Positions 1-64,000 of a stretch of 64,000 bases of DNA are shown here, in pieces. The translations under genes were made by a program, and so were the position numbers. The notes under the pieces are model-generated. The model searched no databases. It was not told the origin of the DNA and worked only from the letters and a program-made list of their open reading frames with translations. Position 1 is the first letter of the stretch; every line of letters begins with the position of its first letter. The DNA comes from Physcomitrium patens (taxonomy: Eukaryota; Streptophyta; Bryopsida; Funariales; Funariaceae). Location of the stretch: the NCBI RefSeq assembly GCF_000002425.4, contig NC_037270.1, positions 3,013,680-3,077,679 on the forward strand. The letters run 5' to 3'.

Positions 1-257
1 GACGTCGAAGGATTCCGAGCAACAGATCGCTGGTAATTGTATTTGAGGTCGAGCCTGCCTACAATGGTCAGCCAGAAGGAGTGTTTGCAGGACAATTTCA
101 CAATGAAGACACGGAGGTTCATGCTTGGTCAGAAGTTGAAGGCGTGGGCTACTACCGTTGGCTTCAAAGACCATTGAATCACTTGCCTCGTGAACAACAA
201 TTGGAGTTCATAGCAGAGCTTATGCGACAGATCTTCATTTTTTTGCATTGGTATTGA
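1..257 (+). CDS. Third ORF (ORF3) of element D, C-terminal part
   Basis: Open from the window edge to TGA at 255-257. It encodes the same C-terminal block as the third ORF of element C at 8893-9246, including the GxGxYRWL and NHL.REQQ motifs. One position of the block differs (GYYRWL instead of GHYRWL). The function is unknown. It lies after pol and before the polypurine tract, as in all relatives here. Confidence 0.8.
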   Translation, partial: RRRIPSNRSLVIVFEVEPAYNGQPEGVFAGQFHNEDTEVHAWSEVEGVGYYRWLQRPLNHLPREQQLEFIAELMRQIFIFLHWY

Positions 258-307
258 CTGACGATAACATTACTTCTCGGAGACCTCGAAGCTAAAGGAG
301 GAGGTGA

Positions 308-756
308 TGTTAGGAACATAGTCCTTAGACCTTTCTAGAGACAAGTTTCTAGAACCTTCTAGAAAGAAGTCTCTAGAAACTTCCAGAAGATTCTTTGAAT
401 ATTCTCTTAGAATATTCTTCAAAGATTCCCTAAAGATTCCCTTAAAGGCTCTAGAAGATTCTTAGAATATTCTAGTAGATTCTAGGAAGTTACTTGAGAA
501 GCTTCCTAGCTCTTGGGTAGTTGCTCGAGAAGCTTCACAGTTCTTGGGAAGCTTCTTGATGCGCTTCCTTAGAACCATAGGCCAGTAGTATATATAGGAG
601 TCGAGGCTGAAGAGTTCTTCAGTCTCGACAACACATCTCTTGGAGTTCTAGCTCACCTTTCTGGTGTTGTTCTTGTACTCATCTGTTTAATCTAGTTCTG
701 CCACTTCTTCTTGAACTTCTTATTAGATTTCAAGTCTGTATTTTGTGTCCATGACA
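308..756 (+). repeat. 3' LTR of element D (449 bp)
   Basis: Starts TGTTAGGAACATA after the polypurine tract and ends TGACA. It contains GAA/TTC heat-shock-like modules (about 345-395), a TATATATAGG box at 589-598 and the transcript-start segment CAGTCTCGACAA at 620-631, 31 nt downstream. It is shorter than the 495-bp LTR of element C because the GAA/TTC array differs. Confidence 0.88.
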
Positions 757-2454
757 ATAGTTGGACCTCAATGCTTTTACAATTCAATAGTAATATTAAC
801 ATATTTTTAATACAAACATTTGAAAGTAGAAGATATGCAAATTGATGCAATATGTTTTAAATTTCTTACTGAGTAAAAAAAGACTAATCAATGATAAGAA
901 GGATTGTACTTATATTGAAGAGAATCTAAGCATATTACTCTACATTTCCTAAAGAAGCAATAAAATTATAAAATAAGAAGTATAGCTATTAAAAATGATA
1001 GTATGTTAAGAAATAAGTTTGTCCAACTATAATAGGGACTACGTGGCTAAAGCCTTATGCAACACCTAATAAACATCCTATTCTATTTTCAAAATCTTCT
1101 TTTTGTTTTATAATAGATATTGATTTAGGACCTAAATATCACAAATCTTCTATCTTGGTAGATTTAAGAACCTTTGCTAATTTCTTAGAAAAAAAATTTA
1201 TCAAAATATATAATATATCTTTAGTAAAGAAAATTAAACATATTTATGTAGAAATTATAGATAGTTATTTATTATCTTGTGAAAATTTTACTCATAAATT
1301 TTTTCCTATAGAAGTAACAATTAATAGTTATAGTAGCTTTGTTATATTTAATATAATTAAGAATTCTTCTAATTTAATCATTTTAGTTTTAAAATAATAA
1401 AAAAATATAATCCTTAAATACATTGAATTTTTCATAATATTCACTTTTTTCAAAATATAATTAAGAGTTTTATCAACTAAATAGAAAATCAAAAGCCTAA
1501 TACAACCAAATCTATATTTGTAGGTACAAAAGTAGTCTTACATGCTACAAAAGAAGGATTACTATATATTATATATTTCACGATTGTTTCTAATGGTAGA
1601 AAGACTGCAAGTATCATTTCAAGCTAATATTAAGATTTTAAAGATATTTTAAAGTTTTTTAAGACTTCAAGTATTACTTCAAGCTAATATTAAGAGTATA
1701 TTAAAGAAAACTTAGTTAAGAATTTTATACATCAATCAAAGTCTCTAGTAAGAGCTTCAATCTTATTTGTGAAGTAAATAGATGAATTATTGCAGATGTA
1801 TGTTACATATTAAAGACTCAACAAGATTACCAACAAAAATAAGTACCTTATACTTTTATATCTCGACTTCTTAATCAATTAAATCAAGCAAAGATCTTTA
1901 CAAAAATAGATCCATGAGGATATTTAATCTAGTATGCATCAAAAAAAGAGACGAATAGAAGAATTTGTTTTGAACCAAATATGGATAATTTAAATAGAAT
2001 GTCATGCCTTTTGGACTTAAAAATATACTAATAGCTTTTCAATATTTAATAAATGATGTCTTTCAAGAATTTTTTAGTGATTTTATTGTCTATTATTTAG
2101 ATGATATCTTAATCTTGTTTAAGAGTATAAAAGAGTATAAACTTCATATTTATTGCATGTTACAAAAATAAAGAGATGCAAGACTATATACCAAGATAAA
2201 AAATTATATATTTTATACTATTTAAGTAAACTTCTAAAGATACATCATTTCAAATAATAAACTTATGATGGATTGTAAGAAAGTTTATACTATCATAGAT
2301 TGAAAGATTTCAAAAATTATAAAATATATCCAACATTATTTAAAATTTATCAATTATTATTAGATCTTCATCAATTTTTTTTTCAAGTTGTAATTTCACT
2401 CACATATTTGACTTATAGAAACAAACTTAAGTGGAATTAAAAAGTACAAGTAGT
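757..2454 (+). pseudogene. Element A, first part: decayed gag, protease and RT
   Basis: A strongly decayed Ty3/gypsy chromovirus. Gag C-terminal sequence begins at about 757, with a readable EDMQID-like stretch near 830. The gag/pol junction follows near 1030. Protease sequence lies at about 1085-1400, with an 80-codon open stretch at 1155-1397 and the block around the HVEVIDGRPL-like motif. RT spans about 1690-2454, with a YYLDDIL-like catalytic motif near 2090-2110. There are many stops and short indels. The reading stops at 2454, where the 5' LTR of B begins, and resumes at about 15613. The 5' end of A lies outside the window. Confidence 0.85.
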
Positions 2455-3002
2455 TGTTACAAATATATATCTACTCTAATTATTATTTAGATAATATAAA
2501 TAAGTAGAAGTAGATAAAAATAAATTAATTTTATAATATCTTCTAAAAAAGCTTCTTAAAAGCTTTTTAGACGTTTTTTTGACTTTATATGTGTTTATAA
2601 TTGATTGATAGATTAGAAACTTGGTCAATAAGCTAACTACGTGCCATATATATTGATAGCTTATGAAATAAGCTAATTATATGCTGTCTATATAAAAAAC
2701 TTGTTATACAAGTTAAGATATGTGTCATGCAAAGTTAACACGTTTTTGGAGGTCTTCTAGAATGTTGCCAAATAAATCCTAAGCAGATAGTATATATAAA
2801 GGCAAAAATAAAGTTTTTTCATTCTTGTCAAGTTTTTTCTTGTTTCTAGTATAGTTTCAAGAATCTCTACTTTCCTTGTCTTTTAATAATAGCCATTCTA
2901 ATTTCTTTTTTAATATACATATTTCTCTATTTTTATTTTGTCATATTTCTTTAAAAGATTTTGACTTTTTTATTTGCTTTCATCAAATCTTTATCCTTGA
3001 CA
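2455..3002 (+). repeat. 5' LTR of element B (548 bp)
   Basis: TGTTACAAATATATATC start and CCTTGACA end. It is related to the LTRs of K (62694-63238), A (17613-18240) and, in reverse, G and J. A TATATATAAA box lies at 2791-2800, and ATTCTTGTCAA at 2821-2831 is the predicted start of the transcript. Confidence 0.88.
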
Positions 3003-3015
3003 GATTGACAAGAAT
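2821..3015 (+). promoter_or_regulatory. Self-primer pair of element B
   Basis: ATTCTTGTCAA at 2821-2831, 30 nt downstream of the TATA box, is perfectly complementary (11 nt) to TTGACAAGAAT at 3005-3015. The latter begins 2 nt after the LTR end. Element K has ACTCTTGTCAA paired with TTGACAAGAGT at the same places. The change is therefore matched on both sides, as expected if the two segments pair. The role in priming is inferred. Confidence 0.7.
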
Positions 3016-3215
3016 ATACTTATAATATCAAAGCTTTATCTTTTTTTTAATTAAGAGTAAATTATTCTTTTTTTTTTATAAGATTTAAGCATATTAGGAA
3101 TTACAAATTACTTTCTTCTAAATTGATATTGTCTTTAGTATTTTTTCTTTGTTTTTAAGTCTTTTCTTCTATTTGTCTTGAGCAATATTAGATATATATA
3201 TTTTTTTTAAGTGCT

Positions 3216-3500
3216 ATTATGACAAAACTTCTTGAAATAAAGAGTGCAATGAAACATCTACAAGAGTAATTGAGAGAGTTAATTCTTTTGATGCTTTTGC
3301 AGAGAGCAAATATATAGAGATGATTGGAGTTGCTTCAATATTTGTACCAAATCATGTTCTTTGTCCTATGGTGGAACTTTCTTTTAATGTTAGAAAAATT
3401 AAGGATTTTACTACTTGAAAAATTTGATGGCTTAAGATCCAAGTTTTGAAGATTTATTAATAAAGTAGAACTTGTGGTTGAACTTCAAACTCAAAGCTAT
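3216..3500 (+). pseudogene. Element B gag, N-terminal part
   Basis: A decayed start of Gag, reading roughly like the N-terminus of G and K (alternating E/M/K/Q-rich helix, then the conserved proline and LPEKFDG-like segment). It has several stops. It ends at the insertion of C at 3500, within the segment that reads LQTQSY, and continues at 9794. Confidence 0.75.
3496..3500 (+). repeat. Target site duplication of C, left copy (GCTAT)
   Basis: GCTAT immediately before the 5' LTR matches GCTAT at 9789-9793 after the 3' LTR. Removing C plus one copy restores the gag reading of B (…QSY then ILRL…). Confidence 0.93.
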
Positions 3501-3539
3501 TGTTAGGGACATATTCTTTAGAACTTTCTAGAGAGAAGT

Positions 3540-3786
3540 TTCTAGAACCTTCTAGAAAACAAGCCTCTGGAACCTTCTAGAAGAGAAGCCTCTGGAACCT
3601 TTTAGAGAGAAGTTTCTAGAAGCTTCTAGAAGGGAAGTCTCTGGAACCTTCTAGAAGAGAAGTTTCTAGAAGCTTCTAGAAAAGAATCCCCTGGAACTTT
3701 CTAGAAGCTTCCTAATTAATAGAAGTAGCTCGAGAAGTTTCTAGAACCTTCTAGAAAAAAAGCCTCTGGAACCTTCTAGAAGCTTC
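3540..3786 (+). promoter_or_regulatory. Heat-shock-element arrays in the C LTR
   Basis: Eight separate runs of alternating GAA and TTC, each with exact 2-nt spacing: 3540-3557, 3570-3582, 3614-3631, 3644-3656, 3664-3681, 3694-3711, 3739-3756 and 3769-3786. Six have four modules and two have three, 30 in all. This matches the known heat shock factor site (nGAAnnTTCnnGAAn). They lie 42-288 bp upstream of the TATA box. The same arrays recur in the 3' LTR (about 9333-9580), slightly eroded. Heat response is an inference. Confidence 0.7.
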
Positions 3787-3827
3787 CTAGTTAATAGAAG
3801 TAGCTCGAGAAGCTTCCTAAGTAGGAG

Positions 3828-3837
3828 TATATATAGG
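3828..3837 (+). promoter_or_regulatory. TATA box of element C
   Basis: TATATATAGG, 31 nt upstream of the segment CAGTCTCGACAA. The same box and spacing occur in D (589-598) and in the 3' LTR of C (TATATATAGG at about 9621-9630). Confidence 0.75.
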
Positions 3838-3858
3838 GATCGAGGCTGAAGAGTTCTT

Positions 3859-4009
3859 CAGTCTCGACAACACATCTCTTGGAGTTCTAGCTCACCTTTC
3901 TGGTGTTGTTCTTGTACTCATCTGTTTAATTTAGTTCTGCCACTTCTTCTTGAACTTTTTATTAGATTTCAAGTCTGTATTTTGTGTCCGTGACAGTTTG
4001 TCGAGACTG
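3859..4009 (+). promoter_or_regulatory. Self-primer pair of element C
   Basis: CAGTCTCGACAA at 3859-3870, the predicted 5' end of the RNA, is perfectly complementary over 12 nt to TTGTCGAGACTG at 3998-4009, which starts 2 nt after the LTR end. No tRNA-like TGG follows the LTR. The same geometry with a different sequence is present in B, F, G and K. Confidence 0.75.
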
Positions 4010-4275
4010 CACTAACTTGAGATATCAGAGCTAGTTCTTTCTTAGTAGAGTGTGGATTACTCCTCTACTTGAAGGTATACTAGCATTTTTTAGAGGTTGC
4101 GGATTACCTTCCTCTAAACTGATACTTCTTCTGTTACAATATTGGAGTCTTATTCTTCTTGGAGAGAGTGGATTATCCCTCTTCTTGAAATTCTTAAAGC
4201 ATTTTATAGGTTGTGGATTATCCTCCTATAAACCAATATTGCCTCTTATAGTGTCATTTTTGTCCTTCTTTTAGA
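3996..4275 (+). other. Leader of element C
   Basis: The primer site is at 3998-4009. ATATCAGAGC follows at 4022-4031, resembling an initiator-Met tRNA site but lacking TGG and lying 26 nt from the LTR. Three similar segments then read GTGGATTA.., GCGGATTACC.. and GTGGATTATCC, each followed by CTTCT or CCTCT, so the leader is internally repetitive. The open frame at 4050-4274 is not considered coding. Confidence 0.6.
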
Positions 4276-5300
4276 ATGGCCGGAGGTCAAGACATTAATA
4301 TGACAGAAAGTTCGGAGTCTAAGTTAGATGCTATTATGAATGCCCTCGCTACGTTATCACAAAGAACTGCAGAGATTGAAGGAGTGGTGGCAAGGCTTCA
4401 TAATGATGGAGTATCTGGGATAGCACAGTCTAAACTACACCAGCCTCAAATTTTGGCACTTGGAGAAACAACTTTACCTCAGGTTCGACAAGAACCACTA
4501 GTTCTACAACATAAGGAGCCTCGAGTTAGTCTTCCAGATAAGTTTGATGGAACACGTTCCAAGTTTCAAGGATTCGTCAATCAAATCAGGTTGATAATAA
4601 TTTTACAGCCCGAATGATATCCAACGGAGGAGTCACGTGTTGGCTTGTTGGAACCTTACTTACGGGACAAGCTCTATCATCGTTTGCTCCTTTGTTTGAG
4701 AAATGATCATCCATATTAAACAACTTTGAAACCTTTTTGGAAGCATTTGCGGAAGCATTTGGTGAACACGATAAGGTTCGATGGACTACAACAAAGATCC
4801 GGTCGCTACGACAAGGGATGCGTTCTACATCAGTCTATGCTTCGGATTTCAGGCAATTAGTATGCGACATCAATTGGGATGAAGAAGCGTTGATGAGTCA
4901 ATTCTATTGGAGTTTAAGAGATGATGTGAAGGATTTGCTGTTAACTCTTCCTGATCCACGAACGCTTAATGAAGCCATTAGCCAAGCTGTGAAGTGCAAT
5001 AATCGCCTATTCCAACATCGCCAAGACCAACGCTCAAGACAACATACAATTTGCCATGCTCCAACTATGTCGGCAAGCGATGTGAATTCGCATTCAGAGA
5101 TGGAAGACATGCAAATTGATGCGGTACGTATCAAATCTCTTACTATAGAAGAAAAAAAGTGACGTATGGAGGAAAATTTATGCTTGTATTGCGGTGGAGA
5201 AGGCCACAAAGTTAGAAACTGCCCCAAAAAGGAAAATCGAGGCATAGTCAAGACTAGGGGAGTATTTATTCAGGAAAACGAGGATGCTCAGTCACAGTAG
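4276..5300 (+). pseudogene. gag of element C
   Basis: ATG at 4276 follows the leader. The N-terminal part is helix-forming. A conserved LPDKFDGTRSKFQGF segment (about residues 90-105) is typical of the capsid of the Tf1/sushi/Tcn1 type. The frame shifts near 4637. From there to TAG at 5298-5300 it is in a second frame, with TGA at 4702-4704 and at 5160-5162. The zinc knuckle is intact (CLYC GGEG H KVRN C, 5181-5222). Gag ends at TAG, and pol continues in the -1 frame. Confidence 0.85.
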
Positions 5301-8300
5301 GAACCGTGCGGCAGGACAATGAAATATCCCAACAACAATCAGGTTCCTTTCTTTCTGCCCAACCTGCACTTTGTTTTACAATCCCTCTGTTTATCGGCCC
5401 TCAAAAACTGAGAACCTTAGCACTACTAGACTCAGGAGCATCTGCTTGTTTTTTAGACGAAGAATTTGCAAAGCATCATAAGATCCCTTTAGTACAAAAA
5501 TCAAAACCTGTTCATGTTGAGGTCATAGATGGACGACCTTTATTGTTTGGTAGCATCACCCATGAATCAAAACCTATAGAAGTAACGTTTAAAGACCATA
5601 GTAGTCATATTATTTTTAATATTATTAGAACCCCATCAAATCCTATTATTCTTGGTCTTTCTTGATTGGAAAAACATAATCCATTGATAGATTGGAGGTT
5701 ACGGAAGATGACTTTTCCCACAAAACCACCCAAGAAAAAACCTAGTAAAAAACCTCGAAAAAAGAAATCCTTATTCATTGGAGCAAGAGCGTTTATAAGA
5801 TCATCTAAGGAAGGCACTCCATTTGTCATTTATGCGGCTCCAACTACCGAGGAGAAGATCTCAACAGCAAGTATACCGGAGCAATATAAAGATTTTGAAG
5901 ACGTGTTTCAAAAGAAGAATGCCGACATACTACCAGAACACCGACCATATGATTGTGCCATAGACTTGCAAGAAGGAGCACAACTACTTTTTGGCCCAAT
6001 CTACAATCTATCGCAAACGGAGTTGGCAGAGTTACGAAAGTACATCGACGAGAATCTAGCCAAGAACTTCATTCGTCATTCAAAATCATCAGCTGGAGCA
6101 CCCATCTTATTTGTAAAGAAGAGAGATGGATCATTACTGATGTAAGTGGACTATCGAGGCCTCAACAAGGTAACAAAGAAAAATCGTTACCCATTACCCT
6201 TGATTTCTAGTCTCTTAGAACAACTTGGACGTGCGAAGATCTTTACAAAAATTGATCTAAGGGGAGCTTATAATCTCGTACGAATCAAGAAAAGAGATGA
6301 GTGGAAGACAGCATTCTGTACAAGGTATGGTCATTTCGAATATAATGTCATGCCTTTTGGTCTTACCAATGCTCCAGCGGTTTTCCAACATATCATGAAT
6401 GACATCTTTCGAGAACACCTTGACGATTTTATTGTCATCTACTTGGACGATATTCTAATATTCTCTAAAAATGAGGAAGAGCATGAGGAGCATGTTTGTT
6501 TGGTCTTCGAGAAACTACGCAAGCGAGGACTATATGCCAAATTAGAAAAGTGTTTACTTCACCAGATGGAGATGGAATTTTTGGGGTTCATTGCGACTAC
6601 AGAAGGTTTGAAGATGGACCCCAAGAAAGTAGAAGCAATCATGTCTTGGGAGGTTCCGAAGACGGTTAGAGACGTACAATGCTTTCTTGGTTTTGCTAAC
6701 TTCTATCGGATCTTTATCAAGAATTATTCTCAAGTTGCTGCTCCTCTCACTTGATTAACATGCAAGGATAAGTTGGAATGGGGACCTTTGGCGGAGAAGG
6801 CGTTTCAAGATTTGAAGACAACATTTACTACAGCTCCAATTTTGATACATCTAGACTTTACAAAGGCCTTCTATTTAGAAACTGATGCTTCAGATTTTGC
6901 TTTGGGAGCTGTGCTTTCACAAATGAGTGAAGATAAGAAGCTCCATCCAGTTGCATTCTATTCTCGGAAGTTTTCTGCTACTGAAATCAATTATGAGATC
7001 CACGATAAGGAACTTCTTGTTATAGTGGATTCTTTCGAAGAATGGCGTCACTTTCTTGAAGGAGCTGCACATCCAGTAATCATATATACGGATCACAAGA
7101 ATTTGGAGTATTTCATGACGGCTCGAGTTTTAAATCGGCGTCAAGCTTGATGGAATATGTCGCTATCTAGATTCGATTTTGTTATCACTTATCGACCTGG
7201 AAGGCAGCAAGGACTATCCGATGCTTTATCAAGGAGATCGTATCTTGCACCAAAGGCTGGAGAAGCAGCGTTTGATCAACAATGTACAACATTATTGAAG
7301 CCAAAGAGATTTCAACTTTGTGCTACTATTGTATCATTTGATGTTGACTTCCTAAACCAGGTACGTGCTATGACCATTAAAGATTCAGTAGCCATTGATA
7401 TCAAGCAACGTACCAATGACGACAAGTTCAAGGTGGAGGGAGATCTTTTATACTTTGAAGAGCGATTGTACATTCCAAAAGGACTAGCACGACTCCGAGT
7501 TCTTCAATCTCGCCATGATTTTCCAGCTGCGGGATATTTTGGATTCAACAAGACCTTGGAGCTTATTTCCCGAGATTTTTGGTGGCCCCAAATGTAGAAG
7601 GATGTGAAAGATTTTGTCCTCTCTTCTGACATCTGTTCAAGATCTAAGAATCCTCGGCATCGCCCTTATGGACTTCTACAGCCATTGCCAATTTCACGTC
7701 GACTATGGTCTTCAATTTCTATGGACTTCATCATGGACTTGGCATCATCAAACTCATTTGACAACATCTTTGTCGTGGTAGATTGGCTTACGAAGATGGC
7801 ACACTTTGTTCCTTGTAAGAAGACATCGTCCAATGAAGTCACAGCAAGACTCTTTCTCGATAATGTGTATTGATATCATGGACTACCAGATGATATCATA
7901 TCAGATCGAGGTACCCCGTTCGTGTCAAAGTTTTGGAGATCTCTCTTTGGAATATTGAAGGTGGATATCAAGCTTTCTTCAGCTTTTCATCCTCAAACTG
8001 ATGGCCAAACGAAACGGGTGAACCAAGTCTTGGAGCAGTACTTACGATGCAACATCAACTATCAGCAAGACGATTGGACTGCATATCTACCGCTAGTCGA
8101 GTTTGCATATAACAACACCCTCCATGCATCGACTCAACAAACACCATTCTTTTTCAACTATGGGTATCATCCGAAGCTTGATTTATTGAGTCCGTCAACA
8201 AATAACAATCCAGCAGCTGAAGGATTTGCGAAGCAACTATCAGAGCTTCAAACTATGTTGAAGCTTCAATTATAATCCGCTCAAGAATCCTATAAGACGT

Positions 8301-8746
8301 CTACGGATAGATTTCAGAATCTAGCACCTACTTTCAAAGTTGGAGACAAAGCCTGGCTTCTTCGACGAAATATCAAGACCAAGCGACCATGTGATAAGTT
8401 GGACTATCGAAGATTGGGACCATTTATCATCCAGAAGCAAATTAATCCAGTGGCATACCGGCTGGAGTTACCGGCTTCTATGAAGGTACATCCAATCTTT
8501 CATGTTTCTCTGTTGGAACCTTATCGAGAGTCATCTTTTCCTAGAAGAGTGCAATGTCCGCCACCTAGTATTGAAATCAAGAACCACAAAGAATACGAGG
8601 TTGAAAAGGTATTGGATTCACGGCGAAGGTGGAGAAAGTTAGAATATCTTGTTCATTGGTGCGGCTATGATATTAATGAGTGAACGTGGGAGCCAGCTAA
8701 AAATCTTGCGAATGCGCCACAAAAGGTATAGGAGTTTCATCAATGA
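5290..8746 (+). pseudogene. pol of element C: protease, RT, RNase H, integrase, chromodomain
   Basis: One reading frame over about 3.4 kb. Protease has LLDSGASACF (near 5430). RT has the VDYRGLNK segment just after 6145 and YLDDIL (near 6440). RNase H has ETDASDFALGA (about 6880). The integrase zinc region has H..H near 7510-7550 and C..C near 7625-7640. The integrase core includes FHPQTDGQT (near 7985). A chromodomain follows ([10 protein letters not shown]...EYLVHWCGY, 8590-8670). Premature stops are at 5663, 6143, 6752, 7148, 7595, 7871, 8273, 8681 and 8729, and no frameshift was found. The natural end is FHQ-TGA at 8744-8746, as in G. Confidence 0.92.
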
Positions 8747-8892
8747 CATCCCGATAAACCTAAATCAATTCGATGATAGCTTCTTTCTGAAGCTTGTTCT
8801 CCCAACAATATAAGAAAAGGGGAGAGCACCAGCAAAATTCATAGTTGATATAGTTATTTTCTCCAAGATAGATTGTAGTTTGGTCTTTTGAT

Positions 8893-9246
8893 ATGAATAG
8901 CCAAGAGATAGATACTATGCCAATCAGAGTATCACAACCGAGTAGCTCACGAAGGCGACCCCGAGATGAAGAACTACATGTACCACGACGACGACAGAGG
9001 ATACCGAGTAACCGATCACTGGTGATCGTATTTGAGATCGAGCCTGCTTACGATGGTCAACCAGAAGGCGTGTTTGCAGGACAATTTGACAATGAGGACA
9101 CGAAAGTTCATGCTTGGTTAGAAGTCGAAGGCGTGGGCCACTACCGTTGGCTTCAAGGGTCGATGAACCACTTGCCTCGTGAACAACAGTTGGAGTTCAT
9201 AGCAGAAGTTATGCGACAGATCTTCATTTTCTTGCGTTGGTACTGA
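8893..9246 (+). CDS. Third ORF (ORF3) of element C, 117 aa
   Basis: Intact, starting 146 nt after the pol stop and in another frame than pol. The N-terminus is rich in Ser, Arg and Pro with basic runs (about residues 19-40), resembling a nuclear targeting or nucleic-acid-binding tail. The C-terminal half holds the block GVGHYRWLQGSMNHLPREQQ (about residues 82-101) and then a hydrophobic helix ending FIFLRWY. Homologues lie at the same place in D, F, G, J, A and B. No known domain is recognised and the function is unknown. There is no signal peptide and no clear membrane segment. Confidence 0.82.
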   Translation: MNSQEIDTMPIRVSQPSSSRRRPRDEELHVPRRRQRIPSNRSLVIVFEIEPAYDGQPEGVFAGQFDNEDTKVHAWLEVEGVGHYRWLQGSMNHLPREQQLEFIAEVMRQIFIFLRWY

Positions 9247-9276
9247 TCAACAACATTGCTTCTCAGAGACCTCGAA

Positions 9277-9293
9277 GCTAAAGGAGGGGGTGA
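9277..9293 (+). promoter_or_regulatory. Polypurine tract of element C
   Basis: AGCTAAAGGAGGGGGTGA directly abuts the 3' LTR. This is the usual site for plus-strand priming. D has the nearly identical AGCTAAAGGAGGAGGTGA at 290-307. Confidence 0.85.
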
Positions 9294-9788
9294 TGTTAGG
9301 GACATATTCCTTAGAACTTTTTAGAGAGAAGTTTCTAGAACCTTCTAGAAAACAAGCCTCTGGAACCTTCTAGAAGAGAAGCCTCTGGAACCTTTTAGAG
9401 AGAAGTTTCTAGAAGCTTCTAGAAAGAAAGTCTCTGGAACCTTCTAGAAGAGAAGTTTCTAGAATCTTCTAGAAAGGAATTCCCTGGAACTTTCTAGAAG
9501 CTTCCTAGTTAATAGAAGTAGTTCGAGAAGTTTCTAGAACCTTCTAGAAAGGAAGCCTCTGGAACCTTCTAGAAGCTTCCTAGTTAATAGAAGTAGCTCG
9601 AGAAGCTTCCTAAGTAGTAGTATATATAGGGATCGAGGCTGAAGAGTTCTTCAGTCTCAAAAACACATCTCTTGGAGTTCTAGCTCACCTTTCTGGTGTT
9701 GTTCTTGTACTCATCTGTTTAATCTAATTCTGCCACTTTTTCTTGAACTTCTTGTTAGATTTCAAGTCTGTATTTTGTGTCCGTGACA
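9294..9788 (+). repeat. 3' LTR of element C (495 bp)
   Basis: Same length as the 5' LTR and about 19 differences by eye. The transcript-start segment is damaged here (CAGTCTCAAAAAC near 9652), while the 5' LTR copy still pairs perfectly with the primer site. It is followed by target duplication GCTAT at 9789-9793. Confidence 0.95.
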
Positions 9789-9793
9789 GCTAT

Positions 9794-10570
9794 ATAATTC
9801 TAAGATTGTAAGTTAGATTCATTAGTTCATTCTTTTCAGATTCAGCATTATCATGATTTTTATTTTTTTTTGAATGATGAGATCTAATATTGAATAATTT
9901 GAAAGCTATTTTGATAGAATTTTAATCCATGCATAAAGAATATGATGTAATTTGTATTGCAAGCAATAATATCTATATTTTACAACAATGCAATCAATCA
10001 ATAACGTTATGTACTTCATAGTTTTAAAAACTTAGAATTGATATCTAGTGGGATGATGCTGCATTTGTTAGCTAATTTTTCTATGGATTATAATATGAGG
10101 TAAAGAAATTGATGCTCAACTTATCTAATCCTGAAATATTGAGTCAAGAAATTGACTTTGCTATGAGGTGTAATAATTAAATTTTTTGAATTTTGATTTA
10201 AAAATTATACAAGTTCATCTCAATATTACTATAATTCAATGACAATACCAACATCTTTTTAATATATACATTTAGAAGTGGAGGATACACAAATTGATGC
10301 AATACATTTCAAATCTCTTATTAAGTAAGAAAAAATTTATCATTATTAAGAAGGATTATGCTTCTATTATTGAGAACCTAAGCACACTATTCAACATTAT
10401 CTAAAAAAATAACACAAATACAAAATGAGGAGTATGGTCATCTAAGAAGATAATATATCATAAAATAAATTTGTCCAGCTATAATAGGGACCAAACTGTT
10501 GAAACCTTATACAAGACCTAATAAAGGTCATATTCTCTTGTTAAAATTATTTCCTTGTTTTATAATAAAT
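9794..10570 (+). pseudogene. Element B gag, rest, and gag/pol junction
   Basis: Continues the Gag reading broken at 3500 (SALSWF..FLEQR..ILDNLEAF-like region, 9850-9920). The EDMQID-like segment follows near 10280, a decayed zinc knuckle near 10350, and the family's junction text (CCAGCTATAATAGGGACC) at 10476-10493. It breaks off at about 10571 in the start of protease. Confidence 0.75.
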
Positions 10571-12587
10571 ACATTTCAAATAAGGTATGGATATTTTGAA
10601 TACAATGTTATATCTTTAGGACTTACAAATGTACCAATAGCTTTTTAATATTTAATGAATGATATTTTTTAAGAATTTTTAAATGACTTTGTTGTCTATT
10701 ATATAGACAATAGCTTAATCTATTCTAAGAATATAAAAAAAATATAAATTTTATATTCATGGTGTGTTTCAAAAACTAAAAGTTGTGAGATTCTATGCCA
10801 TGATAGAAAAGTATATATTCTATACTATTCAAGTCGACTTTTTAGGATACATCATTTCAAATGATGAACTTATAATGGATCATAAGAAAGTTCAAAATAT
10901 TATGGATTAAAAGATCTCAAAAATAATAAAAAATTTCTGATATTTTTTAGAATTTTCTAACTACTATTAGAGCTTGATTAAGAACTTCTCTCAAGTTGCA
11001 GCTCCACTTACACATTTGAATTGTAAAGACAAACTTCAATAGAATTAAGAAGCAAAAATAATATTTTAAGCTTTAAAGATAGCCTTTATTTTTATATTAA
11101 TCTTGTATTGCTTTGACTTTTCTAAGCTATTTTTTATGGAAACAGATGTATTGGACTTTGTTTTTGATGCCATGTTATCAGAAATGGGAATAAATAATAA
11201 ATTTCATTCAACAACTTTTCATTCAAGAAAATTTTTAATTCAAAAGATTAATTGTAAGATTTTTAAAAAAATACTTTTTTTTATCATAGATTTATTTCAA
11301 AAATGACACTATTATCTAAAAAGTGCTTCTAATTCAATCATTATTAATATTAATCACAAGAATCTTAAATATTTTATTTCAACATGACTTTTGAATTGTC
11401 GCCAAATTCATTGGAGTATATCTTTATTGAGATTTGATTTTAAGATCACTTATTCACTTAAAAAATAATAAAGTTTATTAGACGTCCTTTCTAGATATTT
11501 TTATCTTACACCAAAAAAATGAGATGCATCTTTTGATCAATAAAGAAGAATTTTCTTGAAGCCAATGCATTTTCATCTTTAAGCAATAAAATCAATATTG
11601 ACTATTGTTTCAATCCTTGTCAAACAAATTTAATCAAGTAAGTCCTTTGATCTTCTTATTCATGATATGAAGAAATCTTCTTTTAAGTCTCATAATGCTT
11701 CCAAGTTTGAGTTTAAAAACAACCTTCTCTATTTTGAAGGATGCCTATACTTTCTAGATAAAGAAGTACATTTACATATTTTTCAAGCATATCAAGACTT
11801 TTTAGTGACCAAAAATTTTAGATATAATAAGATTTTAGAACATATATCTAAACGTATTTGGTGGCTACAAATGTGAAAGACAAAGAAAGTCTTTTTTTAA
11901 TCATGTGATGTTTGTTCAAGGTCAAAAATTCATCATCATCAACTTTGTGAACTTTTTCAATCATTATCTATTTCAAAACAATTATGGTCTTCTATTTCTA
12001 TGGATTTTATCATGAATCTTTGAATCTCAAGTTCTTATGATTTCATATTTGTGATAATAGATCATTTCACTAAGTTGGCATATCTTTTATGATGTATAAA
12101 ATCTATCATGGATTAAGAAACAACCAAAATTTTCTTTCACAACACCTATTGATATAATAGATTGCGTAAGGATATTATATCATATAGAAGAACTTAATTT
12201 GTATTAAGATTTTAAAGAATGCTATTAAAGATTCTAAAAGTGGATATTAAACTATCTTTGACTTTCCATCTTCAAACTGATAGATAAACAAAGTATGTAA
12301 ATTAAGTTTTAGAGTAATATTTGAGGTGTATCATTAAATATTAATAAAATAATTAGAAAAAAATTTTACCATTGGAAAAATTTACTTATAATTATATAAT
12401 ACATTCTTCTTTGCAATAAATACATTTCTTTACTAATTATGGTTATCATCCACGATTTGATGCTTTTAAATTTTTTAAAGTTGATAATCTTGTAGAAAAA
12501 TATTTGAAAAATTATTTATTTGAGCTATATACAATAATGAAGGTGCGACTAAAAAAGGCTCAAAAACAACAAAAAAATAATGTACTG
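10571..12587 (+). pseudogene. Element B pol: RT (part), RNase H, integrase
   Basis: RT starts abruptly at RYGYFEYNV (about 10583), and the catalytic region is decayed near 10695-10715. RNase H has an open stretch at 11103-11306 (METDVLDF...). The integrase zinc region is at 11667-11900 (open at 11667-11876), and the integrase core runs to about 12560. There are many stops and indels. The deletion at about 10571 removes protease and the N-terminal half of RT. Confidence 0.8.
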
Positions 12588-13445
12588 TCGTATTACATAA
12601 AGCCTTGCTTGAAAATGCATCGAGTATCTATGTATAGAATGTAGAAGGAGTATTGCAACCACAAGATTCTAATTCTAATAGAATTTTAAATAATTCCAAT
12701 TAAACCTTCATAATGCTAATCAAGCTTTAACCAATTCAAAGAAACCTCGAAAAAATTACAAAAGAAGCATAAAAAAATTCTAAAGAAATTCAAAAAAAGT
12801 ATTAAAATAAAATCTAAAATACATCTTAAATAAATTTCAATCAAATATTATTTTAATCCAAATTAAAATCCTAAATAGTTATTACTTAAATCCTAAGTCA
12901 AATCCTAATTAAATCCTAAATAAATTCTAAATTCTAACTATTTTTTAAATCCTAAACTAAAACCTAATCAAATTAATCTAGCTATAGATCAATTTAGAAC
13001 CTCAATATCTATCAATTATATTGTTGATCTTACTTAAGATTTTATATACCTTTTAACAACTAAGTTGAAAATAATTACACAAAATTTGAAGAAGATCAAA
13101 CTTACCAAATAGAAGATCAATCCTAAATTCCACTCCGGTATTGTTTGGCCTCTTACTCAAATCTGAATGACAAACTTCTACTGCCAATATTTCCTTTTTG
13201 AACTAATGAATTTCTTCTAAAATACACTTAAATTGTGGAAAATCAAGTCTTGTCTCTATACAAAAAAAATCACTTCAATTCAATTAAGAAATTGCTAAAG
13301 ATCTTAAAAATACTCCCTAACCTTCAAATTCTAATTTTTGAGACTTCAATCTACAAAAACCTTCACACACTTTGATCTCACTATTTGATTGATTTCAAAA
13401 TCTTTATATATATTAACAATTAGAATATCAACACTATCCAAAATT

Positions 13446-13489
<44 letters not shown>

Positions 13490-14038
13490 ACGGAGCTTAA
13501 GAAACTGTTAATTTTATAAATATAATTTTATTTTTCAAAATCTAATCTAACCAAAAACATCATTAATTTTGAAAGTCTCCTAAAAACTAAACATTAACTT
13601 GATTAATATAAAAATAATGCTTAAAAATCTCTTTGATAATTTCTTCTAAAATCCTTTTTTTTGATCTATGAAAGGACCTTGAAGACACCATAGGTACACG
13701 GTTTTGTGCCTTAGGTTTTGATTTTGATCTAGGTTGATAATTGATCCTCTTTGGGTATCAATATTTGATAATTTGATGTAATTTTTTCATAAATCTATTA
13801 TTAACTTCTTTCTAAACATGTCTGTATTAATTACTTATCTCAATTATTTTAATTTGAGGCATTTATGCCTCTAGAAAGCATATAGAAGTTCCTTCTCTAA
13901 AAATCAATATTAAGACTAAACTTTTTATTACCTTCCTATCATCTACCTTTATTTTTCTATGACATGTTTTTAGTAGGTTCTTGTATAATAATATCCATGT
14001 TTTTATTTTTCATCATATAGTCATATTATTATACAACA
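12588..14038 (+). other. Unclassified AT-rich insert in element B
   Basis: About 1.45 kb that interrupts B between the end of the integrase core (AQEQQK...-like text ending near 12587) and the segment before the chromodomain, which resumes at about 14039. No coding potential was seen. It has repeated AAATCCTAA-type words at 12780-12970 and an (AT)n run. No LTR-like ends, terminal inverted repeats or target duplication could be read with certainty, so both boundaries are within about 10 bp. Strand is arbitrary. Confidence 0.5.
13451..13487. repeat. (AT)n microsatellite
   Basis: Uninterrupted AT dinucleotide run of about 37 bp inside the unclassified insert. Confidence 0.95.
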
Positions 14039-14500
14039 ATAGATGCTTATTGCAAGGAAAAACTTCATTTTCATGTTGGTGATAAGATATGATTACTTTG
14101 TTGTTATAATAAAAACTATTTGCCTTTGTAACAAGTTGGATCATTATAAACTTACACCATTTTTTATTTGTAAATGAGTCAATACAATTGCTTATCAATT
14201 ATATCTGTCAAAGTCTATGAAAAGCTATCTTGTATTTTATGTGTCTCTTTTAGAGCCATATAAGACAATAAATATCTTAGAAAGAATAAAAATACTACAA
14301 TCTTATATAAAAATAGATAATAATTAAGAATTTGAGGTGGAAGAAGTCTTTAATTTAAGGCAATATTGATATAAGTTGAAATATCTTATACATTAATGTA
14401 GATACAATATTAATGAATATACAAGGAAGATATCAAAAAATCTTATAAATGCAACACAAAAGGTCAAAACTTTTCATCAATGACATCCATCAAAAATAAG
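14039..14500 (+). pseudogene. Element B pol: integrase end and chromodomain
   Basis: Resumes at HVGDK-like text (about 14078), continues through the CDKLD..R segment and the [17 protein letters not shown] segment (about 14215-14265), and then has decayed chromodomain text up to the FHQ end near 14480. The open frame on the other strand at 14013-14198 is a shadow. Confidence 0.75.
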
Positions 14501-14599
14501 ATAAAGGATAGTAAACCTTTGCTATAAAAAAATAAAATTTAAGAAAAATTACATTCTACCTTCTATCTTTGTTTGTAGTTTTTATATAATTGTTGCATT

Positions 14600-15025
14600 A
14601 AGAAAAAAGAGAATCAACAATTAATGGATTCAACTCAAGAACCATCATTTATTGACTTATCAAACAAGACATTTTGATTATTATAGCCTTCAAGTTGGCA
14701 TAATAAGAATGAAGATCTTTAAAAATGACATTCTTCCTTGAATAGATAGCAAGATACAATGCATTTAGTATCAAAACATAAGAATTTTTTTTGATGTTTG
14801 GTGATTTTATTAGAGGTATGAACAACTCTTGATGATATTACAAATTTTTTGTTTGAAGGAAGTTATAAAGGTTTCAACAATGTTTAAATAATATGGTGGT
14901 CTTTCTGGCTTAGAATAGAATATTATCAATGGTTGAGAAGACCTATCAACTACCTTCAAAGGAAACAAAGATCAGAATATGTGGAAAATATAATTTGGTG
15001 CATCTTAGATTTCTTCAACATATAA
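14600..15025 (+). pseudogene. Third ORF (ORF3) of element B
   Basis: Reads like the third ORF of G from DSTQEPSF (about 14627) to a C-terminus ending FFNI at about 15022, with stops. The MEYYQWLRRPINYLQRKQR-like stretch around 14915-14970 corresponds to the conserved GHYRWL block, with substitutions. Confidence 0.7.
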
Positions 15026-15066
15026 TCACTGCTCTATGTGGAACTTGTTCGTGAAAAAAGAGATGA

Positions 15067-15612
15067 TATTACAGATATATATGTATTATAATTGTTGTCT
15101 ATGTGATATGAATAAATAGAAATAGATAAAAGTAGATTAATTTCATAATACCTTCTAGAAAAGCTTCCTAGGAGCTTCTTAGATATTGTTTTGACTTTAT
15201 ATGTTTTGTAGTTGATTGATAGCTTAAAAACTTGGTCAATTAGCTAACTACGTGCCACATATATTGATAGCTTAAAAAATAAGCTAATTATATGGCATTC
15301 ATATAGAAAACTTGCCTTGCAAGATAAGATATGTATCATATAAAGTCAATATATTTTTAGAGGTCTTATAGAATGTCACCATATAGATACTAGGTAGATA
15401 ATATATATAGAGGTAAAAATAAAGCCTTCTTTACTCTTGTCAATTCTTTTCTTGCTTTTAGTCTAATTTCGAGAGTTTTAAGATTCCTTGTCTTTAGACA
15501 ATAGTCATTTTAGTTTTATTTTTAATATATATACTTTTCTATTTTTATTTTTTCATATTTCTTTAAAATAATTTTACTTATTTATTTGCTTTCATTAAGT
15601 TTTTGTCCTTCA
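15067..15612 (+). repeat. 3' LTR of element B (546 bp)
   Basis: Starts TATTACAGATATATA (first dinucleotide changed from TG) and ends GTCCTTCA. It aligns along its length with the 5' LTR at 2455-3002 but is clearly diverged, so B is old. Confidence 0.82.
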
Positions 15613-17180
15613 TAATAATATTTGAAGCTTTAAAATAACTTTTTTTTCTATACCAATCTTATATTGCATCAATTTTTAAGCCATCTTTTATAAAAATAGA
15701 TGCATTGCACTTTGCTTTGAGTGATGTATTATCATAAATGGGAACAAATTATAAACTTCACCTAATAGTTTTTCATTCAAAAAAATATTTATCAACTAAG
15801 ATCAACTACAAGATCTACAATAAAGATTTTTTTTGAAATTATGGATTAGTTTCAAAAATAGCACCATTATCTAGAAGGCACTTTTAATCTATTCATTGTA
15901 TATATAGATCATAAGAATCTCAAGTATTTTATATCAATACATATTTTGAATCATTATCAAACTTTTGGAGCATGTCTTTGTTAAGGTTCAAATTCAAATT
16001 CACTTATCAACAAGAAAAAATAATAAGGTTTGTTAGATATCTTTTTTAGACAATCTTATCTTGCACCAAGAGTAGGAGATGTACTTTTTCATCAATAATG
16101 GACAATCAACTTGAAATTGAAGTAATTTCATCTTTAATCAATGAAATAAATATTATTTGTTGATTCAACTTTTTTTTAAGCAAGTTCATTGAAGTGCGTC
16201 TTTTAGTATTTTTTATTTCTGATATTAAAGAAAATTCTTCAAAATTTCATAATACTTCCAAGTTTGAATTCAAAAACAATCTACTCTATTTTCAAGGAAT
16301 ACTTATATTTTTTAGAAGATAAAGCATAATTATAAATTCTTCAAATTTGCTACAACTTTTATGTAGTCAGACATTTTGAATACAACAAGATATTAGAATT
16401 AATTTTAAGAGATTTTTGGTGTCTTCAAATATAAAAAGAAATTAAAGTCTTTATACAATCATGTGATATTTGTTTAAAATCAAAAATTCTTTATCATCAA
16501 CCTTACAAACTTCTATAAGAATAACCATAGTCTTTTATTTTTATAGATGTTATCACGAATCTTTTAACTTCAATTTCATATGATTTTATATTTTTGATAG
16601 TATATTTTTTTACTAAGATGGTATATTTCGTATTACATACAAAATCTACTATTTGCAAAGAAAAAGCTAAATTATTTTTTAAAAATATCTATTGCTATTA
16701 TAAATTACTAAGAGATATTATATTCAATAGAAGATTCTAATTTGTATTAAGATTTTAGAAAATCCTTTTAAATATATTGAAGATGGATATAAAATTATCT
16801 TTGACTCTTCATCTACAAATTGATAGATAAACAAAACAAGTGAATCAAGTTTTGGAGTAATATTTATAATGTACCATCAACTACCACCAAGATGATTAGA
16901 TAATTATTTTGCTATTAGAAGAATTTTTTTATAAAAACATAATATTTTCTTTTATTAATAATTTTTTTTTATATTAATTATAGTTATTATTCATAACTTA
17001 ATATTTTTGATTTTTTAAAAATTAATAATCTTATAATAAAAGATTTAATAAATTATTCATTGAAGTTATATGCAATAATAAAGGCACAATTAAAAGAGAC
17101 CCAAGAACAACAAAAATTCAATATAAATGCCAATCATAAGAAAAAACTTCAATTCTATATTGATAATAAGATTAAATTTA
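15613..17180 (+). pseudogene. Element A, second part: RNase H and integrase
   Basis: Takes up the A reading exactly where B broke it (FEALK-like, about 15620). RNase H runs to about 16080, the integrase zinc region lies at 16250-16480, and the integrase core runs to about 17100. It then jumps near 17170 from the segment just before the chromodomain into the third ORF, so the chromodomain has been deleted. It is heavily decayed. Confidence 0.8.
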
Positions 17181-17189
17181 AAAGCTATC

Positions 17190-17571
17190 ATTTGCTGACT
17201 TACTAGATAAGACATTACGAATGATATAGCCTATAAGATAATATAATAGAAATAAAGACCTTCAAGAATGACATGATTTTCTTTGAATAGATAGCAAGAC
17301 ATAATATATTTTATATTACAACCTTGAAAAAAATTCCTAGTATTTGATGATTTTATTAGAAATAAGAACAAGTTTTAATGGTGTAACAAATATTTTATTT
17401 AAAAGAAGTTATGAAGGCTTCAACGATGAACAAATAATAATTTGATCTTTTTGTCTTGGAATGAATCATTATTGGTGGTTAAAAAGACCTATTAACTACC
17501 TTCAAAAGAAACAAAGATTAAAATATGTAGTAAATATAATTTGTTGTATCTTAGATTTCATCAACATCTGA
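17190..17571 (+). pseudogene. Third ORF (ORF3) of element A
   Basis: From SFADLLDKTLR-like text to DFINI-TGA at 17569-17571. The MNHYWWLKRPINYLQKKQR-like block is recognisable near 17460-17515. It has stops and substitutions. It is a further homologue of the third ORF, in the same place relative to the LTR. Confidence 0.7.
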
Positions 17572-17612
17572 TCACTATTCCTTGTAGAAATCGTCCTTAA
17601 AAGAGGGAATAA

Positions 17613-17616
17613 TTTT

Positions 17617-17654
<38 letters not shown>

Positions 17655-17659
17655 AATAG

Positions 17660-17707
<48 letters not shown>

Positions 17708-18240
17708 ATATAATATAATATAAATATATAAATATATAAATATATATAAAAATATATAAATATATATAAAAATATATAAAAATAGATTAATTTGATAATA
17801 TCTTATAGAGAATTTTCTAAAAGCTTTATAGACATAATTTCACCTTTATATGTGACTAAAGATGATTAGTAGATTGAATACTTGGCCAACAAGTTAGCCA
17901 TATATTGTGCGTATTGGTAGCTTGTAGTATAAGTTAATTATGTAGTATATGTATAGGAAACTTGCCTTATAAGTTAAAACACGTGTCTTGCAACTTGAAT
18001 ACATGTCGAAGGTCCTACAAAACATTATTACGTAGCTCATAGTTAGATAGTATATATGGAAGCAAGAAAGAAGTTTTTTTCATTATTTTCAACTCTTTTT
18101 TTACTTCCAATCTAATTTTCTTGTTTTTTGGTAATAATCAATTTTTTTAATATATATAATTTTTAATTTTTGTTTTGTCACTTTTTTTTGAAAAAAATTT
18201 TACTTTTTTATTTGCCTTCATCAAATTTTTGTCCTTGATA
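17613..18240 (+). repeat. 3' LTR of element A
   Basis: Begins TTTTACAAATATAT after a decayed purine tract and ends GTCCTTGATA. The body (17780-18240) aligns with the B and K LTRs. The first 170 bp are swollen by AT repeats. The target duplication partner lies outside the window. Confidence 0.8.
17620..17780. repeat. AT-rich microsatellite cluster in the A LTR
   Basis: (AT)n runs at 17620-17650 and 17661-17702, then TAATA and AAATATAT-type repeats to about 17780. This is expansion of the ATATATAT already present at this place in related LTRs. Confidence 0.9.
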
Positions 18241-19625
18241 TATACAACTAATTAAGCTTTATATTTTTTAAAATTTTATTTGACTCATGTATTTTTTTAA
18301 AAAAATCTATTTATATATTTTAAGCTTTTTTAGTAAATAAGTTATATATTATCTTTATATTTTTTTATGCTTTGGATTTCTTGTTCAATAGCTTCTTTTC
18401 ATTTTTTATTTTTATTTGCTTTATAATAATCTATAGGATCTTATTCAAAGTATATACTTAATAGACAATTATCTCAAAATTTAATAGAATGTTGTTTGTA
18501 CTTGTGAATCTTTCTTCTAATTGAAAGTTGTTATGCTTAGAAAAGAAAAGCGGGTGATGCTAGTAATTGTATAAAAGATAATTGCTTTGTTATTTTCAAT
18601 GGTATTTACGGATGGAAAGATAAATCTTCTATTTTTTTGTTTTTATTTTCATATTCTTATTCATCTATTGTTGAAGCATCATCATCTTTAAGTTATTGGC
18701 TAGTCTAGAGAATATATCTTCATGTTTTTTAACATTATTTTTATTTTTAATATTTTAATATCTAAGTTTTGACTCATCAAAAATAATATCTATATTAATA
18801 ATATTTTTTCTTTTTGTAAGATCATAATACAATAAGCTTTTTTATTACAGTTATATCCAATAAATATATATATTTTTTGTTTTATTTTCAAGTATTGAAC
18901 ATTGCTCATTTGAAATATGAAAATAAATAATACAACCAAAAGTCTTTAGGTGGTGTATATTATGTTTATTTTATAGTATAATTTGATAGGTATTTTATCA
19001 TTATTAGTACTTTTATGATATGTATTTATAAGATAATTTTTCATATTAATAGTTTTAGGCTATAAAATAAAAGGTAATTTTTGTCATAGAATAGAATTTT
19101 GTCTTATTCAACAATAATTTTATTGCACCTCTTAGCAACATTATTTTGCTCAGGAATTAATATTTGAGTTAATTACCTTATTACGCCATTTTTTTGATAA
19201 TATTCTTAAAATACATATGATAAGAATTTTCCTCTTCTATTAGTCTTTAATATCAAAAAAAATTTCACATGTTTTTTTTGTGTGTTTTGAATGTAAAAAA
19301 ATAGATATTATTTGATCTTTAGATTTAAATAATATTCCCAATTTTTTTGAGAATAATTATTAATAAAAATAGTAAAGAACTTGGTGCCACTTACAAAAAG
19401 TTTATAAATAGGTTCTAATAAATTGATATGAATTATTTATAGGACTTTCTTGGATTTATTAAAGTTTTTTTTAGAAAATTTCTTTATATTTTTATGACAA
19501 TTATTACATGCTTTATGCACTTCTTTAAAGATAATTTCAATAGAAAGTAATCTTCTAATTTTTTTATTTATAATAAATTTTTTTAAGTTTAAATATTCTA
19601 AATATCCAAATTTGTTATGCCATAG
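18241..19625 (-). pseudogene. Element L: Ty1/copia remnant
   Basis: On the minus strand the GAG-pre-integrase segment is open at 19437-19646 (LWHNKFGY..., then C..C before HK..KFSK). The decayed integrase follows, then the LKTFGC..YFHI segment with DESK (about 18940-18770), and the start of RT near 18380. It is cut at the left by the 3' LTR of A and at the right by the LTR of E. It is therefore older than the nearer ends of both. There are no LTRs in the window. Confidence 0.75.
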
Positions 19626-20356
19626 TATCAAGGATATAAATTTCAAAGAAATAAGTCTTCAATCCGCTTTAAAGTCTTTTAAAAAGATTAGAAATTCATT
19701 CAAAGATGGTAATTTATTAAACTAGAATGGTTATTTTTAAAAATAAGAAGACTAAAAAATCTTGAAATAAGACTATGTCAAAGGTATGAATCGCAAAAAA
19801 AGAAATCTTCAATACACTATTGTGTCACTTGAAAAGACTAACAATTCACTCAAAGATGGTGATATTTTAAACTAAAATAGTTATTGCCAATGAAAAAAAG
19901 ACTAAAAAGTCTTAAAATAAGACCGAAGACTAAAGACTAAAAAGTCTTAAAATAAGGCTGAAGACTAAAGACTAAAAAGATGTTGATAAGAATAAAGAAG
20001 ACTTCATTCTTGTCTCCATATATACTTTCTAACTAGGAACTACATAGCAATATGCTATAGGACTTCTAATATGTATTGATTTTGCTAGATATATGTCTTA
20101 ACTTAAAAGACAAGTTATTCATATATGTACCATATAAATAGCTTATTCTTCAAGTTATTAATACATGTAATATGTGGCTAACTTATTGACCAAGTTTTTA
20201 GCCTATTAATTAACTAGAAACACATGTAAAATCAAAACACCCTCTATAAAGCTTCTAGAAAGTTTTTTTAAAAGATATTATAAAATTAATCTATTTTTTT
20301 GTACTTTTATTTAATAAAATAGGTAATTATTGAAATAAACATATTTATCTATAACA
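19626..20356 (-). repeat. 3' LTR of element E, with internal tandem duplication
   Basis: Minus-strand LTR of the B/G family, from TATCAAGG (19626) to TAACA (20356). At about 731 bp it is longer than the 552-560 bp of G and J. The excess comes from two tandem duplications. One is a unit of about 150 bp (about 19626-19775 and 19776-19925), the other a unit of about 37 bp (GACTAAAAAGTCTTAAAATAAG.., about 19906-19980). Confidence 0.75.
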
Positions 20357-21949
20357 TTACTTCTTGTTCTAAGAATAAATTCTATAACGAGAAGTCATCA
20401 ACTTTCATAGATCTTGTTATTCTTCATCTTGATTTTGATGGATATTATTGATAAAAAGCTTCAATTTACTTTATTATATTTATAAGATTCTTTGTTGGCT
20501 TCCATGTACATTCACTAATATCATATTTTTATCAATTAATAAGATATTTTAATCGATTTAGATGCCACCTTGAATCTAAGTCTTCTTCTTAAATTCTTAA
20601 TTATTATCTACTTCTAAAAGAAGAAGTGGCATTTTTCTTCTTTCCAAGATATTTACTATCTTATATGGCTCAAAATGAGACATATAAAATAAAGAATGGA
20701 TTTTTATTGATTGTGGTAAATATAATCAATAAGCAAAAAAATTGACTTCTTCACAAACATCAAAAAATCTAAGCCTATAATAGTCCAAATCACAAAGATG
20801 AATAGTCTTGATATTGCAACAAAGTAATCATACCTTGTCACCTACATTGAATTATGGTTGTTCCTTGTAATAGGCATCTATATTGATCTTTTGTCATTTT
20901 TGAACTTTCTTTAATTGTACTTTCAATTTTGCATATAGTTTTGGCAAATAATGTGACAATATTTTGTAGCAAAATTATTAACTTTTAAAAAATTAAAAGT
21001 TTCAAGTTATAAGTTATAACCATAATTTATAAAGAAAGGTGTTTGTTTAGTAGAAAAATGTACCAAATTATTGCATGCAAAGTCTACCAATGGCAAAAGA
21101 GTTGTTCAATCATCTTGATGATAATTGATGATAAACCTAAAATATTGCTCTAAAACTTGATTCATCCATTCTGTTTGTCTATCAATTTGAGGATAAAAAG
21201 TCAAAGAGAATTTTATACCCATCTTTAGAATCTTAAGAAGGATTTCTAAAATCTTGATACAAATTGAATCTCCCTATCTAATATAATATCTTTAGATAAT
21301 CTATAACAATGATAGATATTGTGAAAAAAAAGCTTAGCTATTTATTTACATGTGATAGATTTTATATATAATATAAAATATACCATCTTGATAAAATGAT
21401 CTATTATTATAAATATAGAATCATATAAACTTGAGATTAGAAGATCTATGATAAAATCCATAGAAATAAAAGAACATAATTATTCTCCAATAAGTAATGG
21501 CTAAAAAAGTCTATAAGATCAATAATGGAGAATTTTTTTAATTTAAACAAATATCACATGATTGTACAAGGTCTTTAATTGCCTTCTATATTTGAAGCTA
21601 CCAAAAATCTTTCAATATTAGCTCTAAAGTTTTATTATATCCAAAATATCTAAGTGCTTAAAAGTTATGATGAACTTAAAGAATATGTAATTATGTTTTA
21701 TCTTTTAGAGTATATAATTTTCTCTTAAAATAGAATATTTTATTTTTGAATTCAAAATTGGACGTATTATGAGACCAAAAAGAAGTATTTTTGATATCAT
21801 GAACAAAAAAATCAAAGGACATACTTGATTGAACTTGTTTGACAAAGATTGAATTAATAGTGAATGATAATTTTATTACTCAAAGATGAAAATACCTTGG
21901 CTTTAAGAAAAAATTTCTTTGTTGATCAAAAGCTATGTTTTCTTCTTTT
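20357..21949 (-). pseudogene. Element E, first part: chromodomain and integrase
   Basis: Minus strand. It holds a chromodomain at about 20440-20700, the integrase C-terminal region to about 20900, the integrase core at 20950-21500 and the zinc region at 21540-21700. The text then runs toward RNase H and stops at 21949, where F begins. It resumes at 47558. The third ORF is missing: the LTR is joined almost directly to text near the pol end (about 20400). Badly decayed. Confidence 0.8.
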
Positions 21950-22389
21950 TGTCATAGACATATAATTGAAGAAGATTCTAGAAGATTTTAGAAGTTCCTA
22001 GAAGATTCTAAAAGATTCTAATATGATCTATAAAAGCTTTAGAAGGTTCTAAGATATTTTAGAAGATTTTAGTGGATTCTAAGAATATTCTAGAAGATTC
22101 TAATAGATTTTAAGAAAGTTAGAGAAGGTCATTGGAGGCTTTGGATGATTTAAAAAGTTGCCAAAGAAGGATCTTAGACTTGCTTTATTTTCAAGCTTCA
22201 TAAAAATTTCTCAAGAAGCTTTTTAGGACAGATTATATGTAGGAGAAGACTGAGCAGATCCTCAATCTCGACAATTCACTTCTTGTAATCTAGCCAAGAC
22301 CTTTTTGTCTTGTATCTAGTTATTATTCTAATATCAAACTAACTCCATTTCTTCATCTTAAATCCTTTTCTTATATATGATTCCTAACA
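21950..22389 (+). repeat. 5' LTR of element F
   Basis: TGTCATAGACATA start and CCTAACA end. It contains a decayed version of the GAA/TTC-rich region of the C LTR (21960-22110) and the transcript-start segment TCTCGACAA (about 22263-22271). The LTR is followed by TTGTTAAGA at 22392-22400. Confidence 0.85.
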
Positions 22390-22646
22390 GTTTGTTAAGA
22401 CTACCATAAAATAATATTATAAGCTTAGTCTTTTTTAATAGATAATAGATTATCCCTCTTCTTGGAAGTACTATAGCATTCTAGAGGTTGCGGATTATCC
22501 TCCTCTAGATTAATATTTTTCTTTTTTTAATATACTTTTGTTTGTTTTGTTTTTATTTTTATTTTTGTTTTTTTATTTTTTTAATTTTTTTATATTGTAG
22601 ATCAAGTTTTTTTTCCTTTGAAGACATGTGTTTCTCTAATTTTCTA

Positions 22647-23044
22647 TGGTAGAAGGTGGAAAAGTCAATATGATAGACTCTAAAGAGATCAAGTTAGATT
22701 TTATTATTAATGCTTTTGAAGCATTGAAGATCAGGATAGAGACTTTGTCAAAGCAGAAAGAAGAACTATACATGACTATACATAATGGTCGAGGAGCCAA
22801 AGCACCTCCTCCATGATATCAAATTATAATAGAGGTTCTAACTTCTCAAACAACTATGTTTGCTGCAAACATGGGAGGTGTATCCACTCAAGGCAATAAT
22901 TTGATAACAATAATAGCAAAAAAACCAAGGATCATCCTTCTAGAAAGGTTCAATGGCATCTGCTCAAAATTTTGTGGCTTTATAATCTAAGTACAATTAA
23001 TAACCTTGCTTCAATCTCAACAATATTCCACTGAAGCATCTCAT
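22647..23044 (+). pseudogene. Element F gag, N-terminal part
   Basis: Starts ATGGTAGAAGGTGGAAAAG, matching the Gag start of C, and shows the I-LLERFNG-C-KF segment near 22935-22975. It breaks at 23049, where G is inserted within the text corresponding to SRVCWLVG of C, and continues at 29428. Confidence 0.8.
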
Positions 23045-23049
23045 GTTGG
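23045..23049 (+). repeat. Target site duplication of G, left copy (GTTGG)
   Basis: GTTGG before 23050 and again at 29423-29427 after G. Removal of G and one copy restores the Gag text of F. Confidence 0.95.
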
Positions 23050-23601
23050 TGTCAAGGACAAAGACTCGATGAAGGAAAATATACACCAAAAGGCTATCTC
23101 GATATAATAAGTCAAAATATAAACAAGTAGGTATATTAAAAGGAAACTGGAATGGCTATTGCCGCAAGACAAGAAACTAAAGACTCTTGAACCTGGACTA
23201 GAAGCAAGAAAGGAGTTGACAAGAGTGAAGAAGCCTTCACTCTTGTCTCTATATATACTATCTAACTAGGGGCTACGTGGCGACGTTCTATAGGACCTCC
23301 AATATGTGTTGACTTTGTAGGACACATGCCTTGACTTACAAGGCAAGTTTTTCTACGTGTGGGCCACATAGTTAGCTTGATCTTCAAGCTAACAACATGT
23401 GTGGCACATGGCCAACTTGTTGACCACGTTTCTAATCCAAAAAGTCAATTAAAGACACCTATGAAGTCAAAGCAGCGTCTAGGAAGTTTCTAGGAAGCTT
23501 TTATATTAAATATTATGGAATTAACTTACTTTTATCTACTTTTACTTACTTCTACCTATTTCTATATGTAATTATTAGCTTACATGATTATGGCCGTGAC
23601 A
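23050..23601 (-). repeat. 3' LTR of element G (552 bp)
   Basis: Left copy in window orientation. Read on the minus strand it starts TGTCACGGCCATAATC next to a purine tract (AAAGGGGGGTAA, plus strand 23602-23613) and ends CTTTGTCCTTGACA. Confidence 0.95.
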
Positions 23602-23642
23602 TTACCCCCCTTTCTAGAGACGAGTTCCACGAAGAGCGGTCA

Positions 23643-24065
23643 TCATATGTTGAGGAAATCTATGATGCGACGAATTGTATTTGCCACATACTGTGATCTC
23701 TGTTCTCTTCGAAGATGATTGATAGGGCCTTTCAACCATCGGTAGTGTCCCATACCAGGGCGGGAAGACCACCCAGTTATTTGATCATTATTGAGGCCTT
23801 CATAACTTCCTTCGAATAGAATATTCGGAACACCATCAGGAGTTATTCCTACCTCTAGCAAAATCACCAAACATCGGGAGTCCCTTCCCAAATCGTGATA
23901 CCAAACGCGTTGTATCTCACCATCTGTTCGAGGAAGAACATGTCGTTCTTGAAGATCTTCATCTCGATTGCGTCGTCTTGAAGGTTGTGACAATCGTAAT
24001 GTCTCGTCCGGCAGGTCAGCAAACGAAGGTTCTTGAGTTGAATCCGCTGGTTGTTGGCTCTCCAT
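23643..24065 (-). CDS. Third ORF (ORF3) of element G, 140 aa
   Basis: Intact, with ATG at 24063-24065 and stop at 23643-23645. It begins 115 nt after the pol stop and is in another frame. The N-terminal third is Ser/Pro/Glu-rich with a basic run SRRRNRDED (about residues 29-37). The middle has L-V-I-LLEV and GVPNILFEGSYEG. The conserved C-terminal block is GMGHYRWLKGPINHLRREQR (about residues 107-126), then a helix ending FLNI. It is homologous to the 117-aa ORF of C although the elements are of different subfamilies. No known domain is recognised. Confidence 0.83.
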   Translation of the reverse strand: MESQQPADSTQEPSFADLPDETLRLSQPSRRRNRDEDLQERHVLPRTDGEIQRVWYHDLGRDSRCLVILLEVGITPDGVPNILFEGSYEGLNNDQITGWSSRPGMGHYRWLKGPINHLRREQRSQYVANTIRRIIDFLNI

Positions 24066-24180
24066 CTAATTAGCGTCACAAATGTAAAGAAGTTACAAAC
24101 AAGGATAGGAAATTGAATGTTATCTTGCCTCAATCTTGTCTCTTTTATAAGAGAGATTTTCATCTTGGTTTTGATGGATG

Positions 24181-27100
24181 TCATTGATGAAAAACTTTGA
24201 CTTTAGCTGATGCATTTGCTAGATTCCTGGATGGCTCCCATGTGCGTTCACTAATATCATATCCGCGCCAATGAACAAGATATTCCAGCTTATTTCGGCA
24301 CCGCCTTGAGTCTAATATCTCTTCCACCTCAAATTCTTCATTATTATCTACTTCTATAGGAGGCGGTGGCATTTGTCTTCTTCCTTGTATATCCACTGTC
24401 TTATATGGTTCAAGAAGAGATACGTGGAATACAGGATGGATCTTCATTGACTCCGATAGATGTAACCGATATGCAACTGGGTTGATCTGTTCAGAAACAG
24501 AAAAGGGGCCAAGCCTACGATAGTCCAACTTGTCACAAGGTCGAGTAGTCTTGATATTGCAACGAAGTAGTCATACCTTATCACCCACGTTGATTTGTGG
24601 TTGCTCCTTACGATATAGATCTACGTTTATCTTTTGTTGTTCTTGAGCTTCCTTCAATTGTGTCTTCATTATTGCATATAACTCTGACAACCGATTTGTC
24701 ATATCTTCTGCTGGAGGATTATCAACTTTTGAAAAATCAAAAGTATCAAGTCATGCATGATAGCCATAATTTGCAAAGAAAGGTGTTTGTTGCGTGGAAG
24801 AATGTACCGTATTATTATAAGCAAACTCTGCCAATGGCAGAAGGGTTGTCCAATCATCTTGTTGGTAGTTGATAGTACACCTTAAATACTGCTCCAAGAC
24901 TTGGTTTACGCGCTCTGTTTATCCATCAGTTTGAGGATGGAAAGCCGAAGATAGCTTTATGTCCACTTTTAAAATCTTGAAAAGGGTCTTTTAAAATCTT
25001 GACACAAATTGAGTTCCCCTATCCGATATGATATCTTTAGGTAATCCATGATAGCGATAGATATTATCAATGAAAAGCTTAGCTGTTTCTTCACCTGTGA
25101 TAGATTTTGTACATGGCACAAAATGTGCCATCTTGGTGAAATGATCTACTATCACAAATATAGAATCATAAGATCTTGAGCTTGGAAGATCTGTGATGAA
25201 ATCCATAGAAACAGAAGACCATGGTTGTTCTGGTATAGGTAATGGCTGAAGAAGTCCGTAAGGTCGATGACGAGGAATTTTTGATCTTGAACAAATATCA
25301 CATGATTGTACAAAGTCTTTGACTGACTTCCACATTTGTGGCCACCAAAAATCTCTTGATATGAGTTCCAAAGTCTTATTATATCCAAAGTGCCCTGCTG
25401 CTGGAAAGTCATGACGTGCTTGAAGAACACGTAAACGTGCTTCTCCTTCTGGAACATATAGGCGTCCTTCAAAATATAATAGATTATTCTTGAACTCAAA
25501 CTTAGAAGGATCATGAGACTTAGAAGAATTATTCTCGATATCATAAACAAGAGGGTCTGAGGACATACTGGACTGGATTTGCTTGAGAAAAGTTGAATCA
25601 ACAGTCAATGTTGATTTCATTGCTCAGAGATGAAATTGCTCCGGTTTCAAGAGGACCGTTCTTTGTTGCTCAAAAGCTGCATCTCCTTCTTTTGGTGCAA
25701 AATAAGAACGTCTAGATAGGGCATCGGATAAACCTTGTTGTTTTCCTGGCCGATAAGTGATAATGAACTCGAATCTTGACAAAGACATACTCCAACGAGC
25801 TTGACGACGATTCAACACACGTGCTGACATGAAATACTCGAGGTTCTTGTGATCTGTATACACAGTGACTGGACTAGAAGCGCCTTCTAGATAATGACGC
25901 CATTCTTGAAAGGAATCCACGATCGCAAGAAGTTCTTTATCGTGGATCTCATAATTGATCTCGGCTGCTGAGAATTTTCTTGAATGAAAAGCTATCGGAT
26001 GGAGTTTGTCATTTGTTCCCATTTGTGATAAAACTGCACCCAAGGCAAAATCTGATGCATCTGTTTCCATAAAAAATACCTTGGAAAAGTCAACACGATA
26101 CAAGACTGGTGCAGAGACAAACGATGTCTTCAAGGCTTCAAATGCTGCTTCCGCTTCTTGATTCCATTGAAATTTATCTTTACTAGTCAAGCGTGTAAGT
26201 GGAGCTACAACTCGTGAGAAATCTTTGATGAAGATCCGATAGTAATTGGCAAATCCCAAGAAACATTGGACATCTCTTACTGTCCTTGGAATCTTCCAAT
26301 CCATGATTGTTTGGACTTTCTTAGAATCCATCATGAGACCATCATTTGAAATGATGTATCCTAAAAAGTCAACTTGAGTAGTGTGAAATACACACTTTTC
26401 CATCTTGGCGTACAATCCTGCATCTCTAAGTTTTTGTAATACTTGACGAACATGTATTTCATGTTCTTCGACGTTCTTTGAATAGATCAAGATATCGTCT
26501 AGATAGTAGACGACAAAATTGTCTAAAAATTCACAAAATACATCATTCATGAGATGTTGAAAAGTAGCTGGTGCATTCATGAGTCCAAAGGGCATGACAT
26601 TATATTCGAAATGTCCATACCTGGTTCGAAACGCAGTCTTCCATTCATCTCCTTCTTTGATCCGTACTAGATTATATGCTCCTCTTAGATCTATTTTTGT
26701 ATAGATCTTAGCTTGATTCAACTGGTCAAGGAGTCCTGATATCAAAGGTAATGGATACCTGTTCTTGATTGTGATCTTGTTGAGTCCTCGATAATCAACA
26801 CACATTCGTAAAGATCCATCTTTTTTCTTTACGAATAGAATTGGAGCTCCTGCTGGAGATTTTGAATGGCGTATGAAATTCTTCGCTAAATTCTCGTCAA
26901 TATATGTCTTGAGTTCAGCCATCTCATCTTGCGATAAACTGTAAATTGGTCCAAATGGTGGCTGAGTTCCTTCCTTGAGGTCGATTGAACAATCATATGG
27001 ACGATGCTCAGGAAGAATATATGCATTCTTTTTCTCAAAAACGTCTTGATACTCCTGATATTGACTTGAAATGCCACTTGAAGTCTTTACGTTTTCAGAA

Positions 27101-27648
27101 ATAGGTGCAGCATAAATAGCAAAAGTTGATCCTTCTTTTGCTGCGTGTATAAATGCTTTTGCACCTATCAGTGCAGGTTTTACTATACTAGACTTATAAT
27201 TTTTTACTTGGTTAGTAGAACTATTAATAACGCTCTGGGAAAAGTCAAGTTTATGCGAATTTCAATCTATTCGAGGGTTATATTTTTCTAGCCAGGATAA
27301 ACCTAAAATAACTGGATTGGACGGGGATTTAATTATGTTAAAAGCTATGTAGCTATCATGACCGTCTATTGTTACTTTTATAGGATGAGTTTCATGATTG
27401 ACATCTCCAGAAGACAAGGGACGACCATCTATGACTTCTACATGTATTGGTTTAGGTTTCTGTATAAAGAGTATTTTACGACTTTTAACAAATTGTTCAT
27501 CTAAAAAACATGCTGAGGCTCCCGAATCTAATAAAACAGAGGCTTTGTAATTCTTAGGTCCTAAATATAAGTCTATTATAAAACAAGGAGAGGGTTCTGA
27601 GGAGAGAATAGGACCTTCATTAGGAATTGTACAAGGTTCCAGCTGCAC
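24181..27648 (-). pseudogene. pol of element G: protease, RT, RNase H, integrase, chromodomain
   Basis: One frame from about 27660 to TGA at 24181-24183. Protease has LLDSGASACF (about 27530). RT has CVDYRGLNK and YYLDDILIY (about 26480-26500). RNase H has ETDASDFALG (about 26060). The integrase zinc region has H..H near 25410 and C..C near 25305. The core has the SDRGTQFVSRF segment (about 25000-25030). The chromodomain is at 24250-24360 (VEEILDSRR...YLVHWRGYD). Stops are at 27259, 25621, 24988, 24919, 24751 and 24571. All fit Trp, Arg or Gln codons changed by C-to-T or G-to-A, and there is no frameshift. Confidence 0.92.
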
Positions 27649-27653
27649 GGTCC

Positions 27654-28658
27654 CTATTGTAGCTGGACGAATCCGTTTTCCGACATGTTGTCTTCTTTGA
27701 CCGTCGTACCCCTCATTTTATAGTTGCGTCGTTTCTTTGGATAATGTTGAGCAGTGTGCTTAGGTTCTCCGCAATATAAACATAATCCTTCTTGACGACG
27801 ACGAATCTTTTCTTGCTCAGTTAGAGGTTTAAAACGTATCGCGTCAATTTGCATGTCTTCTACTTCCGAATGTACGTTTGGCAAAGATGTTGATGTTGCC
27901 ATTGAGTAATAACGTTGAGGTTTCCGTGAATGATTCTCAGATCGAAATTCAAAAAGTCGATTATCACATTTTACCGCAAAATCGATTGCTTGATTCAAAG
28001 TTTGAGGATCAGGTAAGTTGAGCATCAATTTCTTTACTTCGTATTGCAATCCATAAAAAAATTGACTGATGAGTGCAGCATCATCCCACTTGATGTCAAT
28101 TGCAAGTTGTCAAAATTGTGAAGCATATATTGTTGCTGAGCGATTTCCTTGTCGCAGAATTTAGATCTTATTTGTTGCAACACGAGTTGCATCAATTTCA
28201 CCATACATAGATCGAAACTCCACCAAAAAAGCTTCCAAATTGTCCAATATTGGATTTCGTTGTTCAAGAAAAGACGAAAACCACGATAATGCAGAACCAG
28301 AAAGTAGAGTGCCAATAAACGTGACTTGTGATCCTGGAGTTGGATAACTTTGCGGTTGAAGTTCAATTGCCAATTGTACTTGATTGATGAACCCTCAAAA
28401 CTTTGATCTCGTACCATCAAATTTCTCAGGTAAGGTAATTCTTGGTTCTCTAGTGCTTATAGGGTGTTGTACAATTGGAGAAGGAATGTGATTTGTTGTA
28501 GATGTTGAAGCAGCTCCGATCATCTCTTTATCTCCACTTTCTGCTATTCTTGTTCTTTCCTGTATTGGTGAATTGAGTTGATGCATCGCAAGCATTAACT
28601 CCCTCATTTGCTCTTGCATTTGTGCCATTGCACTCTTCATTTCAACAAGCTCTGCCAT
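27654..28658 (-). pseudogene. gag of element G
   Basis: ATG at 28656-28658 (MAELVEMKSAMAQ) is preferred over an upstream in-frame ATG at 28697, because K and J share MAEL-like starts. The capsid has LPEKFDGTRSKF (about 28430), LQPQSYP and LSGSALSWFSSFLEQR (about 28265-28320). The zinc knuckle reads CLYCGEPKHTAQHY, so the last Cys is Tyr. Stops fall between open stretches at 28395, 28161 and near 28140-28050, and all segments share one frame. It ends TAG at 27654-27656, and pol follows in the -1 frame. Confidence 0.87.
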
Positions 28659-28838
28659 AATGACACTAAGAAGAAAAATTTGTTTGATATTGCTCAAGAC
28701 AAAAGAAAAGAAAGACTTGATAACAAAGAAGATACTAAGAACAATATCAGTTTAGAAGTGGGTAATCCGCAAACTTCTAATACGCTTACGTCTTGTCAAG
28801 AGAAAGGGGTAATCCACTCTTACTCAAGAAAAAACAAA

Positions 28839-28870
28839 GCTCTGATATTGTAAGCGTACTCTTGTCAATC
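28839..28870 (-). promoter_or_regulatory. Primer-site region of element G
   Basis: Minus strand: 2 nt after the LTR, TTGACAAGAGT (28868 to 28858) is perfectly complementary over 11 nt to ACTCTTGTCAA (29047 to 29037), the predicted 5' end of the RNA 31 nt downstream of a TATATATA box (29078-29071). Twenty-two nt after the LTR lies ATATCAGAGC (28848 to 28839), which resembles part of an initiator-Met primer site. Confidence 0.72.
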
Positions 28871-29422
28871 TGTCAAGGACAAAGACTCGATGAAGGAAAA
28901 TATACACCAAAAAGCTATCTCGATATAATAAGTCAAAATATAAACAAGTAGGTATATTAAAAGGAAATTGGAATGGCTATTGCCACAAGACAAGAAACTA
29001 AAGACTCTTGAACCTGGACTAGAAGCAAGAAAGGAGTTGACAAGAGTGAAGAAGCCTTCACTCTTGTCTCTATATATACTATCTAACTAGGGGCTACGTG
29101 GCGACGTTCTATAGGACCTCCAATATGTGTTGACTTTGTAGGACACATGCCTTGACTTACAAGGCAAGTTTTTCTACGTGTGGGCCACATAGTTAGCTTG
29201 ATCTTCAAGCTAGCAACATGTGTGGCACATGGCCAACTTGTTGACCATGTTTCTAATCCAAAAAGTCAATTAAAGACACCTATGAAGTCAAAGCAGGATC
29301 TAGAAAGTTTCTAGAAAGCTTCTATATTAAATATTATGGAATTAACTTACTTTTATCTACTTTTACTTACTTCTACCTATTTCTATATGTAATTATTAGC
29401 TTACATGATTATGGCCGTGACA
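28871..29422 (-). repeat. 5' LTR of element G (552 bp)
   Basis: Right copy in window orientation; promoter side on the minus strand. It contains the TATA box and transcript start described for the primer pair. It is followed on the plus strand by GTTGG (29423-29427). Confidence 0.95.
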
Positions 29423-29427
29423 GTTGG

Positions 29428-31036
29428 TTTGGTTGGAACCTTGCTATGTGATTAAGCTTTATCTTCGTTTGCTCCATTACTTCAAAAGAATTCTCTTATA
29501 GTGCACAATTTAGAAGCATTTTTGGCAGTATTTGCAGAAGCATTTGATAAACATGATAAAGTTTATTCTTCAATAACTAAAATTTAAAGCCTTCAAGAAA
29601 GAATGTATTTTGTATCAACATATGTCTCACATTTTTTAAAATTAATATGTGATATAAATTGAGGAGAAGATGCATTGACGAGCCAATTTCATTGGAGATT
29701 AAGAGGCAATATCAAGGACTTATTGTTATCCATGTCAGATCTTCTAACACTCAATGAAGCCATTAATCAAGTTGTAAAGTGCGATAACTGTTTATTTCAA
29801 TTACAACAAGATAAATGTTCCTGAATTACACCACATGTATACACCAATTATTTTGTAGCTTCTTCACCATCCAATTTTAATAAGCATTTGAAAGCAAAAG
29901 ATATATAGATTGATGCAATTTGCTTCAAACTTCTTTCTAAGCAAGAAAAAAAATATTGAAAGAAGCTTGGCCAATGCTTATATTACAGAATATTTGGCCA
30001 CAAGATTAATAATTTTTTTAAAAAATACCAGCATATATATTGAATGAGAAGTGCAATCACATCATTAAAAGCGTTGCAAGAAAATAAGAGTATCTAGCTA
30101 TAGTAAGGACCATGTAGCTAGATTCTTTACTATCACAAACCAAAAAAGATCATGTACTCTTTGCTAGCCCTTCTCGTTGTTTTATTATACATATACGGTT
30201 ACGAGTCACAAAACTAGATTGTCATGCATTACTTGACTTGGAGGCATCTGCATGTTTTATTAATGGAGAATTTTCTAGATCTTACAAAATTTGTATGATC
30301 AAAAAATCCAAAGTTGTACATATAGAAGTAATAGATGGTTGATCTTTATCCTTTAGAGACATCACTGATGAAAAGATTCTATTAAAAATAATATTTGATA
30401 ACCATAGCAACGAAGTAGTATTCAACATTATTAGATCATCATTAAGTCCAATCATTTTAGGACTCTCATGGCTTAAAAAATATAATCCAGAGATAGATTA
30501 AATATTCTAAAAGTTAAAATTTTCTCTAGTAGATCATAAAATCACCAGATCTATGAAAAAGCTTCTAACACCTGATAAGCCAAAATTTAAATGACATTTA
30601 TTTATCAGAGCTAGAACATTTGTAAAGACAACCAAACAAGATAGTATGTTTTTTATCTATGAAAATCCATAATTAAAACTTATGGTTGCTACAACAATAA
30701 TTCCAAAGGCATATAAGGATTTTACAAATATATTTGAAAAAAAAATATGGATATTGTGCCAAAGCATTGCCCTTACAATTGTGCAATTGACATTTAAGTA
30801 GGTGCTCAATTACTGTTTGGACCTATCTATAATTTATTCTAAAATGAGCTTGTGACTTTAAAAGAATATATTGAAGAAAATTTGGCTAAGAATTTTATTC
30901 GACATTCCAAGTTGTTAAGCAATATTTCAGTATTATTTATGAAGAAAAAAGATGGATCTTTACAAATGTGTGTTGATTATTGTAGACTTAATAAAATCAC
31001 GGTAAAAATTTGATATGCATTGCCATTGATATCCAA
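29428..31036 (+). pseudogene. Element F: gag end, protease, RT N-terminal part
   Basis: Gag resumes at WLVGTLL-like text and runs to the junction near 30100. The zinc knuckle near 29975 has lost its second Cys (reads CLYYRIFGH). Protease is at about 30140-30500, with LLDLEASACF replacing the usual DSGA, then VIDG and ILGLSWL. RT begins near 30840 ([12 protein letters not shown]...) and holds [10 protein letters not shown] at 30967-30996. It stops at 31036, where M1 is inserted. Confidence 0.82.
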
Positions 31037-32279
31037 TGTCATATTATAAATACTTATAATAGGTAAAAATTAGTTAAAACATATAATATATTCATAAGAC
31101 TTGGGGTGTGTTAGAATAGTTAATAGATTAATTTAAAGAGAGTGGATTTAAGAAACTTTATTTTAAATTTTATCTTTTATGGTTATAGCATTTAAAAAAA
31201 TTGTAAGACCTAAATATTTAGTATAAAGCCTTGAGAGGAGATTAGAGCCTAAAGAAGAAAATCTTAACTAATAGGAAGCTTGTTGAGAAGGATGAAAGCA
31301 AGGCATGGTTGGATGAAGGTAAGGAATAGAAAACTTCATTCCTATTGGTCAAAGGCCATACCCAATAGGCTTCAAGGAGGCTGCCCGAGGCCTTATTAGA
31401 GATTAGGGTTTCACTTTTGGGGGCAGTTGAGCTTTGGAGGCTAAAATCAGTAAGTTCAAGATTTGGAATATAATTTTAGTGAAGAATTTGTGTGATTTCA
31501 AGCTTTTGTGAAGGAGATATAGGTGTTCAAAGTTAAGGTGTCAAATTCGTACCTACTGTCAGTCTTTGAAGCATAACACATGCGTACGGAGAGCAATAAA
31601 AGATTAGCAACTCAAGTTGGAGAGAACACTTTCTTAGCTATATTTTACATATACTATTTGACAAATTCCAAATATGAATAAAGGAATTATAGGGCATTGA
31701 AGATAGCACATGTAATTCAAAGGCAATAAGTAAGTTATTTTATTGATAGTAATGGTTGGAGACTTAACTTGAGTTTTTAGACGAATTTTTGGCTCAAAAT
31801 TTTTATAAGTATGAGTTATTAAGTTAAAAAGCTATAGATCAAAGTTTCATGGTATTTGATTAATTTTGAGAGATATGAAGAAATTAGCATGTGGATATAT
31901 ATAAGCTAAGGTTTAAAGCTATTGTTAAGATTTTGATGATATCTCAAGATTCGTAATGAATTTGTAGTTGAATTTTTTTGAGGTGTTTTTTGAAAGTATA
32001 TCAGTACTTTGTACAAAATTTTAGATTATTTGGACAATCCAATCGTGAGATATGAGCTATTGAAGTTCAAGAAGCATTTCTTATAAGGATATATAAGGTT
32101 TTAAGATACTTTATCATATATTTGGGTAGTTTTTTTGGTACTTGGCTTATGTATTGATGTAATTGCCCTAAAAGACAATATATTATATATGTAAACTTAG
32201 TACTTTTATATCTTAGACTTCATTGAGCATTTAGTGGCAACCAAAAGCCAAGAACTTTCTTGAAGCAAACTCATTCTAC
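31037..32279 (+). repeat. M1: non-coding interspersed repeat in element F
   Basis: About 1.24 kb without coding capacity, inside the RT of F. TCCAA occurs on both sides (31032-31036, 32280-32284) and RT text (LPLIS.. then GLLDQLSQAK) resumes after it. A core of roughly 300 bp (31335-31640: CATTCCTATTGGTC, GGAGG.TGCCCGAGGCC, AAGGAGATATA) matches the insert at about 52105-53740 in copia element I. It starts TGTCATA, but its end is not a clean CA. A solo LTR of an unknown family is possible. Strand is arbitrary. Confidence 0.6.
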
Positions 32280-32284
32280 TCCAA

Positions 32285-33981
32285 TACTGGACTTCTTGAT
32301 CAACTTAGCCAAGCAAAGATCTTTATGAAGATTGATCTATGAGATGCTTATAACTTGGTATGTACTAAAGAAGGAGATGAATGAAAGACAATATTTTCCA
32401 TGAGGTATGGATATTTTGAATACAATGTCATGGCTTTTGGACTTACCAATGTACCAACCATATTCCAATGCTTAATGAATGACATATTTTGTGAGCATCT
32501 TGACGACTTTATTATGATCTATTTGGATGATATTCTAATCTTTTTCAAGAATCTAAAAAACCACAAAAAACATGTCCATCTTGTGCTAGAAAAGCTACAA
32601 AGTGTTAGGCTATATATAAAACTGGAGAAGTGTGTATTTCATGCACCTTAAGTCGAATTTGTTAGATATATTATTTCCAATAAAGGCCTTTTTATGGATC
32701 GAAAGAAGATACAAGCAATCATTGATTGGACAAAACCAAAAACTATATGTGATGTCGAATACTTTCTTAGATTTATAAACTTATGTAGGATTTTTATTAA
32801 AAATTACTCCAAGATTGCTACTCCTTTTATGTAATTGACATGCAAGGACAAGCTTGACTAGAATTCTGAAGTAGAGAAAGCTTTTCAAAGCTTAAAAGAT
32901 ACTTTTACAATAACTCCAATTTTGATATATCTAGATTTCAACAAGTCCTATTTTATAGAGACCAATGCATCAAACTTTGAATTAATAGCAATCTTATTGC
33001 AACATGGAAAAGATAAAAAACTTCATTTAATTATATTATATTCTAAAAAAATTTCGGTGACAAAAATTAAATACGTAATCCATGATAAAAAGCTCTTTGC
33101 TATCATAGATTCTTTTCAAGAATGGCACCACTTTCTTTAAGGTGCTTCTCATCTAGTGATTGTATATACAAATCACAAGAATCTTGAATACTTCATGTCA
33201 GTCTGAGTCTTAAACAGTCGCTTAGTACATTTGGGTATATCTTTATGATGATTTGACTTTTGTATCACATATTGATCCAAGAGCCAATAAAGATTATCAA
33301 ATACATTATCAAGACATTCCTACCTCAAATCAAAACAAGACGAGGTAGCATATAATCAACAACAAGCAACCTTGTTAAAACTTGAGCAATTTTATCTTTG
33401 AGCAACCAATGTATCAATGCTTGTGGATTTATTATTTTTTAATTAGATTCATTAAGTCTCAAATACGTATTCTCTTGTTCTTAATATCAAGTATCTTATC
33501 AACAACTTTCTTGAAGAATCTTCTAAATTTAAGTATGAAGACAATCTCTTTTTCTTTGAAAAATATTTGTTCATTCTTGAAGGGCTAACCTGCTTATGCA
33601 TTCTTCAAACATGCCATGACTTCCCTGCAATCGGACATTTTGGATTCAATAAGACCTTGAAACTTCTATCTAGAGATTTTTTATGGCCTAAAATATGGAA
33701 GGACATTAAAAAATTTGTACTATCATGTGATACTTGTTCAAGGTCAAAGAATCCTTGACATTGGCAATTTGGACTTCTTCAATCTCTTCCTATTCCAAAA
33801 TAGTCATGGTCATCTATCTCTATGGATTTAATTACATATCTTCTACCATCAAGGTCATTTCTTACTATCTTTTTAGTTGTTGATTAATTGGCTAAGATAG
33901 CATATTTAATACTTTGAAAGAAATCAATTACTAGTAAAGAAATAGCAAGACTCTTCATTGATAATGTCTATTATAATCACA
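32285..33981 (+). pseudogene. Element F: RT, RNase H, integrase N-terminal part
   Basis: RT continues with KIDL.DAYNL and an open stretch at 32400-32651 (MRYGYFEYNVMAFGLTN, YLDDIL at 32520-32537). RNase H is at 32922-33140, where the catalytic Asp of ETDAS is Asn (ETNAS). The integrase zinc region is at 33567-33758 (H..H, then CDTCSRSK). It ends at 33981, where H is inserted, and continues at 45593. Confidence 0.83.
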
Positions 33982-33986
33982 AGTTG
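33982..33986 (+). repeat. Target site duplication of H, left copy (AGTTG)
   Basis: AGTTG before the left LTR of H and at 45588-45592 after the right LTR. Joining the two flanks restores the integrase text of F (YYNHKLPN...). Confidence 0.93.
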
Positions 33987-35782
33987 TGTGAGTCCAAAAG
34001 TTAGTTCACATTGTTGGTTAAACTAAAAAATCTAAAAAAAATGAAGATTTTGATTATGTTTTGTTATAATAAGTTAGTTATAGACATTAATGTTAGTGGC
34101 TTATTGATGATTAGTAGTGGAAAGAAAAATCAAGGGAGAAGGAAGTGGTGGAAAAGATAAAAAAAAGAGCCAAAAGAAAAAAAAAAAAAAAAAAAAACAA
34201 AACAAAACAAAACAAAAAAAAACAAAACAAAAAAGGCCAAGAAGAAAGAAGGAAGAAGATGAAGAGGGACAAGGAGAAGAAGAAGAAAAAGGAGAAGAAA
34301 ATAATTAGAAGTAAAATTATTGTGATGGGTTTGTCAAATTGTTGATTCTTAATGATCTAGAACTTAGATTTGGGTGTATGAATAGTCAAACTTGATGTTT
34401 AAATATGTTTTAAACACATTGGTGGAGTTCGTTTTGTCAAAAAACGCTTCGAATTGGGGGTTTTGGGCATGTCCAGCCCTAAAATCGGGTTTAGGACTTA
34501 GGGTTAATGTGGGCCCTTGATCTTGATTAGGGTTGGTGGATTCGGATGGTGGAGATGTGGCCGCCACCCTTTGATCTCTTCCTACTTGGATAAGAGGGTG
34601 GAGGTGGCCACACTCCCCCTCTCTCTTTTTCTTTGGGGCGAAGCCATGCCAAATTGCTTCCCCACGTACCCTTGTTTCTATAGAGCTGCAATTATGCAGC
34701 TGTAGTGTATTAGTTATTTGGAAATAGAATGTCAAACTTTACCAATAGCTAGATCTTGTCGTTAGCGTCCTCAGGACAGTAGGCACGTTTTGTTTGGAGA
34801 GAAAACAAGAAAGTTGTGGTGGTTTTAGTAACAAGGAGGTCAGCTGCCGGCCAGATCTGGAGGTCCGACTTTGGAAGGCGATTGTTGGCGGACAGTATTG
34901 AATTTGGAGCTGAAACTTTTGTGGTGGATGGTTCTTGTTTTCAGCTTTGCAAGGACTATTTGCACGCTTAGATTGAGTAAAGGCCAAGGAAGTTATGGTG
35001 GTTGGAGAGAAGAGGAGTCGGCCGTGGTGAAGATGTAGCACTCCGCCAACTCAAGCTACTTTGGAAGATCATATCTTGGAATTCACTCAAGATTTTCAAG
35101 AAAAAATTGTTGGAGGTGATGCGGTCTTAATTCTAGTTTCTAGAATGCTAAAGCATATGCGTTGCACAACTGGAATGGAGCAAGGGCAAGGGTTTTTGTG
35201 GCCAGGGGTGCTCTGACTAGGCCGAGAAAGTCAGGCAACTTTGAGGCAAGATTTCTTTTAGCTTAATTGTTGTTTTGCATTGAATTTTGTTGGAAGACAA
35301 GCGCTTCTAAGTCTACTTTCTAAAATAGCAAAGCTTGTTATAAACAAGTTAGTGATGCAACCATTGTAGTGGAATTCGTGCAAGGGGGTCGCTGCCATGA
35401 CTTGGAAGGTGGCGACTTCTAATTTTCTTAATTTTTAGGATGAATCTTGGATGAATTAGGTCAATTGCACGAATTGTCAATTGGATGATAGGTTGACTTA
35501 TGGTTGGATGAATGAAACTTAGATGAGAATTGGATGAACAAACTTTGAATGAATGAATGTTATGGGATGAATGAGAATTAATGGATGGATGATTGATGAA
35601 TGGAAATTTAGGATGAATGAACTTAGGGTTTATGGATGAACTTAGGATTTATGGATGAACTTAGGATTTAAGGGTGAACTTAGGATTTATGGATGAACTT
35701 AGGATTTATAAAAATTGCGTGTGAGTGAAGTTAATCCACTTGACTACTAAATGCAATTAAGGGTGGAGGAATTTAGCTCACA
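33987..35782 (+). repeat. Left LTR copy of element H (1,796 bp)
   Basis: TGTGAGTCC start and GCTCACA end. Compared by eye with the right LTR, about 17 substitutions fall in the first 785 bp and only one in the last 1,000 bp. It contains a long A-rich stretch (34178-34235) and a 19-bp minisatellite near its 3' end. Open frames on either strand inside it (for example 34364-34735) recur in the right LTR simply because the LTR is repeated. Confidence 0.9.
35611..35710 (+). repeat. 19-bp minisatellite in the H LTR
   Basis: About five units of GGATGAACTTAGGATTTAT with small changes. The same array is in the right LTR (about 45416-45515), and three units remain in the LTR tail at 36759-36816. Confidence 0.9.
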
Positions 35783-36740
35783 AGTTGCCAAACAATATTG
35801 TGTTGGATTATGGGCCATAATTTATATCAAGGTTTTGCAATGCACTCTTCAAGATTCTTAAGATTGACATCAACCTTTCCTCTACTTTCTATTCTCAAAC
35901 TGATGGTCAAACAGAGCAGGGCAACTAAATTCTTGAGCAATATTTGAGGTGCACCATCAACTATCAATAAGAAAATTGGACTTCCTACTTGTCGTTGGTG
36001 GAGTTTGCATATATTAATATAATCCATGTATTTACATAACAAATGCCATTCTATTCAAATTATAGTCATCATCCAAAATTAGATATGATAGAGCCTTCAA
36101 AGTTTGTAAATCTAGTAGTAGAGGAGTTTACTATGAAGATGGCCAAACTTCAAGCAACCATGAAGACTCACCTAAAAAGGGCTCAATAATGTTATAAGCT
36201 ATTAGCGGATCAATTGACGAAAGAACATCCTCTATGCCATGTTGGTGACAAAGTGTGGCTTCTTTGACACAATATAAAAACCAACAGGCCATGTGATAAG
36301 TTGGACTAGTGAAGGTTGGAACCATTTGTGATTCAAAAACAAATTAATAATGTAACTTATCACTTAGAGTTACCTTCATCTATAAAGATTCATTTAGTCT
36401 TTTATGTTTTACTTTTGGAAATGTATAAAGAATTGAACATACCAGGTTAAAGACAACCTCTATCTCCTATGGTTGAAATCAATGATCATGTTAAATTTGA
36501 CGTAGAAGATATATTAAATTCAAAGATAAGATATGAAAGGCTTGAATATCTGGTCTATTGGCATAGATATGATATCAACAATCACACATGGGAACTAGTT
36601 GGCAACCTTAAATGTACAAAATGAAGGTTCAAAGGTTTCATCAACAACATCTATCTTGACCAAAAGTAGTAAAATAAAAAATAGTAGCTTAATAAGATGC
36701 CTTCTTCATGAATATTCTTAGTTCTTGGCTTCATAAAGAA
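35783..36740 (+). repeat. Copy of F flank inside the 5' end of H
   Basis: 958 bp of element F (end of integrase core, chromodomain region, linker). By eye it is identical to 45588-46545, which is the genuine continuation of F to the right of H. The constant offset of 9,805 bp at both ends shows no net indel. It interrupts the 5' LTR of H and is not expected in a retrotransposon. Confidence 0.9.
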
Positions 36741-36888
36741 GTTCATAAAGTTCTTCATGGATGAACTTAGGGTTTAAGGATGAACTTAGGGTTTATGGAT
36801 GAACTTAGGATTTATAAAAATTACGTGTGAGTGAAGTTAATCCACTTGACTACTAAACGCAATTAAGGGTGGAGGAATTTAGCTCATA
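36741..36888 (+). repeat. 3' tail of the original 5' LTR of H
   Basis: An 18-bp stretch (36741-36758, GTTCATAAAGTTCTTCAT) with no counterpart in the LTR, then three 19-bp repeat units and the LTR end up to AGCTCATA (CACA changed to CATA). It is followed after 4 nt by the primer site. Confidence 0.82.
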
Positions 36889-36892
36889 TAAA

Positions 36893-36910
36893 TGGTGCAT
36901 TTGCCGGGAG
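36893..36910 (+). promoter_or_regulatory. tRNA-primer binding site of H
   Basis: TGGTGCATTTGCCGGGAG, close to the TGGCGCCGTTGCCGGGGA site (tRNA-Asp) of plant Tat/Athila elements, with a few changes. It begins 4 nt after the LTR end. Confidence 0.75.
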
Positions 36911-36931
36911 CCGATCTGAGAGACATTGTCT

Positions 36932-36965
<34 letters not shown>

Positions 36966-37543
36966 AGGTGAGATGATTGATTACATGGAGGAAGGAGATA
37001 ATAGAAGCAAGATGATGGGGTTGTGATTGGAGGGAGCACAGCAGAAGGTATGTGGGTCCTGGGGATATCTGTGGTTAGTTTGTGCTAGAAACCTTAGCAT
37101 GTGATCGAGAGGCCGGTGGTATACTAACGGCGCAGAAAGTTGGAATTGCATGAGGTAAGCCATCATACCTTGAATGATCTATGTTAACTTAGGATTGTAA
37201 TTCGTCGTTGTCGTTGCCTTGTTAGTGGATAATGCCTCGGCAGTGAGCTGAATTGAGAACGAGGGGAGTTTTGGCCGCGAAGGCAGAATCTCAGTGTCTC
37301 GTTTACTGACCGGGTAAGTCCCACAACATAGGTTGTACCGTATGCCAAGATTGGACTAGTAGACTGGTTTGCCTTGGTGAATTCCATGTCATTGCTCGTA
37401 AATACTATCTTGGTGGTTTGCATTCCCTACCCACTTGAGGGTAGGCTAGATTATTAATTATCAATTTAAAAATTTCAAAAAAATAAAAATAAAAATAAAA
37501 ATGGATTGGTAGGTAATGATAGAAGGTCAATGAGGACGTTTAG
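36911..37543 (+). other. Leader of element H
   Basis: Contains a run of 30 T (36935-36964) and A-rich text just before gag (37475-37503). No convincing gene: open frames on the minus strand (36981-37166, 37184-37423) have no recognisable content. Confidence 0.6.
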
Positions 37544-40500
37544 ATGTTCCCAAAAACTAGATCTCAAAAACCTTCTTTGAACCAAGGACTTGAACATATT
37601 GGAAGATGTGGAGGCAAGGTCGTGGATAACAAGGAAGCAGCCCCTTCTTGGAAAACACTCATTAATAGTAGAAGCAATGAAGAATTTCTTGGAAGAGACA
37701 TTAGAAGGAATTTAGAAAAGGCTTTAGGAGACGTCGGGGGCAGCGAGCTATTGGAGGAGTTGGAAGTGGAGGAGTTAGAGATAGAACACGTAGATCCTGA
37801 AGACGGAGTGTTTGGAGACGTGAACCTTAGAAAAATAGGAGAACAGGATAGGACCTTGGACTTTGTGCCTACGGTCGAAGGATTTGTTCACGAGATGGCA
37901 ACGGAGCGGCTTCCAGCTTTGGATCCCTTAGTTAGGCCACGAGGTTTGCCCGTGGCTATGTCAGTAGGGCTATTAGCGGCCATAGTTCCAAGGAATCTCC
38001 CCAAGTTTTATGGCACCAAGGACGAGGATCCAACCCTACACATGGAGAGGTACATAGAGATCTTGACAACATCCCTCATTGGGAACGAGGGATATTACCT
38101 GGTTTGGTTCCCTGGAACCTTACACGGTGAGGCTTACAATTGGTACCGGGACCATGATAAGGGACATTTTACCACGTGGTCCCAGTTGCAAGTAGCCTTC
38201 TTAAACCACTTTAGGTCGGAGGTTGGACAAAGTACAGCCTTGAGAGCACTGGGAGCGGTATGACAACAAAGAGATGAGGAAATGGCTAACTACATCATGA
38301 GGTTTGACTTAGTCTGCATGCGTTATGTAGGAGGATTATTGAATGGCGATACGTTAAAGTAATTCTTCATTAAAGGATTTGCTAATCGATCTACAATCAA
38401 GGGAGTATTAGAGAGAAACCCAGCCACTTTGGAGGAAGCCAAAACAGCGGCACGCGTTGTAGATTTAATCGAGAGAAGTTATAAAAGGCATTGGAGGAAG
38501 GAAGATGAGTCTATCTCGGGGTTTATTCTAATTAATCCCGTAAGCTAAGCGGTAGGACCAAGCACGTCAAGTACACCTCCGATAGTCGACAATGGTGCCC
38601 AATATTACAATGTCATGCCCACGGCCACCAGAGCTCTAGTACCCTTATTGGCGTTACTAGAGCCACAATTGGAGAAGAGAGTGTAGGACTTGGAGAAGAA
38701 AATACAGGCCAGACAAGAAGGTTTTCAAGACTCCGTGATGAAGTAGATCTAAGCCTTGACTGAGCAGATGGCATTCATGGTAAAGAATCAAAATTCAAAC
38801 ACCCCACCTCCTTGGATAGAGTCTGGTAACCATAACTCGGGGATTTGGTGCACTACTGGTGGCCAAAATGGACATTCATCTCTTCAGTGCCGAGTAAGGC
38901 CTCAAGGTAATCCAAATCCTCAACCATACCAGCCAACACAGGGCTATGGAAGAGATAGAGGACCTCAGCAGCGGCAAGGAGGTTATCAAGGTGGTCCTCA
39001 AATATATGGTAGAAGTGGCAGGCCTCGGAAGGAGTACCATGAGCTTTGCAGGAGATGGCATGAGCCGGGTCAGTGCTGGGATGACGGCCAACCATGGTCG
39101 TGTGGCAATTGTGGTAGCAATCACCCTATCCATGAATGTAGACAACCTGATAAGGTAATTCAACTACCACCACCAATAACAAATCCTTATGAGAACGCGT
39201 GGAATAACATGAGAGATCAGAGATGACCTCATGGTGATGATCAGAGGGGCCTAAGACCTCCTAATCTCTACTACAACTATGAGGATTCCAGACAAAACCA
39301 TCAACCTCCGGAAGGGTTAGAAACCCACCAAGGTTATATCCCAGTTGTCCAAAATCAACAAGGCGGCTATCAAAACTATGCAAATCAGAAACAAGGTCCA
39401 TCTTCTAACCAAGATGTTAGAGTAGCGGAAGAGGTCTTATTGAATGGTCCTGCACGATCTCTAGCAAAGACCATAGTGGTGATTGAAGAACATGAAGCAC
39501 CTTCTAATTTAGTGACCCACGAATTGAAGAAGGACGAAGGCGGTGGCCATGAGAATGCTACTTTGGCTGTGATTACCCGAGGGCAAGCTCATAGACAATC
39601 ACCAATCGATGAAGAAGACTCAGATAGTAGTGACTCTGAAGAGTTGTTGGATTTAGTAGCTCTTGAGGCGGCCACAAAGGAGGCGACAAGAATTACAAGG
39701 GAGGTAGGCACCGCGGTGGGTGATGAAAGGTCATTTGAAGGTTCTGATCCAGGTAAAGGGTTAGAACCGGGTGAATGGGAGGGTCCAGATATTCCAGAGG
39801 AGGAGTTTGGAAGGTTGGGTCGTACGATGCCAACCTCTTACCAGAAGTATGATCTCTGGAGGGACTTGCGGAGGATAAAGGCTGACATCTCAATTGGTCA
39901 TTTATTAGAGATATCTCCTTTGATGAGGAAGAGTTTCAAAGAAGGATTGCCTAGGGCGAAGAAGAAGAAGAAGACTCAGAAGAGGACAGTGGCTAAGGTA
40001 CAAGCATCTATTAGGCTAGTAGATGTGAAGGCAGTGGAGATCGAGATCACTATCGTGGACAAGGTGGTTCCGAATGTGCTTATTGATGGAGGTAGTGGAC
40101 TTAACATCATGCCACTTCATACCATGGAGAAGTTGTGGTTGAATTTAACCGGACCATCACCATTTGTATTAAACATGGCAGATCAGAGTCCTGCTAGGCC
40201 TTTAGGCCAGATCACGAACCATAAAATCTCTACAAGAGGGGAGGATTACTTAGTGACCTTCCATGTTATCAGGATGCACACTTCCAAAGAGTCTTTTCCA
40301 CTTTTCTTGGGTCGTCCGTGGTTGAGGATGGCCAATGCCACCATCATGTGAGGTGGTGATAAGCCCTCCATAGTTTACGGTCCATATGAAAATCCCACTA
40401 AAGTTAGAATCAAGCCTTTGATAGGACTCGAGGTGGTTGACACCATATCTATTGGAGAAGGCACACCATTAAAATTTGTGGATGGGATGACGTTTGAAGC

Positions 40501-43500
40501 TGAGGTTCAAACCTTGAAGTGTCTTGGTCCAAATCTCTACCATTGGTCAGAAAATGGAGAGTATGCCAAGTGGCTCCAGGACAACCCTGATTCTTGATTA
40601 GAATTGACGACAGGATTGAATTTCATTGGAATGGAGTTGGACGATGGTTTGACACCTTTAATTGAGGTAGATGCCCATTTGATTGGAATAGAGGATGCTG
40701 AAGGGATAGAGGTTTTAGAGGAAAGTGAGCCTTTGGGAGGATCATTGAAATTTAAGACTGGTTCTTCGGGAATTACGGTTGGAGAAGACGTTTCCAGTTA
40801 TCCCAATGTGCCTTCGGATTGGTATCGGAATAACAATGTGCAATCTCACGTTGCTAAGGAAGACTGGAAGTTTGTGACAGTGGAGTTTGAAGGAAAAGAA
40901 CCAAGACAAATGAAGATGGGAAGCCAACTAGTGGATGAAGAGATTAAGGCCTACTATGAGTTGGTAAGAGAGTATCGGGAGGTCTTTGCATGGTCTTATA
41001 AGGAGTTAAAGGGAATTCCTCCTAAGATTGTAGAACATCGAATTCCCTTGATGATCGGTGCAGTGCCGATCAGGCAAAAAGAGAGGAGAATGAATCCTCA
41101 ACTTCAATTGATTGTGAAAGAGGAACTGGAGAAATTACTCTAAGCAGGTTTTATTAAATCTGTTGAGATCTCAGATTGGGTCTCTCCCATGGTGCTTGTA
41201 AAGAAGAAGAATGGTAAACTTAGGGTGTGTGTGGATTATAGGAAGTTAAATTTCTGCACCCAAAAAGACCTCTTTTCCTTGCCATTTCTCACTAGTATCT
41301 TGGAAGAAGTGGTAGGTCACGATTTATACACATTTATGGATGGATATTCTGGATACAACCAAGTGTCTATTGCACCTGAAGATCGACACAAGACTACATT
41401 TACAACACCTTGGGGGACGTTTGTGTGGCATGTGATGCCATTTGGATTATGTAACGCCTCTGCTACTTTCCTAAGTCTGGTGATGTCTATCTTCTCAGAT
41501 TTGTTATACAAATCAATGATCGTATTCATTGATGATTTCAGCACCCAATCTGATGCAGATTCTCACATTCATTTGGTGAAAGAAAGCTTAGAGAGGTGCA
41601 AGAAAGCTCGAATGGCCCTGAATCCAGAAAAAACCTATCTTGCCTTGACTAGAGGCATTTTGTTGGGATATATGGTCAATAAGAGGGGTCGTGAGCCCGA
41701 GCCAAAAAAGGTGAAGGTAATTCAGAATTTATCACCTCCTACCGATGTGAAGGAAGTGCAACGTGTATTGGGACACATCGGTTGGTATAGGGAGTTGATT
41801 GAAGATTACGCCACTATTACCCTTCCCATCACTAGCCTTCAGAAGAAAGGCACCAAATTTGTATGGACTCAGGCTTGTAATGATGCTTTCGAGGTTCTAA
41901 AGAAGGAATTGTCTTCTTATCCAATATTGAGGCTCCCGAGGTGAGACTTGCCTTTCCACATCTATTGTGATGCAAGTGCGGTGGCGGTTCGCAACATTCT
42001 GTGCCAACTTGTAGAAGGCCCAAGCAAGGGCAAGGATCATCCAATTGCCTATGCTAGTAGGCAATTAAATCCTGTAGAGAGAAATTATTCCACCACTGAG
42101 AGAGAATGTCTAGCCATGGTGTTCTCAGCTAAGAAGTTTAGACATTATCTGTTGAGCAACAAAGTGGTTTTTTATGTGGATCACATGGCCATCAAGTATT
42201 TGGTTAATAAATCTGAGTTGAGCGGTCGGCTAGCTAGGTGAGTCTTGTTGCTACAAGTGTTTGATTACACTGTGGAGTACAAACGTGGATCCGTACACAA
42301 ACAAGCAGATCACATGTCGAGATTGCCTGGAGGAATGGAGACCCACCCGATTGATGATAGATTGATAGACGAGAGTCTTTTCTTGGTGACAGCTAGACTA
42401 GTATGGTATTCTAGGATTATTGAGTTCTTGACTACTCAACAATTGCCAGTGGATTTATCCAAGGACGAGAGGCGGAAGATTTGGGTCAATAGTCGTCATT
42501 TTGTGGTGTTAGGGAACCGGTTGTATCGACGTGGATTGGATGGAGTGTTAAGACGTTGTGTGATGGAAGATGAGGTTCCTTCCATTTTGTCGGCTTGTCA
42601 TGACAGTGCATGCGGCGGGCATTTTTCTGGCCAATTGACTAGTCAAAAAATTCTTAGGGCTGGTTATTACTGGCCAACACTCTTCAAGGACGCTGATACC
42701 TATGTGAGGCGTTGTGATGCATGTCAGAGATTTGCTAGGAATGACCTTCACATGCAGTTGCCGCTTCACATTTTCCTACCATTGGTGCCATTCGAGAAGA
42801 GGTGCATCGATTACGTGGGAGAGATTCATCCTCATTCATCTTGAGGAATGGCATATATTGTAGTGGCCACCGAATATCTCACTAAGTGGCCTAAAGCCAA
42901 GGCTGTGAGGACAAACGATGCCAAGAATGCTGCGATCTTTCTCTTTGAGAATGTGATTACTAGATTTGGAGTCTCAAAGATCCTTGTGAGTGATCGAGGT
43001 ACTCATTTCCTCAACGAGGTGATTGAATCCATGACTGAGTGATTCCAGATTGATCACCGGAAGTCTACACCCTATCACCCTCAAACCAATGGTCAGACAG
43101 AGCGAGTCAACCAAACACTTGGTACTATATTGAGGAAAACTGTTAGAGACTCCAAGCGTGATTGGGATGTGAAACTTCCAACCGCCTTATGGGCATATAG
43201 AACAACATTCAAGGTCACCACACAAGCTACGCCATTCTCTCTAGTCTATGGACTGGAAGCAGTTTTACTAATTGAGTTTGAGGTTCCATCCCTTCGGATT
43301 GCAGTAGATTCCAGATTGACTGACAGACAATCTTTAAAGACAAGGTTGTACGAGCTCGAGGCGTTGGATGAGAGCAGGAAACGAGGGGCTCAATACATTG
43401 AGGCCAGCCAGAGGCAGCGCAAGGTCGTGTTTGATAAACGGAACAAGACTCGGGTCTTGTAACCTGGTATGCTAGTATTGTTACAAGACGCTTGAAAGAT

Positions 43501-43621
43501 CGACTTTCCAAGCAAGTTTGATGCCGTATGGTTGGATCCTTATCTTGTCAAGGAGGTGTTTTTAAACAACTCCGTGCAATTGGAGACCTTGAATGGTCAA
43601 TTGTTTCCCACACGAACATAA
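37544..43621 (+). pseudogene. gag-pol of element H (2,026 codons, one frame)
   Basis: ATG at 37544; TAA at 43619-43621. Gag capsid text includes FYGTKDEDP..HMERY (about 38005-38050) and EAYNWYRD. A first zinc knuckle near 38850 reads CTTGGQNGHSSLQC (second Cys is Gly), and a second has CGNCGSNHPIHEC (about 39100). Protease has LIDGGSGLNIM (about 40080). RT has VCVDYRKLN (41226-41252) and FIDDF (41525-41540). RNase H starts IYCDAS (41957-41974). The integrase zinc region has H..H, C..C at 42598-42725, and the core has SDRGTHF and QTNGQTER. There is no chromodomain. About 16 in-frame stops, mostly TGA, and no frameshift. Confidence 0.9.
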
Positions 43622-43789
43622 GGTAGCAGGTGTAAAGAATATAAGACATGAGGGAGCGCAATTTTGGGCAAGAGCTCCATCTTTCTATCTTATGACAAGG
43701 CGACAGTATGAACTGGCATGGTGAAAATACTTTAAAGGACAAAAAATGGCAAGTACAAGCTGGATTCGTCCCCTGATGGTCGCCAATTA

Positions 43790-45587
43790 TGTGAGCCCAA
43801 AAGTTGCTTCACATTGTTGGTTAAACTAAAAAATCTAAAAAAAATGAGGATTTTGATTATGTTTTGTTATAATAAGTTAGTTATAGACATTAATGTTAGT
43901 GGCTTATTGATGATTAGTAGTGGAAAGAAAAATCAAGGGAGAAGGAAGTGGTAGAAAAGATAAAAAAAAAGAGCCAAAAGAAAAAAAAAAAAAAAAAAAA
44001 AAAAAAACAAAACAAAACAAAAAAAAACAAAACAAAAAAGGCCAAGAAGAAAGAAGGAAGAAGATGAAGAGGGACAAGGAGAAGAAGAAGAAAAAGGAGA
44101 AGAAAATAATTAGAAGTAAAATTATTGTGATGGGTTTGTCAAATTGTTGATTCTTAATGATCTAGAACTTAGATTTGGGTGTATGAATAGTCAAACTTGA
44201 TGTTTAAATATGTTTTAAACACATTGGTGGAGTTAGTATTGTCAAAAAATTCTTCGAATTGGGGGTTTTGGGCATGCCCAGCCCTAAAATCGGGTTTAGG
44301 ACTTAGGGTTAATGTGGGCCCTTGATCTTGATTAGGGTTGGTGGATTCGGATGGTGGAGATGTGGCCGCTACCCTTTGGTCTCTTCCTACTTGGATAAGA
44401 GGGTGGGGGTGGCCACACTCCCCCTCTCTCTTTTTCTTTGGGGCGAAGCCATGCCAAATTGCTTCCCCAAGTACCCTTGTTTCTATAGAGCTGCAATTAT
44501 GCAGCTGTAGTGTATTAGTTATTTGGAAATAGAATGTCAAACTTTACCAATAGCTAGATATTGTCGTTAGCGTCCTCGGGACAGTAGGCACGTTTTGTTT
44601 GGAGAGAAAACAAGAAAGTTGTGGTGGTTTTAGTAACAAGGAGGTCAGCTGCCGGCCAGATCTGGAGGTCCGACTTTGGAAGGCGATTGTTGGCGGACAG
44701 TATTGAATTTGGAGCTGAAACTTTTGTGGTGGATGGTTCTTGTTTTCAGCTTTGCAAGGACTATTTGCACGCTTAGATTGAGTAAAGGCCAAGGAAGTTA
44801 TGGTGGTTGGAGAGAAGAGGAGTCGGCCGTGGTGAAGATGTAGCACTCCGCCAACTCAAGCTACTTTGGAAGATCATATCTTGGAATTCACTCAAGATTT
44901 TCAAGAAAAAATTGTTGGAGGTGATGCGGTCTTAATTCTAGTTTCTAGAATGCTAAAGCATATGCGTTGCACAACTGGAATGGAGCAAGGGCAAGGGTTT
45001 TTGTGGCCAGGGGTGCTCTGACTAGGCCGAGAAAGTCAGGCAACTTTGAGGCAAGATTTCTTTTAGCTTAATTGTTGTTTTGCATTGAATTTTGTTGGAA
45101 GACAAGCGCTTCTAAGTCTACTTTCTAAAATAGCAAAGCTTGTTATAAACAAGTTAGTGATGCAACCATTGTAGTGGAATTCGTGCAAGGGGGTCGCTGC
45201 CATGACTTGGAAGGTGGCGACTTCTAATTTTCTTAATTTTTAGGATGAATCTTGGATGAATTAGGTCAATTGCACGAATTGTCAATTGGATGATAGGTTG
45301 ACTTATGGTTGGATGAATGAAACTTAGATGAGAATTGGATGAACAAACTTTGAATGAATGAATGTTATGGGATGAATGAGAATTAATGAATGGATGATTG
45401 ATGAATGGAAATTTAGGATGAATGAACTTAGGGTTTATGGATGAACTTAGGATTTATGGATGAACTTAGGATTTAAGGGTGAACTTAGGATTTATGGATG
45501 AACTTAGGATTTATAAAAATTGCGTGTGAGTGAAGTTAATCCACTTGACTACTAAATGCAATTAAGGGTGGAGGAATTTAGCTCACA
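43790..45587 (+). repeat. 3' LTR of element H (1,798 bp)
   Basis: TGTGAGCCC start and GCTCACA end, followed by AGTTG (45588-45592) and the F sequence. The A-rich run is at 43966-44035 and the 19-bp repeats near 45416-45515. Confidence 0.93.
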
Positions 45588-45592
45588 AGTTG

Positions 45593-46480
45593 CCAAACAA
45601 TATTGTGTTGGATTATGGGCCATAATTTATATCAAGGTTTTGCAATGCACTCTTCAAGATTCTTAAGATTGACATCAACCTTTCCTCTACTTTCTATTCT
45701 CAAACTGATGGTCAAACAGAGCAGGGCAACTAAATTCTTGAGCAATATTTGAGGTGCACCATCAACTATCAATAAGAAAATTGGACTTCCTACTTGTCGT
45801 TGGTGGAGTTTGCATATATTAATATAATCCATGTATTTACATAACAAATGCCATTCTATTCAAATTATAGTCATCATCCAAAATTAGATATGATAGAGCC
45901 TTCAAAGTTTGTAAATCTAGTAGTAGAGGAGTTTACTATGAAGATGGCCAAACTTCAAGCAACCATGAAGACTCACCTAAAAAGGGCTCAATAATGTTAT
46001 AAGCTATTAGCGGATCAATTGACGAAAGAACATCCTCTATGCCATGTTGGTGACAAAGTGTGGCTTCTTTGACACAATATAAAAACCAACAGGCCATGTG
46101 ATAAGTTGGACTAGTGAAGGTTGGAACCATTTGTGATTCAAAAACAAATTAATAATGTAACTTATCACTTAGAGTTACCTTCATCTATAAAGATTCATTT
46201 AGTCTTTTATGTTTTACTTTTGGAAATGTATAAAGAATTGAACATACCAGGTTAAAGACAACCTCTATCTCCTATGGTTGAAATCAATGATCATGTTAAA
46301 TTTGACGTAGAAGATATATTAAATTCAAAGATAAGATATGAAAGGCTTGAATATCTGGTCTATTGGCATAGATATGATATCAACAATCACACATGGGAAC
46401 TAGTTGGCAACCTTAAATGTACAAAATGAAGGTTCAAAGGTTTCATCAACAACATCTATCTTGACCAAAAGTAGTAAAAT
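45593..46480 (+). pseudogene. Element F: integrase end and chromodomain
   Basis: Integrase text with FYSQTDGQTE (about 45692-45721) and AYINI..VFT, then the HVGDKVWLL and CDKLD segments, HLVFYVLLLEMYKE, and a decayed chromodomain with EYLVYWHRYDI (about 46348-46385), ending at about 46450. It has stops. Its first 953 bp are copied at 35788-36740. Confidence 0.82.
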
Positions 46481-46665
46481 AAAAAATAGTAGCTTAATAA
46501 GATGCCTTCTTCATGAATATTCTTAGTTCTTGGCTTCATAAAGAAAGAAAGGAGACAACCTCTGAAGAGACAATTTTTTCAAATGTTTAGAACATTATAA
46601 GTTAGTAGTTTAAATTTACAACCATAGCTTATTTATATTCTTTTGGTCTTGTCTACTTTATATGA

Positions 46666-47020
46666 TATAGATAGTCAAAAAATAGATACCATTTCGGTCA
46701 TCCCATCTCAACCAAGTGGCTTGTAAAGATGACCCTAAGATAAAGAGCCATCTGATCTATGAAGACATCAAAGGATACATAGTAATAGGTTGTTGGTAAT
46801 TATGTTTGAGACAAATTTTGCCTATGAAGGATATTCAAAAAGAGTGTTTGCAAGAAAATTCCATAATGAAGATATCAAAGTTTATGCTTGGTCACAAGTA
46901 GAAGGGTTGGGGCACTATCAATGGCTATAAGGGCCTATGAATCATTTAGCTCACAAAAAACAATTGAAATATATAGTGGACACCATGCGATAGATCTTCA
47001 ACTTCTTGTGCATATATTGA
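46666..47020 (+). pseudogene. Third ORF (ORF3) of element F
   Basis: From DSQKIDTI (about 46670) to TGA at 47018-47020, matching the third ORF of C along its length. The conserved block reads GLGHYQWL, a stop, GPMNHLAHKKQ (about 46907-46968). Decayed by stops but collinear. Confidence 0.78.
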
Positions 47021-47070
47021 CTTACTACAACATTGCTTGTTGGAGACCTCATAGTTAGAAGAAGATGTGA

Positions 47071-47552
47071 TATCATAGACATGTAATTGAAGAAGGTTCC
47101 AAAAGATTTTAGAAGATTTTAGAAGGTTTTAGAAGGTCCCAATAGAATCTAAAAAGCCTCTAGAAGGTTCTAGGAGGTTTTAGAAAGTTCCAAAAGGTTC
47201 CAAAAGATTCCAATGGATTCTAAAAAGATTCTTGAAGATTCTAATAGATTCTAAGAAAGTTCTAGAAGGTCGTAGGAGATCTTAGAAGGTTCTAAGAGGC
47301 TTTGGATGATTTAAGAAGTTGCCAAAGAAGGATCTTAGGCTTGCTTTGTTCCCAAGCTTCATTAAAACTTTTCAAGAAGCTTCTTAGGATCTAGTATATA
47401 TTGGAATTGAGACTGAAGAGATCCTCAATCTTAACAACTGACTTCTTATAATTTAGCCATGACCTTCTTGTCTGGTATTTAGTTATTATTTTAATATTAA
47501 GTTGATTCTATTTCTTCATCTTAAATCCTTGTCTTGTATATGGTCTCTAATA
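47071..47552 (+). repeat. 3' LTR of element F
   Basis: Starts TATCATAGACATG after a purine-rich tract and ends CTCTAATA. The segment TCTTAACAA at 47429-47437 complements the primer site TTGTTAAGA at 22392-22400, whereas the 5' LTR has TCTCGACAA. It is GAA/TTC-rich between 47090 and 47300, but with eroded spacing. Confidence 0.82.
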
Positions 47553-47557
47553 GTTTT

Positions 47558-47715
47558 GGTACAAAATAAGAATGTCTAAAAAATACATTTGATAAATTTT
47601 ATTATCTTTTTGGATTGATAAATAATCTTGAAATCAAAACTTGGAATAAAAACATACTTCTATAAGCTTTTTGATAATTCAAAATATATGTCAATATAAA
47701 GTATTTAAGGTTCTT

Positions 47716-47753
<38 letters not shown>

Positions 47754-48945
47754 GAGTAGACTTGAAGTGTCTTCTAAATAATGATACCATTATTAAAAAG
47801 AATCCACATTTACAAGAAGCTCTTTATCATAGATCTCATATTTAATCTCGATTCCTCAAAATTTTGTGGAATAAAAAGCTATTGAGTGGAGCTTGTTATT
47901 TGCTTCCATTTATAAAATATTGGCACCTATAACAAAGTTTAATAGGTCTATTTTCATAAAAAATACATTCAAAAAATGAAGGAAATATAAAATTGATACA
48001 AATATAAATATTGTCTTCAATACTTCAAAAGATTCTTCAACTTCTTTTCTCTGCTTATGTTTATCTTTACATATAAGATGTACAAGAAGAGCCACAATTT
48101 GAAAAAAATTCTTAATGAAGATCTTATAATAATTAAAAAATCTTAAAAAACATAGCACATCTCTTATTATTTTTGGGATCTTCTAATCCATAATAGTCTT
48201 GATCTTTTTTAAATCTATCATTAATCCTTTGTTAAAAATGATGTACCCTAAGAAGTCAACTTGAGTAGTTCATAATATAGACATTTCTATCTTGATAGAT
48301 AATCTTGTATCTCTAAGTTTTTATAACACATAAAAAATATGATATTCATATTCTTCTAAGTTCTTAGAATAGATTAGAATTTTTTCTAAATAATAGATAA
48401 CAAAATCATGAAGAAATTCATAAAAAATATCATTCATGAAATGTTAATAAATAGTTGATGCATTTATAAGTTCAAAAGATAAAATATTATATTCAAAATA
48501 TTCATATTTAATTTAAAAAATCTCTTCTATTCATTTTTTTTTTGATGTAGACTAAATTATATGCTCCTTATAAATCTATTTTTAAATAGATCTTTGCTTG
48601 ATTGAATTAGATAAAAAATCTTGAAATCAAAGATAGAAAATATCTAGTTTTGATAATGATCTTATTAAGTCTTCAATAGTCTATGCACATCTATAAAGAT
48701 CTATCTTTTTTCTTTACAAATAAAATATTACTTAACATCTTTTCACTATAAAAAATAAGCATGATATATATAGCAAATGATGATTCTTCTTTTGCCACAT
48801 GCATAAAAGCTTTTGTACCTATTAATAAGGATTTGATTATATTAGATTTATATGTTTTTACTTGACTAATGGAAATTTGGATCAAATTATAAGAAAAATT
48901 AATCATAAAGATAAAACTTATTTTTTGAATGTTGTTTTAAAATAC
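47558..48945 (-). pseudogene. Element E, second part: RNase H, RT, protease region
   Basis: Minus strand. RNase H is near 47560-47960, the RT/RNase H link at 47910-48158 (FLRFFNYYKIFIKNF), and RT to about 48710 with a decayed LDD region near 48380-48400. Text between RT and protease is open at 48691-48906 (IGTKAFMHVAKE). The family text stops near 48945. About 0.4 kb corresponding to protease and the gag/pol junction is missing before E's gag resumes at about 61880. The minus-strand open frame at 47602-47790 is not coding as it stands. Confidence 0.78.
47719..47751. repeat. (AT)n microsatellite
   Basis: Uninterrupted AT run of about 33 bp inside the RNase H remnant of E. Confidence 0.95.
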
Positions 48946-49281
48946 TAGTAGTGTATTTCTTTGTTAACCTATCTCATTGATATACTAACATTGAACTTTC
49001 ATGTACTTAAGTTCTTAATAGATCTTTTATAGTGAAAAGAAGTGTTATGACATATTAAAGGTGATAAAAGAGTAGAAAAGCTTGTAAGAGAGGTTTTGAT
49101 AGTGTATAAGATTTGTGAGAAGTCTTATAAGTGAAATTCATAGTGATCAAAGAGTGAAATCACTAATTTACTCATAAAGAAGGCATTCTAGGATTTTAAG
49201 GCAACAACACTTTTTTTTTTATTTTTAGAGTTCTATCTTTTCTTTTCTTGATTTTCTTTGATACACCCCCTTCTTTAAAAT
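48946..49281 (+). other. Leader of copia element I; 5' LTR not found
   Basis: Non-coding sequence between the break in E and the gag ATG. It does not resemble the LTR start at 55053 (TGTTGAAGTAAGTAAG), so the 5' LTR seems to be lost, probably with the adjoining part of E. It contains an imperfect direct repeat of GTGAAAT-like words and a T-run (49213-49222). Confidence 0.5.
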
Positions 49282-52104
49282 ATGGTTTCAAGTAAAGGTA
49301 AGGATATGAGAGTGATTGAAAAGTTTAGAGGTAACAACTTCTATCATTGGAAGAAAAAAATTGAGCTTTTATTGGCTTCATTAGACCTTTTGGACATTGT
49401 TGATGAAAGTGAAGAGCCTCTTAGTGATGATGTTGATGTCAAGGTGAAGAAAGAGTATTAATAATATGAAAGAAAGTCTTTTGGCATTATTACAATAAAT
49501 CTTGATGATGCCATTTTTTTACATGTAATTGCTTGCAATAGATTAGCGGCAGCATGTAAGACTTTTTATAATATCTATAAGAGTAGAAACCTTGCTAATA
49601 TTCTATGGACAAGGAAGAAGTTCTTAACAGTAAAGATGGAAGAAGGAGATGACCTCATGGCTATGTCAACAAGGTAAAAGTACTTATAAATCAATTAGCA
49701 ATTGTTGACATGCTAGTTGATGATAGAAAAATTATATTGACATTTTCATGAGCCTTTCTTAGTCCTACAACTATTTCATTGTGGCATTGGAGTCTATCAA
49801 TATAAAGGAGCTTACAATGAATTATGTCACATCAAGACTTGCATTTGAAGTAATCAAGAAGAAATAAAAAGAGCTTCAAAGTGATGATTTGGCACTATTC
49901 TCAAGACAAAGTAAAAATAACTTTCTAAACTAATATATTAATTTAAAAAATAATAAGAAAAATTACTATATTTATCAAAAATTAGATCATTTTACTGGAA
50001 ATTACTACAAGGCCAAGAGAGGAGATAGGATAAATGCAAACAATGTTAATGAAAGTTTTGATCAAAATGATTATATTTTAATAGTAAGTGAAGAAGCCTC
50101 TATGGCTACCATGTCTAAGTGGACTATAGATTTGGGTTCTATTAAGTATATGATACTATATAAGTCTTCATTTAACACTTATAAAGTAATTTCAACAACA
50201 AAAGTATAGTTGAGAGATAATGGCATAGTGTAAGCCATTGGAATTGATTCCATTGTGGTATAGATTGTGGTGAAGGACCAAATAAAGAGAATGAGATTGA
50301 AGAAAGTCATATATGTGCCAAAATTGAAGAAAAACCTTCTTTCAGTGGGAAAACTTATATCACATGGTTGTAAAGTTCAATTTGATATGGATGGATGTTT
50401 TGTGAAGACATTTAGTGGATAACATGTTGTAAAAGGCCTTAGAGATGGCAACTTCTACTTCAACAATTGTAAGAAGGTGAATAGACTTAAAGTAGCGACA
50501 TATGTTGATTTTTCACAAAATTAAGATAAATTTGATATTTGGCATCAACGAGTTAGTCATTTTAATGCCAAAAGCATGAAAGATCTTTAATCTATGGTAA
50601 GTGGCTTAGATCTTAGTCAATTCAGCCATAATGCTATGACACTTGCTTGTGAAGGTTGTATCCAACGCAAACAATAAAGGGCCTCATTTCTAAATGGAAT
50701 TGCAATACATGCAAGCAAATTATTGGAAATGATTCATTTTGATGTTTGTGGACCAATGAAGATACCATTAATTGGAGGAACAAGGTACTTTATCACATTT
50801 ATTTATGATTTTTCAAGAAAGATGTAGACATACATCATAAAAGCCAAGAGTGAATATTTCTCAAGATTTAAAGAATTTAAGTCATTTGTCGAAAAGTAAT
50901 GTAAGTGCAAGATGAAAGTGTTGTGCAAAGACAATGGAGGTGAGTATATATCAAAGCATTTTGATGAATTTTTAAAAAATAAAGGTATTATAAGATAAAC
51001 TTCTACTTCTTACATCCCACAATAAAATAGAGTTGTTAAAAGAGAAAATCACACCATTATAGAGATGATAAGGAACATGCTTCATGTACAAAATCTAAGG
51101 CATGAATATTAGGCAAAAGCTATGGTTAATGCAACGTATATAAAGAATAGATATCTAATAAGTGCACTCATATCAATGACTCCACAAGAAGCTTAAAGTA
51201 GCAAGAAACCTTATGTTTCATACATGAGGATCTTTGGATGCATTTCTTATGCAAAGAAATTAGATTGCATGACGTCCAAATTTGATGCAAAAAGAATAAA
51301 ATGTGTATTTGTTGGATATTGTGAAGGTACCAAAGCATATAGTCTTATGTATTTAGAAACAAAAAAAATCATTAAAAATCGTGATGTAGAATTTTTGAAA
51401 CTCAAGAGTACTTGTAAATATTTGGAGATGTATCCAAGTTGGAGTAATGGTATTTTTGTGGACACATCTTTAAATCTAGCAATGAAAGAAGAAAAAGATG
51501 ATGATAGTAAAGATAGTAGAATCTCAAATCAAGATGAAGAACCAAAGAAGGTAGATTATGAGGTCCTTACAATTTCTAAAACTAATAATGAAGACAATCA
51601 ACATGTTGAAGATAATGATGGTGATGAGGAGTACCAACCTTTATGTGGGAAGAGACAAGTTTTAAGAAAAAAGAAGATTGTAAGAGCTATTGGATTGTAC
51701 GAAGGTGAATCTTCATCAAGTAAAAAGAGATATCCTTTAAGAGATCAAAAAAAACTTGGTACATGGTAGAAGAATTACACCTTTCCTCAAGTAAGTGAAG
51801 AATATGCCAATGTTATACTCTTTATTGTTCTATTGAGTTTATATAATGCAATGAAGCCTACAGATGCTATGAAGTAGGAAAATGCCATGGAAGAAGAATT
51901 CAAATCACTCATGGAAAATAAAACATCGAAATTGACTCAACTTCCATCAAATCGATCTTCAATTGATTATAAGTGGGTGTTTAGAACCAAAAGGGTTGTA
52001 ATGGAAAATTTTATGAAATACAAGGCTACGTTGATTGCCAAAAGATACTCACAAGTTCATGGAGTTGATTTCAATGAGACATTTGCTCCTGTTGTTGTGT
52101 TGTG

Positions 52105-53342
52105 ATTTGACTACCATATAAAAATAATGTGTTTATATATTTAATACAAAATATATTAGACAACATAGTAAAAACCATGGTAGTGGATTTTATTGGTTAT
52201 AGAATAAGAATAGATTACTATCTCAAAAAAAGAAAGTTTAAAAGGACTTTTATTAGAATTTATATAACTTTATTTTCTTTTGATAGTGACTTTGAAGTTG
52301 ATTTTATAAGTAGTAACGTTTAAATATTTAGAATCACCTTTGTTGGATATAGGTGACCTTTAAAGTCTTATTTTATTTCTTTTATATAGTATTTAGGACA
52401 TATATTATGTAAATCTTGCAAAAGAAAGAATTGAAGAGAGCTTTTGGTGGAAAAAAAAGGTAGTTAGGGCATCCATATGAATGAATGGAGATAGATGATA
52501 TAAATCTCTATTCCTATTGGTCAAAAATCATGACCAATGGACTTCAAGGAGGGTGCCCGAGGCCATATTAGGAATTAGGATTATACATTCGAGCCATTCA
52601 AGCTTTTGGAGATAAGGATCAGTAGGTTTAGGATTTTAGCTATGGTTTTGGTAAAAATTTTGAGTCAACTGGAGTTATTATGAAGGAGATATACGCGCTC
52701 AAAGTCGAGGTGTTGATTTTGTAGCTACTATCACTTATTTGGATAAAACGCATGCATATAGAAAGCAATAAATAATTGACGATTAGAATTGGAAAGAACA
52801 CTCTCTTCGCTATAATTTTGGTATTTTATTTGATGGATTCCCATTTGGATAGAAGGAGATATTGGAGGATGAAATCAATGCTTGCAAATCTAATAGTAGT
52901 AAGTAACTTGATTCACTAGTGGTTATATTTTGAGCTATATCTTAAGAAATTTGATGAGATTTTAGCTCAAAATTTATAAGAATGTATGTGATCATGTTAA
53001 TAAATTTTATATACAAATTTTGTAGCATTTTAATTTTGGATTTGTGAGATATGAAGAAAATAGTATTTGGATGCTTATAAATTAGGGTTTGAAGCATCTG
53101 CAAGGATTTTTAAGATACTAGATGAATTTTTTAAGATACTAGATGAATGTATAGTTGAATTTTTTGTAATAATGTTTAAGGATAAATTCTATATTATTTG
53201 AAAAAATTTGAAAAATTAGATCGAGAGATATGAATTTCTAAAGTTTGAGAAGAAGAAAACCTTTGCAAGAAAAATATGTTTTGAAGGAGTTTTATTATAA
53301 ATTGATCATTTTATATAAAATAAAGGAATTTTTTGGAAGTTA

Positions 53343-53383
<41 letters not shown>

Positions 53384-53740
53384 AAAATAGATATATGGAG
53401 CTATGGTTAAATTTTGATATAAAGATGAATTTTTGAAAAAAAATTATAGATTTTCTTTGGAATTATTGAAAATCTAACTTCCCAGCAAATAATTACTTAT
53501 AATTTTGTATAACCAAGAATGTTAGGGAATTATTAGATATTTCAGAAAGCCTTATATACAAAAATTCTTAAATATAAAAGGTTTTATTAGTACAATATCT
53601 TTTTGATATTGTAGTATTTATTTGTCTTCTACTTTAATAGTTAAATAATTTATTCAAACAAGACCAATAAGTTAAAATTAAACTCTCTACAACTAAGTAC
53701 CTAGTGTATTCCTAGATAGAAAACCATGCAATATGACACC
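52105..53740 (+). repeat. M2: non-coding interspersed repeat in copia element I
   Basis: Interrupts RT of I after NETFAPVV. The RT text resumes with KLTTIKTIV near 53745. It is about 1.6 kb without coding capacity. Its part at about 52500-52830 matches M1 (31335-31640) in order and spacing. Target duplication is not clear and both ends are uncertain by about 10 bp. Strand is given to match M1. Confidence 0.6.
53346..53379. repeat. (AT)n microsatellite
   Basis: Uninterrupted AT run of about 34 bp inside M2; absent from M1. Confidence 0.95.
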
Positions 53741-55052
53741 ATAGCCAAACTCACCACCATTAAAACCATTGTGCCATTAGAGTAGCAATGGACTTGGAGA
53801 TGCATCAAATAGATGTGAAGACCGCTTTCTTGAATGGAAAGTTGGAAGAAGACATCTATATAGATCAATTTCAAGGATTTATTGAAGATGGAAAATAAGA
53901 CCTTTTTTGTAAGTTGAAAAAATCTTTGTATGGGCTCAAGCAATGTCTAAGGACATAGTACCAATGTATTGATACATTCTTTGTGAATGAAGGATTTATA
54001 AAGAGTGAAGCTAATCATTTTTTGTACTTAATGTAATCAAATGCGTTCATATTGATTGTCATCTTCTATGTTGATGATTTGATCATCTCAACCAATGCTA
54101 TGAAGGTAATGGATTGATTGAAGGCAAAGTTAGAAAAAGAGTATAAGATGAGTGATTTGAAAGAATTTTACTATTATTTAGGAATGGAGTTTGGGAGAGA
54201 TCATGCTAAAAAGACCAATACAATGAGCCAAAATAAGTAAAATGAAGAGATATTAAAACAATTCGATATGGATGAATGTAAGCCTATTGGAATATCTTTG
54301 GAAGCCAATTTGAAGTTGATGAAGCTCACGAAAGAAGAGTTTGCTGAAGCTGAAGGACAAATATAAGGTGTTCCATACAAGGCAGCAGTGGATTCATTAA
54401 TATATGTAATGGTTGGCAGATGGGTGGATCTTGCATATGCGGCAAGTGTTGTGAGTCAACACATGTCAAAGGCTGGACCAATCCATTGGACAACCACCAA
54501 AAGAATCATGACATACTTAAAAGGTACTTTGAACTTCAAATTATGTCTTGGAGGTGATAATATTACTATGTATGGTTATTATGATGTGAATTGGACTTGA
54601 GATGTAAATGATAGAAGGTCAACAATGGGATATGTATTCTTTGTTGGAGTGGGAGCAATTTCATAGAATTGCAAAAGACAACCAACAATTGCAAGGTCAA
54701 TAATGGAGGCAGAGGAGATGGCAATAAGCAATGGTGTAATGGAAGCAATATGGCTAAAACAACTTTTGGAGAACATTGGAGTAGTGTAAATGGAAGCAAC
54801 TCTAATAAAGTGTGACAATCAAGGATGTCTTACTTTTACAAAGAATCCAAAGTATCATTCAAGGATCAAGCACATTGACATTCAACATTACTTTATACGA
54901 GAGAAGATTGAAATGGAAGTAATTGATATGAAGTATTATTCAATGAAAGACATGCTTGCTGATTTATTACAAATACATTAGCAAAGGATAAACATCACAT
55001 GTTGATAAAGGCTTTAGGATTGAAAGCTCCTTGACCAATAGCAAAGTGAGAG

Positions 55053-55228
55053 TGTTGAAGTAAGTAAGTAAAAGTAGAATAAGTTACGTACTAAAAGGTA
55101 TTACCTTAGCTAATTTGCTAATAGTCAAAGGATTGGCTCTTGGTATATATAAAGGACTTCCAATGGATATAGGAAAAAGTCAAGGACCAAGAGTTAAAGT
55201 CAAGAGAATAAAATATGAACTAAAGAAT
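55053..55228 (+). repeat. 3' LTR of copia element I, first part
   Basis: TGTTGAAGTAAGTAAG follows GCAAAGTGAGAG just after the end of the RNase H frame, the usual position of a copia 3' LTR. A TATATATAAAGG box is at 55145-55156. It is broken at 55228 by J (target duplication AGAAT) and continues at 61616. Confidence 0.72.
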
Positions 55229-55788
55229 TTTCAAGGACAAGAACTCGATGAAAAAGTAATTCAGACAAGTGAGCCTTCACTCAAAGAAAGATAAAAAAAC
55301 ATAAATAAACAAGTATGTATATTGAAAGAGAAACTGGAATGGCTATTGCCAAAAGTCAAGAAAACTAGAGATCCTTGAAACTAGACTGAAAGCAAGAAGG
55401 GAGTTGACAAGAATGAAGAAGACTTTACTCTTGTCTTTATATATACTATCTAACTAAGGACTCTGTGGCGATGTTCTATAGGACCTCCAATATGTATTGA
55501 CTTTGTAGGACACTTGCCTTGATTTACAAGACAAGTTTTTATATGTGTGAACTACATAACTAGCTTGATCTTCAAGCTAACAACATGTGTGGCATATGGC
55601 CAACTTATTGACTATGTTTTTAATCCAAAAAGTCAATTAAAGACACCTATGAAGTCACGGAGCATCTATAAAGCTTCTAGGAAGTTTTTCTATCAAATAC
55701 TATAGAATTAACTTACTTTTATCTACTTTTACTTACTTCTACTTATTTATATATGTAATTACTAGCTTATATGAGTATGTCCGTGACA
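55229..55788 (-). repeat. 3' LTR of element J (560 bp)
   Basis: Left copy in window orientation, from TTTCAAGG (TGTCAAGG in the other copy) to CCGTGACA, next to a purine tract on the minus strand (plus strand TTACCTCCTCTTCTAG). Confidence 0.93.
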
Positions 55789-55829
55789 TTACCTCCTCTT
55801 CTAGAGACGAGTTCCACAAAGAGCGATCA

Positions 55830-56252
55830 TCATATGTTGAGGAAATCTATGATGCAACAAATTATATTTGCCACATACTCTGATCTTTTTTCTCTTCGAA
55901 GATGATTGATAGGGCCTCTCAACCATCGGTAGTGTCCCATACCAGGGCGGGAAGACCACCCAGTTATTTTGTCGTTGTTGAGGCCTTTATAACTTTCTTC
56001 GAATAAAACATTTGGAACACCATCAAAAGTTATTTCTACATCTAGTAAAATCACCAAACATTGGGAGTCCCTTTCCAAATCGTCATATCAAACGTATTGT
56101 ATCTCGCCATCTATTCGAGGAAGAACATGTCATTCTTGAAGATTTTCATCTCGATTGTGTCATCTTGAAGGTTAAGATAATCGTAATGTCTCATCCGGTA
56201 GGTCAGTAAATGAAGGCTCTTGAGTCGAATCCACTGGTTATTGGTTTTCCAT
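55830..56252 (-). pseudogene. Third ORF (ORF3) of element J
   Basis: Same start, end and length (140 codons plus stop) as in G. One Trp codon in the middle has become TGA (just upstream of 56078). The remainder is open and contains GMGHYRWLRGPINHLRREKR. The conservation with G over the whole length shows the ORF was inherited as a unit. Confidence 0.82.
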
Positions 56253-56369
56253 CTCTTTAGCATCACAACTACAAAGAAGCTACAAACAAGGATTAAAAGT
56301 AGAATATTATCTTGTCTAGATCTTGTTCTTTTATGAAGAAGATTTTTATCTTGGTTTTGATGGATGTCG

Positions 56370-59300
56370 TCAATAAAAAGCCTCCACCACCTTTGCTACA
56401 TTTACAAGATTCTTTATTGGCTCCCATGTGCATTCACTAATACTATATCCGTGCCAATGGATAAGATATTCCAATTTATTTCAGTGCCGCCTTGAATCTA
56501 AGACTCCTTCCACTTCAAACTCTTCATTATTGTCCACTTCTATAGGAGGAGGTGGAGCTTGTCTTCTTCTTGGTATGTCCACTATCTTATATGGTTCAAG
56601 AAGAGACACATAGAATATTAGATGGATTTTTATTGACTCCTATAAATATAAATAATATGCAACTAGATTGATTTGTACAAAAATAAAAAATGGTCCAAGT
56701 CTTTGATAGTCCAACTTATCACAAGGACAAGTAGTCTTGATATTGCAACAAAGTAGCTATATCTTATCGCCTATGTTGAATGGTGGTTGTTCCTTTTGAT
56801 AGACATCTGCATTTATCTTTTATCGTTCTTGAGTTTCTTTTAATTGTGCCTTCATTGTTATATGTAACTTTGACAACCAATTTGCCATATCTTTTGTCGT
56901 AGGATTATCAACTTTTAAAAAATCAAACATATTAAGTCGTGGATGATAACCATAATTAGCAAAGAAAGGTGTTTGTTGCATAGAAGAATGTACCGTATTA
57001 TTATAAGCAAACTCTGTCAATGGCAAAAGAGTTGTCCAATCATCTTGTTGGTAGTTAATGATACATCTTAAATATTGCTCCAAAACTTGATTAACACACT
57101 CCGTTTTTCCATTAATTTGAGGATGGAATGCTCAAGATAGTTTTATATCCACTTTCAAAATCTTAAAAAGAGTCTGCCAAAATCTTGATACAAATTGAGT
57201 TCTTCTAACTGATATAATATCCTTGGATAATCCATGATAGCGATAGATATTGTCAAGAAAGAGCTTAGCTATTTCTTCACCTGTGATAGATTTTGTATAT
57301 GGTATAAAATATGCCATCTTAGTAAAACGATCTATTATCATAAATATAGAGTCATAAAAACATGAGATTGAAAGATCCGTGATGAAGTCCATAGAAATAG
57401 AAGACCATGGTTATTCTGGAATGGATAATGGCTGAAGAAGTCCAAAAGATCGATGATGAGGAGTTTTTGATCATGAGCAAACATCACATGATTGTATAAA
57501 ATCTTTGACTGCCTTCCACATTTGAGGCCACCAAAAATCCCTAGATATCAATCCCAAAGTCTTATTGTATCCAAAATGTCCTACTGATAGGAAGTCGTGA
57601 CGAGCTTGAAGAATACGTAAACGTGTTTTTCCTTCTAGAACATATAGGCGTCCTTTGAAATAGAGTAGGTTATTCTTGAACTTGAATTTAGAGGGAACAT
57701 GAGATTTAGAAGAATTATTTTTGATATCATGAATAAGAGGGTCTGAAGACATACATAACTTGACTTGCTTGAGAAAAGTTAAATCAATAATTAATGTTGA
57801 TTTTATTGCTCGAAGATGAAATTGCTCCGGCTTCAAGAGTACCATTCTTTGTTGCTCAAAAGTTGCGTCTCCTTCTTTTGGTGCAAGATAAGAATATCTA
57901 GCTAAGGCATTGGATAAACCTTGTTGTTTTTCTAGCCAATAAGTGATAATGAACTCGAATCTTAATAAAGACATGCTCCAACAAACTTGACAATGATTTA
58001 ATACATATGCTAATATGAAATACTTGAGGTTCTTATGATCCGTATACACTGTGACTAGACTAGAAGCGCCTTCTAGAGGATGACGCCATTCTTGAAAAGA
58101 ATCCACAATTACAAGAAGTTCTTTATTATGGATCTTATAATTGATTTCTGTTGGTGAGAATTTTCTTGAATGAAAGACTACTGGATGAAGTTTTTCATTT
58201 GTTCCCATTTGTGACAAAATTGCACCTAGAGCAAAGTCTGATGCATCTGTTTTCATAAATAACGCTTTGGAAAAATCAACATGATACAAGATTGGTGCAA
58301 AAATAAATGCTATTTTCAAAGATTCAAAAGTAACTTCCACTTCTTGATTCCATTGGAGTTTGTCTTTACAAGTCAAATGTGTAAGTGGAGCTGCAACTTG
58401 AGAGAAGTCTTTGATGAAGATCCGATAGTAGTTGGCAAATCCCAAAAAGCATTGGACATCTCTTACCGTTTTTGGGATCTTTCAATCTATAATAGTTTGA
58501 ACTTTCTTAGGATCTATCATAAGTTCATCATTTGAATTGATGTATCCTAAGAAATCGACTTGAGTAGTGTAGAATACACACTTTTTTTATCTTGGCATAG
58601 AGTCCCTCATCTCTTAATTTTTGTAATACATGATAATCATGAAGTTCATGGTCTTCTAGATTCTAAGAATAGATGAAGATGTCGTCTAGATAACAGACCA
58701 CAAAATCCTCCAAAAACTTTCAAAAAATATCATTTATTAGATGTTAAAAAGCTATTGGTGCATTTATAAGTCCAAAACGTATGACATTGTATTCAAAATG
58801 TCGATACCTAGTTTGAAATGTAGTCTTCTATTCATCTCCTTCTTTGATGTGTACTAGATTATATGCTCCCCGAAGATCTATTTTTGTATAGATCTTAGCT
58901 TGATTCAGCTAATGAAGAAGTCCAGATATTAAAAGTAGTGGATACTTATTCTTGATGGTAATCTTATTGAATCCTTGATAATCAACACACATCCGCAATG
59001 ATCCATCTTTTTTCTTCACAAATAGAATTGAAGCTCCTTCTAGAGATTTAGAATGGCGTATGAAATTCTTGGCTAGATTTTCTTCAATATACTCCTTGAG
59101 TTCAGTCAAGTCATTTTGTGATAAACTGTAGATTGGTCCAAATGGCGGTTGTTCTCTTTCTTGAAGGTCAATTGAGTAATCATAGAAACGATGTTCCGGG
59201 AGTGTATCCGCATTCTTTTTTTCAAATACATCTTAAAATTCTTGATATTGGCTTGGAATGCCATGTAAAGTCTTTGCACTATTAGAAACGGGTGTGGCAT

Positions 59301-59835
59301 AAATAATATATGGTGATTCTTTTATAACAGCATGCAAGAAAGCTTTTGCACCTATAAACATGGATTTAATTGAATTGGACTTATGATTCTCTACTTGATA
59401 AACGACATAGTTAGTTATACTTTTAGAAAAAATAAGAGTTCGGAAAATCCAATCTATTTGAGGGTTATATTTTTCTAACCACGATAAACCTAAAATGACT
59501 GGATTAGAGGGAGATCTAATGATATTAAATACTACAAAGCTATTATGATCATTGATTATTACTTCTATAGAAAGGATTTCATGAGTAATATCTCGAGAAG
59601 ACAATGGACGACCATCTATGACTTCTACATGAATAGGTTTAGTTTTCTTTATTAAAAATATGCTATGTCTTTTAGAAAATTCTTCATCTAAAAAATATAT
59701 TGAGGCTCTTGAATCTAATAATGCAGAGGCTTTGTAATGTTTAGGTCTTAAAATAATATTTAATGTAAAATAAAGAGAGGGCTCTAAAGAGAGAATAGGA
59801 CCTTTACTAGAAGTTGTGCGAGGTTCCAGTCGCAC
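56370..59835 (-). pseudogene. pol of element J
   Basis: Minus strand. Protease is open at 59233-59835 (LLDSRASIYF: Gly of DSGA is Arg), with ILGLSWL. RT starts around 59110 ([21 protein letters not shown]) and its middle near 58650-58700 is broken by an indel. RNase H and integrase are open together at 57471-58445 (MKTDASDFALGA; zinc region to CDVCS). Further integrase stretches lie at 57132-57392 and 56820-57083. The chromodomain is at about 56430-56560. At least one frameshift and many stops. Confidence 0.88.
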
Positions 59836-59839
59836 TATC

Positions 59840-60860
59840 CCTATTGTAGTTGGACAAACTCGTTTTCGGACATATTATCTTCATTGACAGCCATACTCTT
59901 CATTTTGTGGTTGCATCGTTTCTTTGGATAATATTGAGTAGTGTGTTTTGATTCTCTATAATATAAACATAATCCTTCTTGACAACAACGAGTCTTTTTT
60001 TATTCAGTAAGAGGTTTGAAATGTACCACATCAATTTACATATCTTCTACTTTCGAATGTATGTATTGAAGAGGTGTTGGTATTGCCATTGAATTATAGT
60101 AATGTTGAGGTCCACTTATACGGTTCTCAGATCAAAATTCAAAAAGGAGATTGTCGCACTTTATAGCAAAGTCAATTGCTTCACTCAATGTTTGAAGATC
60201 AGATAAGTTGAGCATTAATTTTTTTACCTCATATTGTAATCCGTAGAAAAATTGGCTAATGAATGCAGCATCATCTTAGTTGATATCAGTTATAAGTTGT
60301 CAAAATTATGAAGCATATAACGTTACTGATCAATTGCTTTGTCGTAAAATATGGATCTTATTGGTTGCAACGTGAATTACATCATGTTCTCCATACATGG
60401 ATCGAAACTCTACCAAAAAGCCTCTAGATTATCCAATATTGGATCTCATTGTTCAAGAAAAGATGAAAACTATGATAGTGTTAAACCTGAAAGAAGCATA
60501 CTAATGAATCTATCTTCCGATCCTAGAGTTGGATAGCTTTGGGATTGAAGTTCAATCACAAGTTACACTTGATTGATAAATCCTCGAAACTTCAATCTGG
60601 TACCATCAAACTTCCCGGATAGGACAATTCTTGGTTCTCTAATACCAGAAGGGCGTTCTATAATAGGAGAAAGGACATGATTTGGTACAGATGTTGAAGC
60701 AACTCCAACCATTTCTATATCTTCACTTCTTGCCAATCTTGTTGTTCTTTGTGGTGATAAATTGAATTGATGCATCGCAAGCATTAACTCCCTCAATTGC
60801 TCTTACATTTATACCATTGCACTCCTCATTTCAATAAGTTTTACCATGATAACACTTAGA
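59840..60860 (-). pseudogene. gag of element J
   Basis: Decayed. An open stretch at 60563-60796 contains the capsid segment LSGKFDGTRLKFRGFINQV and the E/M/Q-rich N-terminus. The zinc knuckle near 59945-59990 has lost Cys residues. The start is near 60850 (ATGGTAAAACTTATT on the minus strand, with MVKL in place of MAEL). Confidence 0.8.
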
Positions 60861-61037
60861 AAAGAAAAAATGTCTAATATTGCTCAAGACAAATAAAAAA
60901 AAGACTTGAGAACAAAGAAAATACTAATCAGTTTAGAAGAGGGTAATCCCCAACTTCTAATATACTTATATCTTATTAAGAAAAAGGAGTAATCCACTCT
61001 TAATCAAGATTAGACAAAGCTTTGATATTATAGGTGT

Positions 61038-61236
61038 ACTCTTTTCAATCTGTCAAGGACAAGAACTTGATGAAAAAATAATTCAGACAAGTAAGCCTTC
61101 ATTCAAAGAAAGGTAATAAAGTATAAATAAAAAAGTGTGCATTTTGAAAGAGAAATTGGAATGGCTATTGCCAAAAGATAAGAAAACTAGAGATCTTTGA
61201 AACTAGACTGGAAGCATGAAAAGAGTTGACAAAAGT
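61038..61236 (-). promoter_or_regulatory. Primer site and transcript start of element J
   Basis: Same places as in G: plus-strand ACTCTTTTCAATC (61038-61050) next to the LTR and TTGACAAAAGT (61226-61236) inside it. The two are now mismatched at two positions. The neighbouring ATATCAGAGC is also changed (plus-strand GCTTTGATAT). Confidence 0.6.
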
Positions 61237-61610
61237 GAAGAAGGCTTCACTCTTATTTCTATATATATTATCTAACTAGGGACTATGTGGCGACATTCTA
61301 TAGGACCTCCAATATGTGTTGACTTTGCAGGATATTTGTCTTGACTTACAAGGCAAGTTTTTCCTCGTGTGGGCCATATAGTTAGCTTGGTCTTCAAGTT
61401 AACAACATGTGTGGTACATGGCCAACTTGTTGACCATGTTTTTAATCCAAAAAGTCAATTAAAGCTACCTATGAAGTCAAGCACTGTCTATGAAGCTTCT
61501 AAAAAGCTTCCATACCAAATACTATAGAATTAACTTATTTTTATTTACTTTTATTTATTTCTACTTATTTATATATGTAATTACTAGTTTATATGAGTAT
61601 GTTCGTGACA
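61051..61610 (-). repeat. 5' LTR of element J (560 bp)
   Basis: TGTCAAGG at 61051 and CGTGACA at 61610. Noticeably diverged from the left copy, more than the two LTRs of G. Confidence 0.93.
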
Positions 61611-61615
61611 AGAAT

Positions 61616-61880
61616 ATTCAAAGATTAGGTAAGAGTAATTAGTGTTTGACATAGGACACTCTTGTGATTAATAAGATTTCAAAGGATCCAAGGACCATAA
61701 GATACCCTCGAGGTACATTAGATGCCAAAGACTCTTAGGACCTAGGATCATGTATGTAAAAGTCAAAGACTGAAAGTTATCTTATATGGCAGCAACCATA
61801 ACTTATAAGTCTCGGGTATTAGAAGTAAAAGATATCTTATTCCATACTCTCTTTGTGTACAATCTTACTGATGCAATATG
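61616..61880 (+). repeat. 3' LTR of copia element I, second part
   Basis: Non-coding sequence after J that continues the copia LTR. The end is uncertain: CTTACTGATGCA near 61862-61873 is a plausible LTR end, after which the text becomes gag of E. Confidence 0.5.
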
Positions 61881-62693
61881 TTGTGACTTTAAAGTTCTAT
61901 TTCTTCAATACCATGTTCTTTATTTTGTGATTACATTATTTTTTTAGATAATGTTGAAGAATATGCTTGAATTTTTATAATATAGGCATAAATATTCTTT
62001 ACAATGATAAGTTTTTTCTTATTCAATAAGAAGTTTATAACTTATTGTATTAGTTTGCACAAGCTCTCACTTAGACAAGTAAGCTTCTACAAACTTATAA
62101 AAGCTTAGTAGAGACTAAGCTTGTATTGCTATGGCTTGACTTTTACTTCTCCAATCAAATCTTTATTTATAGCATCTTTTAAAGAGCCAATTATTACTCA
62201 TAATGGCTTAAGCAATAAATTATCTTAATGAATCTACCTTCAACATTGTCAATAATAAATCTATGTCATTATTTTTAAATCTACATCAAAATTGGTTGAT
62301 AAGGGCTTTGTTATTCCAATCTATATTAGAAATAAGATTTTAGAATTCATCAACATATGTAGTAGTTGAATGTGATCTTTATTGTAGCAATACAAGTTTA
62401 ATCTCTACTATCCTTTTTTAATTACTTTTTCTAAGTATAGTTGTAAATACTTCCAAGAATGAATTAAAATTATAGAATAATTTTCAATCTTTTTCTATCA
62501 AAGGTACAAATCAAAAGAGAGTAATTTTATATTGAAGTGTGCATATGAATCCAACTTAAATAAATCCATTTGAGGTATTGGAAAAGATGCAACTTTAAAT
62601 AGAGCTTAACTTGTTATAAAAGTCTTTAAAATTTTGATCTTATTCCATCAAATTTCTTAGGCATAATAATCTTTGCTTCTCTTGTGCTTATAG
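61881..62693 (-). pseudogene. Element E, third part: gag
   Basis: Minus strand. It has a decayed zinc-knuckle region near 61960-62000, the LNQAI..AVKCDNRL-like region, and the capsid segment KKFDGIRSKF-like near 62640. It stops at 62693, where K begins, and the remainder is beyond K. Very decayed. Confidence 0.72.
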
Positions 62694-63238
62694 TGTCATG
62701 GACATATATATTTATCCTGATAATTATCTAGATAATAAGAATAGTTAGAAGTAAGTCAAAGTAGATAAATATAATAATATCTTATAAAAAGCTTCTTAGA
62801 AGCTTCATAGACATTGCTTTGCCTTTATACATGTCTATAGGTGATTTGTAGGTTGATAACTTGGCCAACAAGAAGGCCACGTGTTCATATGTTGACCACT
62901 TGTAGTACAAGTTGAACATATGGCACACACCTAAGAAACTTGCCTTGCAAATTAGACATGTGTTTTGTAATTTGGACACATATTAGAGTTCCTATGGCAT
63001 GTTGTCATGTATTCTTTCTTTAAGTAATATATATAAAGGCAAGAGTGAAGTCTTCCTCACTCTTGTCAATTCTTTTCTTGATTTTTAGTCTAATTTCAAG
63101 AGTCTTATGTTTTCTAGTTGTTGTCAATAGCCATTCTAATTCTTCTTTGAATATACATACTTTCTTCTATTTTGTCACTTTCCTCTTGACACAAATTCCA
63201 CGACTTTATTCATCTTCTTTCAGTTTGTGTCCTTGACA
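62694..63238 (+). repeat. 5' LTR of element K (545 bp)
   Basis: TGTCATGGACATATA start and GTGTCCTTGACA end. TATATATAAA box at 63028-63037, and ACTCTTGTCAA at 63059-63069, the predicted RNA 5' end. Confidence 0.9.
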
Positions 63239-63251
63239 GATTGACAAGAGT
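63059..63251 (+). promoter_or_regulatory. Self-primer pair of element K
   Basis: ACTCTTGTCAA (63059-63069) and TTGACAAGAGT (63241-63251) are perfectly complementary over 11 nt. The second starts 2 nt after the LTR. ATATCAGAGC follows at 63261-63270. The duplex is identical to that of G. Confidence 0.72.
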
Positions 63252-63427
63252 ATACATATAATATCAGAGCTTTGTCATTTCTTGATTAAGAGTGGATTAC
63301 CTCTTTCTCTTAAGCAGACATAAGCATATTAGAAGTTGCGGATTACCCTCTTCTAAACTGAGATCGTTTCTAGAAATTTTTTTTCTTGATTCTTGAATAT
63401 AGACACTTTTCTTTTTATTGAATTAGC

Positions 63428-64000
63428 ATAGCAGAGCTTGCTGAAATGAAGAGTGCAATGGCTCAAATGCAAGAGAAAATGAGAGAATTATTGCTTGCAA
63501 TGCATCAACTCACACTACCACCATAAGGAGCAAGAGGATTATCAAGCAGTGAAGATATAAAAATAATTGGAATTGCTTCAACATCTACACTAAGTCATAC
63601 TAATGTTCCTACAATGAAACATCATTCAAGTTTCAAGGAACCAAAAATTGAATTGCTTGAGAAATTTAATAATATAAGATCTAAGTTTTAAGGATTCATC
63701 AATTAGGTACAATTGGTGATTGAACTACAACTTCAAAGTTTTCCAATTCAAAAATTACAAGTCACGTTTATTAGAACACTACTTTCAATTCCTACTTTAT
63801 CATAGTTTTTATCATTTCTTGAATGACGTGATCCAATATTAGATAATTTAGAAGCATTCTTAATAGAATTTCAATCTATGTATAAAAAATATGATACAAT
63901 TCGTGTTGCAACCAACAAGATTTGTGTCTTGCAATAAGGCAATTGATCAGTGATATTATATGCTTTACAATTTTGACAATTAGTGATAGATATTTAGTGG
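63428..64000 (+). pseudogene. gag of element K, N-terminal part
   Basis: The expected start codon is ATA instead of ATG (ATAGCAGAGCTTGCTGAAATG). It reads AELAEMKSAMAQMQEKMRELLLAMHQ, then the capsid segment with LEKFNNIRSKF and a decayed LQLQSFP region. Several stops. It continues past the window edge. Confidence 0.78.

Follow-up and report, generated by a model that had tools for sequence, protein, structure and literature searches.

Self-priming of reverse transcription was first demonstrated for the fission yeast element Tf1, and later work has implicated it in other systems (PMC4600332). In Tf1 of Schizosaccharomyces pombe, the first 11 nt of the RNA serve as the primer, and RNase H cuts between nucleotides 11 and 12 (PMC7175516, PMC10085805). 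A second duplex of the Tf1 'pretzel' pairs the end of the LTR with sequence that follows the primer (PMC10085805). For plants, self-priming has been predicted in the TAR lineage of Ty1/copia elements and, by Neumann et al. in 2019, in the majority of moss and club-moss elements of the Tcn1 clade (PMC6317226). Novikova, in 2010, reported SM-Tcn1 of Selaginella with neither tRNA priming nor self-priming found, and the PCR survey of that year detected Tcn1 elements in Selaginella besides the mosses already known, with none obtained from 26 ferns and horsetails (PMC2864245). In Physcomitrium patens, RLG1 is an abundant, protonema-expressed Ty3 element with a chromodomain and 5092 complete copies listed, whose tree is less obviously congruent with the host tree (PMC7466625).

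The window analysed here is a stretch of 64,000 nt of P. patens DNA with a GC content of 32.5%, and repeat comparison revealed it to be a nest of LTR elements, which we designate by letters (Table 1). Those of the self-priming type code for reverse transcriptase (RT), RNase H, integrase, SH3_Tf2-1 and a chromodomain, the last of which is found in G, partly in C, and also in the related locus L006 introduced below. The reading frames of C and G are broken. These and other window elements may belong to the same family as RLG1, which was compared by description only. A neighbouring Ty3-type gag frame (37544-38263) is 90% identical, over its full length, to a Physcomitrium patens protein.

Between the chromodomain and the 3' LTR, an extra frame of 124-140 aa is present in both G (23646-24065, minus strand) and C (8872-9243, plus strand). 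The two copies are 38% identical over 118 positions with a common GHYRWL..NHL.REQ stretch, and neither matched Pfam; repeats related to this frame lie at 1-257 and 46764-47020. Nested in F is a young Ty3-type element with direct repeats of 2.76 kb (33984-36740 and 43787-46545, 99.2% identical), which we take to be Tat-like.

Table 1. LTRs, predicted priming segments, start-site palindromes and coding domains of elements in the 64-kb window.
Feature	Position	Strand	Evidence or remark
A, C-type LTR (taken as 3' LTR) with start-site palindrome	308..756	+	13/14 positions paired, z -6.2
B self-primer	2821..2831	+	exact complement; B start-site palindrome decayed
B primer binding site	3005..3015	+	
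C element 5' LTR (TG...CA)	3501..3995	+	96% identical to 9294-9788; TSD GCTAT both sides
C TATA box	3828..3835	+	
C start-site palindrome, left arm (U3)	3840..3851	+	12/14 positions paired; z -4.2 vs shuffled left part
C self-primer, predicted RNA nucleotides 1-11	3860..3870	+	pairing reaches one base further upstream, 3859
C primer binding site	3998..4008	+	2 nt past LTR; 4009 pairs too
C element 3' LTR	9294..9788	+	LTR pair comparison, TSD GCTAT
F element 5' LTR (old)	21950..22389	+	76% identical to F 3' LTR; ends and 4/5 TSD bases
F primer binding site	22392..22400	+	
F element 3' LTR	47071..47552	+	R segment 47429-47437 complements F primer binding site
G element 3' LTR	23050..23601	-	TSD CCAAC; palindrome z -6.2
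G SH3_Tf2-1 and chromodomain	24184..24570	-	Pfam PF24626 8.9e-18, PF00385 2.8e-15; PDB chromodomains of CDYL, HP1
G integrase part (H2C2 and rve)	24991..25620	-	
G reverse transcriptase and RNase H	25624..26922	-	Pfam RVT_1, RT_RNaseH
G primer binding site	28858..28868	-	
G element 5' LTR	28871..29422	-	98% identical to 23050-23601; TSD CCAAC
G self-primer	29037..29047	-	
G start-site palindrome, left arm	29056..29068	-	13/14 positions paired, z -6.0
H element 5' LTR	61051..61610	-	TSD ATTCT; palindrome z -3.3
H decayed self-primer; primer binding site	61236-61226; 61048-61038	-	9/11 pairs
K start-site palindrome, left arm	63038..63048	+	-16.8 kcal/mol, z -4.6
K self-primer	63059..63069	+	
K primer binding site	63241..63251	+	

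According to the preliminary description of this DNA, a segment 2 nt past the LTR of five elements is complementary to the first nucleotides predicted for the RNA of the same element. All five pairs proved exact, with 12 nt in C, 11 nt each in B, K and G, and 9 nt in F; the match of F holds for its 3' LTR, whereas its own 5' LTR has two differing positions. Element H, absent from that list, has kept 9 of 11 pairs between its primer binding site (PBS) and its own 5' LTR. The distance from the TATA box to the first segment, put at 30-31 nt, measured 30 nt in B and 31 nt in C, K and G. TG at the start and CA at the end mark the 5' LTRs of C, F, G and H, the 3' LTR ends of F and H being mutated, and target site duplications (TSDs) back the boundaries in C, G and H, with four of five bases in F. 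Because LTR ends and TSDs fix the boundaries in C, G and H, the constant gap of 2 nt (GT or GA) past the terminal CA, likewise claimed, can be taken as real.

By scanning prokaryote-labelled assemblies containing foreign eukaryotic DNA, we obtained 66 related loci (L001-L066); apparent eukaryotic retrotransposons are present in many assemblies with such labels. Junctions were then defined by a strict rule, requiring a TATA box 29-34 nt upstream, complementarity over no fewer than 11 nt, a CA followed by a fixed gap, and segments 80-250 nt apart. At a gap of 2 nt the rule yielded 11 junctions, four in the window (B, C, G and K) and seven among the related loci (L001, L002, L004, L006, L007, L035 and L052). 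The predicted start (+1) is an A after a C, 30-33 nt from the TATA box, in all 11. At other gaps, the rule returned two gap-1 matches, both from a single site that the two copies of an unrelated LTR have in common (35373 and 45178), and true pairs read in a shifted register (K at gap 1; L001, L002 and C at gap 3). Inside the 2.76-kb repeats, a short inverted repeat (35373 with 35465) imitates the self-priming pattern at gap 1.

In the shuffle control, 40 first-order rounds over 68 sequences (the 66 loci and both window strands) gave five matches at gaps 0-5. A looser scan, accepting at least 9 nt, found 29 matches in the real sequences, compared with 13-21 in each of five shuffles and 20 in the reversed sequence; with the looser scan so near control level, only long gap-2 matches count. 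Counts from a further scan (126 matches in both real and reversed sequence, the latter partly true pairs read backwards, with negative distances in both) were not used. When the region upstream of gag was scanned without the TATA rule in 45 loci, a match of at least 11 nt at gap 2 newly appeared in L041 only. L024 and L041 look like chance matches (downstream of pol; AT-rich) and were rejected. B, C, G and K show the pattern that Neumann et al. used as their rule: no tRNA-type PBS and, 0-5 nt past the LTR, a stretch of at least 10 nt that complements it.

Most plant LTR elements are primed by a tRNA (PMC6317226), and if its 3' end or a half molecule acted here, the match to the LTR would be incidental. 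In agreement with the preliminary description, TGG occurs at 0-5 nt past the LTR in none of the 11 strict junctions, and a search of the 64-kb window for tRNA genes and Rfam families gave no match; on these grounds priming by a tRNA 3' end was rejected, and tRNA priming of either kind is rated exceedingly improbable. The PBS, furthermore, varies widely between lineages and still matches its own LTR.

This variation takes place on both sides of the pair. The primer types include AGTCTCGACAA, ACTCTTGTCAA, ATTCTTGTCAA, AAGGCGAACAA, AAGGTGAACAA and ACTCTTGATCAA, and in each the PBS is the complement of its own primer. Over 10 element types, primers and their own PBS match in 107 of 110 pairs, a value that none of 20,000 permutations equalled, although with related rows this is not a true probability. 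The earlier observation that both sides change together between subfamilies is thereby upheld. Such covariation is expected without compensating mutations if each new PBS is copied from the primer, in the manner of retroviruses, where the PBS of each new copy derives from the primer by copying.

Ten of the related loci form a near group, comprising L001-L008, placed by the RT tree, and L035 and L052, which lie outside the tree and have the same primer and promoter sequence as L004. Junctions were found in seven of the ten; scans of the near group found none in L003 and L008. In L001 the gag frame is uninterrupted and pol is open to the end of the contig, and in L006 both gag and pol, with the chromodomain, are uninterrupted, so the features described here occur in apparently complete elements. 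L001 shares 79-80% identity with G in RT, and its primer is the same as that of C. In both loci the pol frame begins 6 nt past the last base of the gag stop codon and in a different frame (L006 1343-1360, ATG; L001 1463-1480, GTG), and therefore a frameshift or reinitiation may be needed.

In the RT tree, G groups with L001 (support 100/99) and with L002/L008 (99/96). The clade containing G joins mucoromycete and chytrid elements (88/93), vertebrate elements come next (81/78), and Tanacetum chromoviruses stand apart, the deep supports being moderate. Membership of the Tcn1 clade is putative and follows from these relatives, the tree having been built without a named Tcn1 sequence. Loci L002-L008, L035 and L052 all come from the Trichormus-labelled assembly CAKZGI01 (ERR2144891), in which two groups were distinguished: L002/L008 fall next to the moss elements and L003-L007 next to those of mucoromycetes. 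The same assembly contains L027, L029 and L030, near the Tanacetum plant chromoviruses. The host DNA in this assembly probably belongs to a plant; the fern Azolla, which has Nostoc (Trichormus) azollae as its symbiont, is one possible source. The position of the second group nearest to mucoromycete fungi, at modest support, could mean horizontal transfer. Two distant elements with an LTR pair in the contig also carry matches, of 9 nt at gap 2 in L010 and of 11 nt directly after the repeat in L033 (10 nt at gap 2 if the LTR ends at CA). A search of viral contigs returned no relatives.

Leader RNAs folded from the predicted start to 25 nt beyond the PBS gave a primer:PBS pairing probability of 0.90-0.98 in 10 of 11 elements. 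The exception is C, at 0.07, where forcing the duplex costs 3 kcal/mol. The final bases of the LTR were also predicted to pair with sequence from the sixth nucleotide after the primer onwards in L002, L004, L006, L007 and L035 (z -2.4 to -4.3), that is, in five of seven elements of the related loci, and this second duplex varies on both sides between elements. C, B, K and L001 lack it, in G it is weak and in L052 not significant, and the third pretzel duplex found no support in any of the 11 elements.

We consider it highly probable (about 0.9) that these Tcn1-type (Tf1/sushi) chromoviruses self-prime, with RNA nucleotides 1-11 folding onto the PBS 2 nt past the 5' LTR. The Tf1/sushi geometry put forward in the preliminary description is borne out by features observed directly at the junctions, namely the position of the segments, a complement of 11-12 nt, the constant gap and the covariation, and by the duplex predicted in 10 of 11 elements (not C). 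In the proposed mechanism, Pol II would start the genomic RNA at an A 30-32 nt after the TATA box, and nucleotides 1-11 would fold back on the PBS, which follows the 5' LTR at a distance of two nucleotides. On the model of Tf1, RNase H would cut after nucleotide 11, and the short RNA would prime minus-strand DNA. During plus-strand synthesis a new PBS would be copied from the primer, letting both sides evolve together, and integrase would remove the two spacer nucleotides.

The preliminary description overlooked a palindrome that spans the predicted start. Its left arm lies in U3, between the TATA box and the start, and duplicates the core of the PBS, being complementary to the beginning of the primer; its right arm coincides with the primer. 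In L005, whose 5' LTR is damaged, the PBS still matches the left arm. Among 21 distinct LTRs folded, 16 lay at least 3 standard deviations beyond shuffled left parts; of the five below that value, L002 lacks the palindrome, and B, D15, F5 and F3 have it in decayed form. The window has 318 TATATA sites, both strands included; the 16 followed by the most stable hairpins are the TATA boxes of eight such LTRs (A, C5, C3, G5, G3, H5, H3 and K), each counted twice.

The arms covary as well. In 12 moss-type LTRs, 91% of cells pair, as opposed to 38.5-54.5% for slid partners, and all 500 shuffles were exceeded in three measures: the proportion of cells that pair, the cells with both sides changed, and the covariation score. 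The remaining two of the five were unremarkable: 137 of 500 shuffles scored as high for pairs changed on both sides, and 33 of 500 for further pair types. Left arms match their own primers better than those of other elements (74 of 90), and one in 20,000 permutations did as well. In the distant elements L010 and L033, the primer was not paired to an upstream arm (L010 z -2.1, from a hairpin upstream of the primer; L033 z 0.3).

The fate of the primer in the folds depends on where the RNA begins. Started at +1, it goes to the PBS in 10 of 11 elements; started 24 nt earlier (-24), it lies in the hairpin with a probability above 0.5 in 8 of 11, the exceptions being B, L002 and L004, and in L004 the hairpin does not outcompete the PBS duplex. 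Self-priming RNA would face a difficulty here: the genomic RNA would necessarily carry two copies of the primer segment, one at the 5' end and the other in the 3' LTR part. Nothing would be gained if the PBS paired with the latter, and cleavage at that copy would interrupt the template needed for strand transfer. Since transcription includes the left arm only for the 3' LTR copy or for RNAs started upstream, the hairpin would silence just those. As a tentative model, to which we give somewhat less than even odds, the palindrome may act as a start-site lock, in which the U3 arm mirroring the PBS binds the primer segment, leaving it free only in RNA that begins exactly at +1. With similar reserve we suggest that the 3' LTR copy and read-in RNAs would thereby be kept off the PBS and uncut, and that left arm, primer and PBS may form a three-way covarying set.

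The same folds would also suit transcripts that really start upstream, with the hairpin at the 5' end of the RNA and another role for the PBS match, since the hairpin is favoured in 8 of 11 elements once the left arm is transcribed. Such a start would, however, fall only ~10 nt after the TATA box, and the CA step at +1, 30-33 nt from TATA, is present in all 11 strict junctions; we regard an upstream start as very unlikely. Somewhat unlikely, but the strongest competitor of the lock, is a function in DNA unrelated to priming, such as binding of a dimeric protein at a promoter or initiator site, for which the position between the TATA box and the predicted start would be apt. The right arm, however, is the primer itself, and the sequence of the palindrome differs between lineages with its pairing kept, which does not suit a single protein site. 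Finally, polymerases switch templates at quasi-palindromes, and this established behaviour, if shared by reverse transcriptase in the hairpin, could keep the palindrome near perfect without selection. We hold this to be unlikely as the full account, as it leaves unexplained both the overlap with the primer and the persistence at one spot in distant lineages.

Compared with the systems described so far, the window elements resemble Tf1 in the 11-nt primer at the RNA 5' end, the PBS after a 5' LTR ending in CA, and the chromodomain. Unlike Tf1, they show little of the second pretzel duplex, and, so far as two accounts of Tf1 cover the topic, they mention no start-site palindrome, a comparison by description and not by sequence (PMC7175516, PMC10085805). 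With the Tcn1 clade (PpatensLTR, SM-Tcn1) they have in common a moss host, a chromodomain and predicted self-priming, whereas the Tcn1 accounts, so far as they cover the topic, give no geometry, covariation or start-site palindrome (PMC6317226, PMC2864245). The TAR lineage is alike in being a predicted case of plant self-priming and differs in superfamily. A literature search that took in the Tf1 and Tcn1 accounts cited here found no description of such a palindrome, of the start-site geometry or of a three-way covariation.

The preliminary description had questioned whether this geometry is established in plants. As regards experiment the doubt stands, for we know of no direct proof of self-priming in a plant. 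As regards prediction it does not: in 2019 a similar rule had already led to self-priming being predicted for the plant Tcn1 clade (PMC6317226), and what we did not find in print is the palindrome.

The loci yield exact predictions that can be tested, namely a single start base, an 11-nt primer and a 2-nt overhang, and P. patens is easily manipulated. If the lock is real, it would explain how a self-priming RNA with two identical end segments uses the right one.
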